A stretch of DNA of 64,000 bases. Origin: Schizochytrium sp. TIO01. Its lineage: Eukaryota; Sar; Bigyra; Thraustochytrida; Thraustochytriidae. Under the pieces are notes generated by a model. That model had not been told where the DNA came from. It searched no databases and saw nothing but the letters and a program-made list of their open reading frames with translations. Of the stretch, positions 1 to 64,000 are shown in pieces. A program made the translations under genes and the position numbers. The DNA lies in NCBI GenBank assembly GCA_004764695.1, contig SMSO01000031.1:1114600-1178599 (forward strand). The letters run 5' to 3'. Each line of letters opens with the position of its first letter. Within the stretch, counting starts at the first letter, position 1.

Positions 1-432
1 GACTCCAAACATGTAGAGCACGATGTAAATCATGCGAAGCTTGAGGTACTTGGCACCCTGAGCAAGCATGACCTGAGGGCTCACATCACGAGAGCGAGCG
101 ATGAGCATTGCCGCAGCAAAGAGCGGAAAGCTTTCGAGAGAGTTGAGATGTGCGCCAGAGCAACGCTTGATGGTGCTGCCAAGGAGTCCATCATATGTCT
201 CGGCACGAGGCGTGTCGTTGTTGTAGGTTAGGAACCCCTTGGAAAGGAGTTTGCAGCTAAATCCTGCAAAGTGAGGAATATACGCCTGCATAAACGCAAG
301 TGGGATCAAGGTCATGGCCAAGAAGTACTTATCTTCGGCACTGCGCATCATGACCGCCTGAACACGCTCCTGAAGAGGAGCAGGCAGCTTCTGCATGACC
401 TCAATGGCCCAGCTGGGAACAGAGACGGACAT
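1..432 (-). CDS. MAPEG-family membrane protein, C-terminus beyond the window
   Basis: Starts at the ATG at 432 and reads open to the window edge (144 codons), so the C-terminus is missing. MAPEG proteins are small four-helix membrane proteins. Some members act in eicosanoid and glutathione metabolism, but many bacterial-type members have no known reaction. Seen here: a hydrophobic helix at about residues 37-52 (FLAMTLIPLAFMQAYIP), a hydrophilic loop with NNDTPR, then a second helix with AHLNSLESFPLFAAAMLIAR. The NxPR-like loop followed by the A-x-x-N-x-x-E-x-x-P pattern is the family signature, closest in style to the uncharacterised bacterial-type MAPEG group. A third helix begins at the edge (YIVLYMFGV). 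Family is fairly sure; substrate is unknown. Confidence 0.8.
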   Translation of the reverse strand, partial: MSVSVPSWAIEVMQKLPAPLQERVQAVMMRSAEDKYFLAMTLIPLAFMQAYIPHFAGFSCKLLSKGFLTYNNDTPRAETYDGLLGSTIKRCSGAHLNSLESFPLFAAAMLIARSRDVSPQVMLAQGAKYLKLRMIYIVLYMFGV

Positions 433-2788
433 GTCGGACTTGACGAGAGTTCTGCACGGAAGCAAGCGAGATCTGCCCTACTTTTCTTCTTGTTCTTGCC
501 TTTGTAAACCTAAGATCTTCAGTCGCAGTATTCCTGATGCAGAGCTGCTGTCTAGCTGTCTGCACGTAGTGTCCTCGAGTTTCGGATATGCCTCCGCCTT
601 GGCGAAAACTCGCAGGATCTTATCTGTCGCTCCTTGCACCTATTACCTAGGTATCGGTACTTACATATGTAATATCAACTCTGTCAGGTATCCAAGTTCT
701 CCCGGTTTACCGTGCTAGTCGTAGTCGCCCTTAGCGATTACTCTACAAGTCCGATCTATGAGCCGCGTAGAGCCTGCAGAAACCGGTAGGCAAAGACTTA
801 GGAGTGGACTCGTGTTAGACTTGTATGAAGGCGTGAAGATCACCTAGATTTAGGGATGATGTGAGCAATGTCATCGTCATTAGATCTTGGAGTGCTTTTC
901 AAGACACCGGCAGATTAATGAGTATTGGCGAGGCGGGACAATGCAGAGCTGCTATTTGTCGAAAGATCGGATTCAGTGAAGAGAAGAGAAGCGAGGTGTA
1001 AGCTCGTGTCGAGCGAGTTCGTGAGACGTGCCAACTCTAGTTGAGAAGTTGCTCCGGAAGTTCCTCGTATTCTACCGCTCGTGGGGTGACCTGAGAGACG
1101 CCCTAGGCTAGGGACAACCTCAGCGAGCAAAATCTAATCTCCCGAGACAAACGATGGTTGCACTTTAGAAATGTACCAATTTGCCCTACAAACGGCCAGC
1201 ATGGTTACCAGTATGGTTCTGAAAAGCATCGTCTGATCTTGGAGTATACCTGGAAGCAAGCATTTACAGATCGCTTAGCATGAGCTCCATTCATTCCACG
1301 GACGGCACTTGAGATCGCCCGACAGGTTACCAAAAATACTGGTATAAGAAACCAAGCATTTCGACAAGATGTCTGCGTTGAACGACAGCAAAGATAGTGT
1401 AGATAACAAAGATAATAATAGTAAATGTAAAAGGCTTATTACTTATTTAGTTATGAATGAAGACGATTTCACAGGCAGAATACTGGTACCAGACAAGCAT
1501 GCAGGAGGTGATTGACAACACAAACGGGATCTTAAGATGATACTCAATCCCCCTTCTTATTCTTTCACGCTCTCTTTTTTTAACTCTTTCTTTTTTCCTT
1601 TCTCTTTTTCATTTTTTCTTCTCTTTTCCCTTCTTTTGTTTTTCATAGTTGATCATCCGTGGAATTCTTGGGGATGACAACATTTTTCTTGTCATATATT
1701 TCTTCGCAGCGATATCCCTTTTTCTTGCAATCTTCTTCTTTTCTTCTTCTTCTGTAAAGTCCTTGATCTTAATCTTCTTTTCTTTATCGTCATCGAACCA
1801 ATGCAGAAAACGATATTCGGTTGAAAAGGGACGTGCTCACAGCTTGCTTCACCCTTTTGCTTTCCCCAACCACGCATTTCCCCATTTTGCCTTCAATGAT
1901 CTCTTATCATCTATCTGTCCATCACATTATTATCACTATGAACACCTACCACAATCATATCATAAGGTTTTATTGTCCCAGTTTACCGTTCCCAGGATTT
2001 CTCATATGTCCCCGAGATATCATTTCCAATGTGACACTAATGCAACCCCGCCATCACTTGAGACTTCCACAGGTCAGGTCTTGGATATAACCCACAAGAA
2101 ATCGCCGCCCCAGGCAAGTTGCCTGAAGGAGAAGACCAATTCATACTTCGTGCTAGGGTTAACATCTTGCACTTCACTTCTTGAGAAGTAGCTGATATTG
2201 AGATATCGAAGAAAGGAATTTGAAATGGTGGTAAGTAGCCTCAGGACAAGTCTAGAGGTCTGCATAAAGGCTTATTCAACGCCGCGGTAGCCATAAGACA
2301 TCATGGGGTATACTTCAGAGATACATGAGACAGAGAAGCGTCAAATGAACAACGCAACGTTTGAATCTGATCCGCCGAGGCAATTGGCGAGTACACAAAC
2401 ACCAACACAAAAGTTTTGAGGCAAATAGAATCGTTCGATAGATCACCACGAGACCCCTTGCACATTTGCATGTCTAACATCTCTGCATGAAGCGCGAATT
2501 AAGGTGAAAGGTAGCAAAAAAGACGATGTGCATCATTGGATAGAGATATGAGAGACATTGGTAAAAGGGAATGGAAAACACAGAAAGTCGATCGGTAACG
2601 AAGTCATTAGCAAGCAGAGATAGCCCACTGGTGACCTCGCAGAGAAGGAGACTGAGGAATGTAGAGTGAGATTCACATACGGGGGAGGAGGGAGATGAAG
2701 AGAGAGATGAAGAGAGAGGTAGAGAGAATTTTGGCAGATATAGAACTTAAAAGGGGGAAGTAAGCGAAGTTCCCCAGAGCAAAGTGGC
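433..2788. other. Intergenic region, no gene recognised
   Basis: Spacer between the MAPEG gene and the 3' end of the deacetylase gene. It holds a long pyrimidine-rich tract at about 1553-1760, which creates a spurious hydrophobic reading frame, and a purine-rich stretch at about 2640-2740 with repeated AGAGATGAAGAGAG-like words. No recognisable protein, RNA gene or mobile element was seen. Confidence 0.5.
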
Positions 2789-4381
2789 TTATTTGGCCTT
2801 TTCGACGAGAGCCGCGATGTGTGCCAAGACGCAGTTTGTAAGAGAAGAGGTCTCGTACATGTCTAGGCAGGCCATCCAACGACCATAACCGCCCTCCAGT
2901 ACAGAGACAACACGGTCAACACCACTGTGGTCAACGAGAAGTTCTGTTGCCCAGGCGAAATCAGTGTCTGTTAGATCAAGGCCAGAAACATTTTCATATG
3001 AGCAACCCTCGTCCTCGTAGCTACCGTCAAACCCTGCAGAGATAAAAAGCAAGTCAGGCTGAAATGTTTTAAGGCGGGGTAGAATGCGTTGTTCCACCGC
3101 GCGCCGCCAAGCTGCGCGACCGCGATTTGAGGACTTTGGCTGGGGAAATGCGAAGCGTTGGTCGTCGTTTGGTGCGCTTGCAGAACCTTCGTCCTCTGTT
3201 TTCATAGCGTTGTTCTTGCTGGAGTTGTGTCCCTTGATCCTCTCAAAGCCTGTCCGTGTGCGACGGCGCTTGATCTCTCCACTTCCGCTTGAGGCACCAG
3301 CCGAGTTTGGGGAACCAGGGCCACTCACCACCATCTCTGTGTCGCTGTCATCACCATTCTTCACCCACAATGGTGTCAAAGGAACATTCAGGAAACGCAA
3401 ATCATCCTGCTCAGCGCCAGTTCCAGGGAAGAAGTCCATGTCAGGCTCACCGGGAAAAGTCTCGTGCAAGTGTATACTGCAGTAAATCACTGGGCTGTGC
3501 GCAAAGCGCTCCTGCACAATGGTCTGCGTCCCGTTTCCATGATGTACATCAAGATCCACAATAGCAATACGGCAGCTCGGGTGCATCCGCAAAGCCTCAG
3601 CCACACCAACACAAACATTGTTCACGATACAAAATCCACAGCCGCCAGCAACTGGGTCGTAACCCCGGGGTCCAGCGTGATGACCCGGCGGACGAACCAA
3701 ACAGAAGCAGCGCTTTTGGATATACTTGTTTCCCATCACAATTTCCACTGCGCGCACCACAGATCCCGCAGCACGCATTGCGGCCTTGAAGCTTCCCTGG
3801 GAGAAGCGAGTTGCGCTCGTAAGGTGTTTGTTGCGGCCAAAGAAGCGCCGCTGCTCCTCCTCTGAAAAGAGTCGTGAGACAACGAGAGGTGAGAACCGGA
3901 GAACTTCCTGGTCAGACGGCACATCTTCACCGTCGCGGTTGTAGCGAACGCAGAGTCCCTCCAAGAAGTCAACGTAAGCTGCATCGTGAACCATGAGTAG
4001 CTGCTCTCGAGTTGCTAGCGGCACGTCGTGGTCGTACACCAATGGAAGCACATGGTTGCCTCGCACACCCTCTTCAAATAACTTCAGAAAAATATTGTGA
4101 ACTCGTTCGGGACCTTCCTGATGAACTTCCAACGTACCGTGAAGCCGTGTACAGTGTCCACGAAGGTCCTGGTGGTACAACACGGGCAATGGGTGCGCCG
4201 GTACAACGCCTGCAAAGTGGCTGCGACCTGCAGCCGAGCTGTCCCCAGAAACCACGGAGCTGCCGCACCCAACGCAACTTGCTCGGTCAAGTTCACCATC
4301 AGAAGTCTGTCCTTGTTGTGTGGGAGTTTGACGACCAGCGCCACCTCCACTACTGTTGCTGCTGCCAATGCTTGAACTCAT
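2789..4381 (-). CDS. Histone deacetylase, class II-like catalytic domain
   Basis: A 530-residue zinc-dependent lysine deacetylase, expected to remove acetyl groups from histones or other proteins. I use the ATG at 4381; the frame extends only to a GTG 15 bases upstream. The N-terminal ~55 residues are Ser/Gly-rich with a CxxC pair (C36, C39). The catalytic core carries RPPGHHAG with the paired histidines (about H234/H235), DLDVHHGNG with zinc ligands D278 and H280, SAGFDGSYEDEG with zinc ligand D452, and LEGGYG with the catalytic tyrosine at about 499. The DVHHGNGTQ and LEGGY wording fits class II (Hda1/HDAC6/10-like) better than class I. A hydrophilic insert of about 75 residues (340-415), rich in Ser, Gly, Arg and Lys and containing IKRRRTR, interrupts the core between the HETFPGE region and the last zinc ligand. 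All active-site residues are present. Confidence 0.93.
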   Translation of the reverse strand: MSSSIGSSNSSGGGAGRQTPTQQGQTSDGELDRASCVGCGSSVVSGDSSAAGRSHFAGVVPAHPLPVLYHQDLRGHCTRLHGTLEVHQEGPERVHNIFLKLFEEGVRGNHVLPLVYDHDVPLATREQLLMVHDAAYVDFLEGLCVRYNRDGEDVPSDQEVLRFSPLVVSRLFSEEEQRRFFGRNKHLTSATRFSQGSFKAAMRAAGSVVRAVEIVMGNKYIQKRCFCLVRPPGHHAGPRGYDPVAGGCGFCIVNNVCVGVAEALRMHPSCRIAIVDLDVHHGNGTQTIVQERFAHSPVIYCSIHLHETFPGEPDMDFFPGTGAEQDDLRFLNVPLTPLWVKNGDDSDTEMVVSGPGSPNSAGASSGSGEIKRRRTRTGFERIKGHNSSKNNAMKTEDEGSASAPNDDQRFAFPQPKSSNRGRAAWRRAVEQRILPRLKTFQPDLLFISAGFDGSYEDEGCSYENVSGLDLTDTDFAWATELLVDHSGVDRVVSVLEGGYGRWMACLDMYETSSLTNCVLAHIAALVEKAK

Positions 4382-7300
4382 TGTGTCGAGATCCACAAGC
4401 GAATCCGCAAGCGTATCCGTAAACCGCCAAGTATGAAAGGATTACGTAAGTCGACCACACAACCAGTTTTTTTTAATGAAAGCTACAGCCCGTCTACCAC
4501 GCCACAGGCAACCTCGCTAACGAAACTAAATTAAAGTCGAACCTTTGATTGGTTTTGCGTTGCTTTAATCGATCCAAGTCGTCCACAAAAAGAGAGATGA
4601 AGAGAAGTCGAAGTATTAAAGTAATAACAAAAGCCCAGACCAAAGAGGATAAAAAGAATGAATGAGTCAAAGAACGAAACACCGTCGCGATCTGAGCCCG
4701 ATGCGCTTTAGACCCGCGTTCGCTGAGGTGATCAGCCCAGTCCCGCTGGAAATTAGCACGATCTCCCTAGGTCCCAGTCCCTTCGAGCCTCGGTGCGTAA
4801 GCAGCCAAGGCCTTGTGTAGAGGGAATCTTTAGCAGGCAAGCCGCCCGAACAGGCCGATGCCGGGGTGGATGAGGGCCAAGGGCGCGCAGGAGTAGAGCC
4901 CAGGTCGCGCTATAGATCGACGAACGCCGCTGCGAGCAGACGCTGCCGCAGGGAGTCGTCAGGACGCTGCCGAATACCGCCGCGCCGCTGCCGAGGACCG
5001 CGAGGCGCGGATCAAACCATTCTGCCCGCCTCCCAGCACAGGGCTCGTCGCGCTTGCCAAGGCCTATAACCCACTTGTGTAACCTATAACCCACTTGCGA
5101 TGCTCTATTCTCTACTGTATCCACAAGTACATTATCTGCCACAGGCGGCCTTTAGCCACCATCGAAGTTCCACTGTAGCACAACAGTATAGCCCACTTGT
5201 ACTGCCTATTCCCCACTTTAAATTACTATAGACTATACGAGCTATAATGGACTTTCGCGCACAGGCTGCAACGGCGCCGCTCTCTTTCTTCTACGACGTA
5301 GTTAGTCACTTTGGTTATGTTGAGTGAATGAGTAAGTAAAATAGTGAGTAAGTAAGTAAAATAGTGAGTGAGTAAGTAAAATAGTGAGTAAGTATGTATG
5401 CGACTCTTTTATGGACTACTTGTGCAGGAAGCCGTGTGTTTCGAGTTAGCAAAGTAGCGAGGACCTGAGAATGGATGAAAGGAGGTCGCCAAGAGCTGCA
5501 GAGGGACCGTAGGGAGAACTTGGAGCACCGGCGTTGCGTGCACACCAGAGGCTCAACAGAAGACTCACCACTTCGCTTGGTTCTTTGATTCTCTTCAATC
5601 GTTTCATTCACCTACCTTTCATTATATCTTATTTTTATCTTATTTCGCTTTTTTTACACAGTTGTAAAATTCTGTTCTATGAGACGTATTATAGCTTTGT
5701 TGGGGTTCAAGTTTGGAGTTGGAGGAGAAGAAGAATTGGAATCTTTGGAAAACGTTTGGAGAAGGATCGCAAAACCTGAAAACTCAGGACGATTCGATGT
5801 TAGAGATGCACGGCGCTGCAATTGTAGACAAGAGAGACGCGAGAATGCCTACGCCTCTGCCAGCGGACTTGAAAGTGGGCTTGGCGCGGGTCCTTTGAAG
5901 AAAAAACCTTGGTTTGGATCCATATCAGCAGATCCTTGTTATCAGGCTCTGGCGGTAGGTAATGATAGGTGATGGTTAGGAGTGGAATCAAATAGTTACT
6001 ATTATAGATTATGGTAGAAGCGGGTTAGTGAGTAGAAAGCGCCTTTAAACGTAAGTAAAAGTAAATTGATTAGGAGGAAGGACGAAGCCTTATGGGTTTA
6101 AAATAGTTAGCGTTATGATAAATCAGCACAACTACCGGGTTCTGGGAACGAGGGCAGTTCGTTCTGCGTTCCGAAGGGCGGACGGCTGCGCATCTCCCCA
6201 AAATGGTCAGGAATCAGAATCAAGAATAATTTGGGTTCATGTTTGCGTTCTACTGGAAGGGCACAAGCGTGGGTGGACGAAACTTTAGAATGCCTTGAAT
6301 AAGGAAGTGACGGCATTCAGCGATGGAAGTATTCATGGATCTTAGTGTTCGTCAACACTACATTTCGATGAAACGTTTCAGAACACAATGTGATTTATTT
6401 GGATGGGCAAATAGAAATGGGGCGGAAAGGTTCATCAAAGTGGATCAAGAATTCCCTAAATAAAAGGCATTGCTAGCTTGGTTGCACCCTCCTATCTTAT
6501 ATGTTGGCACCCTCGTAATGAAAGGAAGGGTGTGGACAATCAATATCATTGATATCGAGCAGGAAGGGCACAATGATACAGAATGACGTGCTCTAAGCGG
6601 GTAGAGAAAATCTAAAGCAGGATGATGGCAAGTTTTCATACAGAAAACAGAAGCATCAAATTGAACTAAAATATGTAAGATCAATAGGATAGCCATCTGG
6701 GAGTTTTACTTTGAGGCACGGTCATCGCTCTTCCTTTGAGCGCAACAAATATATTCACTGAATATTACATCAACAATCATGCGTCTGCTACCATGGACTT
6801 CAAAAAAAACTTGCTCTAGGTTTGAAATTGATCACGCAGCTTCAGGGTTCGTATTTTTTTATTACTTACATCGTATAGCAAAATAAACAGCTATCGAAAC
6901 GTTGCGGTTTCAAAGTACACTCGTAGTTTAAACCGTGTATAAATGTCTCTATAAAGCCTGTAAAAGTTGCAAAAAATCTTATGATTGTTCCCCAAGTATC
7001 TATGGCCATGCATCTTTCATTTTTTTCGCGTTTTGCTTTGCTTTCATTCGGGATTGAAGTATCTTAAGTTGAACTTTATGCATATTCTTGTGATTGTGGC
7101 TCTTTGTAGGCATAACTAACACGTTCAAATGGTATAGAAGCGCTCCCATTCTGTGGATGAGTTGCCAGTGTATCTAAAGAGATGACTTTTTCAGTGGTTT
7201 CTCCAAATACATCTATATTAATTCTTCATATTCCGTATATTCACGGATCCGGTTTTATAAGAATGGTAACAGTGTTAGATGCAAATAAACCAAATGCACA

Positions 7301-8345
7301 GAAAGTATGATAGATTTTGATATTGGACTGTATTTAGAGAGGGGTTGTCTTTGATTAGTTTTCCCCTTTTTCCTGTTCACAGTGGAGCAATATCTAGAAG
7401 TATTTAGAAGGTATACAAAATGTAGAAGGCTCCTGAAGGAACCACAAAGTACTCATGATATAACATTGATATAGATTGTTTCAAAAATTATGTGAAAAGT
7501 ATCTGCTACAGAAAACTACATATAGACCTGCTAGGCATGAAAAAGTTAAGCTATAGAACATGTTTCACATTATAAATTGAATAAAGTAAAAACTCTCAGA
7601 GATTATAGAGCAGTTTACATTTTGTATTAAAGGAATCACATAAACGTTAATGGGACCTGGACATTATCATACAGAACTTGGTCATGAGACGAATATGGTA
7701 CGAGCACTTCATGATTACTGTGCATAATTGTAGATTGTAATAGGTCAGCATGATGAGAATATGATGAAAAGATGTCAGAGAAAACAAAATAAACATCCTC
7801 CTTCAAGGTGAAATAAAGTTCGCCCTTTGTACCCGAGGGAGATAGCTTACTAACAAGTCATTGTTGAACGTTGGTCGCAGGCTGACTCCTAGAATGCCGT
7901 AATAATTGAACATGTATTAGACATTTTTCCATCTCTCAAGCCAGTTTATCAAAGCCAAGAGTAGTAAATTCATGCGAAACACAGTAACTTTGTCTTTCAC
8001 ATATTTTGCCTTGCTTTGTTACCCCCAATTGAGATTTACATTCATGCCCTACTGGAATTGCTGCGTGAATTCGCGCTAACTACGTAGAGACCAGCAGAAA
8101 ACGAATAATAATTTTGAACCTTACTCACTCCTAGATGCTCTTAGTATCTTTCTCATCCCAACGCCAACAATAGCAAAGAGCTGAAGATTGCACCAGAGCA
8201 AACCTTCAATGGTGTGACAATCTAGAGGTTTGACTGTTAAGCGCAGATTGGGGAGCCATCATTGAGGTAATCTCACTTGTCACGTCAGTCTGCATAGCCA
8301 GAACATATATATATATCGCAAGGGAGTATCCGTCGATCGTTCATC
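4382..8345. other. 4-kb intergenic region with local repeats
   Basis: Divergent spacer between the deacetylase (-) and CobW (+) genes. 4740-5060 is a GC-rich patch. At about 5063-5100 the words CCTATAACCCACTTG are repeated twice in direct orientation, with degenerate copies near 5190-5215. At about 5325-5396 a 20-bp unit of the type GTGAGTAAGTAAGTAAAATA is repeated about three times. From 6.0 to 8.3 kb the DNA is AT-rich without recognisable coding potential on either strand. Confidence 0.5.
8303..8317 (+). promoter_or_regulatory. Possible TATA-like element of the CobW gene
   Basis: An alternating AT run (ACATATATATATATC) ends about 28 bases before the ATG at 8346. It could be a TATA-like core element with a very short leader, or merely a short AT microsatellite. 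There is no direct evidence for the transcription start. Confidence 0.25.
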
Positions 8346-9857
8346 ATGCAAGACAGCAACGCCGATATAGAACAAGTGAATGCAGCAAAAGGCAACAACT
8401 CTGTCGTTAAAGATGAAAGTGCGGTGCACGGAGCAACAAAGGACCCACAAGAAGATCTTGGTACGAAACGAGAACGTGAGCAAACAAAGGAAAATGAAAG
8501 TATCTCCGAAGTTGAAGGAACCGTCATCAGCAAGCGGGCTCGTACGAAGTCAGAGGAACGCGACACCCGCGTACCTGTGATAATTCTCTCAGGGATGCTT
8601 GGGGCTGGTAAAACAACATTACTGCAGCACATTCTCGCGAATCGCAAAGGTCTTCGCATCGGTGTCGTAGTGAATGACGTAGCGGCGATCAACATAGATG
8701 CACGTGAAGTGCAGAGACGAACTATGGGCCAAGATGGGATTGAAACTGTGCAACTAGAGAATGGATGTGCGTGTTGTTCTGCAAGTGATGATCTTTATCG
8801 CTCTCTAGACCAGCTTCTTGAGACAAGCACATTTGATCATATTGTTGTTGAATGCTCTGGAGTGGCAGAACCGAAGCGATTGTGGGGAAGTCTTGATATT
8901 GCTCTACAAGAAGAGGGTACAGATGCTAAAATCCGGTTAGAAAAGCTGATCACTCTTGTCGATGCTTCTCAGCTTGAAGACTTGTTTGGGAAGCTAGGTT
9001 CGGAGGTTGCCACTGACGAGGCTAATGGCTGGACCAAATCTGACGCGGCTCGATTTACTTGTGACCTCTTTGTTGAACAAATCGAGAGTGCAGATCTAAT
9101 GCTTCTGAACAAAGTTGACCTTGTCCCGGAAAATGTTGTTCCAAGGCTCGAAGGAATTCTGAAGGGATTAAATCCAAGTGCCAAGGTTGCATCCACAGTC
9201 AATGGTAATATTAGTCTTGAAAAGGTCTTTTTGCAACTTTCTAGCACAACGGATTCCAAGTCTTCTTCAGAAGTTACCACGAACAATGGGACAACAGACT
9301 CAGACGCCACTTCAAACGCAGCCTTGAGTGTAGACGAGGAACATCGCACATTTCTCAAAGCACTTCAAAAGATGAGGGAGCCCGCAACGGATGCACATGG
9401 GGCCCACAAACACAATCCTGTGGAAACGCATATCTACAAACGCAGGCGGCCATTCGAGCCACAACGATTTGCAAAATGCATGCTTGCAGAGCGCCCAGCA
9501 TGCCTTCAAGACCCTATACTTCGTGCGAAAGGTTATTGTTGGCTAGTCAATCAACATGACATGGCTCTCTACTTTTCTCGCGCTGGTCAACAAGCCACCC
9601 TTGTGCCCATTGGTGCATGGTGGGATGCTATCCCTCGTAACGAGTGGCCTTCTGAAAATATGCCAAAATACGTAGAGCAAGACTTTGAAGGTGAATATGG
9701 GGACCGCAGACAGGAAATTGTATTGATCGGCATTAGTCTTGACATTGCAGAAATTGAGAAGGTCCTCGATCGCTGCTTGTTGACTGATGAGGAAATGTCT
9801 GAAGTGTTTGACGGCAACTCAGACGTTGAAGCCGACGCCGAGAAATTCCTCCTTTAA
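8346..9857 (+). CDS. CobW/COG0523 GTPase, putative zinc metallochaperone (ZNG1-like)
   Basis: 503 residues from the ATG at 8346. COG0523 proteins are G3E-family P-loop GTPases; the eukaryotic ZNG1/CBWD members deliver zinc to client metalloproteins. The first ~75 residues are charged and disordered, with a basic KRARTK patch. Then come the P-loop SGMLGAGKTTL (residues 82-92), the metal-binding motif GCACC (C141, C143, C144; the CxCC of the family), a VVECSGVAEP switch-like motif (167-176) and the NKVD guanine-specificity motif (255-258). A Ser/Thr/Asn-rich linker (295-330) precedes a C-terminal CobW_C domain (about 365-480) that begins with RRPFEPQRF and includes GYCWLV and GAWWDA. A short His-rich stretch (HGAHKHNPVETH, 351-362) could bind metal. 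All catalytic motifs are intact. Family is sure; zinc as the cargo is inferred. Confidence 0.95.
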   Translation: MQDSNADIEQVNAAKGNNSVVKDESAVHGATKDPQEDLGTKREREQTKENESISEVEGTVISKRARTKSEERDTRVPVIILSGMLGAGKTTLLQHILANRKGLRIGVVVNDVAAINIDAREVQRRTMGQDGIETVQLENGCACCSASDDLYRSLDQLLETSTFDHIVVECSGVAEPKRLWGSLDIALQEEGTDAKIRLEKLITLVDASQLEDLFGKLGSEVATDEANGWTKSDAARFTCDLFVEQIESADLMLLNKVDLVPENVVPRLEGILKGLNPSAKVASTVNGNISLEKVFLQLSSTTDSKSSSEVTTNNGTTDSDATSNAALSVDEEHRTFLKALQKMREPATDAHGAHKHNPVETHIYKRRRPFEPQRFAKCMLAERPACLQDPILRAKGYCWLVNQHDMALYFSRAGQQATLVPIGAWWDAIPRNEWPSENMPKYVEQDFEGEYGDRRQEIVLIGISLDIAEIEKVLDRCLLTDEEMSEVFDGNSDVEADAEKFLL

Positions 9858-10346
9858 CCTCCTCATTATCATTTGAATCGATGTTAGTTCATCGATGTTA
9901 GTTCATATGAAGGAAGTCTCGCCATGCTGTGCGATCACTTTTCTCTCCAATAACCACGGTTATACATAAATGATTTTTCCATGACGATATACTTCGCAAG
10001 TATATGTGCTTCTATTTATCATGTGAGCTAGCAATCTCACCAAAGGTACACTGGCAAATGATTCCTGCAAGGTTTACAAGGACGCCTTGACGCATCTACT
10101 TCCTTATCGGAGTTTGGCCATATTGGAATATATATAATATGGGTTGCATAACTTCATCAGCAGGCAAGAAGTACTTTGTCCTGCATTGCTCTACTTATCA
10201 CCATGATAGAATAGAATTATCAACGCAAACATACAATATTCCAAGGTTTTCGATGCCAATCAAATTTTAAGAGGGGGCCTTGTTGCAAAATCTCAAAATC
10301 TATAGTAATTAGCAGTTCTATAATAGTTATAAAAAAAAAGGTAATT
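9858..10346. other. Convergent 3' spacer between CobW and RING genes
   Basis: An AT-rich 489-bp region between two genes that end towards each other. It contains a 14-bp direct repeat (ATCGATGTTAGTTC, copies at about 9877-9904). No coding signal was seen. Confidence 0.5.
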
Positions 10347-11837
10347 TCACATGTACAAGACACGGGCGGGGATTTGTGCAAACCCGTCAGCATCTTTCTT
10401 GGCGGTTGCAATGCTAGTCATATGCATCGCATTTGCAAAAGCGGAGCGCTGAAACAGAGCACCGCCTTTCACGGTAAAACTGTGGATTTGAGTAAAGCAC
10501 TCTACTTTGCAGGTGCAAGGTTCACCCAAAACGGTTGTTTCGCTGAGCTTGCAACGCAAAATTTTGGAGGATTGTATTGCTTTCGTGAGCTGAGTTTTGA
10601 AGCCTGCAAAGCTCAAACGACTGACGCCTCGCTGCGCAGAACTTGCGGCTATTGCGGCAGCTTCAACAGCTGCATTACTCCTCTTTGCCACAAGTGAGGA
10701 AAAGGTGGTCTCATCGCACGATGAGGTACGTGTTGGGCCAGGTGCAGGGACCACCCTTGAGACCACACTCCCTGATTGCCGGAGAGGCGCAAGGTTTGGC
10801 AAGTGGCACGCGTGGCGAATAGGCTGCACAGTGCTGGTTATCACAACAGATCCTTGGTAAAGGTTTTCCAGTATTTTGCTCGCCTTTGATGGGTCAGTGT
10901 TATTTGCAAATTCAACGCGTCCAGCAGCAGTCATTTTCACATTAAAGACTCCTGAGCATGCTCGCAGTGACCCTGAGAAAGCATCAACAGCAATTCCATC
11001 GTACTCAATTAATGCTGTCGGATTTCTTTGAGATAGAACGCTGCCGAGGGCTTCGAGAAGGTTGTTATGTACACGGGGTTGTTCTCTTTCATCCAAGGCC
11101 TGTTCATGAGTCAAAGTGTCGTGCGTCTCCACAGCTAGCCCACATCCTTTTGCCGGGCAATGTTGATTTTCCGCAAACCATTTGCGCCCACATTCATGGT
11201 GAATATGATGTCCACAGGGCAGCTCAAGAAGGACTTGGGCTGAGATCTCGTGCAGGCATTCTTCACATGAAGCGCATCTGGCAGTAAGCCAGTCTTCCAT
11301 CTCGGTATCGTCTGAACGCTGCTGGCCTTGACGAGAGTCGACTTCAGCAGGACTTGATGTTCGAGGCTTACTAGTAGTATTCAAAGATGCTTCTGCTGCA
11401 GGGTAAAGGCTACCCAAAGTTACGTAAACGACTGGCAGTTTTGCAAACAGTCCAGGGTGGAGTCCTTTGCGAATGCCTTGTTTAATGTACTGCGCCTCAA
11501 GTCTGCCATCAGAAGAGCATCGCTGCAGAAAGCGAATGTGCTTGTATAAGTTCTCGACGGGGTCATCCTCTTCTCTGCATCTTGCTTCACTATCATCACT
11601 GTAGCAAACCTCTGCTTCATCTTCAAGAGCATCACTGATGCGAGTAGCTACGTCTTCGCCGGAAGAGTACTGATCTTCTTCACCCCCACTACTGCTACTA
11701 CTGTCATTGTTGTTATTGCTGCTGAGGGCGATCTCCTTTACGTTGATACCCCCGCTGCAATTTTCCTGGTCCTCCAGCAAGCTGGATGCCGGCGCCAAGC
11801 ACGCCTCGACCTCCAGCTGGTCCTCCCGTCTCGCCAT
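10347..11837 (-). CDS. RING-H2 finger protein, putative E3 ubiquitin ligase
   Basis: 496 residues from the ATG at 11837. RING-H2 domains bind E2 enzymes and promote ubiquitin transfer. The N-terminal ~95 residues are acidic and Asn/Ser-rich, probably disordered. The RING lies at about 191-232: C191-x2-C194, C208, H210, H213, C216, then C227 and C232. The last pair is spaced C-x4-C (CPAKGC) instead of the usual C-x2-C, so the second zinc site may be unusual; an extra C188 sits just before the domain. The C-terminal 250 residues are not recognised. They include LRACSGVFNVKMTAAGRVEF, an Ala-rich helix and a Cys-rich segment (RCKLSETTVLGEPCTCKVEC) without a clear known fold. No membrane segment or signal peptide is visible. 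Substrate unknown. Confidence 0.75.
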   Translation of the reverse strand: MARREDQLEVEACLAPASSLLEDQENCSGGINVKEIALSSNNNNDSSSSSGGEEDQYSSGEDVATRISDALEDEAEVCYSDDSEARCREEDDPVENLYKHIRFLQRCSSDGRLEAQYIKQGIRKGLHPGLFAKLPVVYVTLGSLYPAAEASLNTTSKPRTSSPAEVDSRQGQQRSDDTEMEDWLTARCASCEECLHEISAQVLLELPCGHHIHHECGRKWFAENQHCPAKGCGLAVETHDTLTHEQALDEREQPRVHNNLLEALGSVLSQRNPTALIEYDGIAVDAFSGSLRACSGVFNVKMTAAGRVEFANNTDPSKASKILENLYQGSVVITSTVQPIRHACHLPNLAPLRQSGSVVSRVVPAPGPTRTSSCDETTFSSLVAKRSNAAVEAAAIAASSAQRGVSRLSFAGFKTQLTKAIQSSKILRCKLSETTVLGEPCTCKVECFTQIHSFTVKGGALFQRSAFANAMHMTSIATAKKDADGFAQIPARVLYM

Positions 11838-13754
11838 TCACTAGTCGAACAGAGACGAATTTAGATTGCCTCAAACGAGCACGCCAAGGTTTACACGCTG
11901 CGCCAACCTTTTGGATTGCTGGCTATAGTTTTCTTAGCTGTTGTGCTCTAATGTTCTGGCTTGGGATGTGTAAATTGGTGTAAAAAATTAATTGTATTCC
12001 CACCGCGTGGCAGTCTCCAATGCAAAGCGAGAAGATGTGCTGTATAATTCCAACCAACCCAGCAATACGAGTTTCTCGTTTTGTTTCTCTAGTGCTTCTT
12101 CTTCTCACAGGTGCACTGGGCGAGCGACTTCAACAAATCTCCTCTTGCCCGATTTTCTGTAGAAGCAAACGGTTTAGAGCCGCCGTTTCCGCCCTGGGAA
12201 GTCTTGACAAACAAAGTGACGCACGACGTCCGCTTGGCGTGCAAGAGCCTTTTCTGTGCCAGTTCTGACTTTGCTGGGGAGCGTTTTCTTCTTCAAAGCC
12301 GAGCACAATGCCTCCTTTGCCTGCTCTCTGGAGCTGTTCCGGTGACTCTGGAATTAGCCCGTCTGAGGACAAGTCTGCTCTGCCTAGCACTTTGGTATAG
12401 GTCAGTAGGGCTTTCTCTACCACTGTTGCTGTGCAGTGCTGTTCTCTACAGCACGCTTTCTCCTCGATATCGAGGCCGTCGTCGCTATTGATGAGTGGCC
12501 TGGTTGCAAGGCTGCGAGTTTGGGGTTTGCCCAAGGGTGATCAAACGGCCGGTGGCTCGTCTGTCGAAGTAGGGTCCGCTCACTATTGAGGATTTGCCTG
12601 CCGGGCGAGCAGCCCTGTGAAAGAGTGAGTTCCCATCGGAACCCTCGATTTCTTTTGCTTTTTATCTTTTACTTTTTATTTTATTTAAAAATAATAGTTA
12701 TAAAATATTTAATTTTAGAAAAAGGGAATTGTTCCACATCCAAGTTGACTTTATCAATTTATTTATAGTAGTTACTATGGTTAAGAATATATACAATAAG
12801 TACTCTGAAAGTATTTGTAAAATATTAGAATGAAGAATTAAAGGGAAAAAAGAAAGAAAGAAGAAAGGAAGGAAGGGGAAGATGTATCGCGAGCCTGAGA
12901 GAAATGGAATTTCTCGCAACTCCTATGTTCTGAAACCATGATGTCTTGATCAAAGAGAAGACAAGGCCAGCTGCGGCATCAGAATGAGGCATGTTTGTCT
13001 TCCAAGCCAAGCGACATGTGCTCACCTGAAAGGCACAGAGATGACGCATAGCTACCTACCTTCGTACCTACCTACGTACCTAGTTTAAAAAAACCAAATA
13101 ACATTTTATTTATATATATATTTTATTTTAATTAAAAAATATATATATTAAATTGTAAAACCCCAAAAGCTAAAACTTTTGAACTCGTAAAATAAAATAA
13201 TAACATAACAAAATAACAGCGAGCAAGGATGTGAAGGTGTTTTCAGTGGAGTGAACACGCGCCTGCCGCGGCCTCTTAAACTTGCTCTTCACAAGCTCTT
13301 AGCGAACTAGTGCTCCAATAGTATATCATTATGTCTAGGGTAACAACGATGCGTTGAGTGGCTCTATCTCCCTACCTCTGTATCTATCTATGCAATTCTC
13401 TAAATAGGTAAGTATGTATTCTCTAATCAGGTAAGTGAGAAAGAAAGTAAGTAAGTAACAGTTGGGTGCAACTTGGACTTTCTCTGTTTTAGTCAGCATT
13501 GCCGGGGATGATCTCTCTTGTATTCTTCAATATCTTGAATTATCATCATATCATCACCCCAAAGAAGACTGAGCGTAGGCGATTGAGTGTTGAAACTTCT
13601 TCCGAGTCTTTCTGAGTGCCGTGTGCTGTTTGATGAACGAGTGATTGATTGGTTGGGTTCGTCTCCACGGAAGGATCCGAGTCTCTGGAAGTTTGAGGCC
13701 TCAGGCCAAGGACGCGGCGAAGGCTACTAACATCATCATCATCATCATCATGAT

Positions 13755-13802
<48 letters not shown>
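13755..13802. repeat. (CAG)16 microsatellite
   Basis: An uninterrupted CAG triplet array of 48 bases, directly preceded by a (CAT)n run at 13729-13750. It is not in a recognised gene. Confidence 0.95.
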
Positions 13803-15150
13803 GTTGAAATTAACTTCTTGAACAACAGTATCATAAGTAGCTAGCTAGCTCCTGTGTCAATTAATTCGATTGGTCCTGTGCCAGCACGTTGGAATTCCAC
13901 ATCCGTGTCTTGGAAAATAGTTGTAGCCCTATGATTCAACAATTCAAGTTGATTGCAGCTGCTTCCATTTAGCGCCTAGCCTGTTTGCACAGTCTACGCA
14001 GAAGGATAGTCGCACCTTGAGCTTCCTAATGAAATGATTGGAAATTTCTGATCCATGTGCAACCTCAGCTTCATTCACTAATTCGTTCATCCAATCATTC
14101 ATTTTCTCAACGGGTTTCCAGGTTCTTGAAGATTGTGGAGTGCGTGCATTTACATCCATCCCCCTCAAACTAACTTCGAAGACCACGAGTGTTCAATGGA
14201 TTATCTCTTTAGTGGCCTGCAGGTCAACACTTAGTTCATTGCCCTGCAGGCCTTGCTTGGCTTGAGCACGGGCGTAAGGAAGGAGCAACTTAAGAGAGGC
14301 TCGTCCGCAGCGCCCACAGTGAGCACAGCGGTGTCGTCAAAGTTCTCCCTTCGCAAAGCGCGATGCCCTTTTGGTGTCTTTCAAACAGCGGTGTCTGCGG
14401 GCGGAGCTACAACGCTTATCTCTGAGTTCACTAGCTCCTCACACAGAGGGCTGCGGGGGGGCCCCCTCTCTGCTACCGCTCCAAACAGCCGCCTTTTGCC
14501 CCCCAACAACGACACGCAGAGTTTTTCTGTTCCCCCTTTCTCAATTCCTCGGGCGGGAACGGAAAACAGCGACCAAGCGGCAGCAGCGCTCCGCAAGCTT
14601 GCAGGCAGGCAGGCAGGCAGGCAGGCAAGCAAGCAAGCAAGCAAGCTCGCTGAGCCTCCGCGGAAGCCGCTCACTGGCACCGCTGGAGTGGCCGCGTCGG
14701 CGTTGGCAGGGCCGCGCACGCCGGAGCGAGAGTCGAGCCTCGCGCCGCCTCCACGCCGTCCGTGCGCCGCCTCCCTGTGGGCCGTCGCAAGTAACCGGGA
14801 CGAAGCGAGTACACACCTCTGCGAAAACGCCAACCAAAACTTGGCCACTCGGGGCCTCATTTCGATCACCAACGAGTGACCCTGCAGGCGGGATGCTGGA
14901 AAGGCAAGCTTCGCGTCTGCGTGGCGAGAGCAGGTCAGTGCGCTTTGGGGCAAGCCGCCCTTGCTCTTGCTCCTGCTCCTTCGAAGGCGCTGCTGTTCCA
15001 GCTTTCTGCGCCGATCCTGGCTGGCGTTCTCTTTGCTTTGCAAAATAAAACATAAATTGACGAGCGTGTTTGTGTGTTCTGCCTTCTGTAGGTGAATGTA
15101 AATAAGTACGTCAGTCAAAGCGATACTTACTCTCTTTTCGAAATCCAATC

Positions 15151-15204
15151 TGCCTTGCCTTGCCTTGCCTTGCCTTGCCTTGCCTTGCCTTGCCTTGCCT
15201 TGCC
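15151..15204. repeat. (TTGCC)n microsatellite
   Basis: About eleven perfect copies of a five-base unit, in a region without a recognised gene. Confidence 0.95.
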
Positions 15205-15823
15205 GGTCCTGGTCCCGGGAGGTTGGGTCGTCCGTCTCCCTCCGGCTCAAGTCTCAGCGCGCCAGGGTACGAGGCGCATGGATCTCCAGAAGGAAGCCCA
15301 CGTTTGTGTCTTTCGACGTTCGGCACATTGCCTAAGCTGGATTGGATTTGGCGTCGAGAGAGAAGTGGACTCAACCAAGTCACCTCAACTTAGTCACCTT
15401 CGCCACACCTCGATACCGGTAACCAATCTGTAATCTCTCGGAAGGCTGGAATGAATGCATGAATCGCAATGTCGACGTGCAAAGCTGCCAAGCCAAGGCG
15501 ATCTTAGGCCCCGGAAGCGAAACGAATCCCAGAAGAGAAGGCGACTTTGGGCGTTTCCTCTCGTTTCGTTTCCTTTCGTTTCGCGTTAAGCGCGAGGAGT
15601 CTCGTTTGTTTGCGAAGACTGACCAAGGAAGGCTGTACGCCAAGTTGACTTTCTCGACTCACTTATTTATTTATTTATTTATTTAATTCCAGGCAGGCTT
15701 TGGATCCTCTCGCCGCGGGTCTTGGCTTGAGACCAACGCGAAGAGCCTCGAGCTGGCCAGCTTCGTCCTCGTCTGGGCGAAACGACGCCACTGTTCCTGA
15801 TTGGATTGCCTTCGCTGTTTTGT

Positions 15824-15917
15824 CATACATACATACATACATACATACATACATACATACATACATACATACATACATACATACATACATACATACATAC
15901 ATACATACATACATACA
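15824..15917. repeat. (CATA)n microsatellite, about 23 copies
   Basis: A perfect four-base tandem array of about 94 bases. It creates long artificial frames of HTYI or MYVC repeats that should not be read as protein. Confidence 0.95.
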
Positions 15918-16616
15918 CAATAATGTCCATCGCACGACTCGAAAGGGAGAAAAAGGGAAAAGGATCAGATCAAGAGGAAGAAAATCTCTTTTAAGCACTT
16001 TTTTCCTTCTGTGAGAAAGAGAAGAGACTGAAAATTAAACATAATGAAACCTCGAGGGAAGAAAAGACGTCACTCCATGCCCCACGTGTACTGCGTGTAC
16101 TGCGTGCTATGAGGCGTAAAGGTACGCTTCTCAAGCCCAAGGCCATTGCAGAGTCGAGGATGTTGCGCTTGGCGGTAGCCAATCGTGGTCTCGCCGGTAC
16201 TTGTGCCGTCGGAACTTCAATCTACCTACCTCTCTCCACAACGTTTTGCTCAACACGGTTCACCAGTAATTTGTTTATGTTTATTATATTAAAAAAATCA
16301 AAAAATTAAAAAAGAAACGAAAAAGTAGAAATAGATATTTATTAAGAAGAATACTAAATAGAACGACATTTTTGTTACAATAATAATAATAATAATAAAA
16401 ATAATAAAGTGAAACGTATGCACCCCAAGTCTATAAAACTCAGGCACGATGAGCGCAATAACCCAAGAGCTGCAGCATCGAGCTGCTGCGTGTGTCTGTC
16501 GTTGGCCTCTACGCACACATCTTTGCCAGGAAGTACGTCGCATTTCTCCATTTCTTCGAAGAAAGAAATAATCATCACCCATAAAAGTCATTCTACCTAC
16601 AAAAACAACAAGTTGC

Positions 16617-16700
16617 AAAACAAAACAAAACAAAACAAAACAAAACAAAACAAAACAAAATAAATAAATAAATAAATTAATTAATTAATTAATTAATTAA
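16617..16700. repeat. Compound AT-rich microsatellite
   Basis: Three adjoining tandem arrays with gradually changing units: (CAAAA)n to about 16660, (TAAA)4 to about 16676 and (TTAA)n to about 16700. Confidence 0.95.
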
Positions 16701-17794
16701 AGAGCGACGAATGTGCTAAGGGAAGGGAATGATAGCAGGTAGGCACGTACTACCTATCTTGAACCAAAGAACGGGTGCGATTTGGGGAATCAACTACCGA
16801 ACGGAGTTCTTGTACCTGGCCATAGCTGCCTTTTACCGAGTGAGGTTCCTCCTTCCGCTGGAACTTGGCCCCTTGCGAGGGTCGGGGCTGCTTCTGCGCA
16901 CCTGCGGACGGCCTTCTTTCGCACTCGAGCGAGGGACGGGGTACAGTGAAAGGCCGCTCGCCATTTGCCAGAATCGACCAGAGTCGGAGCTCTTTTCGAG
17001 TGGTCAGTCATTGGCGAACCACCGGTGTCTTCTTGCAAAGCACGCCGCCACTGCATACCTGCATGCAGCCAATGCAAAGCAATGCAAAGCAATGCAATGC
17101 AATGCAATGCAGTGCAATGCAATGCAATGCAGCTTTGGCGACCACATCTGATCAATCGTGCATACCCATCGAGACAGATGGCGAGATTCGTTGTGCGGGT
17201 GAACCTGAGATTTATTTGGTCGGTTGCACGCACGCATGGTGGGCCAATGGAATCTACAACGGTGCTCCACTGCAGAGTCAGAGACATGTAGAACGACGTG
17301 TAGAATGAATGAGTGAACGACATGTAGAGTGAGTGAATGAATGCGCGAATGAATGGATGCGCGAATGAATGAATGAATGAGTGTGAGCGAACGAGAGTTG
17401 AATGGGTGAGCTCATTCTGGCACCAAGCTCGACGCGGCGGCCAGCGTGGCCACGTTCGGGAACAGGCCCTCGGCAAGGCCTGCGCACAACGAGCGAGCGA
17501 TGCTGCTGGCAAGTAAGTAAGTAGCTTCGCTGGGTGAACGAGTGAATGGCCCTTCGGGAGGCCCAAGTCGAACGTCCTCGATCCCAGGGCTGCGAGATTC
17601 CATCTCGTTTCGAGTGTGGCTGTCACGTGTGGTACGTGCCAGCTTCTACGTGAGCAGCCCCAAGCCCATACTCACGCCCACTAGCGCTTCGGCTAGCGCC
17701 TGGGAGCCCGTCCTTCCAGCCCACGTGTGCGATCGTCCTCGATGGAGGAAGGCGGCCATCGCGAGAGCCACGATGCCCTCGAGTTAACCTGAGT

Positions 17795-17828
<34 letters not shown>

Positions 17829-18520
17829 GACAGCAGAAATAGCAGAAGCGGTGGCAGCAGCAGTGGCACTCGAAGCAGAGCTAGAGCGGCCCGCCCGGAG
17901 GAACTGGGTGTCGATGGCGGCGGCTCGATATGCACAGAAGGGCTCAGGACTTTGTTTGGCACAGTAGCGGGCACTAGCTATGCAGCTAGCAGTCATCTAC
18001 CAGGCAACTAATCAAGTTTACACTAAGGCTGAGAGCGGTGCCATTTCTAAGTTGGCGATGGATGCGGAATGATGAGACAGAAAACTAACTATCTATTGAT
18101 TGATTGCTGTGAGATTCGGGCGACGATGAATTCATGTGCAGGAGCGAAGTTCAGGTTTGCCTGAAACCGCGATGGTAACAGGCAGGCTCACCAGAGGGAA
18201 CAGGACTGCCAAGGTATTGGTAGAAGGAGGAGTTAGCACCCCGTTGTGCTTTTCTTTGGCCGAGGAGAAGGAAGAAGTAGGAGAGAACGGACAGAATTGG
18301 CTCAGAAAGCTCTAAAGGCAATAGAGACTACTGGCCTCAACTTCTTCTTATTACTCTTATTCTTATTACCAAAACATACCTCTTCTTCTTCTTCTTGGAC
18401 CTGTTGAGCTTGCGGTAAGGAAGTAAGCAAGTCAGTAAGACTGCGTCTGCATACTTGGAGTGTACGAGAATGGCTGCGAGTTGGTTGTTGTAGTGTATTT
18501 TATTTTCTTGTCTTTAGCAA

Positions 18521-18524
<4 letters not shown>

Positions 18525-18555
<31 letters not shown>
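18525..18555. repeat. Poly-T run of 31
   Basis: A homopolymer of 31 T followed by about 130 bases of strongly AT-rich DNA. It could be the tail of an old retroposed copy on the minus strand, but no element body or target-site duplication was seen. Confidence 0.9.
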
Positions 18556-18561
<6 letters not shown>

Positions 18562-19278
18562 AAATTTAAATAAATATAAACAAATTGAATATAAATTAAA
18601 ACTAAATTTATTTTAAAATCTTAAAGTAGACTTTTAGTTTTAAAGTAAAAGATAATATATTAACAGGAATTTATTCTAAATGATATGAATACATTATTAG
18701 TATTATGTATAATTCGATTTGAGCGAAGCGCCTGCAAGATGGATAGTTGATATGGTAAGAGTAGCTCAGAAAAGTTAGTGAAGTTGCCTGCTTCAAGTCA
18801 GGGAGATCTTCAGAAGTAGTGCAGTCAGGTCGCCGCGTGCCGGTGCAGACGTGCATAATGGTCCGGACCGCTGTAGCGAAGAAATGTCACAGTCTCTGAA
18901 AAGCTCGCTTCGAGATTTTGCGGGCGAAGCTTTCTTACAAGCCTGCCCTGAGTGCGCAATTTCTTACAGATGAATCACTTCGCTTCATTTTCGCAGAGTT
19001 GCTGTTGCCTACGTCAGTACTGCTGACACCATCGATGCAAACTCAACTTCCTACTCAAAACCAGATAGTCGATAGATCAGTTTAATTTTAGCACTAGTAA
19101 CAGGAGACAAAACCGAGTCCTTGGGTATTGAGCTGAGAGGTGGGAAAAAGTCGTCCAAGAAGATCGTGGTCCATCAAAATCAAAGCCAAACGGCACAGCA
19201 AGAAAACATAACTTCATTGTTCAGCAGAGAAGATCGCCTCAGCTTCGCGTGCCATTCATTCTCTATATTTTGTCAGGG

Positions 19279-19494
19279 GGTGAGCCAACGGCAATGGATG
19301 CAAGGAATTTTAAAGATCGTGTGGCTTTGAAAGGATCTCGAAGTCATGGCTTAATGCATTCCCCGTACGTTGTATACATGCGAGGAGATACGAACGATAC
19401 TTTGGAGCAATGGTGGCTGGTCTTGATCAAGAAGATTTGGTCTCGCCCAAGCCAATGCCCCAATTTTGGCGCGAAGTTTCGTGAGCTGGAATTC
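19279..19494 (+). other. Possible unrecognised coding fragment
   Basis: An ATG-started frame (MDARNFKDRVALKG...) of about 70 codons reads in ordinary-looking composition up to ELEF. It is followed at 19495 by GTATGT, a possible splice donor, and later by another AAG-GTATGC donor-like site near 19552. It may be an exon or a decayed gene. No family is recognised and the call is weak. Confidence 0.2.
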
Positions 19495-20983
19495 GTATGT
19501 CTTTCATTATTGTTTCAACATAGTTCTTGGGAGTTGACCTATAATATCAAGGTATGCTTTTATGCTTAACGAGCCTGATATACGTGTTACGAATGTTGTG
19601 AGACTGTAGATTTGAAATATAATATTTGCTCGACAAAATTTGATCAAGTTCGGTATTCCAAACGATGCTTTTGAGAACAAAATATATGTTATCCTGGTCT
19701 ACACTAGAATGCTCATGGGACCGCAGCGAAACCAAATTAACGAGGAAGCTCACTAATTAAATTAGACATGGCATTGCCTGGCAAGCGAAGCGTGTGATGA
19801 ATGTTTTTGCTCTTCTGTTTAATTCATAAATGTATGCACTAAACATTTAAAAAAAACTACACAAAACCGTAATGCTTTAGTTCGGTTTAAAGTGTTGTTT
19901 TGCTCAAACTTAAGTCTCTTAGTGTTGAAATTTTGAAGTCATATCAAACACTATAAATTTGACTACGTTGTTGTTAACGTCCTAGTGGGCAAACGGTTGG
20001 GAGAATCCGGGCCGGCAATTTGGAATTCAAAGAGTTTTCAACAAACAATCGCAAAAAGAATACTTAGAATTATTCTTCTTTCAAAGTCAGCACTTGAGGA
20101 TTTGATATGTAATTGTCAAAACAGAGTGAAATGCGCCATGTTCGATCATGTCAACAGCTTAATGTCCAAGAAAGCTCCAATGCAGCATCGTGACGTGTCT
20201 CGCCAGACTAGTTGTCCTCAGCAGCCAGCTCAGTTCTGAACTATAATAAGAGTAGGAAACTAAACTCATGAGAAAAGGTAGTAGACCACCAACTGATCGA
20301 GCAGTCTTCAATCCTACTACTAAATTGAAAGTTGTTTCTTGTCGGGGGAATTATTATGCCCGTGGCACCTCCTTTTCGCAAGATGTATGGTGTCGCAACC
20401 GTCAGCATTGCGATGTCATGACCACCAGCAATTTCAAGTTGGTACTAGCCTCCAGCACAGAACAACCCGTCCGCCGCGCCAGCGTCTTGGAAACAATACC
20501 CGGCAGTTCGTCTTCTACCAAATTATGTACTACTCCACGACATTCATCGATCCCGCATTCCCCTTTCCAAGAGCCCGATGATCATCACTCATTCCCCAGC
20601 AAGTAAATTCCACTCCTCGGCTCACCATAGCATAGCATAGCTCTTCTTGTGTCCTCTCACCGTCAGAAACAGAAACAGAGCCACAAACCTACAAAATTCT
20701 ACAGAACTTCCATGTTTTTATATCGTGCTCAATGTCCCACGCATCCCAAGCTGCTCCACGACACGATTTCATGATTTCATGAGCAGCTATGTAGGAAGGA
20801 GTGGACTTCGAGTTTCAATGAATTATAAGTAACAAAGAGAAGGAGGAAAAAAATGCAAGAGAAAAGAGAAACCGCTAGAAGAAGTTTAGCATCGTTACAT
20901 AATAAACAGTTTCATATTCTTGAAAGTTGGATGATTTCTTTCTTTTCTGATATTTTAATTGGCGCGTAGTTTCGCGCTCTCGA

Positions 20984-21019
20984 GGCCGCAGACCGCCGGA
21001 CACGAGAAGGTCTGCGGCC
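20984..21019. promoter_or_regulatory. GC-rich 11-bp inverted repeat upstream of the ankyrin-like gene
   Basis: GGCCGCAGACC at 20984-20994 and its exact complement GGTCTGCGGCC at 21009-21019 flank a 14-base spacer. It lies about 120 bases before the ATG at 21142. A related half-word, GCGGTCTGAGGCG, follows near 21086. It could be a dyad binding site or a hairpin in the leader; function is unknown. Confidence 0.5.
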
Positions 21020-21141
21020 CCTTAATCGACACTGCGGATTACAACACTGCAAGGTCTGTTCACTTACCACCCTTGTGGCCCTCGCGGCGGTCTGAGGCGT
21101 GGGTCAGCGATTAGGGGGCCGAGATCGTCCTTGATTCCGCC

Positions 21142-23374
21142 ATGAAAAGCTCTGGCTTGGGGTCTGAAAACGCAAACAAAGTGGATACAGAAGAGCTCGA
21201 AGGAGAAACTTCGGACGAAGAAGACAATTGCACGATGCCTCAGTTACTTTCCAGAGCGGCCGCAGCTGCATTTTCGCGTAGCTCTAGACTCTTCGCAGCG
21301 CCCGGCGCTAAAACTTCAGCTCCTTCATCATCATCATCATCGTCGTCTTCTTCGTCTTCTTCTTCTTCTTCTTCTTCATCTTCTTTTTTATCGCCTTCTG
21401 TATTGTTTTTACCCTCATCAAGGTCAGTTTCACAATTTCTGACTAGACAAAAACAGACTACTCCTGTTTTAACGAGTATGGAGGCGAGGAGCACAAGTTC
21501 TTCTGGGAGTGTGGATTCTAAGAGTTTGGATTCCAGGAAACGAAGTACTACGGAACCAACCTCGAGTGCAGTTTTGAGTACAGCAGATATTACTTCCAGG
21601 ACCGAAAAGGTTCCTATAATGGGGAAGAGAGGATCCTCCAGGATCGAGCGGTCTTCGGAAGATGAGTTTGATCAGCAGCAGAGTTCTAAGCGTAAGCGGC
21701 GAAAGCGTCCTGCATTGGAGGCTCCTGCTCCAGAGGTACGCAAGGATGCTCTGACCGGCATTCAAGGAAACGCAGGGTGTTTCCCTTCTTCGTTTTCTGG
21801 ATCATTATCGTCCTCCTCCTCCGTCGTCGTCGTCGCCATCACCAGCAAGGGCGGCAGTGACAACATCTTCAACAAGAAAAACCAGAAAAAGGCACCATGA
21901 CGTAGATCAAGATCAGAGAATTTCAGACGAACGTGAGTTGCAATCCAAGTCATCTATTGTCAATCTCTATCCTTTACCGAATGTATTGTCTACAAGAGGT
22001 GCATATGACCCAGAGGGATTATCAGAAGCATCCCGCCCTCATCGGAAATCTACACGGCAAGATCGGGCGGTAAATTGTCATAGTCCACGTGTGAGCCAAG
22101 ATGCAGCCGCGTTGATTCCTCCCAATCCATTTATTTTTCAAAAAAACTCACCTGCTGAGACTCGGGTAGAACATGCCCAAACACCATCAGCTGCGCCAGC
22201 TCAAAAGTCAAAAAAGCCTAGACCAGACCCGAGCGGAAGCACCGCCCTTCGGGAGGAAGTATGCGACCGCGATCTTATTGACTATGCTCTCTTTTGGGCC
22301 ACTACGGAAGGAAAGTTTACGGTCGTGCAAGAAATTTTCAAGGAACCTAGATTGGACCCAGCGCGTGACAGATATGCCAGTCTTTGTATTGCTGCGCAAA
22401 ATGGGCATTTAGATATTGTAGAATTCTTCTTACAAGACGATCGGGTAGATCCAGCGGAGGCAACAAAGCGAGCCTTTCTTGCCGCTTTGCGCACAAATCA
22501 AACAAAAGTTCTCCAATATCTTTCATCCAACTATGAACTAGCTGCAATAGACCCCAAGACTCTTCTGGAAAAGGCTCGTGAGAAATGCTCTCTTGGCGTG
22601 ATTCAAGTTTTACTTGAACTTCCAAGCACAGATGTTTCAATCAAAGGCTATGCAGTGTTTAAAGAAGCCAAAAAGATGGAGAATATCAAGCTTTTAAAGC
22701 TACTTGTACAACATCGTACAGCACGCCTTGACGAGGTTCTGCGCTGTCTTGACTGCCATGATGAGAAAGTATCCAAACTTATGGATAGATTTTTTGACGA
22801 ACTTGATGTTCAAGTTGAAACAGCTCATCAAATTCTTGAGCAAGGACACAGAATGCGTGGTTTCAAACGTAAAGCGGACGCTGACAGTGGGAAAACGTCC
22901 AAAAAAGATGCTCGCTCGGCTGCCATTATGTTACTCCCATCATCTTGCTTTACTCCTGATATTCAGGATGCGGAGAAGTTTCCAAGCTTCGTCACGACGG
23001 GCAATTTGTTGATATTTCGACAAGCCGGAGGTCTAGGTTTTGGCATTGGTCGGGCACTGTCTGATGGGAAATTTGGTTCTTCTGTGCAAGTGTTGCAATT
23101 CCATGCTCTCAATGACAAAGAAGGCGGTCCATTGAAACCTCCCATTACCTTGGTGACTTCCTCTCCTTCTAAAAGGAAATCTAAGTCATCGTCGCGGCCT
23201 GCTATTGCTACCGAGGATGTGTCAATGAGTCGTGTCGTTCTATCTTGGAATCTTGATGGTTCTCCTTTCGAAAAGTGTAAGCTTACATTTAGTGTGCTAG
23301 AGAGCATGAGCGAGTGCCTAATAACTCCAGGAGACCCAGAAGAGGCCATCAAGGAGGTCGTGGTTTTAGAGTAG
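21142..23374 (+). CDS. Ankyrin-repeat-like protein, two exons
   Basis: Proposed as exon 1 at 21142-21691 and exon 2 at 21846-23374 (692 residues). A GTAAGC donor at 21692 and a pyrimidine-rich ..CATCACCAG acceptor ending at 21845 define a 154-base intron that joins the two frames in phase. The second frame has no ATG near its 5' end, which supports splicing. The N-terminal half is Ser-rich and basic, with a long poly-Ser tract (about residues 55-80) and nuclear-type basic patches (KTRKRHHD). The middle has ankyrin-like units such as CIAAQNGHLDIVEFFLQDD followed by RVDPA, then degenerate copies (VIQVLLELPSTDVS, IKLLKLLVQHRTA). The C-terminal ~160 residues are unrecognised. A nuclear scaffold role is inference. 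Confidence 0.7.
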
Positions 23375-23987
23375 TTTACCACATACTAAACTAGTCTTGG
23401 GCTTTCTTTGATCTGCCCAAACTGCTTTTTCAAACAAACAAAAAAGTGTATAGAAAGAAACCATCCAGACTATAGTCTGGATGGATGTGTGAGTTATGGA
23501 AAAGCTGTTGGTATTGTAAGCCGAGCATTGATCTCTACGTGCTTGGCTACTGATAGAGCGCAAGAAGAAATGTATGCGTTCATATGAACGATTCCTCTGA
23601 AAGTAAATTTTATCATCTATGAGTTCAACAACACTAAAAAGCACTAAAGACGGCTAAACCTGATCGCTATTCTGTTCTGTGCCAAATAAAAGATCTCGTG
23701 GTATATAAATAACAGGCCTGTGTGATACCATTATCATTACACGCGCCTGACCCCATGACTGTAATCAATTATGTGCTGCTCACAAATATATGATTTTTAA
23801 AAAGACATTAAAAGAAAATTGTTTCATTTGCACGACCATTCGAAAACGTCTGCATGCTTTTATGTCCTAGCTGATCCTATTAATTGTTTAGAACTTATAT
23901 AACATCCAAATGGTAGTGACTATTCCATATGAATAATATAGTATAATTATTTAGGCCCTTGTTAAGCAGTGGAGGTTAAGGTAGAAA
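23375..23987. other. Spacer with a 24-bp perfect palindrome
   Basis: AT-rich spacer between the ankyrin-like gene and the transposon relic. The only structure seen is the palindrome at 23461-23484, annotated separately. Confidence 0.5.
23461..23484. repeat. Perfect 24-bp palindrome
   Basis: The half-site CCATCCAGACTA is followed immediately by its exact reverse complement, with no spacer. It lies 87 bases after the stop of the ankyrin-like gene and about 500 bases before the recombinase relic. It could be a 3'-end hairpin in the transcript or a dyad protein-binding site. Confidence 0.8.
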
Positions 23988-24357
23988 ATGGCATGGCCAA
24001 GGAACCACCAAGCTTCAAGCTCTACAAGTGAAACAAACCTACAACACAAGCCAGTAAAGCAACTCAAACAGAAGTTTGGCGTCTCAGCAAATGCCATTTG
24101 GGTGCATAATCGCATAAACGTAAGTGCCAACGTTGAGCGCACTTTTTGTTGCGGTTTGTTCCGGCGGTTGCGAGCAACGCAGCACTGGCCTCACCATTAT
24201 CTATGTCAGAGTGTCCTCGGCCAGCCAAAAGAGAATTTCAAATGCCAGATCAGTGACCTTCGGCATGCCTATCCACACGCCACCGCCATCTAAAAAGACA
24301 TCAGTAGAGGGGTCAACTTCAAAAAGGCCGGACTTGCGCGTCCTTCTGGACTACTGA
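23988..24357 (+). pseudogene. IS607-type serine recombinase (TnpA) relic, frameshifted
   Basis: One frame from 23988 gives a helix-turn-helix-like segment, KQLKQKFGVSANAIWVHNR (about 24057-24113), followed by ERTFCCGLFRR, which resembles the RT-x-GG-x-RR end of the MerR-like DNA-binding domain of IS607 TnpA. A different frame then gives LTIIYVRVSSASQK (24190-24231), the serine-recombinase motif with the catalytic Ser in RVSS. About 30 codons later comes SVEGSTSKRPDLRVLLD (24301-24351), matching the family pattern SG-x-N-x-KR-x-x-L-x-x-LL at the expected distance. At least one frameshift separates the two parts, and the chain stops at 24357, well short of a full catalytic domain. Not functional as it stands. 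Confidence 0.6.
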
Positions 24358-24552
24358 GATTCACTATTTTGACTCTGTGAAACTTACTGTGTTTCCTTTT
24401 GCCTAAATTTGACACCTCCCAGATGACCCTTACAATTTAACAAGGCGGATCAAAAATAAGACAGTTCGAATGATGTGTTGATGGGGCCTTTTTAGCTTCC
24501 GTCAAGCGCTTATCCACAAAGCCTAGCTTTTCCTCTAGTGTGAAGGCGTTAT

Positions 24553-24786
24553 TTGCTGAGAGGATTACACTTCAAAGCATGCAATGAGTGTGGTACTACA
24601 CTTGACAAGCTCAGAGCACCCAAGGTTTTCAATTGCCCAAAATGCAGACACATAGCCTATCGTGATGTTTACGCTGCCAGATGCATCGTTTCGCCCTACC
24701 TATACAAGGACATGATTAAAGAATCGTCTTTGAGTTGCGGACTAGTTTTTAACACGCGATTGGGCCTTAGTCCCATGTCACCATAG
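24553..24786 (+). pseudogene. Fanzor/TnpB C-terminal zinc-ribbon relic
   Basis: The frame has no ATG at its 5' end and is a fragment. It encodes ACNECGTTLDKLRAPKVFNC, then PKCRHIAYRDVYAARCI. The CxxC...CxxC ribbon followed by YRDVxAAR is the C-terminal zinc ribbon plus third RuvC motif (normally DRDxNAAxN) of TnpB, Cas12 ancestors and eukaryotic Fanzor nucleases. The catalytic-type Asp in RDV is kept, but Asn of NAA has become Tyr. The RuvC-I/II parts and the wedge and REC domains are absent. A stop codon lies directly upstream in frame (24541). No guide-RNA (omega RNA) region could be recognised downstream. Confidence 0.6.
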
Positions 24787-25141
24787 GAAATACAAGTTTG
24801 TAAATCTATTTTAATAAATTGTACGCACCACATGATGAGGAACGAAATGACTGCCGGCTTTATACGTAACAAACAAAGCATTCTTGAATCGCAAGTACAA
24901 GAGAAACGTATAATTTCTTCAGTTGGTATTCTTTTTATAATTATTTCTTTATGGGGACACTTAAAAGGAATGTTTAATGACTAAGATTTTCCTTTTGTCT
25001 CAAAACATGTACTTCGAGAATATAGAATGTTTTGTTATTTGAAGGTCTGCATGGTAGAATCGAACATTTGATGGACATGCCCTCGGTTCACGCGAGGCCT
25101 GTTCTTGCTATTTTGTTATGAGACGTACCAATTCTGCTTGA
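24787..25141. other. Spacer between the transposon relic and the AlkB-like gene
   Basis: AT-rich 355 bases with no recognisable coding sequence. If the nuclease relic once carried a guide RNA, its DNA would have lain here, but nothing identifiable remains. Confidence 0.4.
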
Positions 25142-25898
25142 TTATTGGTTTCGACCAGAACGGCCCATGCCGAGATCCTCGGCAGAGGGAACGTCATTCT
25201 CGGTGACACGACTTCCGGCAGCACTCATATTGGAGAGGCCCCAGGCAATGATTGAAATTCGGTCCTCTGGGGCTGGGCCTTCAAGAGGAATGACGCCGTG
25301 CCTGAACTCAATGTTCACATCACGTGAGAACGTGTACGCAGAACCATTAGGAGCTTCCATGAAGATCTTTGTCTTGGTGCGGGCGTGCTCAAAGCCGACC
25401 TCGCGGTTAAGACCAAAGCTAGCAGCCACAGTAAGGTTTTGCGGACAGTCTGGTGTAAAGGCAGCGCGATCGTGGTGAAAGGGCTTCCAATCAGTTGAGC
25501 CCTTGCGGTACAAGTTGAATCGTGTCGCGTTGATTTTCATGTCGAAGACCTCCTCCATCTTTCGGATAACCTCACGAAAGGCAGGGGATTTTTGCTTCCA
25601 TTCACCCTTTTGGAATTTGTCGTTTGCAATCTCATGCGTATCACCATGCCAAAGGGTGAAAAGTGATTCGTTGCCTTCAGCTTGATGAATTTCCTTCTTC
25701 AGGGCTTCAAAGACAGTGGTGTCATCCTGGTCACAGAACAGGTTAGGGGCAAAAATCACATCATGAACCGTGAGATTCTCTACCTTGCGTCCACCCGTGA
25801 GAACCTTGACGCGGAGATCCGGTTTATCAAAGCGAGGCGTGAAGTCAGTGGTGTTCTTTGGTTTGCGGTTTCGCGAGGCCTTGTTTCCATTCTTGGCC

Positions 25899-25930
<32 letters not shown>

Positions 25931-26094
25931 GCCCTTGCATTCGCTCCGGCCTCCCTTGTTGTTATTGTTGTTGTTGCTGTTGCTGCTGTTGTCGGCATTC
26001 TTGTTCTTATCACTGATGCTCATGTTTGCAACCTCTTGAGCAAGTGCATCGGGGCCATCGTTGCTTTTGGTCTCCTTCTTAGGACGGGCGCTGA

Positions 26095-26185
<91 letters not shown>

Positions 26186-26401
26186 ACGATTCCTTCGCCG
26201 GTCTCTACCTCCGCGAGATCTCCGCTGTTGGCCATTTCCATTTCCATTTCCAGTTCCGTTGGCAGGAATGTTCTTCTCCCCAGAGCCTCGCTGCTCACCA
26301 CGTTCGCGACTCTTGGACTCCGCTACCTCAGCTGTAGGCTTGGAAGTCGGCTTCTTCTCTGTACCAGGCACGAAGGGTGCTGCATCTGCATGAAGCGACA
26401 T
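25142..26401 (-). CDS. AlkB-like 2OG-Fe(II) dioxygenase with N-terminal PAM2 motif
   Basis: 419 residues from the ATG at 26401; the frame continues upstream only from a TTG. The first residues, MSLHADAAPFVPG, fit the PAM2 consensus L-x-x-x-A-x-x-F-x-P (L3, A7, F10, P12), which binds the MLLE domain of poly(A)-binding protein. A basic RRSRGGRDRRR segment and about 30 consecutive Asn follow, then two shorter Asn runs. The C-terminal ~200 residues are a 2-oxoglutarate/Fe(II) oxygenase domain of AlkB type: NLYRKGSTDWKPFHHD with iron ligands H309 and D311, GLNREVGFEH, FRHGVIP with iron ligand H368, and EDRISI with the 2OG-binding R381. These enzymes remove alkyl groups from nucleic acids or hydroxylate proteins. 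Together the parts suggest an mRNA-associated oxidase; substrate unknown. Confidence 0.85.
26097..26185. repeat. Coding (AAC)n tract, about 30 copies
   Basis: An almost pure TTG/AAC triplet array inside the AlkB-like gene, read as poly-Asn on the minus strand. A shorter array lies at about 25908-25932. Antisense frames through it give poly-Val or poly-Leu and are artefacts. Confidence 0.95.
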
Positions 26402-28237
26402 GGCTGCTCTCCTGTTCTCTCGCACAAATACCAGGACTTCTTCAATCAACAGAACACGTTTCGCTAGAGGCAAGCACACCCAGCCCTCAAAAACTCGATT
26501 GCTCAACCAAGCGACCCGCTGATCCGTGTCTATCCAATATTCGTGTGACCATCACCAGTCCGGCAATCCATGATCTCAATCAAACCTAACCATCATTCTC
26601 AAATATCATCAGAGTAACAAAATCGTTCTTCTTCCCCAAAGATGACGTGATGATGACATCATAACTACCACCGTTCTGCGCCTTCTTTCTTTCTTGTGCA
26701 TATAAAAGGTCAGCTCATCATGTTTTTGATCCAACATCTTGACCATCAATTAAGAGTACTCGGACCTCAAACCAAACTGAAGCGACTGGTTTGACCCATT
26801 GGAAATCATCCAAGAGCGCATGCCTACAGGAATCGACGGTGAAAAGCTTTGGGGAACACACGTGAATTCTTGAAGACCATCTGCAAATTGCAAAAACCCA
26901 CGAGGGTAAACGTTAGGTTCAAAATCCAACGAATTTTAAATTTCCAACGAAATAAATAAAAGCACTATAAAATTGGCTTATTTTAGAAAGAGCGACGCGA
27001 CCGATCTTTAAAAGACCCGCACACGCGCCCCCTTTTGTAAATGCTACACACCTCCACCCTCGAGTTGATATACACTTGGTGGCCATATAGGCTAGGGACC
27101 ATGCCGGGAGTTGATTAGATATGGGTGCAAAAGTGTATACACGTGCACGCGCTGCACGACCCTCGTTCCTTTGGTGAATAATAGATGAGGGTTTCAGGTT
27201 TCCAGGGTTTGGGGCGAGATCAAAACCAGAGAAGCTAGAAAGAGGTTTCCGTCAACCCTTGGCATCCCCCTTTGTGCAACGTCAAGGTCTTGTGACAACT
27301 TTTGAGGTCCTGAGCTACAGGGCTTCCACAGCATCAACTGGTGATGGCGTGAGAGTGACAGACAGGAAGAACAAACAACTTCAAACAAGCAGGTTTTGAA
27401 GCTTTCCGCTACGACTATAAAGTCACTGCTCTTTCGCAGAAATTAGGAGTGAGCCTGAGGGCGACGACCTCGACGTCATATTGTGAATTTGCGAGGCATT
27501 AGTGTTGCTCAGGTCGGGTCACTGTCGTGTTAGTTTGAGGCTTTCTACTGCCGCTTCAGAGTGCAGAAGGCGGTGCAGAAGTAGGGCTCCTAGTATCTAA
27601 CACATTTACGCAATTCACGCGCTCGCATAGCTTGCATTGCGACTAAGAACTAAGAGGTGCTACCTCTGTGCTAGTGCGGGTCCTAGCAGATCGTGGTTAC
27701 CGAGTCTAGGCAATTTCAAGAGCTTAAAACGTGGGCAGAATACTTTTCTGAACGAACGAGCGATCAAGGTGTGCACGGGTCTGAAGATTAACTTTCGCGA
27801 GCACCAAATCCCTGATTCATCACTGAGCAAGGTTTGTTGCGGCTGCCTTTGCTGTTTTGGCCTGGGGAACAGTGACCGTGACGACTGCAAACAAAGCTTC
27901 TCCGGACCCAAAACTCTTTTTGAGCCCACGCACGTCTGAGCCCTTTGCTGTCCTTCCCAAACTCAGTTGGAGCTCCACTCGTTTTCTTCCGTGCTTGTAG
28001 AGCTATAGAAATCGCTGAGAGCACAAAACCGAGCCGGTTTTACGTCTCGTGAACTGCAGTAGAGGAGTTACAAACCGAGAGGTTGAGTTCGCCAAAGACT
28101 ACTCTACTCTATTCCGTGGGCATATATCTATTCGCATCCACAATTTAGTGCTGTGAGGTTTGCAGCGCTCAATTTCCGAAGTTCGCTTCACCTTTATAGT
28201 TGTTCCTTTGCATTCTTGCAACAGCGCGCCAATTACA
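26402..28237. other. Divergent spacer, no gene recognised
   Basis: 1.8 kb between the AlkB-like gene (-) and the calponin-homology gene (+). A TATAAAAGG word occurs near 26702 with no gene recognised downstream of it. Short frames at 27.2-28.0 kb show no family resemblance. Confidence 0.45.
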
Positions 28238-29356
28238 ATGTCGCGCCATTACGTCAAGGCTGTAAATGACTACGGTCTGGACGCCGAGCTTGCAGCAAAG
28301 GCTAATGCCAAGTATGATCCTGAGCTTGAGAACCAAGCTAAGTCATGGATCTCGTCCATGACTGGTGCAAGCTTTGCCAGGGGTTTTGCAGCAACACTCC
28401 ACGATGGCTCAGTCCTATGCGACCTGGTCAACAAAGTACGCCCAAACTCCGTTCGCAGCGTGTACCGCGGCGACATGCCATTTCGTCAGATGGAAAATGT
28501 CTCAGGCTTTATTTCTGCGGCTCGGCGTCTTGGTGTGGCCGAATCTGATCTATTCACAACGGTGGCGCTATATGAAGAGAAAGACATGGGCCAGGTTGTG
28601 ACTTGCATTCTCGCTCTCAAACGTGTTGCCTCAAATAGTGGCCGTGCTGACGCTGGTGCTCAGAGGACCTCGAGGCGTCTTCTTCCGCGGAGTGGTGATG
28701 GCGAGGTGTCGAAGCTGAGCTTAGGCTCCTACGGAGTTATGGACACCAAAAAGGAGGTGGTCACACAGTTTAATCGCGGTAGCTTTGGTCGACCCACGAA
28801 TCCAGACGCTTCTGTATCAAAGCTCAACAATGGTAGCTTTGGCGTCATGGAAAGCACTGCAAATAGACATCCTATGACAGAAACCAATCGTGCTGAGTAC
28901 GCTCGCGCCACCCAGTCCCGAAGAGCATCTGGGCCTCAAATTGTGGACCGTGGCCCGAACTCAGCTTATGGCGTCATGCGCGAAATGCCGTGGGAGAAAC
29001 CGGCGGATTCAAGGAGCCCGGTAGTCACCGCACGCGCTGAGTTCAAGGAATCCACTCCGCAGAGGAGTTGGCGCGAGGATCTCGAAGAGAGAGCTGCACG
29101 ACCTGCACAAGTGCCCGTAAATGCATCTAGGCCGCCGAATGAATACGTTCCGCCAAGACCTGCTGGGGCTCGTGACGATGATTCGAGTCAGAACAGCGGC
29201 AGGAGGTCTATGGGAGCATGGTTATGGTCTAAAGTGCCGCGCAGTGGTTGGCGTAGATCTGGATCTGGTGGCAGCGGTAGGGCATCTGTAAGGGCTATTG
29301 CTCGAGCCTTCGAGCAGAAATCACGCGACGCAAAGCGTGATAGCCGCTGGCGTTAA
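28238..29356 (+). CDS. Calponin-homology protein with calponin-like repeats
   Basis: 372 residues from the ATG at 28238 (MSRHYVKAVNDYGLDAEL); the frame extends upstream only from a TTG. Residues about 31-131 form a single type-3 CH domain of the calponin/transgelin/SM22 kind: ENQAKSWISSMTG, LHDGSVLCDLVNKVRP, PFRQMENVSGFISAARRLGV and LYEEKDMGQVVTCILALKR. Such domains sit in actin-binding and signalling proteins. Three short motifs follow: SKLSLGSYGVMD (158-169), SKLNNGSFGVME (194-205) and PNSAYGVMRE (240-249), placed like the actin-binding calponin repeats though diverged from them. The C-terminal ~100 residues are basic, Arg/Ser/Gly-rich and probably disordered. A role in cross-linking or stabilising actin filaments is likely but inferred. 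Confidence 0.88.
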   Translation: MSRHYVKAVNDYGLDAELAAKANAKYDPELENQAKSWISSMTGASFARGFAATLHDGSVLCDLVNKVRPNSVRSVYRGDMPFRQMENVSGFISAARRLGVAESDLFTTVALYEEKDMGQVVTCILALKRVASNSGRADAGAQRTSRRLLPRSGDGEVSKLSLGSYGVMDTKKEVVTQFNRGSFGRPTNPDASVSKLNNGSFGVMESTANRHPMTETNRAEYARATQSRRASGPQIVDRGPNSAYGVMREMPWEKPADSRSPVVTARAEFKESTPQRSWREDLEERAARPAQVPVNASRPPNEYVPPRPAGARDDDSSQNSGRRSMGAWLWSKVPRSGWRRSGSGGSGRASVRAIARAFEQKSRDAKRDSRWR

Positions 29357-30342
29357 GAAAAAGCAAAACGAATCATGAATTGGCGCTGTGATTGATGGCA
29401 TCGATTTTTTTTTTTAATCCAAAAAGAAGGCCATGGGTATCTCAAGATAGATTTAGAGAATGGGATCTCTAGATGAAATAAATCTGCGAAACGCATTTTA
29501 ATATCCTACTCTTAGATATTATGTGTGTGAGAGAGAGCCGTTGACCTTGGAGCGTTTTTGTTTAGCGTCAAAGAGCGTATATCTTTTTGAATTGGGTTTT
29601 AAGTCAGGCAAATCTAATCGAGGAAGTGCCTTTGCATTCGCTTTGCTAATGACACTGCTGACAAGGTTGCATAATTCTCAACAGTGTTCACAAAAGCTGT
29701 CCCAATTCGTGAACAGTAAGTATAAAATGATGGACTCGTGGAGTTCATGTGTGGCTAAGGATTCTCGAATAGTAATAAATCAAAAGCCCATTTTGTTTTT
29801 TGTTTGTTATGAACTAGCTTGCTGTTTGCTGTTTGCTGTTTGCTATTTGCTATTTGCTGTTTCCTTTGTCAGATAGGCTATCTTTCAATTGTTCATTTTT
29901 TTGCTTTATATTTATCCATTGAAATTTACTTACCATCCTAGTGTTAAAGATATGTGGGTACTAAGGATATAGCTGTATGGTAGTAGTTGTAACTAGGTAG
30001 GTACTCACTTCGGGAACGGGAACGTTATGACAAACTTCTCCGGGAAATTGAATGTGTGTACGATAAGAGCATCGATTGCGTGGGTGCAAAAGAAAGGGTA
30101 TGGGGAGAAGGCTGGACCTGCTGTGGCTGAGGCAAGCATCCGGTTGTTATTCGTTTGTCTTGGATTCGCATCTTACGCGGGGCAAAATAACACTCTCAAA
30201 AGGGCAAAAATTATAGTAATTCGCAGAATTGCTCAACAAAAATCTCTTGAAGAAAACACCCTTGGAGGGTAAACAAAGAGCCTGGCATTGCACCCGTATG
30301 CGTGGAAGAGACTGAAGTAGACGGACAAACTCTCAGTCATGA
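29357..30342. other. Spacer that probably holds the 5' exon(s) of the next gene
   Basis: The reading frame of the downstream gene opens at 30343 without an ATG, so at least one short 5' exon should lie here. No splice pair could be chosen with confidence. A short repeat, TTTGCTGTTTGCTATTTGCT, lies at about 29820-29865. Confidence 0.4.
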
Positions 30343-33300
30343 GAAGAGCTTACTTTCCCTGATGACTGTGACCTTGAGGCACTTTGCAATGGAGCTGGAG
30401 TTGATGTGGACTTTGATCAAGATGGACTTGCACTCATATTCTCAAAAATTCAGGAGACAGCATTTGTGGTCGATCCAGATCTCGGTCTTCCATCAGTACG
30501 ACTGAGTCCGCATCCAAGTAAGAATGGCTGCTCCACATATTTTGTTTTCACAGACCCTACTTCAGGTCAGAAAACCCATCAAACACGCGAACATCCAAAC
30601 ACAAGACTTTGCTACGACACTTATTATGAGATTGCCCGAGCTCGCGCCTTAAAAGAGGCTGAATTAGATGATGATCCAGACGCAGATGCGCAACTTCGAC
30701 AAAGAAGAATTGCCAAGCGGAACCTCATTCACCAACGAGCTCTGCTCGAGGCTGAGCTTTATTACAAAGAAACTTTGGGTAATCCAAGTGTCGATGACAT
30801 TGAACCTGCGGATACAGGCACAAGCCCGTTTTGGCGGGTTGCTCCTGTTGATATACGACGAGCAGCCCGTGACGTGTTCGAGTTCGACCTTGATGAAGAG
30901 CCAAAGCTTGCCTGGGTCATTCGTTTCTACCTAGCAACAGATCTTCCACCACGATGGAAACGAGCGGAGAATGCACCACAAGTGTTCCTCAACGATGATG
31001 AAACTGCCTCTGACAGGCCTGTCTCTGCATCGGTGGTTACTGCGGAAAATGTCGATGGAAATCTTAGCGAGGATGACGAGGGTGAAGAGGAGTGTTACGT
31101 ATATACCCCAAAGGACTCTCGTGAGCAGGACCTGATTACCTCGGGTCATCCAGGAGTGATGTACTTTCGAGGTTTGCTCAGGTCAGTACGGGAGGAGCTA
31201 GACATTATGGGAGAAAATGATCTCGATAGTGATGAGGACGGTGATTTTGGGTTAGCATCGCTCACTGAAGACAATGAAATGGATACATCATTCTCAGGTG
31301 CGGAGCGTCGTGGAATTCTTAAATTTTGGCACCCTGCATCTCGATCGTATTACAAATATAACTTTAACAGCAGACGAGTTGTTGAAAGTGGTATCAAAGA
31401 ACCACCACCGGCTGTCTTTATCAGCTTACCTCGGAAGTCATCTACAGCAGGGTCTGCTGCAGACAGTTCCCGGGCTGGGGTGCTTTTAAGTGACAGTGGC
31501 TCGATTGACATAGACGATCAACTTGACGAAGTTTCTGCGCGTCGTATCGCTCTTGCTGCGGACCTTGAGGAAGTCTGGGAGACCGTAGAGACTCAAGTTC
31601 CTCGAGCAGATCTAACTGCCTTTGCTAGCTTTGTTAATGTTAAACTTTGTGGCCCACAAACCGAGTTTCTTCGGGAAATTGCTGTACGCTTACTGTCCCC
31701 TCTACCTGAGGGCTGGGTTCGAACAGTTGACCCAGAGGGCCGAGTTCATTATTGTAGCACAATCGGTAAACACGAGCCAGATTTGTGGCGAGAATCTCTG
31801 CAGGACCAACTACCCCAATGGGTGCGCCGGGCTGTTGGCCTGGGACATCATGTAAAGTTGCATATGTATGAGTTTTCGGCTCTCCACCCAGAAGCAGAAG
31901 ACTGTCGTAAAGTAATAAGTAATGAAAGAGCAGTGCGTAAAGCCAAAGCAAAGAAACATCGTATTCTGCAACGTCAGCTTCTTTCAGAGCATGCTCAGGT
32001 TAGCAGGCGCCAACTTTTGCGAGGAGAAAGTAACCTTCGTATGCCTATCGAGGCTCAGGACCCGCTCGCTACGGCTTTAGAATTTTATAAAAGCCAGATT
32101 GGCGATCCTTTATATCCCAAGGGGATTTGTGTGCGCTCAACATCGAGCACACGTTCGCCACAAATGCTGTATGACGAGGCAAGACGAATGGGGGTCAAGG
32201 CAGATGAGTACCATTTACTTTGGATTCCACACATGCGTCTAGCAATTGATTTGCCACCTCAGTGGGCAGAGGTACCTGGAAATATACAGCAGGGATTGGA
32301 AAGCAGCAGTATTAATCAGCCGGAAGGCAGCCAAGGTAGCGTGATTACCCAGTACACTTTTGCGCCCAGTGGCTACCTCACATATGAACACCCTGCAGAG
32401 CCTTATTTTCGTATTTTGCTGGAGTCTGCACGTAACGATACGCCCCTGTCGCCATTACCTTTGCATATTGAGTATCTCGAAATGATTGAACATACAGGAA
32501 AGACATATTTTTTTAATCCTCGGACTATGCGGAAACAATACTCAAGACCAGCTCCGCAGCCTCAAAGTCCGCTGAGAATCAAGACCCCTGTCCTGACTCG
32601 TCAGCAATCTAGTTCATGCTTAAGTACCTCCCGTATGTCAACAAGAGACCCAAGTTCTCCATTGATTGGTCTCGATAGCGCAAGCTATAGTCCGGTCTCA
32701 AGGAATAGCCCCTTTTTGCAGCTTTCAAACAAATCTCGGAGTGGAGGTGAACCAAACACAAGAAAGCGAAGCAGTGAGGAAAGTATCACCTTTGTAGAGA
32801 CTAAGTCAACATTTAGTGACGTTCTTGCGCGAATGCTTGATGAGAACGAGTCACACCAAAGTTCATCATCCTCTTCGTTAAAGCGAGACCTTGTCCCTCC
32901 ACGAGAGCTTTTGACGTCCTTTATCTCCCTTGATGAGGTACCAGAAAACAAGAATGTCTCAGAAGGATCTGTACAAAACCTCGTGCCCAATTTTGGTGAC
33001 GAGTTCCAGCAACAGGGAAGCAGCATGCTGCTTGACACGGCAAGTATGAATGAGGCAGAAGGAAGTATGCTTTTTCTTGCAACATCTTCAATGCAAACAC
33101 CTGTCGAGGATTCCACTTGCCAGGACTTCTCCGCTCATGATTGGCTAGGGGGGGGCAGCCACCATATTGACTCACAACTCGGCGTAGGGCGAGGTGTAGT
33201 TGAGGGTGATGACGAACTGCATTTGGAGGGAAGCGATGATGATGGTGACGAGGAAGTAGAGACTCTTGTAATAACACGTTCTACGCTCGCGAAAGCCAAA

Positions 33301-33918
33301 GTGAGCTACTTTGTTCAAGAGTGGATGGATGAAGATCACCAAGATAGCTCTTTTGATATGTCATCCCTTTGGCGCACCATGCCAGAACCAGATCAGCGGC
33401 ATTCCACTATGCGCAAAACCCTACTTAGCCCTTTACGAGAACCACCTCCTCCTTTTCAAGGTCATACTGTTGAGTCCCAGGTAAATCAGTGGAACGAGGC
33501 AGGTGTTACTGCCAGGAAAGCCCCACTGCGCCTTAGCGAACGCCACCCATTCTTCTATGAGGAGGAGGATGCTACACAAGTTGCAAAATTGAAGAAAAAC
33601 ATTGCACCGGAGCAAATTGTTGCAAGGCCTGTAGACGTTGCATTGGAGAAGTCTGACCTGGCTCATTTCGCTCGTGTTCACACCCGCCGAGGCGAGGTTG
33701 ATAAACTAATTGCAGCTTGTGCAAAGCGAAGTGAACAGTATAAGCGAATCAAGAGTAAAACGTTTAGTACTCCAAACCTGAACAGGGGCGCTAGCTCAAA
33801 GATGCTGGCGCACAGTAGTAGCGACCCCAAAACAAGAGACGAAGATGAGTTAATTCAGACCAACTCGCGTAAGCAAAGTCCGTTGCTTCCGCCTCTGCCC
33901 CGCAAAGATTCTCCTTAG
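30343..33918 (+). CDS. Large protein with repeated CEP164-like (WW-type) modules, 5' end unresolved
   Basis: About 1190 residues from the first codon after an upstream stop; there is no in-frame ATG near the 5' end, so an upstream exon is expected. Two segments closely follow the N-terminal module of centriolar CEP164: a short helix, a [DE]-x-x-L-x-W-x-x-x-x-x-x-A-x-[DP]LPP-x-W strand, an aromatic strand, an HP doublet, then Y-F-R-x-L-L-x-x-x-R. They lie at about 30850-31195 (PKLAWVIRFYLATDLPPRW ... SGHPGVMYFRGLLRSVR) and 32167-32435 (YHLLWIPHMRLAIDLPPQW ... YEHPAEPYFRILLESAR). More degenerate copies lie at 30470-30650, 31320-31420, 31600-31840 (LPEGWVRTVDPEGRVHY) and 32455-32560. The C-terminal third is Ser-rich and acidic. 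A basal-body or ciliary role is inferred from CEP164 similarity. Confidence 0.7.
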   Translation, partial: EELTFPDDCDLEALCNGAGVDVDFDQDGLALIFSKIQETAFVVDPDLGLPSVRLSPHPSKNGCSTYFVFTDPTSGQKTHQTREHPNTRLCYDTYYEIARARALKEAELDDDPDADAQLRQRRIAKRNLIHQRALLEAELYYKETLGNPSVDDIEPADTGTSPFWRVAPVDIRRAARDVFEFDLDEEPKLAWVIRFYLATDLPPRWKRAENAPQVFLNDDETASDRPVSASVVTAENVDGNLSEDDEGEEECYVYTPKDSREQDLITSGHPGVMYFRGLLRSVREELDIMGENDLDSDEDGDFGLASLTEDNEMDTSFSGAERRGILKFWHPASRSYYKYNFNSRRVVESGIKEPPPAVFISLPRKSSTAGSAADSSRAGVLLSDSGSIDIDDQLDEVSARRIALAADLEEVWETVETQVPRADLTAFASFVNVKLCGPQTEFLREIAVRLLSPLPEGWVRTVDPEGRVHYCSTIGKHEPDLWRESLQDQLPQWVRRAVGLGHHVKLHMYEFSALHPEAEDCRKVISNERAVRKAKAKKHRILQRQLLSEHAQVSRRQLLRGESNLRMPIEAQDPLATALEFYKSQIGDPLYPKGICVRSTSSTRSPQMLYDEARRMGVKADEYHLLWIPHMRLAIDLPPQWAEVPGNIQQGLESSSINQPEGSQGSVITQYTFAPSGYLTYEHPAEPYFRILLESARNDTPLSPLPLHIEYLEMIEHTGKTYFFNPRTMRKQYSRPAPQPQSPLRIKTPVLTRQQSSSCLSTSRMSTRDPSSPLIGLDSASYSPVSRNSPFLQLSNKSRSGGEPNTRKRSSEESITFVETKSTFSDVLARMLDENESHQSSSSSSLKRDLVPPRELLTSFISLDEVPENKNVSEGSVQNLVPNFGDEFQQQGSSMLLDTASMNEAEGSMLFLATSSMQTPVEDSTCQDFSAHDWLGGGSHHIDSQLGVGRGVVEGDDELHLEGSDDDGDEEVETLVITRSTLAKAKVSYFVQEWMDEDHQDSSFDMSSLWRTMPEPDQRHSTMRKTLLSPLREPPPPFQGHTVESQVNQWNEAGVTARKAPLRLSERHPFFYEEEDATQVAKLKKNIAPEQIVARPVDVALEKSDLAHFARVHTRRGEVDKLIAACAKRSEQYKRIKSKTFSTPNLNRGASSKMLAHSSSDPKTRDEDELIQTNSRKQSPLLPPLPRKDSP

Positions 33919-36900
33919 ACAAATGTTTAGTGGAAGGTGATTGACAGTATAAATCCTGCCGCGTAGCTCGCCACAGTAAGGGCCTGCCTGGTAGGAAATT
34001 CCCCTTCGCTTTGAAAGGCATTAAACAAGAATCATTTCTTCCGCTGTATGATCCTGCAGAGAAGGCCTACATCACCCTTATTTTGGTGATGCTTAGTAGT
34101 TTTCCTACAAGGACCCTACACAGCGTTGTAAACTTTTATATTGCATACTGTTCTAATAAACCATATTTGAGACTTATTTACTCTATATTTACTCCTGAGG
34201 GTTTTTAAGCATGGCTAGACCAGGGTCTATCTTACAGTAGAGCGAATTCCGGTTCTAGCGATCGCAAAGAACCTCTGTATCACTCATCTTTTTCGCAAGG
34301 TGGCTGAGTAATCATGTCATCTAAGGGCGAGTGAGCGAGCGAGGGCACTGCCATGACTTACTTGACTTGTAAATACACCGAGTTGGAGGGATTGATTTGA
34401 TAAAGCCCAAGCCCAAACAGTTCATCGTCCTGCATGACAACATGATAATGATGGGAATAGCAGCTCGTAGGTCAGCACAACCCATTTTGGTGACGGACGG
34501 ACTTGCTTGCTTGCCTGCTTTGTGGGGTTTCTTTCATGGAAGAGTCTTACAGGTATTGCAGGTATCTATCTGCCTAGGAGGCCAATGCAGAAGAGGCTAG
34601 TTAGTGGTGAGAAGTTTGAGCTGTAGAAAACTGCAGGATCCAAGTGACTTTTCCCCCTTTAACCTCTAGTGTATTGTAGGTAAGTGTAGTAGTGTATGCA
34701 TGATATAAAGCATTTTAGTAGGTGGGATTGTGCTCGTGCTTCATTTCTTTCCAAATCGATCTTCTCTAGAAGATAACTACCCAAGTTTGGCACAATTTGT
34801 GCAGTTACCTCAGTCGGTCAGTGATGTGCTGGCTGGTACAACCTTGAGGTTGCTGCACTGTCTTGTCTGAGGGGCGAGTCTATTCGCTATCCAAGAATGT
34901 GGGAACGTTCAATTTAAAGTAACCGTGGTGCTGAATTGAAATGCGAACGTAGCCTGCTTCAACTAACTCCCTAAGAGATCTCAGCACGAGATTAGTATAC
35001 AATCAAAAACGATCCTTCGTCCAGTACAAGATCGATCGAGCGCAGAGCATCTTCTTGCTGATTGATAGTCTCGCATATTTACAAGACATCATAACTACTT
35101 CCAGAAAATTATAATTCTTTGGAACCTCAAGTGTTCTAAAACGATCTGGCTATTCCAAACTCTGATACATTCTCCAGAACCTTGCCTGTACCACGTCCGG
35201 GCTTACTTCACGAGCGATGCGTGGTGAGCGCTGTATCCTTCGATCTAGTTCTCAAACCAAGACAACTCAGCCAAACCATGCAGCAAGCAATCAATGACTC
35301 ATTCGATCAATCGATCAACCAACCAATGAATCAACCAATCGCTCGATCGATCATTCAAAATCAGTCAACCAAGCGAACGTGTTTGTTCCCCAACGCCATC
35401 TTTGGTACCGCGTAACCTTGGGTCTCCCGCTTTCCAAGTCGCCCAAGCGAGCACGCGAGCAAGTGCGCCGCGGCCTTCCTGTCTTTCGTTCTAGCCCCGC
35501 AGCTCTCCCGTGGCGGGCACCCGCATCTCTTCGCCCCGCCTTCCCCGCAGCGCATGCTTTCCCCCGTGTCGGCGCGCTCCGGAGCGTGCGCGCCGGGCTC
35601 CCTTGAGAGGGGGCGGGTCCCCGCAGCTCGTGCTTGCGCGTGTGCGCTTGTGGAGTCCACGCGCACACCCGAGGCAGGCACGGGCGACCAGCGGTGAGCG
35701 AAGAGGGCGCCACAGTTGTGAACCGCGCTGTGAGTCACTTGGACCCCGGACCGTCTAACTAACTGACTGACCGATTGATTGATCGATTGATCAAACGAAC
35801 ACGCCCTTTTCTCGAGGCCCCTTCACCTGCGCGATCAATCAATCAATCCATCCATCCATCCATCAATTCCCAGCGATCTGACGCGGAGGTCTTGCGCCTG
35901 CACGCTCGCGGGACGAGGAATCCTTTTCTCGAGCCTTGCGATCTTCACCGTCCACCGCAGCGCGATCGACGGAGGGATAGATGGAGGGGTCTTGATCACC
36001 TGCCTTTCGTATCTTCGCAGACGCCGAGATTCTATACGTATACGCGAGCAGGCGTGCGGGTGTCTTGGTAGAAAGGCCAGCTTACATTTACACTACACTC
36101 TGCAGTGCATGCTGGCGTGGGCAGCCAAGTAATCACGCGCTACGAGGATGCGATGCGATGCGCCGCCTGACTGACAGACAGACAGACAGCCCAGGCAGGC
36201 AGGCCCCGCTTTCGCTGAGTTGCTGCCGCTGCCACGGCCGCCGCCTTTCCCAGGCCCTCTGATCCCCAACGAGTCTATGCGTACCTCGAGGCGTGAAAGT
36301 TTGCCGCAGATCAAACGGGCTTGCCTGCTTAACTTAAGAAGCAGAAGCAGAAGCAGAAGCAGAGGCAGAAGCAGAAGCAGAAGAAGAGAAGGCGGTTCTT
36401 CACTGTGGGTCGATCGTCGAGAACCTTTTAGTTAGCAGCAGCAGTCCAACCGCCGAGTGCGGCACGCAAAAGGTGTGCGCGCGTGCATCCACATCCAATT
36501 CACTTCTCTCACGCAGAACTAAAGGCCAGCTTTACTCTGCCTCACGCGCCAACGATCCCTCCCATCAGCGACGATGCAGAGCAGAGCAGAGCAGAGCAGA
36601 GCAGCGCAAGCATCATCACCATCACCATCACCATCATCATCATCAGCAGCAGCAGCAGCAGCAGGAGAAGACCTCGAAGGAGGAGAAGAGCTTCGAGAGA
36701 CGAGCGGCTGGGCTCGAGGCCGCACGCTTTCCGCCCAACCAGGCAGGCCCTCTGAGACGCGGGCTGAACCTCCCGAGTCACTCAGCGCCGCACAGTTTCA
36801 GACGCCGAATTGGAGCGAATACAACAACGACAACTTCAGAAGAAGAAGAAGAAGAAGAAGAAGAAGAGAGGAAAGGAGCCCATCGACATCGACGGCCAAG

Positions 36901-37212
36901 TCTGAAAGAAATCGTTCCAAAAGCGGCGCCCTCAAAGGAACAGCGGCGACTGCGGTCCTCGTCCCGGAGCACGCTTGTGCCGGTCACTAAGTCAGTGATC
37001 GATGGCTTGGTTGGCTGGATGGCTGAACGCGGCGCCGTCTTCGGGCTCCAAGCTCGATCAGCCAGCCAGCCGAGCCTTGGCGGAGGCAGGGAGTGAGTGA
37101 GCGAGGAGCGAGTGAGTGCCTGGCATCGACGATCGCATCGACCGTCACCGCCGTCGTAGGGCTCGAAACTTCTGCTCACGTGCTCAATTGATTTGTTCAT
37201 TCGATTACTTTG

Positions 37213-37250
<38 letters not shown>

Positions 37251-37462
37251 TCTTACTTTCTTTGCTACTTTCCTGTTTCAAAGGGAGGAGGGAATCTGAA
37301 TCTGGAATCTGGCGCGTGCGGGTCCCCTCGGTACCTTTCAGATGAGGGTAGCTGTGGGGCATACCTGTGAGCAGGTTCTTAAGAAGCGGACAGATGAAGG
37401 ATTCAAAGTTGTTTTATAATTCGTTTTCTTTATTTTACTTTAGCACTTATACATACTTATAC

Positions 37463-37496
<34 letters not shown>

Positions 37497-37879
37497 TACT
37501 AATTAAAATTGTTTATTTTTTATGATAAAGAGAACGTGAGAGAAAGAAAGAAAGAGAGGTCTACTTTAGTTGAGAGCGCAGAGAAGGATTGAGACATTGG
37601 CCACTTGTCTCCAAGGAAATAGAGCGATAGCTGAGGGTTGACTCATCGAGCGTGGCCTTAGTCCGCGGCGCCGTCGCGAGGCATATCTGTTTGCGTTCGC
37701 CGTCGAAGGAGTGTTCTTGTTTGGGTGCGGCGGTCGAGCGCCAACACCCACCCACCCGTCCGTGTATACGCAAACGGTGCCGTGCCCGTGCCTGCATGCT
37801 CTTGCCTCGAAGCTTGAGCTGCAGACCCTGAGGATAGCGGGACCTTGCGCGATCCTTCAAATGGCAACCGGTGAGCCGG

Positions 37880-37985
37880 TCTTCTGTATCTTCTGTATCT
37901 TCTATATCTTCTGTATCTTCTGTATCTTCTATCTTCTGTATCTTCTATCTTCTGTATCTTCTATCTCCTGTATCATCTTGTATCT
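37880..37985. repeat. TATCTTCTG-type minisatellite
   Basis: About ten slightly variable copies of a 9-10 base pyrimidine-rich unit (TATCTTCTG, TATCTTCTA). Confidence 0.85.
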
Positions 37986-39690
37986 TCTTGTATATTGCAT
38001 TTGGTACGCAATGCAATACGAGTTGGAGCTGGAATTCGCCCCGAATCGAACGCTCTTCTTTGACAGCTCAAGAGAAGAGCCCATCGTTTCCTTCTTCGGG
38101 CAACAGCTTGACAACAAGAATCTCTTCGCATGGTGGTAAGTTGAAGAAATACGCGAGCGACTGGTTGGCGGGTCGATTGCCTTATTCCTTGCGTGGACGA
38201 CGCTGCTAAATCCAGGTAGAGCCTTGAAGCGCCGGTACATTGAAGGTCGGCCTCTGATATGAAACTGGTTCCCAGCTCGAGACGAAGTCGAGATCGATTC
38301 GATTGTCCTCACGGACACCACACGCCTGCTCGAGCTTGCCCGTGCTCGTTCAAGGCGCTCGCGGCGTTTCCCCTCGAGTTCCAGAGAGCGCCATCTTCAT
38401 AAGTTATCGATGCCGCGATCGTCTTCTTCGTGCGAAGAGCGCCTTCGATTTGAAGAGCGCAAAGGACAATTCTGTTCGTCGTCGTTGTTGTTGTTTGACG
38501 ATTCTTTATTTTAAAATTAAAGATTATAAATTATAAATTATAAATTATAAATTATAACTAAATAAACAAACAAGAAATGAAATGAAATGAAATGAAATGA
38601 TGTGGAAACGAGGAGGAGCATCGCAATTGTGCCTCCCGTCGTTCAATATGCCGCATCCATTGGGGCACCCGCAGACACCCACTCGGGTTTTGCTACGCTA
38701 TTCTGCGCTATTCTGCTTTCCTTTATCCGCCCCTTTGTCCTAAGGTGGCTCCACTCACGAGTGTACATAGCACGCCTACAGACCCATCCGCACATATGCT
38801 ATTGCCGCCACCATCGTTCTTATCATACATTTCCTTCAATTGCTCCTTTCCTTCTTAAAATCCATACTTGAACGCGAAGAAATGCGCGCCCCTCCCCGCT
38901 ATCGTTACCCATAGATAACAATAACCTCCTCCTCTGGAATGCGCCGGCAAGCATCCCGTATCGCCTCGAGAAGGCCGACCGTCCGTCCATCTTCACCGGA
39001 TCTGGGCGCCGCCACGGCCCTTAGCGGCGCTTGCTCCGATCGCCCTATCGATCGATCGAAGAGCAAAGCAAAGCAAAGCAAAGCAAAGCAATGCAACGCA
39101 TATCAGACCAAAGCAACGCATATCAGAGCAAAGCAAAGCAAAACAAATCAAAACAAATTGAATAAAAGAAGCGACTGCGCGAAACGAGCAAGCGAGGCAG
39201 GCGGCCCTTCTGCGGGTCCCCCCACAGCACTTTGAAAGACCCTCCGTCCACCCTGAGCCGCGCCGTGGCGCGCTGCTGCACGCTGCTCCGGGGAACCCGC
39301 CAAAGCTGCTAGCTTCTTTTTATCCCGCAGCTAAGGGGACCCGCAAGCCTCGACTTGATAGGCGCCAGGCGGTTAGTCGGCCTGCCTGGAGGTCGCGAAG
39401 CTGGAGATCGTGGGCTCCTGAGGCGGCGGAGAGGGAGTCTTCAGGGAGGGAGGGATGCATGAACCAAGGTAAGAAGGATTCCCCTTGGAGCACGGTCCAG
39501 CAGTGGAGGCAGCGAGCGGCGGCGTGCGATGCGGCGGCGTGGGCTTTCTGCCTTTCCCAGCCAGCAGCAGGTGTGTGCGCGGGAGCGAAGAGGAGGGAGT
39601 CTCGGCACGCTTCTTCCAAGGGAACCCGCACAGCGGTCTGTCTGTGCGGAGAAGAAAGAAGAGAACGCTCTCTTCGTACTGAGAGGCGGA

Positions 39691-39826
39691 AAGAAAGAGA
39701 GAAAGAAAGAAAGAAAGAAAGAAAGAACTCCAATCGTCGCTATTTCCATCCTTTCTTTCTTTCTTTTCCTTTTCTTTTTCTTTTTCTTTTTCTTTTTCTT
39801 TCTTTCTTTCTTTCTTTCTTTCTTTG
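39691..39826. repeat. (GAAA)n followed by complementary (TTTC)n
   Basis: A GAAA-rich tract at about 39691-39726 is followed, after about 25 bases, by a TTTC/TTTTTC tract at about 39750-39826. The tracts are complementary and could pair as a long hairpin, or form triplex DNA as a purine-pyrimidine tract. Confidence 0.85.
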
Positions 39827-40125
39827 CATCGATCAATCGATCGCCTCGAAGAACAGAGATGGAGGAGCCTTAGTGGCCAAAGAGTGACGGCGGCCGTCCA
39901 GAGGCGTGGGAGCAATCGGCATCGGCCAGATTCTATCTGTACGTCTGCGGCGGTTCTGTTCCTCGCTTCAGGCCGCCCACCTGCCCAGACACGCTCAAGG
40001 TCGGGCGAAGGCGGCGTTGAAGAGGCCGGTCTCCGCTAGCATTCGCATCATTATATGCGTGGTCTATATATATATATATATATATAGACAGATGAATAGA
40101 TTCTCTCTCTCTTTCTTTTTAGTTC

Positions 40126-40165
<40 letters not shown>

Positions 40166-40380
40166 TTTAAAAACTGAAATTGCAATTAAGATTTGGTTAT
40201 AGGTATGGTTTCGATGGCGGGCTCGATTCTACTGTTTTCGCTCTGCCTGAAAGCTCCCTCCGCCTCTGCCTTGGGCGAAGAAGCAGCGCTCACAACAGCG
40301 TCAGACTCAGAAGCGCCAACTGCTGTTGATTGCTTGGGTCCTCTTCATCGCCTCGAGGAAGTTTTCGCTGTGGAGGGGTG

Positions 40381-40588
40381 TTTGTTTGTTTGTTTGTTTG
40401 TTTGTTTGTTTGTTTGTTTGTTTGTTTGTTTGTTTGTTTGTTTGTTTGTTTGTTTGTTTGTTTGTTTGTTTGTTTGTTTGTTTGTTTGTTTGTTTGTTTG
40501 TTTGTTTGTTTGTTTGTTTGTTTGTTTGTTTGTTTGTTTGTTTGTTTGTTTGTTTGTTTGTTTGTTTGTTTGTTTGTTTGTTTGTTTG
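40381..40588. repeat. (TTTG)52 microsatellite
   Basis: A perfect uninterrupted array of 52 four-base units (208 bases), the longest tandem array in the window. It lies about 400 bases upstream of the RanBP2-type zinc-finger gene. Frames through it give FVCL or NKQT repeats and are artefacts. Confidence 0.97.
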
Positions 40589-40990
40589 CAAAATTGGAAA
40601 ACATGAAAAGAAAGTAAAAAGCTTACTTAGTGCCGCTGTTGTTGTTTGTTACTACCTTGCTTGTCATTTGTTATTTTTCATTTGTTATCCTCATTTGTTA
40701 TTTTTCACTTGTGGTTTTTGTTATTTGCTGCTCTCGCTTGGCGCTCCGGTGTCAGGGCATCAAAACCCAAACTCCAAGAGCACCAGCAAGCGAACTCAAG
40801 GCAAGCCTGCAAGCACCGAAGAAACTCGCAAGCGAAACCTGCCTGCCAAGCAAACCTGAAACTCGACGCAAGCCGCGACAACTGAGCTCGCAACAGCCTA
40901 GCTGCAAGCCAAACAAACGAAGCTACACAAGCAAGCAAGCAAGCGACCAAGCAAGCGACCAAGCAACCAAGCAAGCTCAAGGACAAGACA

Positions 40991-41689
40991 ATGACGATCG
41001 CCATGACTGAAGGTATTGTAACCCCGCTCGGCACCATGCTCGGTACGAGCATCTGGGCGCCGCAGCGACCCGTGGAAATTCACGAGCCCGTGCAAAGCTG
41101 GCCGCTCCAGCTGCCCCGCGTGGAGGCCTGTGCGCCGTTTGCGGAGACTTACAGCGTAGATGGTTCTTCTGACGGATCCTCGCGCTGCTTTGACCAGAAC
41201 AGCGTCAGCTCCAGATCTTCGTACTCCATGTACGAGACTGCATCCTCCTCGGGCGAATCTGAGCACTTCACTGAGGACGACGATTCTGAGGACGATGAGA
41301 TCCGCAGCCTCGAGAGCAGCGACTGTGAAGAGAACCACGGCAAATGCTGCGGAGGCGGACGCCGCGGGTTTGGCGGCAAGAAGCACTTCCACGGTAAGTC
41401 GCACTTCCACAAGCACGAGAACCCGTTCAAGATCAAGGGCCAGGCCACTCTGAACGAGCTCGACAAGAGCGAGAAGTGGACCTGCCCTTCCTGCGGCAAC
41501 GAAAACTACAAGTGGCGCTTTGTATGCAACATCCGTCGCTGCCGCCAGCTCAAGCCCAAGGAACTCCTTGACTGCAAGCTTCCCAAGGATGCCTGGGTCT
41601 GCTTTGCATGCGGAAACCTCAACTTTGGCCACCGCAGACAATGTAACATGCGCAACTGCCGTGCACCGCGCGACCAGGTGGAGCTTTAA
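40991..41689 (+). CDS. Protein with two RanBP2-type zinc fingers
   Basis: 232 residues from the ATG at 40991. The C-terminal third has two RanBP2-type fingers with the plant/protist spacing W-x-C-x2-C-x-N-x8-C-x4-C: KWTCPSCGNENYKWRFVCN at 162-180 (W163, C165, C168, N170, C179, C184) and AWVCFACGNLNFGHRRQCN at 201-219 (W202, C204, C207, N209, C218, C223). RanBP2 fingers of this kind bind single-stranded RNA or ubiquitin. The middle is Ser-rich and acidic (EDDDSEDDE), followed by a Gly/His/Lys-rich stretch (GKKHFHGKSHFHKHE). Third positions are strongly C/G-biased compared with neighbouring genes, as in highly expressed genes. The upstream ~200 bases are rich in CAAG repeats and free of ATG just before the start, consistent with a long leader. 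RNA binding is the likelier role. Confidence 0.85.
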   Translation: MTIAMTEGIVTPLGTMLGTSIWAPQRPVEIHEPVQSWPLQLPRVEACAPFAETYSVDGSSDGSSRCFDQNSVSSRSSYSMYETASSSGESEHFTEDDDSEDDEIRSLESSDCEENHGKCCGGGRRGFGGKKHFHGKSHFHKHENPFKIKGQATLNELDKSEKWTCPSCGNENYKWRFVCNIRRCRQLKPKELLDCKLPKDAWVCFACGNLNFGHRRQCNMRNCRAPRDQVEL

Positions 41690-42921
41690 ATAGCTACTCC
41701 GCCTTGCCTGATCATCACAATTTCATCGGAAACTGCCTTGACCTCAGCGCGCTGGTTGAGCGAGATAATCCCACCATTTGCACTTTTACAACACAACATA
41801 TCCACTTCGACACAGGAATGCACTGTATTTGACTCAAAGGAGATGGCCCGACTGGCGGATTGATTGACTGCGGTCCCATCATTAGACTACGGGTTTTTCC
41901 AATGGTTTTGCTCCTGTGTCCCTTTTGTTGGACAAAATTAATTTGAGACATACATTTCTCCTCAGCGCGTCAAATTTTATATGCACATAATGATGACACA
42001 TTTGCATACACCCGGAACGGATGCTGCCTGCCACATTTTGTAAGTACTCTACTACTACTCTACTGATTTTACATACAGATTTTATCATAACGTACAATTT
42101 TCTATAATCTTCTATTCCTTCATTCATTTTACCAAGGTCATCCTCTTCATGCATGGACCGGGGATGCTGTTCATTATGAATGATTGTACAAAGTCCCCAA
42201 CATGTGGCTCTTCTTCTTCTTCTTCCTTTCGTGAAGCGGTTCTATCGTGCTGCCCACCTCAAGGGTAGTACTTGATATCAAATCGGAAACGTCACCTAGA
42301 TTCTGTTAGTTTTGGTCACGAATTATTTATTCCATATAGGGCCAGACTAGGATGTACCTAGGTACTTATTGATTGATTTGAAGATTTGAGATTTATGTCA
42401 TGGTCAAGATTGACCACAACCTTTGATCCCCCCCACCCAACTCGTTAGCATACTAGGACCAAAGGAGCATTCAAGAAGCGGCAAAGCCAGCACAACACTA
42501 GAGTTTTCAGAACCATTGAGGCCAATAGAAGGAGGTATTCTCTATTATGAAAGTTATTGTTATTTCCGTTATCGCTAATGATGAATAACTATTAAATTGC
42601 GAAGAAGATGTTTATGTGTATGAAAGCGCTTGCTTGAGTGTCCAATAAATTGAGGCCAACATTAGTGTGACCCGCCAGAGCCAAGAGTGAATTCATGTCA
42701 ATTCTTTAGTACGTACTTTTGAAAAAACAAAACAAAAAAAGGAGATGATCAACAGTCTCGGCAGCGAAGATTGAGGCGATATTGGACGAGGAAAGTTTTC
42801 GGCGCACAGAGAGAAGAGAAGGCATATGATAGGGAATGAAGAGAAGGGATTGGAAGGGCGAAAAGTAGAGTATCCAGTTGCTTGAGTACATCCAACAACT
42901 GCTTGTTTTTTGGTTTTCGGT
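41690..42921. other. Convergent spacer, no gene recognised
   Basis: 1.2 kb of mostly AT-rich DNA between two genes ending towards each other. A short (TTC)n run lies at about 42208-42225. No coding or RNA signal was seen. Confidence 0.5.
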
Positions 42922-45408
42922 TTACTTCTTTCGCGAAGCCTTTGATGACTTACCCTTCCACATTGCATTGCGGAAGAACTCTGTCATGCTTTCTTCGACA
43001 CGCTTGTCTTGCAAGCGGGCCTTGCTCGAGTTTGTGGCATCGTCTTCGCCAGTCGCCACTGTGGCGTCAGAGTTTGCGTCTTGAGGAGCAGAAGCCTTGG
43101 ACTTCTTTGCGGAAGGCGACTTCGCGGCAGGGGATGGCGCAGCTCGTTTCTTACCGGCCAACTGTTTCTGGGATCCACCTCGTGATGAGCCAGCAGATTC
43201 AGATGCACTGGCATCTTGGTCCTCCTCGCCATCGTCGTTCAAAAGCGACTGTGCGAGCTTAGAGATAGACGGAAGAATACTCGACGGGTACGCATCGAGC
43301 ATGTCAAGAACTGGTCCGTGTTTGGCGAGCTGTGAACCATCCTGGCCACGGCGACGAGGCAGATCCTCGAACTGGGTCTTGGCACCTCCGTTGTGCACCA
43401 ACGCGTAGTTGCTCTGGCGCAGAGCCTCCGCCTCGTCGCCTTCGTTTTCCTGACGCTTGTGAGAAGAGGTACAAGCGACAAGCTCGACCTCATCCCGGTC
43501 TGTGAGCACTGCATAGCCACTCTTCACAGAGAGGAACGACACGTCGACAGGTTCTCCAGTGCGAAGCTTGAGCACTTCGTGGCGCACTGGCACAGGCTTG
43601 TCCTCGAAGACCAACAGGTGGCGGTTCTGTGCAACCACAAGAATCTGAGACTGGTGTGCTTGAAGGGCGTTCACAGTGCCAACCTTGACGGACCAGAGCA
43701 CGCGTCCTTCGATGGTATCCCAAACGTAGACAGCTCCAGCAGAGGTCGCCACGGCCATGAGGGTCTGACGGAAAAATGCAACGTGTGTCACAGATGTCGC
43801 ACCCCTTTCAGGGCGTGGGTGAGCGCAGACATCGATCAAAGAGTTGGTCATCGGGTTCCAGAGGGTGACAAGGTCCTCGTAAGCGAGAGCCAGCACAGAG
43901 CCATCTTGACTCAAGTCTGCGGCAAGAATGGGGGAAGAGCGATAGAAACCCACGGAGCGGCAAAACCATTCTCCAGAGCCTTGCTTGCGCGACCACACCT
44001 TGAAAGTGGAGTCCTTGGAGGCTGTGATAGCCATGTCACCACGAGGGTGCATAAGGAGAGCCACCACAGGCTTTTTGTGTGGTTGTTGAACCTGGGTAGT
44101 TACCTCAAAGGAGGTCTGTGCACCGTTTCCGTTGCGCACAAGCGACCAGAACTTCAATGAGAGCGTCTCAAGGCGGCGCTCGACAGTGGCCATTCGAGAT
44201 CCAGAACCTGGAACGAAAGCAACACGGTCCACGTTGGTCGGGATCACAGGGCGGTCAGCTTCTGTTTTGTTAAGAGAATTACGAGCCACGACATCAACAG
44301 AGCCCAATTGTTTCTCGCGAGCCATATCAAAGAACTGCAAGCTTCCCGGGGTACGCTGAATCAGAACCGCACCTGATCGCGGGTCCACAACGAGTCCAAT
44401 GCGAGGGCGGCGTGCCACACGGGGTACAGCTGTGAGGGCCTGAAGAACACGAACCACACGGCGAGTGCGAGCATCGATAATCTTGATAGCAGATGTTTCC
44501 ATGAGCACGGCGTAATGAGCTCCATCGGTACTAGCAGTAACGCGTGTGATTACGCCTCCGAGACGAGGCAGGAAGACACGAGCTCCAGTCTCAAGCTGCC
44601 AGACTACGAGCACGGACTCCTGACCACCACTGATGAAGTTATTGCCATCGCTGCTAAATGCAAGCGATCCCACCGGGTTCGCATGCCAGTGCAGAATAGT
44701 CCTCGCGGTGGACGCAAATGAAGTCGGGCCGTCCTTTCGAAACACAATAATTTGTCCATCAGTATCTCCCGCAATAATGATATCCTTCGTTGGGTGAATA
44801 TCTGCGCACGTAAACGGAAGCGTATGCGATAGCTTGTACACCTCCCCATTAACTGTGTCATGAACCACAATGACCTGCTTTGTTACGCACACCACATAAG
44901 GGCCCTTTTCCTCGGCAGCCCGAGCGCAGCCTCCCTGGATAAGCTGCAGACACTTGGCACCGCGACTCTTATATACGTTGTTCAACACGCGGACCTCAGC
45001 CTTGCCCTTGGCACCCGGCACGATTTCAATCTTGCAGAGTCTCCACGGGTTGTTGTTGTTCCTGCTTGCGTTGCCATTCTGAGAGCTCACAGCAAATTTA
45101 CGCTCCATAATGCCGTAGTTGCCAGCAATCATGGTCAGCTCCGACTTAGGCACGGTCTGAAGGCAGCGGCCGTTTTCGAGGTCCCAGACCTTGAGGCAGC
45201 CGCTGCGGTCGAGCGAGATGATCTGGGTGACGTCCCAGGCGCTCTCACAGACGGCGACAATGTCGGTTTCATGGCCTCGGAGCGTATGGACGACCTCGCC
45301 TGTCGCCAAAGCCACGAGCTTTACATCGCTCCCGCTTGCGTGAACAAGGGTCTTGTTCTTGGCCACGAATCGCAGCACGCCGCTAGGGGCGTTGTTGCCT
45401 CGGCCCAT
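42922..45408 (-). CDS. WDR75: WDR75/UTP17 (NAN1)-type WD40 protein of the SSU processome
   Basis: 828 residues from the ATG at 45408 (MGRGNNAPSG); the frame extends upstream only from a GTG. WDR75 in animals and Nan1/Utp17 in yeast belong to the t-UTP (UtpA) subcomplex that binds nascent pre-rRNA in the nucleolus. Many WD-type repeats are visible: TLRGHETDIVAVCESAWDVT ... GCLKVWDLENGRCL near the start; HANPVGSLAFSSDGNNFISG, then GGQESVLVVWQ and FLPRLGG (about 243-285), diagnostic of this family; and HKKPVVALLMHPRG ... TFKVWSRK, YRSSPILAADLSQDGSVLA and VYVWDTIEGRVLW in the second propeller. The length matches the human protein. The C-terminal ~110 residues are acidic, then Lys/Ser/Ala-rich (KKRAAPSPAAKSPSAKKSK), as expected of a nucleolar tail. 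Confidence 0.9.
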   Translation of the reverse strand: MGRGNNAPSGVLRFVAKNKTLVHASGSDVKLVALATGEVVHTLRGHETDIVAVCESAWDVTQIISLDRSGCLKVWDLENGRCLQTVPKSELTMIAGNYGIMERKFAVSSQNGNASRNNNNPWRLCKIEIVPGAKGKAEVRVLNNVYKSRGAKCLQLIQGGCARAAEEKGPYVVCVTKQVIVVHDTVNGEVYKLSHTLPFTCADIHPTKDIIIAGDTDGQIIVFRKDGPTSFASTARTILHWHANPVGSLAFSSDGNNFISGGQESVLVVWQLETGARVFLPRLGGVITRVTASTDGAHYAVLMETSAIKIIDARTRRVVRVLQALTAVPRVARRPRIGLVVDPRSGAVLIQRTPGSLQFFDMAREKQLGSVDVVARNSLNKTEADRPVIPTNVDRVAFVPGSGSRMATVERRLETLSLKFWSLVRNGNGAQTSFEVTTQVQQPHKKPVVALLMHPRGDMAITASKDSTFKVWSRKQGSGEWFCRSVGFYRSSPILAADLSQDGSVLALAYEDLVTLWNPMTNSLIDVCAHPRPERGATSVTHVAFFRQTLMAVATSAGAVYVWDTIEGRVLWSVKVGTVNALQAHQSQILVVAQNRHLLVFEDKPVPVRHEVLKLRTGEPVDVSFLSVKSGYAVLTDRDEVELVACTSSHKRQENEGDEAEALRQSNYALVHNGGAKTQFEDLPRRRGQDGSQLAKHGPVLDMLDAYPSSILPSISKLAQSLLNDDGEEDQDASASESAGSSRGGSQKQLAGKKRAAPSPAAKSPSAKKSKASAPQDANSDATVATGEDDATNSSKARLQDKRVEESMTEFFRNAMWKGKSSKASRKK

Positions 45409-45975
45409 GGTCTCCTCGCCGTGAAGAGATGCAAAAACAAACAACGACGACGACGACGAAGGAAAGAAGGCCGAGGAGCCACGCGAAGCAAGAACCACCG
45501 AAAAAGCGAGACCCTACTCGCTCGCAATGAGGCAGCGGTGGAGATGCCCAAAGCTTGTTTGCTCGCCACTCGTGAATTGTTTCATTTCCTTCAATTTAGT
45601 GAGTTCAATCACCTTTTTAATATGAAAAATGAGTGACTAAACAATTAATTACAAGCTATCGAGACATCACCAATTCAAGCAGTCATATCTGCCTTCCATC
45701 CTGCATGCATCGAGCTGCCGATTGCGAAGCTTGATCAGTTCTCCAGCAGCTTCGCAGTCTCGCTTTATTTTGCTGCATTCTCGAGCGCCTTGCCGGCCAG
45801 AGCTTTCGCTCATGGCTCGAAGCTCAATTTGGCTGGCCCACAGCATTACTATGGAGAACACCGCCAGTTCTGCGCCACCCGTGTCTTGGCGGCATTTGCT
45901 TAACCAATATATATAAAGCGTATTGCCCTCATCCTGATATCGCATTGTAATGACTCCTCCATTAACAGGCGATTA
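45409..45975. other. Spacer upstream of WDR75 and tRNA-Phe
   Basis: 567 bases with no recognised gene. It should contain the WDR75 promoter on the minus strand. A TATATATAAA word lies at about 45908-45917, some 60 bases before the tRNA. Confidence 0.4.
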
Positions 45976-45991
45976 GCGGTCTTAGCTCAGG

Positions 45992-46024
<33 letters not shown>

Positions 46025-46048
46025 TGCGTTCGATCCGCGGAGACCGCA
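45976..46048 (+). tRNA. tRNA-Phe (GAA anticodon)
   Basis: 73 nt including the discriminator A; no intron and no encoded CCA. Acceptor stem GCGGTCT/AGACCGC (7 bp), D stem GCTC/GAGC, anticodon stem TCAGA/TCTGA with loop CTGAAGA giving anticodon GAA, a 5-nt variable loop, and T stem CTGCG/CGCGG with loop TTCGATC. Internal A and B boxes are intact. Confidence 0.97.
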
Positions 46049-46052
46049 TTTG

Positions 46053-46066
46053 TTTTTTTTTTTTTT
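46053..46066 (+). terminator. Pol III terminator (T14) of tRNA-Phe
   Basis: A run of 14 T begins five bases after the tRNA end, the usual RNA polymerase III termination signal, though longer than the usual minimum. Confidence 0.9.
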
Positions 46067-47116
46067 ACCTCCTTATATATATATGTATTCTTTTTTTTTA
46101 ATTCATTACTTTTAATTTCCATTCAAAGTAGCTTTCATAGTGATTATTGTAGCACTCTCTACAGGCAAGAAAGAGGCGCCTAGGGATGACTCGGAGATTG
46201 TCAACTTACTGCTCGAGATGAGATGAAATGACGATGCGATTATAGAAAGAAGACGCGTGGAGTTAGGCAGGCAAGGTGTAGATGGGACGAAGTTTGAGAC
46301 AGAGAAACTGCCTTTATTAGGTTTTCCTTTATCATCTTTGCTTGATTTCTTTTCTTTTTTAATAATGAAGAATTGCTCACCTTCACTTATTTATAAGGGT
46401 CGGAGATGTGGACTCATGAAGAGATATGGACTGTTGTACAGCCGTAGGACTTCAAAACTACTTCCTGCTTTCATGAAAGGGCTCTTGTAGAGGTCGGTGC
46501 TGAATAGAAATTCACCATTTCTGAATAAACAAGAAAACCTAAAGTTCAATGAGTGATTTTCTGACTTATTCTTGGCCATTGTATTTTGTGCCAGCATCTT
46601 CCCAGCATTTAATATCGTGTCCATCTTTTCATAAGCCCCCCCCCATCAACCTTGGCTGTATGCGTACAAATGACAAGCCGTGCGGGTTTAGGAATTATGG
46701 GAGTGGATACACGTTATCTCCCCACTTTCTCAAAATCTTCTCTTGATGAATTGCCCGTGCTCGCTGTTTCGCGATCTTGCCAGAGTTGGTTTCTCTCACC
46801 TACGAGGCACAATAATTCGTCAAAATGCGCCATCAACTCTTCTAAACTGTCTGTGCGATTTGGTATTCACTCACTCGCCCTGAGTGGTTATCAGGTACCC
46901 AGTTTTGTAACCAGCTCTGTCTCTAGAGCTATAATCATACACCCATCGCTTGCGAAAGTCCATCTAATTTGCCAAGTTTTTCTGCCTAAAGCCTGCAATG
47001 CCAGCGCCCTCATCGATCTACTCCATCCCAGAAGTAAAAGGCGCAAGCTCTTGATGCTGTTCCAAAGAGAGCCACGAAAGCTCCTCAAAAAGCCTCGAGC
47101 TCTCGACTTGGCACTT
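46067..47116. other. Spacer with a long but unrecognised plus-strand frame
   Basis: An ATG-started frame at 46670-47533 (about 287 codons) runs through the right half of this stretch and on past 47116. It lacks domain signatures, has a disordered mix of Ser/Leu/Cys, and lies antisense to the candidate spliced gene at 47117-47650. I do not call it as a gene. Confidence 0.3.
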
Positions 47117-47650
47117 TCATCGATCGAAGCCACGGCATCTTTCTTCTTGAAGAGCCAAGAATTGCACTACATAATTAAGGATTTGAGTGTGTGCAGATTC
47201 AATGGCGGTGTAAGTGTGCACTGGGCTCCAACCATGATGGTCGTGTGCAAATTGCTTACGTGTCTCAAGACCTCGAAGACGTTCATTCGATTGATTGATC
47301 TCCAGCAGCGACCTCAGTTCAGCTGCAGGGCCTTCGAGCTGCGCCTTGTCCAGCTGAGTTCACGGAGCGCGAAGGAACTCCAAAACCCCTCTCTTCGATT
47401 CTTCTTCTGTGATGTGCATACCTCCTTATTATTTTGCTGCTGCTTAAAGGCGCCTTCTTCACGGCTGTGTCAACCGTGCCAAGATGGTGGCCCTTGCCGA
47501 TTGCCAGCAGAGCAGGCTGTCCACGCTTGGTAATTCAGCACTGAGAGACCTCCCGAAAGACGATGGAGATGGTGGGTCTCTCGATTTCTTCAAGTTGTGC
47601 TCGAAGAATTATAATAGAAGGTACCTTCTGCATGACTCAATCAATCCCAT
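47117..47650 (-). CDS. Candidate small four-exon gene, about 70 residues
   Basis: On the minus strand, four short exons can be joined with every phase agreeing: 47650-47625 (ATG GGA TTG ATT GAG TCA TGC AGA AG), 47464-47422, 47353-47260 and 47166-47117. Donors are GTACCT, GTATGC and GTAAGC; acceptors are ACACAG, ACTCAG and TATGTAG; the introns are 160, 68 and 93 bases. The product begins MGLIESCRS, with an N-myristoylation-like MG and a nearby Cys, and contains a Glu/Leu/Gln-rich heptad-like segment (ELDKAQLEGPAAELRSLLEI). No family was recognised. Because several splice sites were chosen to fit, chance is a real possibility. Confidence 0.3.
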
Positions 47651-48644
47651 TGCCAAACTTTACATCTATGATTTACATCATAGGCCTGATCTGGATTGCT
47701 ATAGTTTAGGATAGCTGCGGCCTATTGCGCAATCGCATTTGTTGCCGATGAAATAAAATTAAATAAATAAATAAATAAATAAATGAATAAATAAATAAAT
47801 AAGCAGGTCGGGAGTTCTGCTGAAGAGCCAAACCATCGCTGGACTCCTCCTCCTTGAGCTTGCCCATGTCTTGAGTGCGGGTGGTGGCAGATAATGGGTA
47901 ACTTGTCCTTTGGGATGGAGCAATTATGAAATCAGAAATCAGGGCCCCTTGGTCGTTGGTTCGCCTCGCTTGATCAAGTTGTGTTTTTATTTTTAACCAA
48001 TATAGCTAGCCCACTACTAGTATTACCTATAGGTGAGGGAGCAATCATCGTTTGTTGGTTTATTATTTTATTTGTTTAGTTCGTTAGTTTTTTTGTTTCT
48101 TCTTAAAATTAAAATAATTTGGTTGTAGTAGGCTTATTTAACTATTAAGTAGTAATCACTATTTTTGACTTCCTTTAAAAAAATAAAAAATATTTTAAAT
48201 CTTATCATAGTTCGTCATCAAAACTGGCGAAAACATCGCCGACGTTGCGGATTTTCAATCATCCCATATAAGTTGACTTAATTCCCTTTTGGCAGCGGCC
48301 TGACAGGCGCTGCAGTGTGGCGACCAACTGCAGCTCTCTGAGACGCATCGCTCCTGGGCGAGGCGGGCTCAAAAGAACTGCTGCTTTCAGAACTGCTGTG
48401 CCGTGTCGTTGGACGGTCGGAGTTTGGCGCCGTCCTTGAGGACAGATAACATTGTCATCGTCTTAAAGAGCCCCTTAACTGCTGTACCTTCCTTGTTTGC
48501 TTTTGCCTTTACGTCAAGCTCGAGTAAAGACCGCTTTGCCGAGACTAAGGTCTGATATTTACTCAAAGGAGCCCTGACAAGAAACTACTCAACCTTTGAG
48601 AAAATTAATTTGCCGGTCTCTCGTGCCTCAATAAATAGACAAAA
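47651..48644. other. Upstream region of LCB2
   Basis: AT-rich, with a (AATA)n array at about 47758-47803. No gene was recognised. The last 50 bases before the LCB2 ATG include CAATAAATAGACAAAA. Confidence 0.5.
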
Positions 48645-50201
48645 ATGGATGTGACCCCCGCAAAAGCAACTCAAAAGGCGGCCATGACCACCGCACCATC
48701 AATTATAGAATCCCGTAAATCGCTCATCCCTGCCGATGCAGAGGACCAGAGCATTTTTACTGCATTGACAACCTACATGGGCTATATTGTGCTTTTCTTC
48801 TTCGGCCATTTGCGGGACACCTTCGGCAAGATTACCGGCCGATCTCGCTTTCGTGATGAGCTTCTTACCCGTCACTTTGACGAAGCACCTCTGCTTGAGC
48901 CCGGTGGTCCTGCCTTCTATGTGCGGCGTCTCAAGCACCGCATTCAGGACTGTTTCTTCCGTCCTATTAACTCTCGTCCTGGAGCTTGGATTGATGTTAT
49001 GGAGCAGCGTGTCGGAGCCGACGGCGTTCACATGGAGATCACTGGTGAGACCAAACACTGCCTTAACCTCGGCTCGTACAACTACCTTGGTTTTGCAGAT
49101 GACTGGGACAACACTTGTGGTGAGTCAGTTCATGCTTCTCTTGATTTCTACGGACCAGCTACGTGCTCTTCTATGGCTGATGCTGGCACCATGCGAGTTC
49201 ATCGAGAACTCGAGGAGGAGGTAGCTCGTTTTGTTGGCAAGCCTGCTGCTCTTGTATTCAACATGGGATTCAACACGAATGCCCTGACACTCCCGGCTAT
49301 TGCACGCCCGGGCTCGCTCATTATCAGCGACAAACTTAACCATACCTCCATCGTCAACGGTTGCCGTGACTCCGGCGCCAAAACCACGGCGTTCAAGCAC
49401 AACGATATTGTGGATCTTGAGCGAGTAATTCGTGCGTCTATCATTGAAGGCCGAGGTAAACCTGGCGAGGTGTACCGCCCATGGACAATGATTATGGTTG
49501 TTGTGGAAGGTATTTACAGTATGGAAGGAGAGCTCTGTAACCTTCGTGGCGTTGTAGACGTTGCCAAAAAATACAAGTGCTACACTTATGTTGACGAAGC
49601 GCACTCCATTGGTGCTCTTGGAGAGACCGGCCGTGGTATTTGTGAGCATGCAGGCGTGAACCCGGATGAAGTTGACATCCTCATGGGCACCTTTACAAAG
49701 AGTTTTGGTGGTATGGGTGGCTACATTGCTGCATCCAAGGACTTGATTGACTACATTCGTGCCACATCGGCTGGTGCTGTATATTCTGCTAGCCTCTCTC
49801 CTGTCGTGGCGCAACAGGTCTTGACTGCCTTTCGGATTATCACTGGTGAAGATGGCACCACCGTGGGCCGTGATCGCCTGCGCGCCATTCGAGAAAACGC
49901 CAACTTCTTCCGTCACTCTTTGAAAAAAATGGGCTGCTCTGTTCTCGGTGATGATGATTCTCCTATCATCCCTATGATGCTCTTCCACTCCACAAAGATT
50001 GCTGCCTTCTCTAGGGAAGCCTACGACCGCAACCTCGCTGTTGTTGTCGTTGGTGCTCCCGCTGTACCCATTTATGGTGGTCGTGTCCGTTTCTGCATTT
50101 CTGCTGCTCACACTAAGGAGGATTTGAAGATGGCTCTTAAGAAGATCAAAGAGATCTCCAAGGTTTTGAATCTTCGTTACACCCAATCCATGTTTGGTTA
50201 A
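48645..50201 (+). CDS. LCB2: Serine palmitoyltransferase, LCB2-type catalytic subunit
   Basis: 518 residues from the ATG at 48645. SPT condenses serine with a fatty acyl-CoA to 3-ketosphinganine, the first step of sphingolipid synthesis, on the ER membrane; LCB2 carries the PLP cofactor. A hydrophobic segment at about 37-53 (IFTALTTYMGYIVLFFF) is the N-terminal membrane helix. The alpha-oxoamine synthase fold follows: NLGSYNYLGF (141-150), DAGTMRVHRELE (179-190), DKLNHTSIVNG (229-239), VDEAHSIGALG (316-326; D317 and H320 contact PLP) and GTFTKSFGGMGG (348-359) with the PLP lysine K352. The lysine in TFTKSFG identifies the catalytic LCB2 rather than LCB1. Length and motif order are typical of the family, and no intron is present. 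Confidence 0.97.
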   Translation: MDVTPAKATQKAAMTTAPSIIESRKSLIPADAEDQSIFTALTTYMGYIVLFFFGHLRDTFGKITGRSRFRDELLTRHFDEAPLLEPGGPAFYVRRLKHRIQDCFFRPINSRPGAWIDVMEQRVGADGVHMEITGETKHCLNLGSYNYLGFADDWDNTCGESVHASLDFYGPATCSSMADAGTMRVHRELEEEVARFVGKPAALVFNMGFNTNALTLPAIARPGSLIISDKLNHTSIVNGCRDSGAKTTAFKHNDIVDLERVIRASIIEGRGKPGEVYRPWTMIMVVVEGIYSMEGELCNLRGVVDVAKKYKCYTYVDEAHSIGALGETGRGICEHAGVNPDEVDILMGTFTKSFGGMGGYIAASKDLIDYIRATSAGAVYSASLSPVVAQQVLTAFRIITGEDGTTVGRDRLRAIRENANFFRHSLKKMGCSVLGDDDSPIIPMMLFHSTKIAAFSREAYDRNLAVVVVGAPAVPIYGGRVRFCISAAHTKEDLKMALKKIKEISKVLNLRYTQSMFG

Positions 50202-51351
50202 AACCACATGATTTTGCATATTTTACAAGGCAGTTACAAAAATACTGAATTCTGTCAAGTTCCTTGTTTCATTTTTTCTCCAAGTGAAAAAGGGCCTGGG
50301 ACAAACCCAGCTATAACATATGATCTTATTAAGTAGAAGGCCTTTGTGTCTCGCACTACCTTACGACGCTGTGCACGTGTGTTGCTGCTACGAAAATCCC
50401 TACCTGAAAGTAAACAAACAAACAAACAAACAAACAAAACAAAACAAAACAAAATAAAAACAACATAGAATAGATTCAACCAAACTCAAATTAAATTACC
50501 TTTCGCTTCTGTTCATCAGATTTTACTATGCCTGATGTTACCCTGGCTTTGGACTTGACCAAACACCTCATGTAGGCTATTTCTGATTCTCGTATGGCGG
50601 GCTATCGCCTTTGGTTTAGCCGGAATAGTGCCTTTCTTCTTCTCCCTCAAAACAAAGAAAATTAAAGTAAAGACGCTAGAGATATTCCATTTCCCCTCCT
50701 TTTTCCCTTAACCAGTGGCATCTATTTGCTCACACTATGCAAACAGCACCTCCACACTGCTTACAGTAATGACCAAGACGTCAGTCAACCTACTCTGAAA
50801 AATAACACTCTTATTTTCCTCCTGACCATGGACAAGACCACCTGCATTATGCAAGACAATGGAATTCACCCTTCATGCTCTGCCAGGATGCGTTGCAATT
50901 ATCAGAACTGTAATTGCTTTCTTTCTCCATCCTGCAACACTTAGGAGAACAGTGCACTTCAATTTTCTCAGCAAATTCTTCCATCATTATTAAAGTATGC
51001 TTCTTGATTATCTTCATCTTGTTTACAAAGCACCACCCTTCAGTGACCCTGGGAGAGCAGTATCTCAAATAGGCCACCAAGTTCAAGCAAAGCCTTCGAT
51101 GAAAATGAGTTAACAGAATTCTTCCCTTTGTCCGGTGAATCAAGGCTTTTAGGGCGATGAAGGGTCTTAATAATAAATAGGCGAGTCCTACTGTAACATG
51201 TTGTAGAATAAGACTAATGACAGCAAATAGCAAAACTGTAAATCCATCGCATTGGTGTGGCACTCCTGTGCTCAGGTTTGCAGCAAGCCGCGGTAACTTT
51301 GCTAAAGACATCCTCGCAGCGGTTTCGCTGTGTGGTTTCGTGGTTGCTGAG
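50202..51351. other. Spacer after LCB2
   Basis: AT-rich, with a (CAAA)n then (CAAAA)n array at about 50412-50452. No recognised gene; the upstream region of the acidic coiled-coil gene lies at its right end. Confidence 0.45.
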
Positions 51352-53798
51352 ATGGCGAGCAGGGATCTGGAGGACAAAATCAGGCGCGCTCTGGCCTTTG
51401 ATGACTCTTCTGATGAGGATAACGACAACCATAACGACGACAGGAGTTACGAAGAAGACGACGACGACCAGGTGGGGAAGGACGAGGAGGGGGAAGATGA
51501 CGAGGAAGAAGAGGATGCAGAGGAAGATGACGAGTTGAAGAATTTCTGGCTGAATCAAAACCAAGCGTGGAGGATGGGTTTGAAATAACTCTGAAATCTG
51601 GACATCAGGATGAAGAATACAGTGAAGATGAGGACCATGACACTCAGGATGCATATAGCGCTCGGTCAATAGACCAAGATGGCAATGAGGATGCAGACCT
51701 AAGTCAGGGAGAGTCGAATGAAGATGGCAACGAGCTTGCAGCTCCAAATATATCGCCGCAAGATCCGTACAGAAATGACGAAGCTGAAGATTATGACGAT
51801 TACCACAATAAACACATAAATAATGACGAAGGAAGCAACGAGGAAGAGGAGGACAAAGACTACCAACGGAAGAAAAATAGAGATGAAAATAACAGGAGGA
51901 GCTACCATGGGTTCCACCAGCAAAGTATATTCTCACCTGAGCCCTTGAGCGCTGGAGAAAGTCTTATTGACGAAGAACAGCTGCCTCATAACAAACCCAA
52001 GGTGTACCTAGAGCCTCTAAAAGTAAGCCCAATGACCGATGATGATTCTGATAATCAAAGTTACTCAAGTAGTATGATGGATGGTGCAAGTTCCTATGCT
52101 TACACACGAGAAGGAAATCAGCAGAAACTTTACGAATCAAGATCCCTTTATGAGAAGCGTGCCCCAAGCTTTGAGACACGCAAACAATTCGAAAAACTTA
52201 CTGCATCGCCTCGAGCAAGTCCGCAAGCCCCACCGGTAAGGCCTTTCTCTCCAAAGTATGCAGGAATTAAAGCGCCTTGGAGCCCCCGGTCTATTCAGTC
52301 GTCAATGGCACACTCTACGGCACATTCACAAGGGAGCAATGTCAACAGCAGTGGTGGCGGGTCCCCGGCAGGAAGTGCTCTTCGAAAAGCAGTTGCAGAA
52401 CTTCGACAAGTGAAAATGGAACGTGACCAGCTGCGCCAAGCTCTGCAAGCATCCAATCCACAAACCATTGTGGAGCAAACAAAGACGCAGATGGATCGTG
52501 AATTCAGGCTCGTGATTAGAGCCATGATGGATGAGAAGGCGCGAGCTTTGCGCGCGGCGAACTCCAAAACAGATTTTATGCGAGAGCAATTAGAGACAGA
52601 ACGCAACCGAACTGGTATGGCCCTTGCAGACATCGAATCATTAGTATTCCAGCGACGTCCCGATGTACCAAGAACCTCTGCAACAATTCCTCGTCACCAG
52701 ACGGTCCCAGTGCAAATCAAGTCTGGCCTAGGACCACAGATGCGTTTTCGGCGCCCGCGAATGGAGGTCAAAGCGCCAACGCACGAACGTTTTGTTTTCG
52801 CTAGTAGTGATGATGATGAAGAGAACGAAGAGGATATTATTAGCCGGGGAGTTGCAGTCGTAAGAGCAGCAAATAGTGCTCCTTTTGTTAGAAATAGTCG
52901 CAGTAGTGCTCGTAAGACTCGATTGCCTCAACCTGAGGTACCTCGCTTAGGAGCCTCACGGCCCAGCACCTCTACACCAGCTGCAGAGATGCTAGACACA
53001 AAGCCACAATCCGGTGCGCTCCCGCCGCCGCCACCACCACAAGCAACTCTCGTTTCACAAACTAATTCAAGCAAAAACTCTCGGCGACAACTTTCTGTAG
53101 AACAGCACCGCCTCAGGCGGCCTAGCGCTCCCGCCGTTTTGTCTCTGTCAAATTTAACATTTTCATCGTCGAGATCATTAGTACCCACTTCACCCGGGTC
53201 AACATCGAAGGAAGACCTGCGAGATGAAAACAATGGCTCTGTGAGTGCCGCCCTCTGTGACTCTGCAGCGAACAAAACCGGGATTACTTCTCCGAGATCT
53301 GGCTCGGCACGGTCTGCAACTCCAGGTTCTCCATTGAGCAGTGATAACAATGCCGATGGGCGGCAAACAATTCCCAAATGCCAGCGGCCAGCAGAAGTTA
53401 TATATGCATCACTGCTACAGGCACAACCTGGCAAAGGTACGAACGTTCAGGTTGGGCGCGTGCGTACATTTTTGAAGCAGTCTGAATTGCTGCCCCCAAC
53501 CATCCAGCCAGCTGATCTTGATGTGTTGTTGGTCAAACATTCGAAGCGAAGTTCAGTGATGACCTTGCCTCAATTTCAAGATCTTCTTGCTGATGTAGCT
53601 TTGGCTCTTATGAAGTGCGGTATAATCGCGGTTGATGAACAGGAAAAAACACAAGAAACTAATGGCGAGCTTTGGGAATGGGGCGTCCGTGAGCCACGCA
53701 CAAAAATCTCCAGAGGTGTGGCACTTCGAGCTTTAGGCAATGTCCTCTTTCCGAATGATGTGAATGATGTCACCTCGGAAGACAATTCTTTGCTGTAG
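51352..53798 (+). CDS. Acidic coiled-coil protein, reading frame broken near 51.54 kb
   Basis: The N-terminal frame from the ATG at 51352 (MASRDLEDKIRRALAFDD, then a very acidic Asp/Glu stretch) ends at 51588. A second frame, open from 51531 and with no early ATG, carries the remaining ~740 codons to 53798. Both have the same acidic character, so they are probably one gene joined by a short intron or divided by a single-base error; no strong splice pair was found. The second part is Asp/Glu/Asn-rich, then Ser/Pro-rich. A predicted coiled coil lies at about 52375-52650 (LRKAVAELRQVKMERDQLRQ and EKARALRAANSK). A proline run (PPPPPP) lies near 53025, and a folded-looking C-terminal region (about 53400-53790) includes VGRVRTFLKQSELLPPTIQP and DLDVLLVKHSKRSSVMTLPQ, somewhat EF-hand-like. 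Function unknown. Confidence 0.6.
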
Positions 53799-54036
53799 GT
53801 TACTATGAAATGAGTATAGAGCTGTTCATGTTACTCATCTGAACTTTACCCATTTCCGCTACCTTATCTATATAGGTAGTTCTTATTTTAGTAGGTATGT
53901 ATCAATAAATTATCAAGACCAATTTGATTAAATCAAAAAGTATCATTTAAACAGTTTCAAGCTGAGAACATCAATCTGTTTGATACGTATGGATGCAAAC
54001 ATTGAATTTCTTCAATAGATACTTTATTTAAAACGT

Positions 54037-55069
54037 TTATATTTGGGATTTCTCCTTAAGATAGGCAAGAACATCCTTCATTGTTTCTTCAATAGGTCGG
54101 AGGGTCACCCCTAGTGAATCACGTCGTGTGAAGTCAAACTGAGTCGGCGTTTTGGGTTCTCCGTCAAACATGGGGGGGGGTTTTGTAAGAGGAGTCTGCG
54201 GCTGCGATGCTATCAAGAATTTCGGACCAAGGATAACTTTTCTTCACGCCAAAATATCGGCCCGAAGCTTGGGGGGTTTCAGCGCACGCCACAAAAAGGG
54301 CAGCCAGGTCGCGAACATCGATAATACTCATAGAATCGTTTGGGACCCTCTCGTTCATGCTCTCCCCACGAAAAATTTTGCCAAACCACGGCAACGAGTT
54401 GCCCGAAACTGGACCCGGGTCAAGCTGTCGACCGAGGATCAAGTTAGGATTCATGATGCAAAGGCGTGGGCTAGATGCCGCACGTACATCGTCTACGATT
54501 TCATTGCGTTGATTTCTTCCAACCTCTTCAAGGCTACAAATCTCCATCTTCGTCTTGGCAGCTGGTGAGTAGCGCTCGTTCTTAATCTGCTGCTCTGGAT
54601 CACTCCAATGATTGATTTCATCTTTGGGATCTTCATCTTTGTGCCCAGGTGGGTTTGTGCTACCTCCCGAGCTGCCAAGAACAACTGTTTCTACGCCTTG
54701 GCGCCGAGCCGCGCGGATGATTTCAAGAGCAGAACTCACCATGAAATCAATTACCTCAGGTTTTTGATGTTCAACGCCTGCCAGCATGAATACCGAGCTA
54801 CAGCCATTCAGGAGTTCATCGAGTTTTGGTGCTACCTTGTCGGGGTCCTCGCCCAAGTCAAGGTCGAAGAGCTTCACATGGTCTTGACTGGGTTCTTTCG
54901 TGCCATTCCAAGGGAGTTGCTGAAGCCAAATTGCTTTAGAGGCCTTACGAGACGCTCCACGAACTTGATGACCGTGCTCCAGTAGTTTCGCTACAACATG
55001 GCTGCCAACGAAGCCAGTACAGCCCACAACTGCAGCAACCTCCTTGCCTGCAAGTCCGCTCATCGCCAT
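54037..55069 (-). CDS. Dihydroflavonol-4-reductase-like SDR, apparent frameshift at a G9 run
   Basis: Start taken at the ATG at 55069 (MAMSGLAGKEV); upstream the frame opens only from a GTG. An extended short-chain dehydrogenase of the DFR/cinnamoyl-CoA-reductase/NAD-epimerase group: Rossmann motif VVGCTGFVGSH (G16, G19, G22), SVFMLAGVEHQKP, VVLGSSGGST, MNPNLILGRQLDPG and SIIDVRDLAALFVACAE with GRYFG. The usual YxxxK is not clean (RYSPAAK), so catalysis is uncertain. As written, the frame stops at 54164 just after a run of nine G (54172-54180). Counting eight G instead, the frame continues to a stop at 54037-54039 with a C-terminus typical of the family (FDFTRRDSLGV ... DVLAYLKEK), for 343 residues. 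A sequencing slip or a real recent frameshift is likely there. Confidence 0.8.
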
Positions 55070-55212
55070 CGTCACCTTGACTTGTTTTTCTAAATCAGTC
55101 TGGACCCTGCCAGTAGTCCGTAAACTCGCGATTGCTGCTGGGCTTATCTTTCTCTCGTTGGACACGGGCCTTTGAGGGTTGAGGTTCTGTTGTTGTCTAT
55201 ACTCGCTTAAAC

Positions 55213-55482
55213 TTAGATATTGTCGTTCACAGGAACCAGATAATAGAGACTCCCTACGCAGAACTGTAGTACAGTGCCTAGTCCAAACAGTGAGACCTCT
55301 GTGGCCAACTTGAAGGTGCCACTGCTGTGCCTCAGCCTCTGTCGTTCGCCAAAGAGCTCTTTTGACACCCTAGAATTGTAATCATGCGGAAGGGGGGGGG
55401 TGGGGATCGTAGGGGGGACTTCAGCTCGCTCAAAGTCCTGCAACGAGACTGTCGTGGCAGAGCTTGTTTGGCTTTTGAACAA
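55213..55482 (-). other. Possible coding fragment ending in a hydrophobic segment
   Basis: A frame without an ATG start reads FKSQTSSATTVSLQDFERAE and, after a proline-rich part, VSKELFGERQRLRHSSG, ending with a hydrophobic stretch (EVSLFGLGTVLQFCVGSLYY) and a stop. It looks protein-like and could be a terminal exon of an unseen small membrane protein, or a decayed gene. A G-rich homopolymer run near 55393 could also disturb the frame. No family recognised. Confidence 0.2.
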
Positions 55483-56346
55483 TCAAATTAAACATAGAAA
55501 AGCTTTTTAGTTTTTCACTTTTCACTTTTCATTTTTTATTTTTGTGATTAGTGTAGCATGAGATGGAATAGATTTAAAAGCTTCGGCTACTTACTTCGTT
55601 GCAACTTGATGTACTTTAGGTTCTGATCTTAGCCCAACCCCAATACAGATGCGCTAGAATCTATCAAGATAACCTCCAGCAACAATCGAAAACTTGTTCT
55701 CTTTTGAAGTGATGCTGAAACGATCTTCGGGCGGATTTTTGTAATGAAGAGAACTGTGGCAAACTCAACCAGGGACATTTACTCATATGTCTATGAAGTA
55801 ACCCCATCAAATAGATTTACCATGCTACATTATCTAAAATTCGCTTCACGTGTTGTGGCCGTAAGTGGCATGGCATGAGTATTGTTTTAGCTGCTCCAAC
55901 TTCAGAATGTTAGTTTGGCGGAAGTCCTTCCTCGAATTTTGAGTCGTAAACGGTCTACACCCGACAGGTTTAGGAGGGGCTGGCATTTTGGGTTTTACAT
56001 AATTATTCATAGCTGGAGAAGATAAGCTTGTACCAAAGAGCGTGGACGCAACGGATTAAAGGATCCTTACAGCATTTTTTTCTTAAATTGTATAGCTCGC
56101 CATGATAGGGAACAGTTGAAATACGGATCGCTGTCATTGTATCGATGTTCATGCATAATCAAAAGCGATTTCAGCGAACAAGGATTATGATGAAGGTAAC
56201 AAAAGATATGAAGTGCAAGAGAATGGTTGATGCGCGAGAAGATCAAAACATCTACAGGTCCTTTCGCAAAGAAAGATAAGTTAATAGAAGAAACGAATAA
56301 AGCTAATAAGAAAGTAGCGAGCTATACTTCAACAAGTCACGCTATT
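55483..56346. other. Spacer, no gene recognised
   Basis: AT-rich; repeated TTTTCACTT words at about 55505-55540. Nothing else is supported. Confidence 0.45.
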
Positions 56347-57873
56347 TTATTTCCATCTTTCTTCTTGGGAGTCTAAAAATGTCTTAATGTGGCTCAGTAC
56401 CCACTCCGGGTGTTCGATGATAGAAAAGTGAGTGGAAAAGTTATCGCAATGATGAGTAGCATTTTTCATACAGGACGCCATTTCAGCCATACGGTAAGGT
56501 GGAGTAAAGTAATCAAATCGGCCGGAAAGAAGCAATACTGGCTGCTCAATCTGGTGCAACAGGTGATAGACAGAGTGAGCATGGAGCTCTTGGAAAAACT
56601 GGCAATAGTTGCGCGCAGTTTTATCGTCTGCAGAGACACCACCAAGATAGCGCTGGGTGACTTTGGAAAGGTAGTCGTCGCCTGCTAGTCTTTTCCAAGT
56701 CGCTGCTCCAACAACCTTCCCTGCTGTTCGCAAAACAGTCTCGCAGGCAGCTGTGTTAATCACCTTGTGCCAAAATGCAAGGAACCGTTGTGGGTTATGG
56801 TTCATTATTGTATTCACCAACCGTTCACTAATCGCGCCTGCGAATGGGATACGGAGGAAGGGTTGGAAGGCCGTTTCGAAGACATGACCAGCAGCACCGT
56901 TCATTAAAATGATCGATCTCGCCATATCAGGATATAGCAACAGAGCTTCTAAAGCTACCTGGCAGCCCATGGAATGAGCTACAATTACTTCTGCACAAGA
57001 GTAACCCGACTTTTCTAGTACCTCTTTAGCATCCTCGGCGTGATCGCGAATAGACATACTGCGATTAGAATCTGGCATTTCTGATTCGAAAAGACCACGA
57101 TAACACCACGTAAGAAGGGTGTATTTCTGAGAATACTTTTCGATGATAGGCATGTTTGTGAAGAGGCCGTCTGCACCCAGTGGCAAGCAAAAGAGCATCA
57201 CTTGCTCGGGCTGCTTGTCTGGAATGAGCTGGATTTTGCTCACCTTGACTCTAACTCCATCTCGCATTTCCAAGAAAAAATGCTCTGTATAAGCATTCAG
57301 AGCATCGATGTGCTCAATTCGTGGTACAAATCCAATTTCATCTCGAGTGGATGATGCTGTGAATGGCTCCTCAAGATCGAAGTCATTGTCCAAAACCTTA
57401 ACGTTGGAAGACGCTGTAAATGGTTCTTCAGATTCGTCAGTGTCATATTCAAGGCGAGAGCTCAAAGTTGTGTGGCTCGGCAGCGTAACATTTCTACCTT
57501 TGGGCGAGTCTTCAGGATGAAGCTCTTCTGACTTCTCCTTGCGTGACTTTTGAGATGCCGATTTCCCCTCATGCATGTTTTTACTTTTACTCTTATTTTC
57601 ACAACACGCAAAGCTGTAGTTCGGTAATTTTTCCGATTCAATATACAGGTTGAGGCCATTCCCCTTTTTATTATACACATTTTTCGCGTAGTCGGGAGGC
57701 GTGTGGCCAAACTCCTTTTCTTCCTCTTCCTCCTCCAAGGAGCTTTCTTCCTCCTCCTTAAAGCACAACATAGGCGGTGGCTTTTGTTGTTTCTTGGAGG
57801 TTTTCGCCGCTGGCTTGGCTGCTGGCACCAGTGATGGTAAAGTGTCTAGAGAAGGAAGGTCGTCGTCCTCCAT
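56347..57873 (-). CDS. Alpha/beta hydrolase with a long disordered N-terminal region
   Basis: 508 residues from the ATG at 57873 (MEDDDLPSLDTLPSL); the frame opens further upstream only from a GTG. The first ~185 residues are charged and low-complexity, with Glu runs, a basic NKSKSKN patch and two copies of the octapeptide EEPFTASS (about residues 149-156 and 168-175). The C-terminal ~300 residues are an alpha/beta hydrolase fold: MLFCLPLGADGLF, the nucleophile elbow VAHSMGCQVALEA with Ser301 (Ala replaces the first Gly of GxSxG, which is common), the acid at about Asp454 in LLSGRFDYFTP, and the base at about His482 in NFSTHFSIIEHPEWV. The triad is complete, so an active esterase, lipase or related hydrolase is expected; substrate unknown. 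There is no signal peptide. Confidence 0.85.
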   Translation of the reverse strand: MEDDDLPSLDTLPSLVPAAKPAAKTSKKQQKPPPMLCFKEEEESSLEEEEEEKEFGHTPPDYAKNVYNKKGNGLNLYIESEKLPNYSFACCENKSKSKNMHEGKSASQKSRKEKSEELHPEDSPKGRNVTLPSHTTLSSRLEYDTDESEEPFTASSNVKVLDNDFDLEEPFTASSTRDEIGFVPRIEHIDALNAYTEHFFLEMRDGVRVKVSKIQLIPDKQPEQVMLFCLPLGADGLFTNMPIIEKYSQKYTLLTWCYRGLFESEMPDSNRSMSIRDHAEDAKEVLEKSGYSCAEVIVAHSMGCQVALEALLLYPDMARSIILMNGAAGHVFETAFQPFLRIPFAGAISERLVNTIMNHNPQRFLAFWHKVINTAACETVLRTAGKVVGAATWKRLAGDDYLSKVTQRYLGGVSADDKTARNYCQFFQELHAHSVYHLLHQIEQPVLLLSGRFDYFTPPYRMAEMASCMKNATHHCDNFSTHFSIIEHPEWVLSHIKTFLDSQEERWK

Positions 57874-58397
57874 TATTTGTTCGCCAACCGCAGGTCTTCG
57901 CAAATTAATACCCTCAACAATCTCAGCCCTCAAGTAATACAGCACACGTCTCTTGGAGCGGCCTATATAAAAGAGAATGTCTTCTTATGCTCCTAATTGA
58001 CGTTAACAAGTCAAGTTCACCAAGGCGGCCTCTCTTTGTTTAGACGAGGCAAGCGAGTGAGCAAGCTAGCAGGCGAGTATTTAAGCAAGTAGTTTGTCAC
58101 CAATTGGAATCACCTTGGTCAATCTCTGCCTCACGCAGAACTCGTACCAACCTCAGGCACGCCGGGCAGACGAACTCGAAGAAACGCCTTGCACCAGGAA
58201 CTCCGTGTTTCCTATGTCCCCTGGCCCGAGCCACGTGCCTAAGACGCCTTGACTCCACCGCGCAGGTTGAGGTTCTGTGCGCCTCGATAAGGTAGTACAG
58301 TCGTCAAAGAACCTGGTAGAAGCTGCTAAGAGTGGCTTAGAGTGTCGTCGCGCTGTTGTTGTTGTTACAACTTCGACGTCACCGAAAAACCTGCTCT

Positions 58398-59013
58398 TCA
58401 ATAAGAGTCAGAAAAGTGAGGAAAACTAAAATGCTGCAATACCACAACACCTAACACTCTTGCGGTAGCTCTTGCTGTGTCCAGTGCTGACGAGGACGAT
58501 GATGCCAGAGAACTGATCGCGCTGCTCAGTCTCCTGGCACCTGAAATACCTGAGGTTCTGGGCGGAAGTTCAGACCACCTTGCTTCGGAGTTCAAGCCGA
58601 GCTGAAGATTTGCAAATTTCTGCTTCTCGTCAAAGCAGCGAGCGAAGACCTTTATAGCAAGCTGTCCAGCCGAAGCAAGAGCCTGAAGCTGCTCTCTGGT
58701 TCCCACTGGATTACACTAGGCTTGAATTTAATTGAAATGACCACTGCCAGAACAAGAATGACATGTACATATTACATATACCCCGGATCCTGCACGATTC
58801 GAAGGGTAAAGCCAACGAGTCGGGATGGACTTAATTTCCCGTGGCGTTTCCTTTAATGTCCATGTATTGCAACGCATCGAAACACCGGATGGTTGATCGG
58901 CCTGAGTGCTTATTCCCTTCAGGTTTTCAAGAAGCTTCAAGTTGCGCTTAGCTTCATAAGGATTGGCAAGGCGAAAAGCAGCGTCTTGAATGTCATCGTA
59001 AACATCGCATTAC
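58398..59013 (-). pseudogene. Possible unrecognised gene or gene remnant
   Basis: On the minus strand, an ATG near 59010 opens a short hydrophobic frame (MFTMTFKTLLFALPILMKLS) resembling a signal peptide. An overlapping frame then reads NLKLLENLKGISTQADQPSG and WTLKETPREIKSIPTRWLYP, and a third, further on, EQLQALASAGQLAIKVFARC. A TATA-like word (CTATATAG) lies about 45 bases before the ATG. The pieces could be exons, since donor-like GTATAT and acceptor-like TTCTGGCAG and AATCCAG occur between them, or a frameshifted pseudogene. No family is recognised. Confidence 0.25.
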
Positions 59014-60120
59014 ACTGCACTGGAGGCTGGAGAAAGAGTCATCGCTGTGCTATATAGTTCACCAAGAAAACCAGTACCAGGGAAATCACTTGACCGCTTA
59101 TTACCTTTCTCAAGATGGACATGCATGGGACCCGCACATTCTAGAGAAGGAAAAAGCAGGAAAAGGGAAAACACACTAAAGCAAAACATAGAACGAAAAA
59201 ACTTAAGTACCCCTTCGAGTTTTTTTAAAGTTTATTTCTACCTACCTGCCTCCCTTAACTAGGCAGTAGAACCTATTTCTCTTCAAAGTTTAAAATAAAT
59301 TAACATTATAAAATAAATAAAGAGGTCATTATAAAAACTGCTAGGCAGTAGTAGTACCCATTTAAGGTTGTTTTTTTAATATAAAACTAACTTTAAAAAC
59401 TTTGAAAGGTAATAAAGAAAATTGCAAATGGCCTCCATCTTGGTTTCAGGCGCGTAATTACGCGAAGCGTTAGGAAGACTCTACTGCAGATACTCTCGGT
59501 CTGGTAAGTAAGCAGAAGTGATCATGGATCCTCTTGCTTCATTTGTTTCGTGATCAAAGCAAGCTTTGTGAATACAGACTTATGAAGCAGAAATGCACTG
59601 TGAGGGAAAGCTAAAGGTTTGATCTTCGTGGCTGTGGAGGTGAGACACTCATAGGCAGTATCATAGGCTAGTGCCTACTGGAGATCTGTATATAATTGAA
59701 ATTGTGTGACTGTTTGATTCACTTGTCCATGAATAGCTAGGCACTGAGATTCATTTAACGGATCTCTAGCACAGTCGTGCTTGGTAAACGAAGCCCGCGC
59801 CAAATCGTAGCTTAGTGGTGTAAAGAAGCGCTAAGAGTTCTTTAGCAAATCATTCTCGCATAGACTCCTCACAATATAGATTGCACACACACATGAATAT
59901 ACGAGATGGAACATGTCCGCGCTAAACTTCGGGAGAAGGTCGTGGAGCAGGACTTAGCGAGCCTTGCCAAGCGCGGATTTGCAAACCAAATACTTTAATT
60001 ACCTAAAGATGTCTTGGCGGCGCTTCATAACCATTCAGCATAAGTAATTAGTTGTATTGTTAGGGCGCAAGAAACGAACCCGGTTTCTGCTCTAAAAGTT
60101 TTAGCAACAAATCAGCAATC

Positions 60121-60161
60121 AGAAAAGATCACCGTGCTACTCGAACAAGGTGATCTTTTCT
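60121..60161 (+). promoter_or_regulatory. 13-bp perfect hairpin in the leader/promoter of the Hint gene
   Basis: AGAAAAGATCACC (60121-60133) and its exact complement GGTGATCTTTTCT (60149-60161) enclose a 15-base loop. It ends 30 bases before the ATG at 60192, so it would lie in the 5' leader if transcription starts upstream. It could regulate translation or be a dyad binding site. Confidence 0.6.
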
Positions 60162-60191
60162 TGTCGTCGTCTTTCTTTTGTAAAAGATAAG

Positions 60192-61772
60192 ATGCGTTCA
60201 AGCAGCAATATGTCGTGGGTTGGCGTATCGTTTACCCTCTTTGCACTACTCCCGACGTTATCACAGGGCCGCTCTTGCTTTACTGGCGCGATGCGAGTAC
60301 ATATGGCTGATAAGTCTCTTAAAGCGATTAAAGATATAAAACCAGGAGATCGTGTGCTGTCGTATGATCTTGAGCTAGAAGAAGTTGTGGAGGCCAACGT
60401 GATAGATCTAATCGCATCTGAAGCCAACGAGCTAATGAAACTAGAAATGGAGACAGGTTCTTTCATCTGGTCAACCCCAGACCATCCCTATTATAGTTTT
60501 GAGAGCAAACAAGTCATTTCACTTCGACCAGATACTACTGCATCAGCCTATCGTATGGAGGCTGTGCAAATGCGGCAGGAAAACGAGTCTCTCATGTCTG
60601 AAACAGGAAGCCTTGTCTTGGCTAACGTCACTGATCTAGTTCACATGCCTGATGCAGTTCCCACATATACATTACGCCTTGAACCAACGCATTGGTTCTT
60701 CGTTGAAGGTGTTCTTGTTCATAACAAAGGTTCCTCTGGAGGATTTTCAAGCGGCTCTTCTTCTCTTTCAGGCAGCTCGTCGTCTTCGAGGACATATTAC
60801 ACATCCTCCGGTGGCGGATCATACTATATTTCATCGAGTGGTTATTACGTTTCTAATTCTGGATATTCTTGGGCAACACTTGTGTATTTCAGGTCGTCTT
60901 ACTACTCTCGAAGCTCGCGCTGCTCAAGCTACCCGACTGACCCTGGCTGCCAACAAGGAACACAAGAAAACCTTATTTGCGGCTGCTCTGAAGGATTAGT
61001 TGTGGGAAACTCAGATAGCTTGGAGTTAGAAAGCTCGGCTGTAACAACCGCGACAGTGCAGACAGTGTATGGCTATGATCCATGCCCTGCAGACGCTAAT
61101 GTTGGAGTCTGTATAAGCGAAGATTGGACTGGTTACTGCGTCCCAGTAGGCCAGAATTTTACACGGGACGATGGTGGATGGGCTCATGTACAATACTATA
61201 TTGACAATAACTGTCTCTCTGAGTATATGATTTGTGAGGAGGATGATGATTGCGTGCCTTATTTGAGCAACTCTACGAACGAAGCAAATTACTACCTTGA
61301 GACAGTGCTTGGGGCTCCAGCAAATTATTCTGCATTTCAAACCTGCATGAACACTAATTTGGAATGGTGTCCTTGCGAATGGGAGGTTTGTGACACTAGT
61401 GGAGGTATTTCATTTATTATGATAGCTGGAATTGTTCTCTTCGGGATTTGCTTCATCGCATTCCCTTGTATTGTCAAAATGTTTTGTGCCTGTGCAAGGC
61501 GCAGATTTGGTAAGAGCTCTAGGATTGTCCCAGTCTCGCAAAGGGCCCGACAGGTTATAGACTGCTTTGGAAACCGCTCACATACATATGAGCTCCAGAC
61601 GCCGCAACAAATGGCTGACCGTCGAAACGACCAAGAATACCTGAAGGGATACTATTGCGATCGTTGTGACGCTTTCCACGCCCCCCCTGCAGCAATGTAT
61701 CATTGCAATATTTGCCTATTAGATTACTGTGCAAAGTGCTCGCAACAACGTGGTGAACAGCCACAGAAATAA
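60192..61772 (+). CDS. Secreted or membrane Hint-domain protein with a cytosolic zinc-finger tail
   Basis: 526 residues from the ATG at 60192; a second ATG lies at 60210. A hydrophobic signal peptide (WVGVSFTLFALLPTLSQG, 9-26) is followed at once by a Hint (hedgehog/intein) domain. Its block A is SCFTGAMRVHMADKSLKAI, with the nucleophilic Cys29 directly after the predicted cleavage region, then PGDRVLSYD. Block B is STPDHPYY with the T-x-x-H histidine H98. The C-terminal block is YTLRLEPTHWFFVEGVLVHN, ending in H177-N178 and then KGSSGG. After this come a Ser/Gly/Tyr-rich stretch (180-245), a Cys-rich extracellular part with possible N-glycosylation sites (NFT, NST, NYS), a membrane helix at about 406-428, and a tail with CDRCDAFH ... 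HCNIC ... CAKC, a zinc-finger-like C/H pattern (489-516). Hint domains cleave their own backbone; here almost nothing precedes the domain. Confidence 0.85.
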   Translation: MRSSSNMSWVGVSFTLFALLPTLSQGRSCFTGAMRVHMADKSLKAIKDIKPGDRVLSYDLELEEVVEANVIDLIASEANELMKLEMETGSFIWSTPDHPYYSFESKQVISLRPDTTASAYRMEAVQMRQENESLMSETGSLVLANVTDLVHMPDAVPTYTLRLEPTHWFFVEGVLVHNKGSSGGFSSGSSSLSGSSSSSRTYYTSSGGGSYYISSSGYYVSNSGYSWATLVYFRSSYYSRSSRCSSYPTDPGCQQGTQENLICGCSEGLVVGNSDSLELESSAVTTATVQTVYGYDPCPADANVGVCISEDWTGYCVPVGQNFTRDDGGWAHVQYYIDNNCLSEYMICEEDDDCVPYLSNSTNEANYYLETVLGAPANYSAFQTCMNTNLEWCPCEWEVCDTSGGISFIMIAGIVLFGICFIAFPCIVKMFCACARRRFGKSSRIVPVSQRARQVIDCFGNRSHTYELQTPQQMADRRNDQEYLKGYYCDRCDAFHAPPAAMYHCNICLLDYCAKCSQQRGEQPQK

Positions 61773-62388
61773 TCTGCTTCAACTTCAATCCTCTTCGATC
61801 ATTGAATGTACATACAACCTGCCTCCTCACTACTGCTTATAATATTATACTATGTAAAGTAAACAATCATACTGTCCTTACAGTCTATGAAATCTATTGA
61901 AAGCCTTTTTTAACATGCTAATTCGAATTTCAGATTTTCCCTAAATTATCGTTTGTAGAACAGTTCTTTTTACCCACCAACCGCCGTCTGCCAACTCTAT
62001 TGCTAATGATCAAATATATTAAACCTTAGTAGTAGCTTTGGTAAATTAGATTGATATGGAGAACATCAAAAGTTGGTATAACAGTCGCTGCCCATCCATC
62101 GCGCGATCCCCAATCCTTAAACCTGCGCACTTCGTTGACTCGCCGAAAGCATCGGTGACGTGACGATCTGATCGGATAGCTTTGATACTTTGTCGTCGAG
62201 CCCAGGCTTAGCTACACAGGGTTGTGTTGTCCGAGCGCAGCCCACGCGTTGTTGCCATCAGCATCGCCGTTTTACCCATTGTCGCTGGTGGCTTTGTCAG
62301 CCTTTGTTCTAAAGCCTTTTCGTTTGTATTTGTGCAAACCGAATAACAGATTGCAGTTGAAGGGTGAGGCTTGCAAGCGAATTTTACC
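61773..62388. other. Spacer upstream of gamma-tubulin
   Basis: 616 bases, AT-rich at first and mixed near the gene. No recognised elements. Confidence 0.45.
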
Positions 62389-64000
62389 ATGCCCCGCGAA
62401 ATCATCACGCTTCAGGTGGGCCAGTGCGGTAACCAGAGTAAGTTGGATTTTTCCCTTATGCAACTTTCAAAGCTGACATTCGGACGCAGAATGTAAACAA
62501 GATCTTATAATCTATTTGTGCAGAAAGCTGTTCCATTTGTAGGGAGCTGTTAGCCACGGTCTTGAAATTATGTAGACTAACTTTACTTGTCGTTGTCTAA
62601 ATTGGTTTGCTGAAAATACAGTTGCGAGTGAATTCTGGAAACAAATTACTGCTGAGCATGGCATTTCCCCTGATGGTGTCTTGCAGCCGTATGCTATGAA
62701 CGGCACAGACCGGAAGGATGTCTTCTTTTACCAGGCTGATGACGACCACTATGTTCCTCGTAACTTGATGATGGATCTGGAGCCCCGTGTGGTTGCAGGT
62801 ATCTTGAGCAGCAGGTAAGTAGCACATGGCGATTTCCAGGCTTTGAGTGCAAAGAAAACAATAATTAACTTGAACAACTTGGGCCTAACTTTAAAATTAT
62901 GCAATTGAAACAGCTACCGCAACCTTTACAATCGTGAGAATTGCTTCATGGGTGGCGGTGAATCTGCTGGTGGCGGTGCCGGAAACAACTGGGCATCTGG
63001 TTTCGCTCAGGGTGAGCAACTTCACGAAGAGCTTATGGATATGATTGATCGTGAGGCAGACAACAGTGAAAGTTTGGAGGGTTTTGTGCTGTGCCACTCC
63101 ATTGCCGGTGGTACCGGTTCTGGCATGGGTTCCTACCTTTTGGAGAGACTGAATGACCACTTTCCGAAAAAGCTTATCCAAACTTACTCTGTTTTCCCCA
63201 ATCAGTCCCAGGAAGGGTCATCTGGTGTTGGTACCAGTGATGTTGTTGTTCAGCCATACAACTCTCTTCTATCTCTTAAGCGCTTGGCTCTTAACGCAGA
63301 CTGCGTTGTTGTGCTTGATAACACCGCATTGAACCGAATTGCCACTGAGCGGCTCAATATCACGAACCCAAGCGTATCTCAGCTTAACTCTCTTGTCAGT
63401 ACAGTCATGGCTGCTAGTACCACAACCTTGCGGTACCCGGGTTACATGAACAATGATTTGATTGGTCTTGTAGCCTCTCTTATCCCGACTCCGCGCTGCC
63501 ACTTCCTTATGTGCGGTTACACCCCACTCACCTTACAGTCCCAAACCAGCTCGGTTCGGAAGACTTCTGTGCTTGATGTCATGCGCCGTCTTTTGCAGCC
63601 TAAGAATTCGATGGTTTCAACATCCACACGCCGCGGATGCTATATTTCCATCCTTAATATTATTCAGGGTGAGATTGATGACCCAAGCCAGGTGCACAAA
63701 TCGCTTCAACGTATCCGTGAGCGTAAACTTGTAAACTTCATCCCATGGGGCCCAGCTTCGATCCAGGTTGCTCTCTCGCGTAAGTCACCTTACGTCGAAT
63801 CCCAAAATAAGGTTTCTGGTATGATGTTGGCCAACCATACTTGCATGAAAGAACTTTTTCGCCGCGCAATTCGCTCCTACGATCGCCTGCGTAAGCGCAA
63901 TGCTTTCTTGGAGAACTACCGTCAACAACCCATGTTTTCTGACAGTCTCGAAGAGTTTGACAGCGCCCGTGAGATCGTTTCAAGCCTTGCTGAAGAGTAC
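62389..64000 (+). CDS. TUBG: Gamma-tubulin, three exons visible, 3' end beyond the window
   Basis: Exons 62389-62437, 62622-62814 and 62914-64000 (continuing). Both introns are GT-AG: GTAAGT at 62438 to AATACAG at 62621 (184 bases, phase 1), and GTAAGT at 62815 to GAAACAG at 62913 (99 bases, phase 2). Gamma-tubulin nucleates microtubules in the gamma-TuRC at spindle poles and basal bodies. The start [20 protein letters not shown] and the [13 protein letters not shown]-like segment ([17 protein letters not shown]) separate it from alpha- and beta-tubulin. The GTP-binding loop reads [27 protein letters not shown] and [20 protein letters not shown] are also typical. A few extra Gly/Glu/Ser residues precede [11 protein letters not shown]. 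The last coding bases in the window read LAEEY. Confidence 0.97.

Follow-up and report, generated by a model that had tools for sequence, protein, structure and literature searches.

Does the decayed IS607-like and Fanzor-like coding sequence at 23988..24786 of the window (the whole 64,000-nucleotide stretch of a Schizochytrium sp. TIO01 contig analysed here) represent a single transposon that lost its middle in place, or one copy of an element that multiplied in an already shortened form? The preliminary description, made from the window alone, had read it as an IS607-type transposon that suffered a large internal deletion at this locus. A gap relative to full-length copies is indeed present, while the deletion is not private to the locus, since the same spacing is found in 40 of 71 paired loci and the joint is common to other short copies. 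Very probably, in our view, a non-autonomous element left a copy here that has long been dead; this element would stem from one deleted IS607/Fanzor2 ancestor, multiplied via the TnpA of full-length relatives.

Identity and extent of the window copy

The TnpA of the intact copy L013, used as tblastn query, matches 23988-24335 in the window (E 1.8e-20), and its Fanzor matches 24381-24717, where the remnant is split over three frames (E 8.6e-26). None of 20 mononucleotide-shuffled windows reached E<1e-3 with these two queries. The significance of the window fragments is owed to the query, L013 being an intact relative from the same genome. The identity proposed for the segment, an IS607-type TnpA together with a Fanzor, was thereby confirmed, and the CxxC...CxxC zinc ribbon lies where it had been placed. 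Profile searches, suggested beforehand for both fragments, brought the zinc-ribbon frame (24544-24783) to 26.2 bits with Pfam PF07282 (Cas12f1-like_TNB), just below the cut-off of 26.3 (E 8.9e-6), while the resolvase fragment by itself was insignificant with PF00239 (13 bits, E 0.12) and no HTH model was among the Pfam matches listed for the first frame of the window copy. As to the two TnpA motifs named earlier, TIIYVRVSSASQK in frame 1 is genuine, whereas STSKRPDLRVLL is mostly out of frame, the true counterpart being found in frame 3 (Table 1).

The features lie within the limits first drawn, and the element itself reaches further on both sides (Table 1). A covariance model of the right end (RE), with a seed that excluded the window copy, gives 60.4 bits (E 1.3e-12) for this copy at 24732-24827. 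The RE of the window copy is itself decayed, including the terminal pseudoknot partner, and is unreadable by direct pattern; of the region that carries the Fanzor fingerprint (see below) the ribbon part alone survives, and TnpA is broken.

The element sits between two convergent frames, 22154-23374 (+) and 25142-26551 (-), one with ankyrin repeats (PF12796, 58.3 bits) and the other with long Asn runs; for the latter no Pfam family scored above cut-off.

Table 1 Features of the IS607/Fanzor2 'ghost' copy in the window.
Feature	Position	Strand (frame)	Basis
Entire decayed non-autonomous element	23872..24827	+	Similarity to other copies begins and ends about here; right end from covariance model
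Target C and crossover dinucleotide TG, left end	23871..23873	+	CTG immediately 5' of the left-end core in short copies
Non-coding left end (LE)	23872..23987	+	28 short copies aligned; 23889-24102 is 72% identical to L013 (blastn)
tnpA remnant, frameshifted: MerR-like HTH region and start of serine-recombinase domain	23988..24335	+	tblastn, L013 TnpA 1-129
TIIYVRVSSASQK, counterpart of the catalytic-Ser motif of IS607 TnpA	24193..24231	+ (frame 1)	Corresponds to TVIYARVSSAKQK in intact copies
RGVNFKKAGL, counterpart of SGVNFKRQGL	24306-24335	+ (frame 3)	Comparison with L013
Internal-deletion junction tnpA/Fanzor, common to other short copies	24359..24368	+	Full-length alignment runs to 24359 and resumes at 24368
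Fanzor C-terminal remnant with stops and frameshifts	24381..24717	+ (three frames)	tblastn, L013 Fanzor 549-662
CxxC...CxxC zinc ribbon and last RuvC Asp (YRDVYAARCI)	24574..24684	+	PF07282, 26.2 bits
Right end, reRNA/omegaRNA-like fold	24732..24827	+	Covariance model R1; fold and pseudoknot predicted in relatives
Right flank, would-be guide stretch	24828..24847	+	Position, by analogy with PMC10711439 and PMC10432273

A family of short copies with a common joint

The genome searched (64.06 Mb in 37 contigs) gave 148 matches with the Fanzor fragment and 127 with the TnpA fragment. Pairing drew on the full set of 148 Fanzor rows and on 99 TnpA rows out of 127; the remaining 28 were judged by eye to repeat loci already counted, as second matches in a different frame. 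At least 139 Fanzor and at least 97 TnpA loci were obtained. Among at least 71 paired loci, TnpA and Fanzor are 301-432 bp apart in 40, more than 1300 bp apart in 24 and otherwise spaced in seven; the window copy, at 351 bp, falls in the first class. A DNA search with the window element yielded 43 matches from the best 40 of 227 first-look candidates, and 31 of the 42 non-window matches listed extend across the joint. The joint is alignable in 30 of 32 short copies (window counted), the other two, L026s and L032s, having a larger gap that spans the region and being hence not comparable there. By eye, 26 of the 30 pass from mid-tnpA directly into the near-end of Fanzor, and four (L033, L044, L047 and L049) have small deletions at the joint; a stricter 70-base query through the joint was satisfied by six of the 32 only. 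The same spacing and the same joint elsewhere make the window copy one of a multiplied non-autonomous element.

Similarity ends at about the same two points in 28 aligned short copies, and their flanks are unrelated. Column identity by codon position is flat in the 32 short copies (TnpA.658/.699/.676, Fanzor.684/.692/.676, SE.012-.014), which argues that both their spread and their decay took place as non-coding DNA; the absence of a codon-position signal also led us to reject selection acting on the ribbon of the short copies. The short copies thus have a common joint and common ends, lie in different places and are free of coding constraint. Many copies, one internal deletion, both ends kept and coding constraint absent are the properties by which we call the element a non-autonomous 'ghost'. 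In the simplest reading of the alignments the short copies would descend from one deletion.

In the tree, the mean terminal branch is 0.215 for short copies and 0.008 for young copies. Old copies that lack the deletion are placed within the short group at a support no higher than 0.78, so that the tree singles out no autonomous partner and formally allows a repeated origin.

Full-length young relatives

Intact copies had been thought possible elsewhere in the genome, and intact-looking ones were found: TnpA and Fanzor frames are both open in 9 of the 17 young loci examined (L013-L027, L031 and L032), with thresholds between stops of at least 230 codons for TnpA and at least 650 codons for Fanzor. 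The L013 TnpA scores 144.9 bits with the equivalog model NF033518 (transpos_IS607) of NCBIfam (cut-off 110) and 72.5 bits with PF00239, and matches solved IS607 catalytic domains with a best E of 1.1e-18; HTH models score below their own cut-offs with this protein. The L013 Fanzor scores 37.1 bits with PF12323 (HTH_OrfB) and 50.2 bits with PF07282. The combination of DPG with a shifted Glu, termed the molecular fingerprint of Fanzors (PMC10711439), was sought with a pattern relaxed from that source, namely DPG and a Glu positioned six residues N-terminal to the first ribbon Cys, the second knuckle being CxxxxC here; it is found in 15 of the 17 young loci and absent, under this pattern, from L031 and L032. 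The protein is assigned to Fanzor2 rather than Fanzor1 by the adjacent IS607 TnpA and by HTH_OrfB in its N-terminal part. In the Fanzor-only part of 15 of the 17 young loci (L014 and L031 omitted), informative sites number 36/29/54 at codon positions 1/2/3, as expected under coding constraint in the young Fanzor.

The Fanzor frame is open across tnpA, which lies in another frame (L013:3362-4068 and corresponding stretches of other young copies). Informative sites number 20 in 573 bases of this tnpA/Fanzor overlap versus 119 in 1282 Fanzor-only bases. The lower figure in the overlap may reflect translation of both frames.

A 294-bp dispersed repeat, the same one in five young copies (L021, L022, L023, C13:2774694 and C13:5455965), lies inside tnpA. 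In the genome search for this repeat, in which the best 40 of 130 candidates were scored, several pairs were about 5.2 kb apart, LTR-like. An intron was considered for the 294-bp insert of L021-L023 and rejected, the GT...AG borders being missing. The same break in tnpA at five places suggests, independently, movement in trans in the young lineage.

Element ends and crossover dinucleotides

At the RE, short copies have a CTAAG-like end followed by TG in 16 of 22 readable cases; at the LE, CTG was read in 10 and any NTG in 14 of 23 readable copies (32 examined). Old copies without the short deletion (L002, L005 and L056) likewise end in CTAAGTG. Young copies end in AG at the RE in 17 of 17, the search pattern itself having ended in AG with up to two errors allowed, and at the LE directly follow CAG in 12 of the 15 read, the motif being missing in three. 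The same crossover dinucleotide thus occurs at both ends, TG in short copies and AG in young ones. A dinucleotide altered at both ends together is as expected of IS607 recombination, which joins matching dinucleotides (PMC10711439).

No pre-insertion (empty) site was found when the 400-bp flanks of 15 young copies were compared locally with the collected sequences; apart from the query locus itself, the comparison returned old family copies and a single short repeat, nothing else. A regular target duplication was not seen at the young ends inspected, the exceptions being L024 (13 bp) and L061 (11 bp).

The RNA-like right end

A search for a conserved non-coding guide segment 3' of the nuclease had been suggested. 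A non-coding segment that folds with a pseudoknot is present there, while its covariation does not exceed that of shuffled controls. In many young copies the RE adopts a three-hairpin fold, and the loop CUUAG pairs with the terminal CUAAG in all five positions in 13 of 23 aligned copies (young, old and short); a conserved pseudoknot of this kind has been predicted for Fanzor2 (PMC10711439). The fold z-score is -2.93 in L013, -4.36 in the short copy in L032 and +1.37 in L002, an old copy that folds no better than shuffles. For the named structure, covariation is within the shuffled range (69 to 172 of 500 shuffles reach the observed values), the RE fold was missed when RNAalifold was applied to a longer alignment, just five pairs being predicted elsewhere, and the REs of three loci had no match in Rfam. 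We propose that the family likely has a putative reRNA at its right end; Fanzor could possibly have received guide RNAs in trans from the short copies as well.

The idea that the RNA-like end is specially conserved in the short copies was considered and rejected: pairwise identity is lower there (.575) than elsewhere in the element (.703 in the tnpA part and.743 in the ribbon part), with a possible contribution of alignment error at the ends.

How the short copies arose and spread

We propose the following course of events. An IS607-type Fanzor2 transposon would have lost the stretch from mid-tnpA to near the Fanzor end, leaving a shortened element of about 0.95 kb that retained both recombination ends and the RNA-like segment of the RE. 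TnpA from full-length relatives would have excised the short element and reinserted it, dozens of times, at short sites ending in a matching TG, and each inserted copy would subsequently have decayed neutrally. Later, a related lineage of full-length copies with AG, whose genes are still open, would have expanded. Mobilisation of the short copies in trans by the TnpA of full-length relatives is probable; the action of TnpA in trans, a circular intermediate and the single deletion event are the inferred parts of this account.

The short copies might instead have multiplied chiefly by Fanzor-guided cutting and template repair, in a homing-like manner. They do retain the guide-RNA-like end with its pseudoknot, open Fanzor genes are present in the genome, and guided cutting has been described as a retention mechanism for bacterial TnpB (PMC11870625). 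Such copying requires a matching target, however, and the flanks of the short copies are unrelated and have little in common beyond the end motif, as insertion by TnpA predicts, which makes this route improbable as the principal one.

That one full-length element lost its middle at this very locus would account for the internal gap of the window copy relative to full-length copies, but the spacing shared by 40 of 71 paired loci and the joint common to other short copies render such a private relic very improbable. Spread by segmental duplication instead of transposition could be suspected from the clustering of old copies in places, several lying on C7 within 164-186 kb and on C24 within 867-886 kb; yet the 28 aligned copies stop at about the same two points and their flanks are unalignable, and we regard duplication as extremely improbable. 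Chance motifs or pieces of unrelated host genes, to which the insignificance of the resolvase fragment alone in Pfam (E 0.12) might point, have a vanishing probability in view of the tblastn matches (E 1.8e-20 and 8.6e-26) and the 0 of 20 shuffles.

Comparison with known Fanzor elements

The closest precedent for the short copies is the 'ghost' Spu-1 of the Spizellomyces punctatus Fanzor1 (Saito et al. 2023, PMC10432273), which occurs at 134 loci of about 550 nt, from which the nuclease gene is missing while both ends and an omegaRNA-like right end are kept; gene-bearing Spu-1 loci number 42, of which 19 are full-length (PMC10432273). Spu-1 and the element described here are alike in having many short copies with kept ends and an RNA-like right end, and fewer gene-bearing loci, in the same genome. 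They differ in that Spu-1 is a Fanzor1 element with 30-nt terminal inverted repeats, whereas ours combines Fanzor2 with an IS607 serine recombinase, and in that our short copies keep coding remnants on either side of one deletion.

IS607-type Fanzor2 elements are known under names that include the Acanthamoeba and viral insertion sequences ACa-1/-2, ISvMimi_1/_2 and ISvAR158_1 (Bao and Jurka 2013, PMC3627910; NAR 2023, PMC10711439). With these the present family has in common a tnpA-like serine recombinase, dinucleotide-directed insertion, the DPG and shifted Glu, and a pseudoknotted reRNA, predicted here. In contrast to them, it has a multi-copy short derivative and a Fanzor frame that is open across tnpA, and its dinucleotides are AG and TG, as against GG in the IS607 example of PMC10711439. 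A distant likeness to cyanobacterial pro-Fanzors (a term of PMC10711439) follows from the best matches of the intact proteins in the collections searched, which for Fanzor were a protein of a Microcoleus phage (32.9%) and a TnpB encoded on a Trichormus plasmid (29.2%), and for TnpA, among plasmids, an IS607 transposase of Nostoc (35.8%). No close relative was found when IMG/VR and GTDB contigs were scanned with single sequences. The best solved-structure match of the intact Fanzor by sequence is the TnpB-like protein L79 (PDB code: 9b0l; E 2.5e-18), the match being confined to two stretches.

Among the papers listed by searches of the open-licence literature, none reports a multi-copy, internally deleted (non-autonomous) IS607/Fanzor2 element in a eukaryote. 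Non-autonomous elements have been recorded for Fanzor1, in association with inverted repeats, and the same life style is met here in a Fanzor2 element that has an IS607 serine recombinase. In a single eukaryotic genome, ghosts from an old burst coexist with full-length copies from a young one, the latter with open genes, so that natural junctions and small-RNA sequencing can be used to test what Fanzor does (whether it retains the donor copy and uses guides in trans).

Abnormal left ends of young copies

The first bases inside the young left end differ among close relatives, and in a few copies the left end is abnormal. L024 has AGAAGAAACAAAT on both sides, a direct repeat of 13 bp including AG (11 bases beyond AG), and an altered left end. 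L061 (C30:8395848-8396029) consists of about the last 180 bp of the element alone, with an exact RE; its left flank reads CAG, then nine bases that also occur 3' of the RE, then the truncated element. The last three of the nine repeated bases are a microhomology with the element, and the direct repeat is 11 bp including AG. In both L024 and L061 the right end is exact, the left end abnormal, and the direct repeat begins at the insertion dinucleotide. L014 is truncated at the left with CAG exactly at the junction.

Direct repeats beyond AG were rejected as a general rule, the other young copies having at most three bases in common with the right flank (three in L016 and L021, two in L025 and L026, fewer in the remaining young left ends).

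L024 and L061 fit a break at the insertion site that was repaired from one side, and Fanzor would be in a position to make such a break. A tentative and rather unlikely reading is that, in a eukaryote, Fanzor cuts the empty donor site of its own element and that some young copies bear the scars. A break inside the guide-matched site would be repaired by copying from the right, the copying would abort, and the left side would be end-joined; the same abortive repair copying from both sides would yield internally deleted ghosts. If this were so, ghosts, which keep their own guide-RNA gene, could parasitise Fanzor besides TnpA. Break repair of other origin is a possible source of the L024 and L061 repeats, two cases being insufficient to argue for Fanzor cutting.

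Truncated copies and repeats near young insertions

Young copies with a left end and a truncated right part occur at L062 (C31:6447570), C13:2774504 and C13:5455775. An old family copy lies within 400 bp of one end in 3 of 15 young insertions (L018, L026 and L032), a proximity that a rough hand estimate puts well above chance. In the window itself, about 86 bp at 45976-46059 are 95% identical to a piece of the right flank of L018, which marks this piece as a dispersed repeat.
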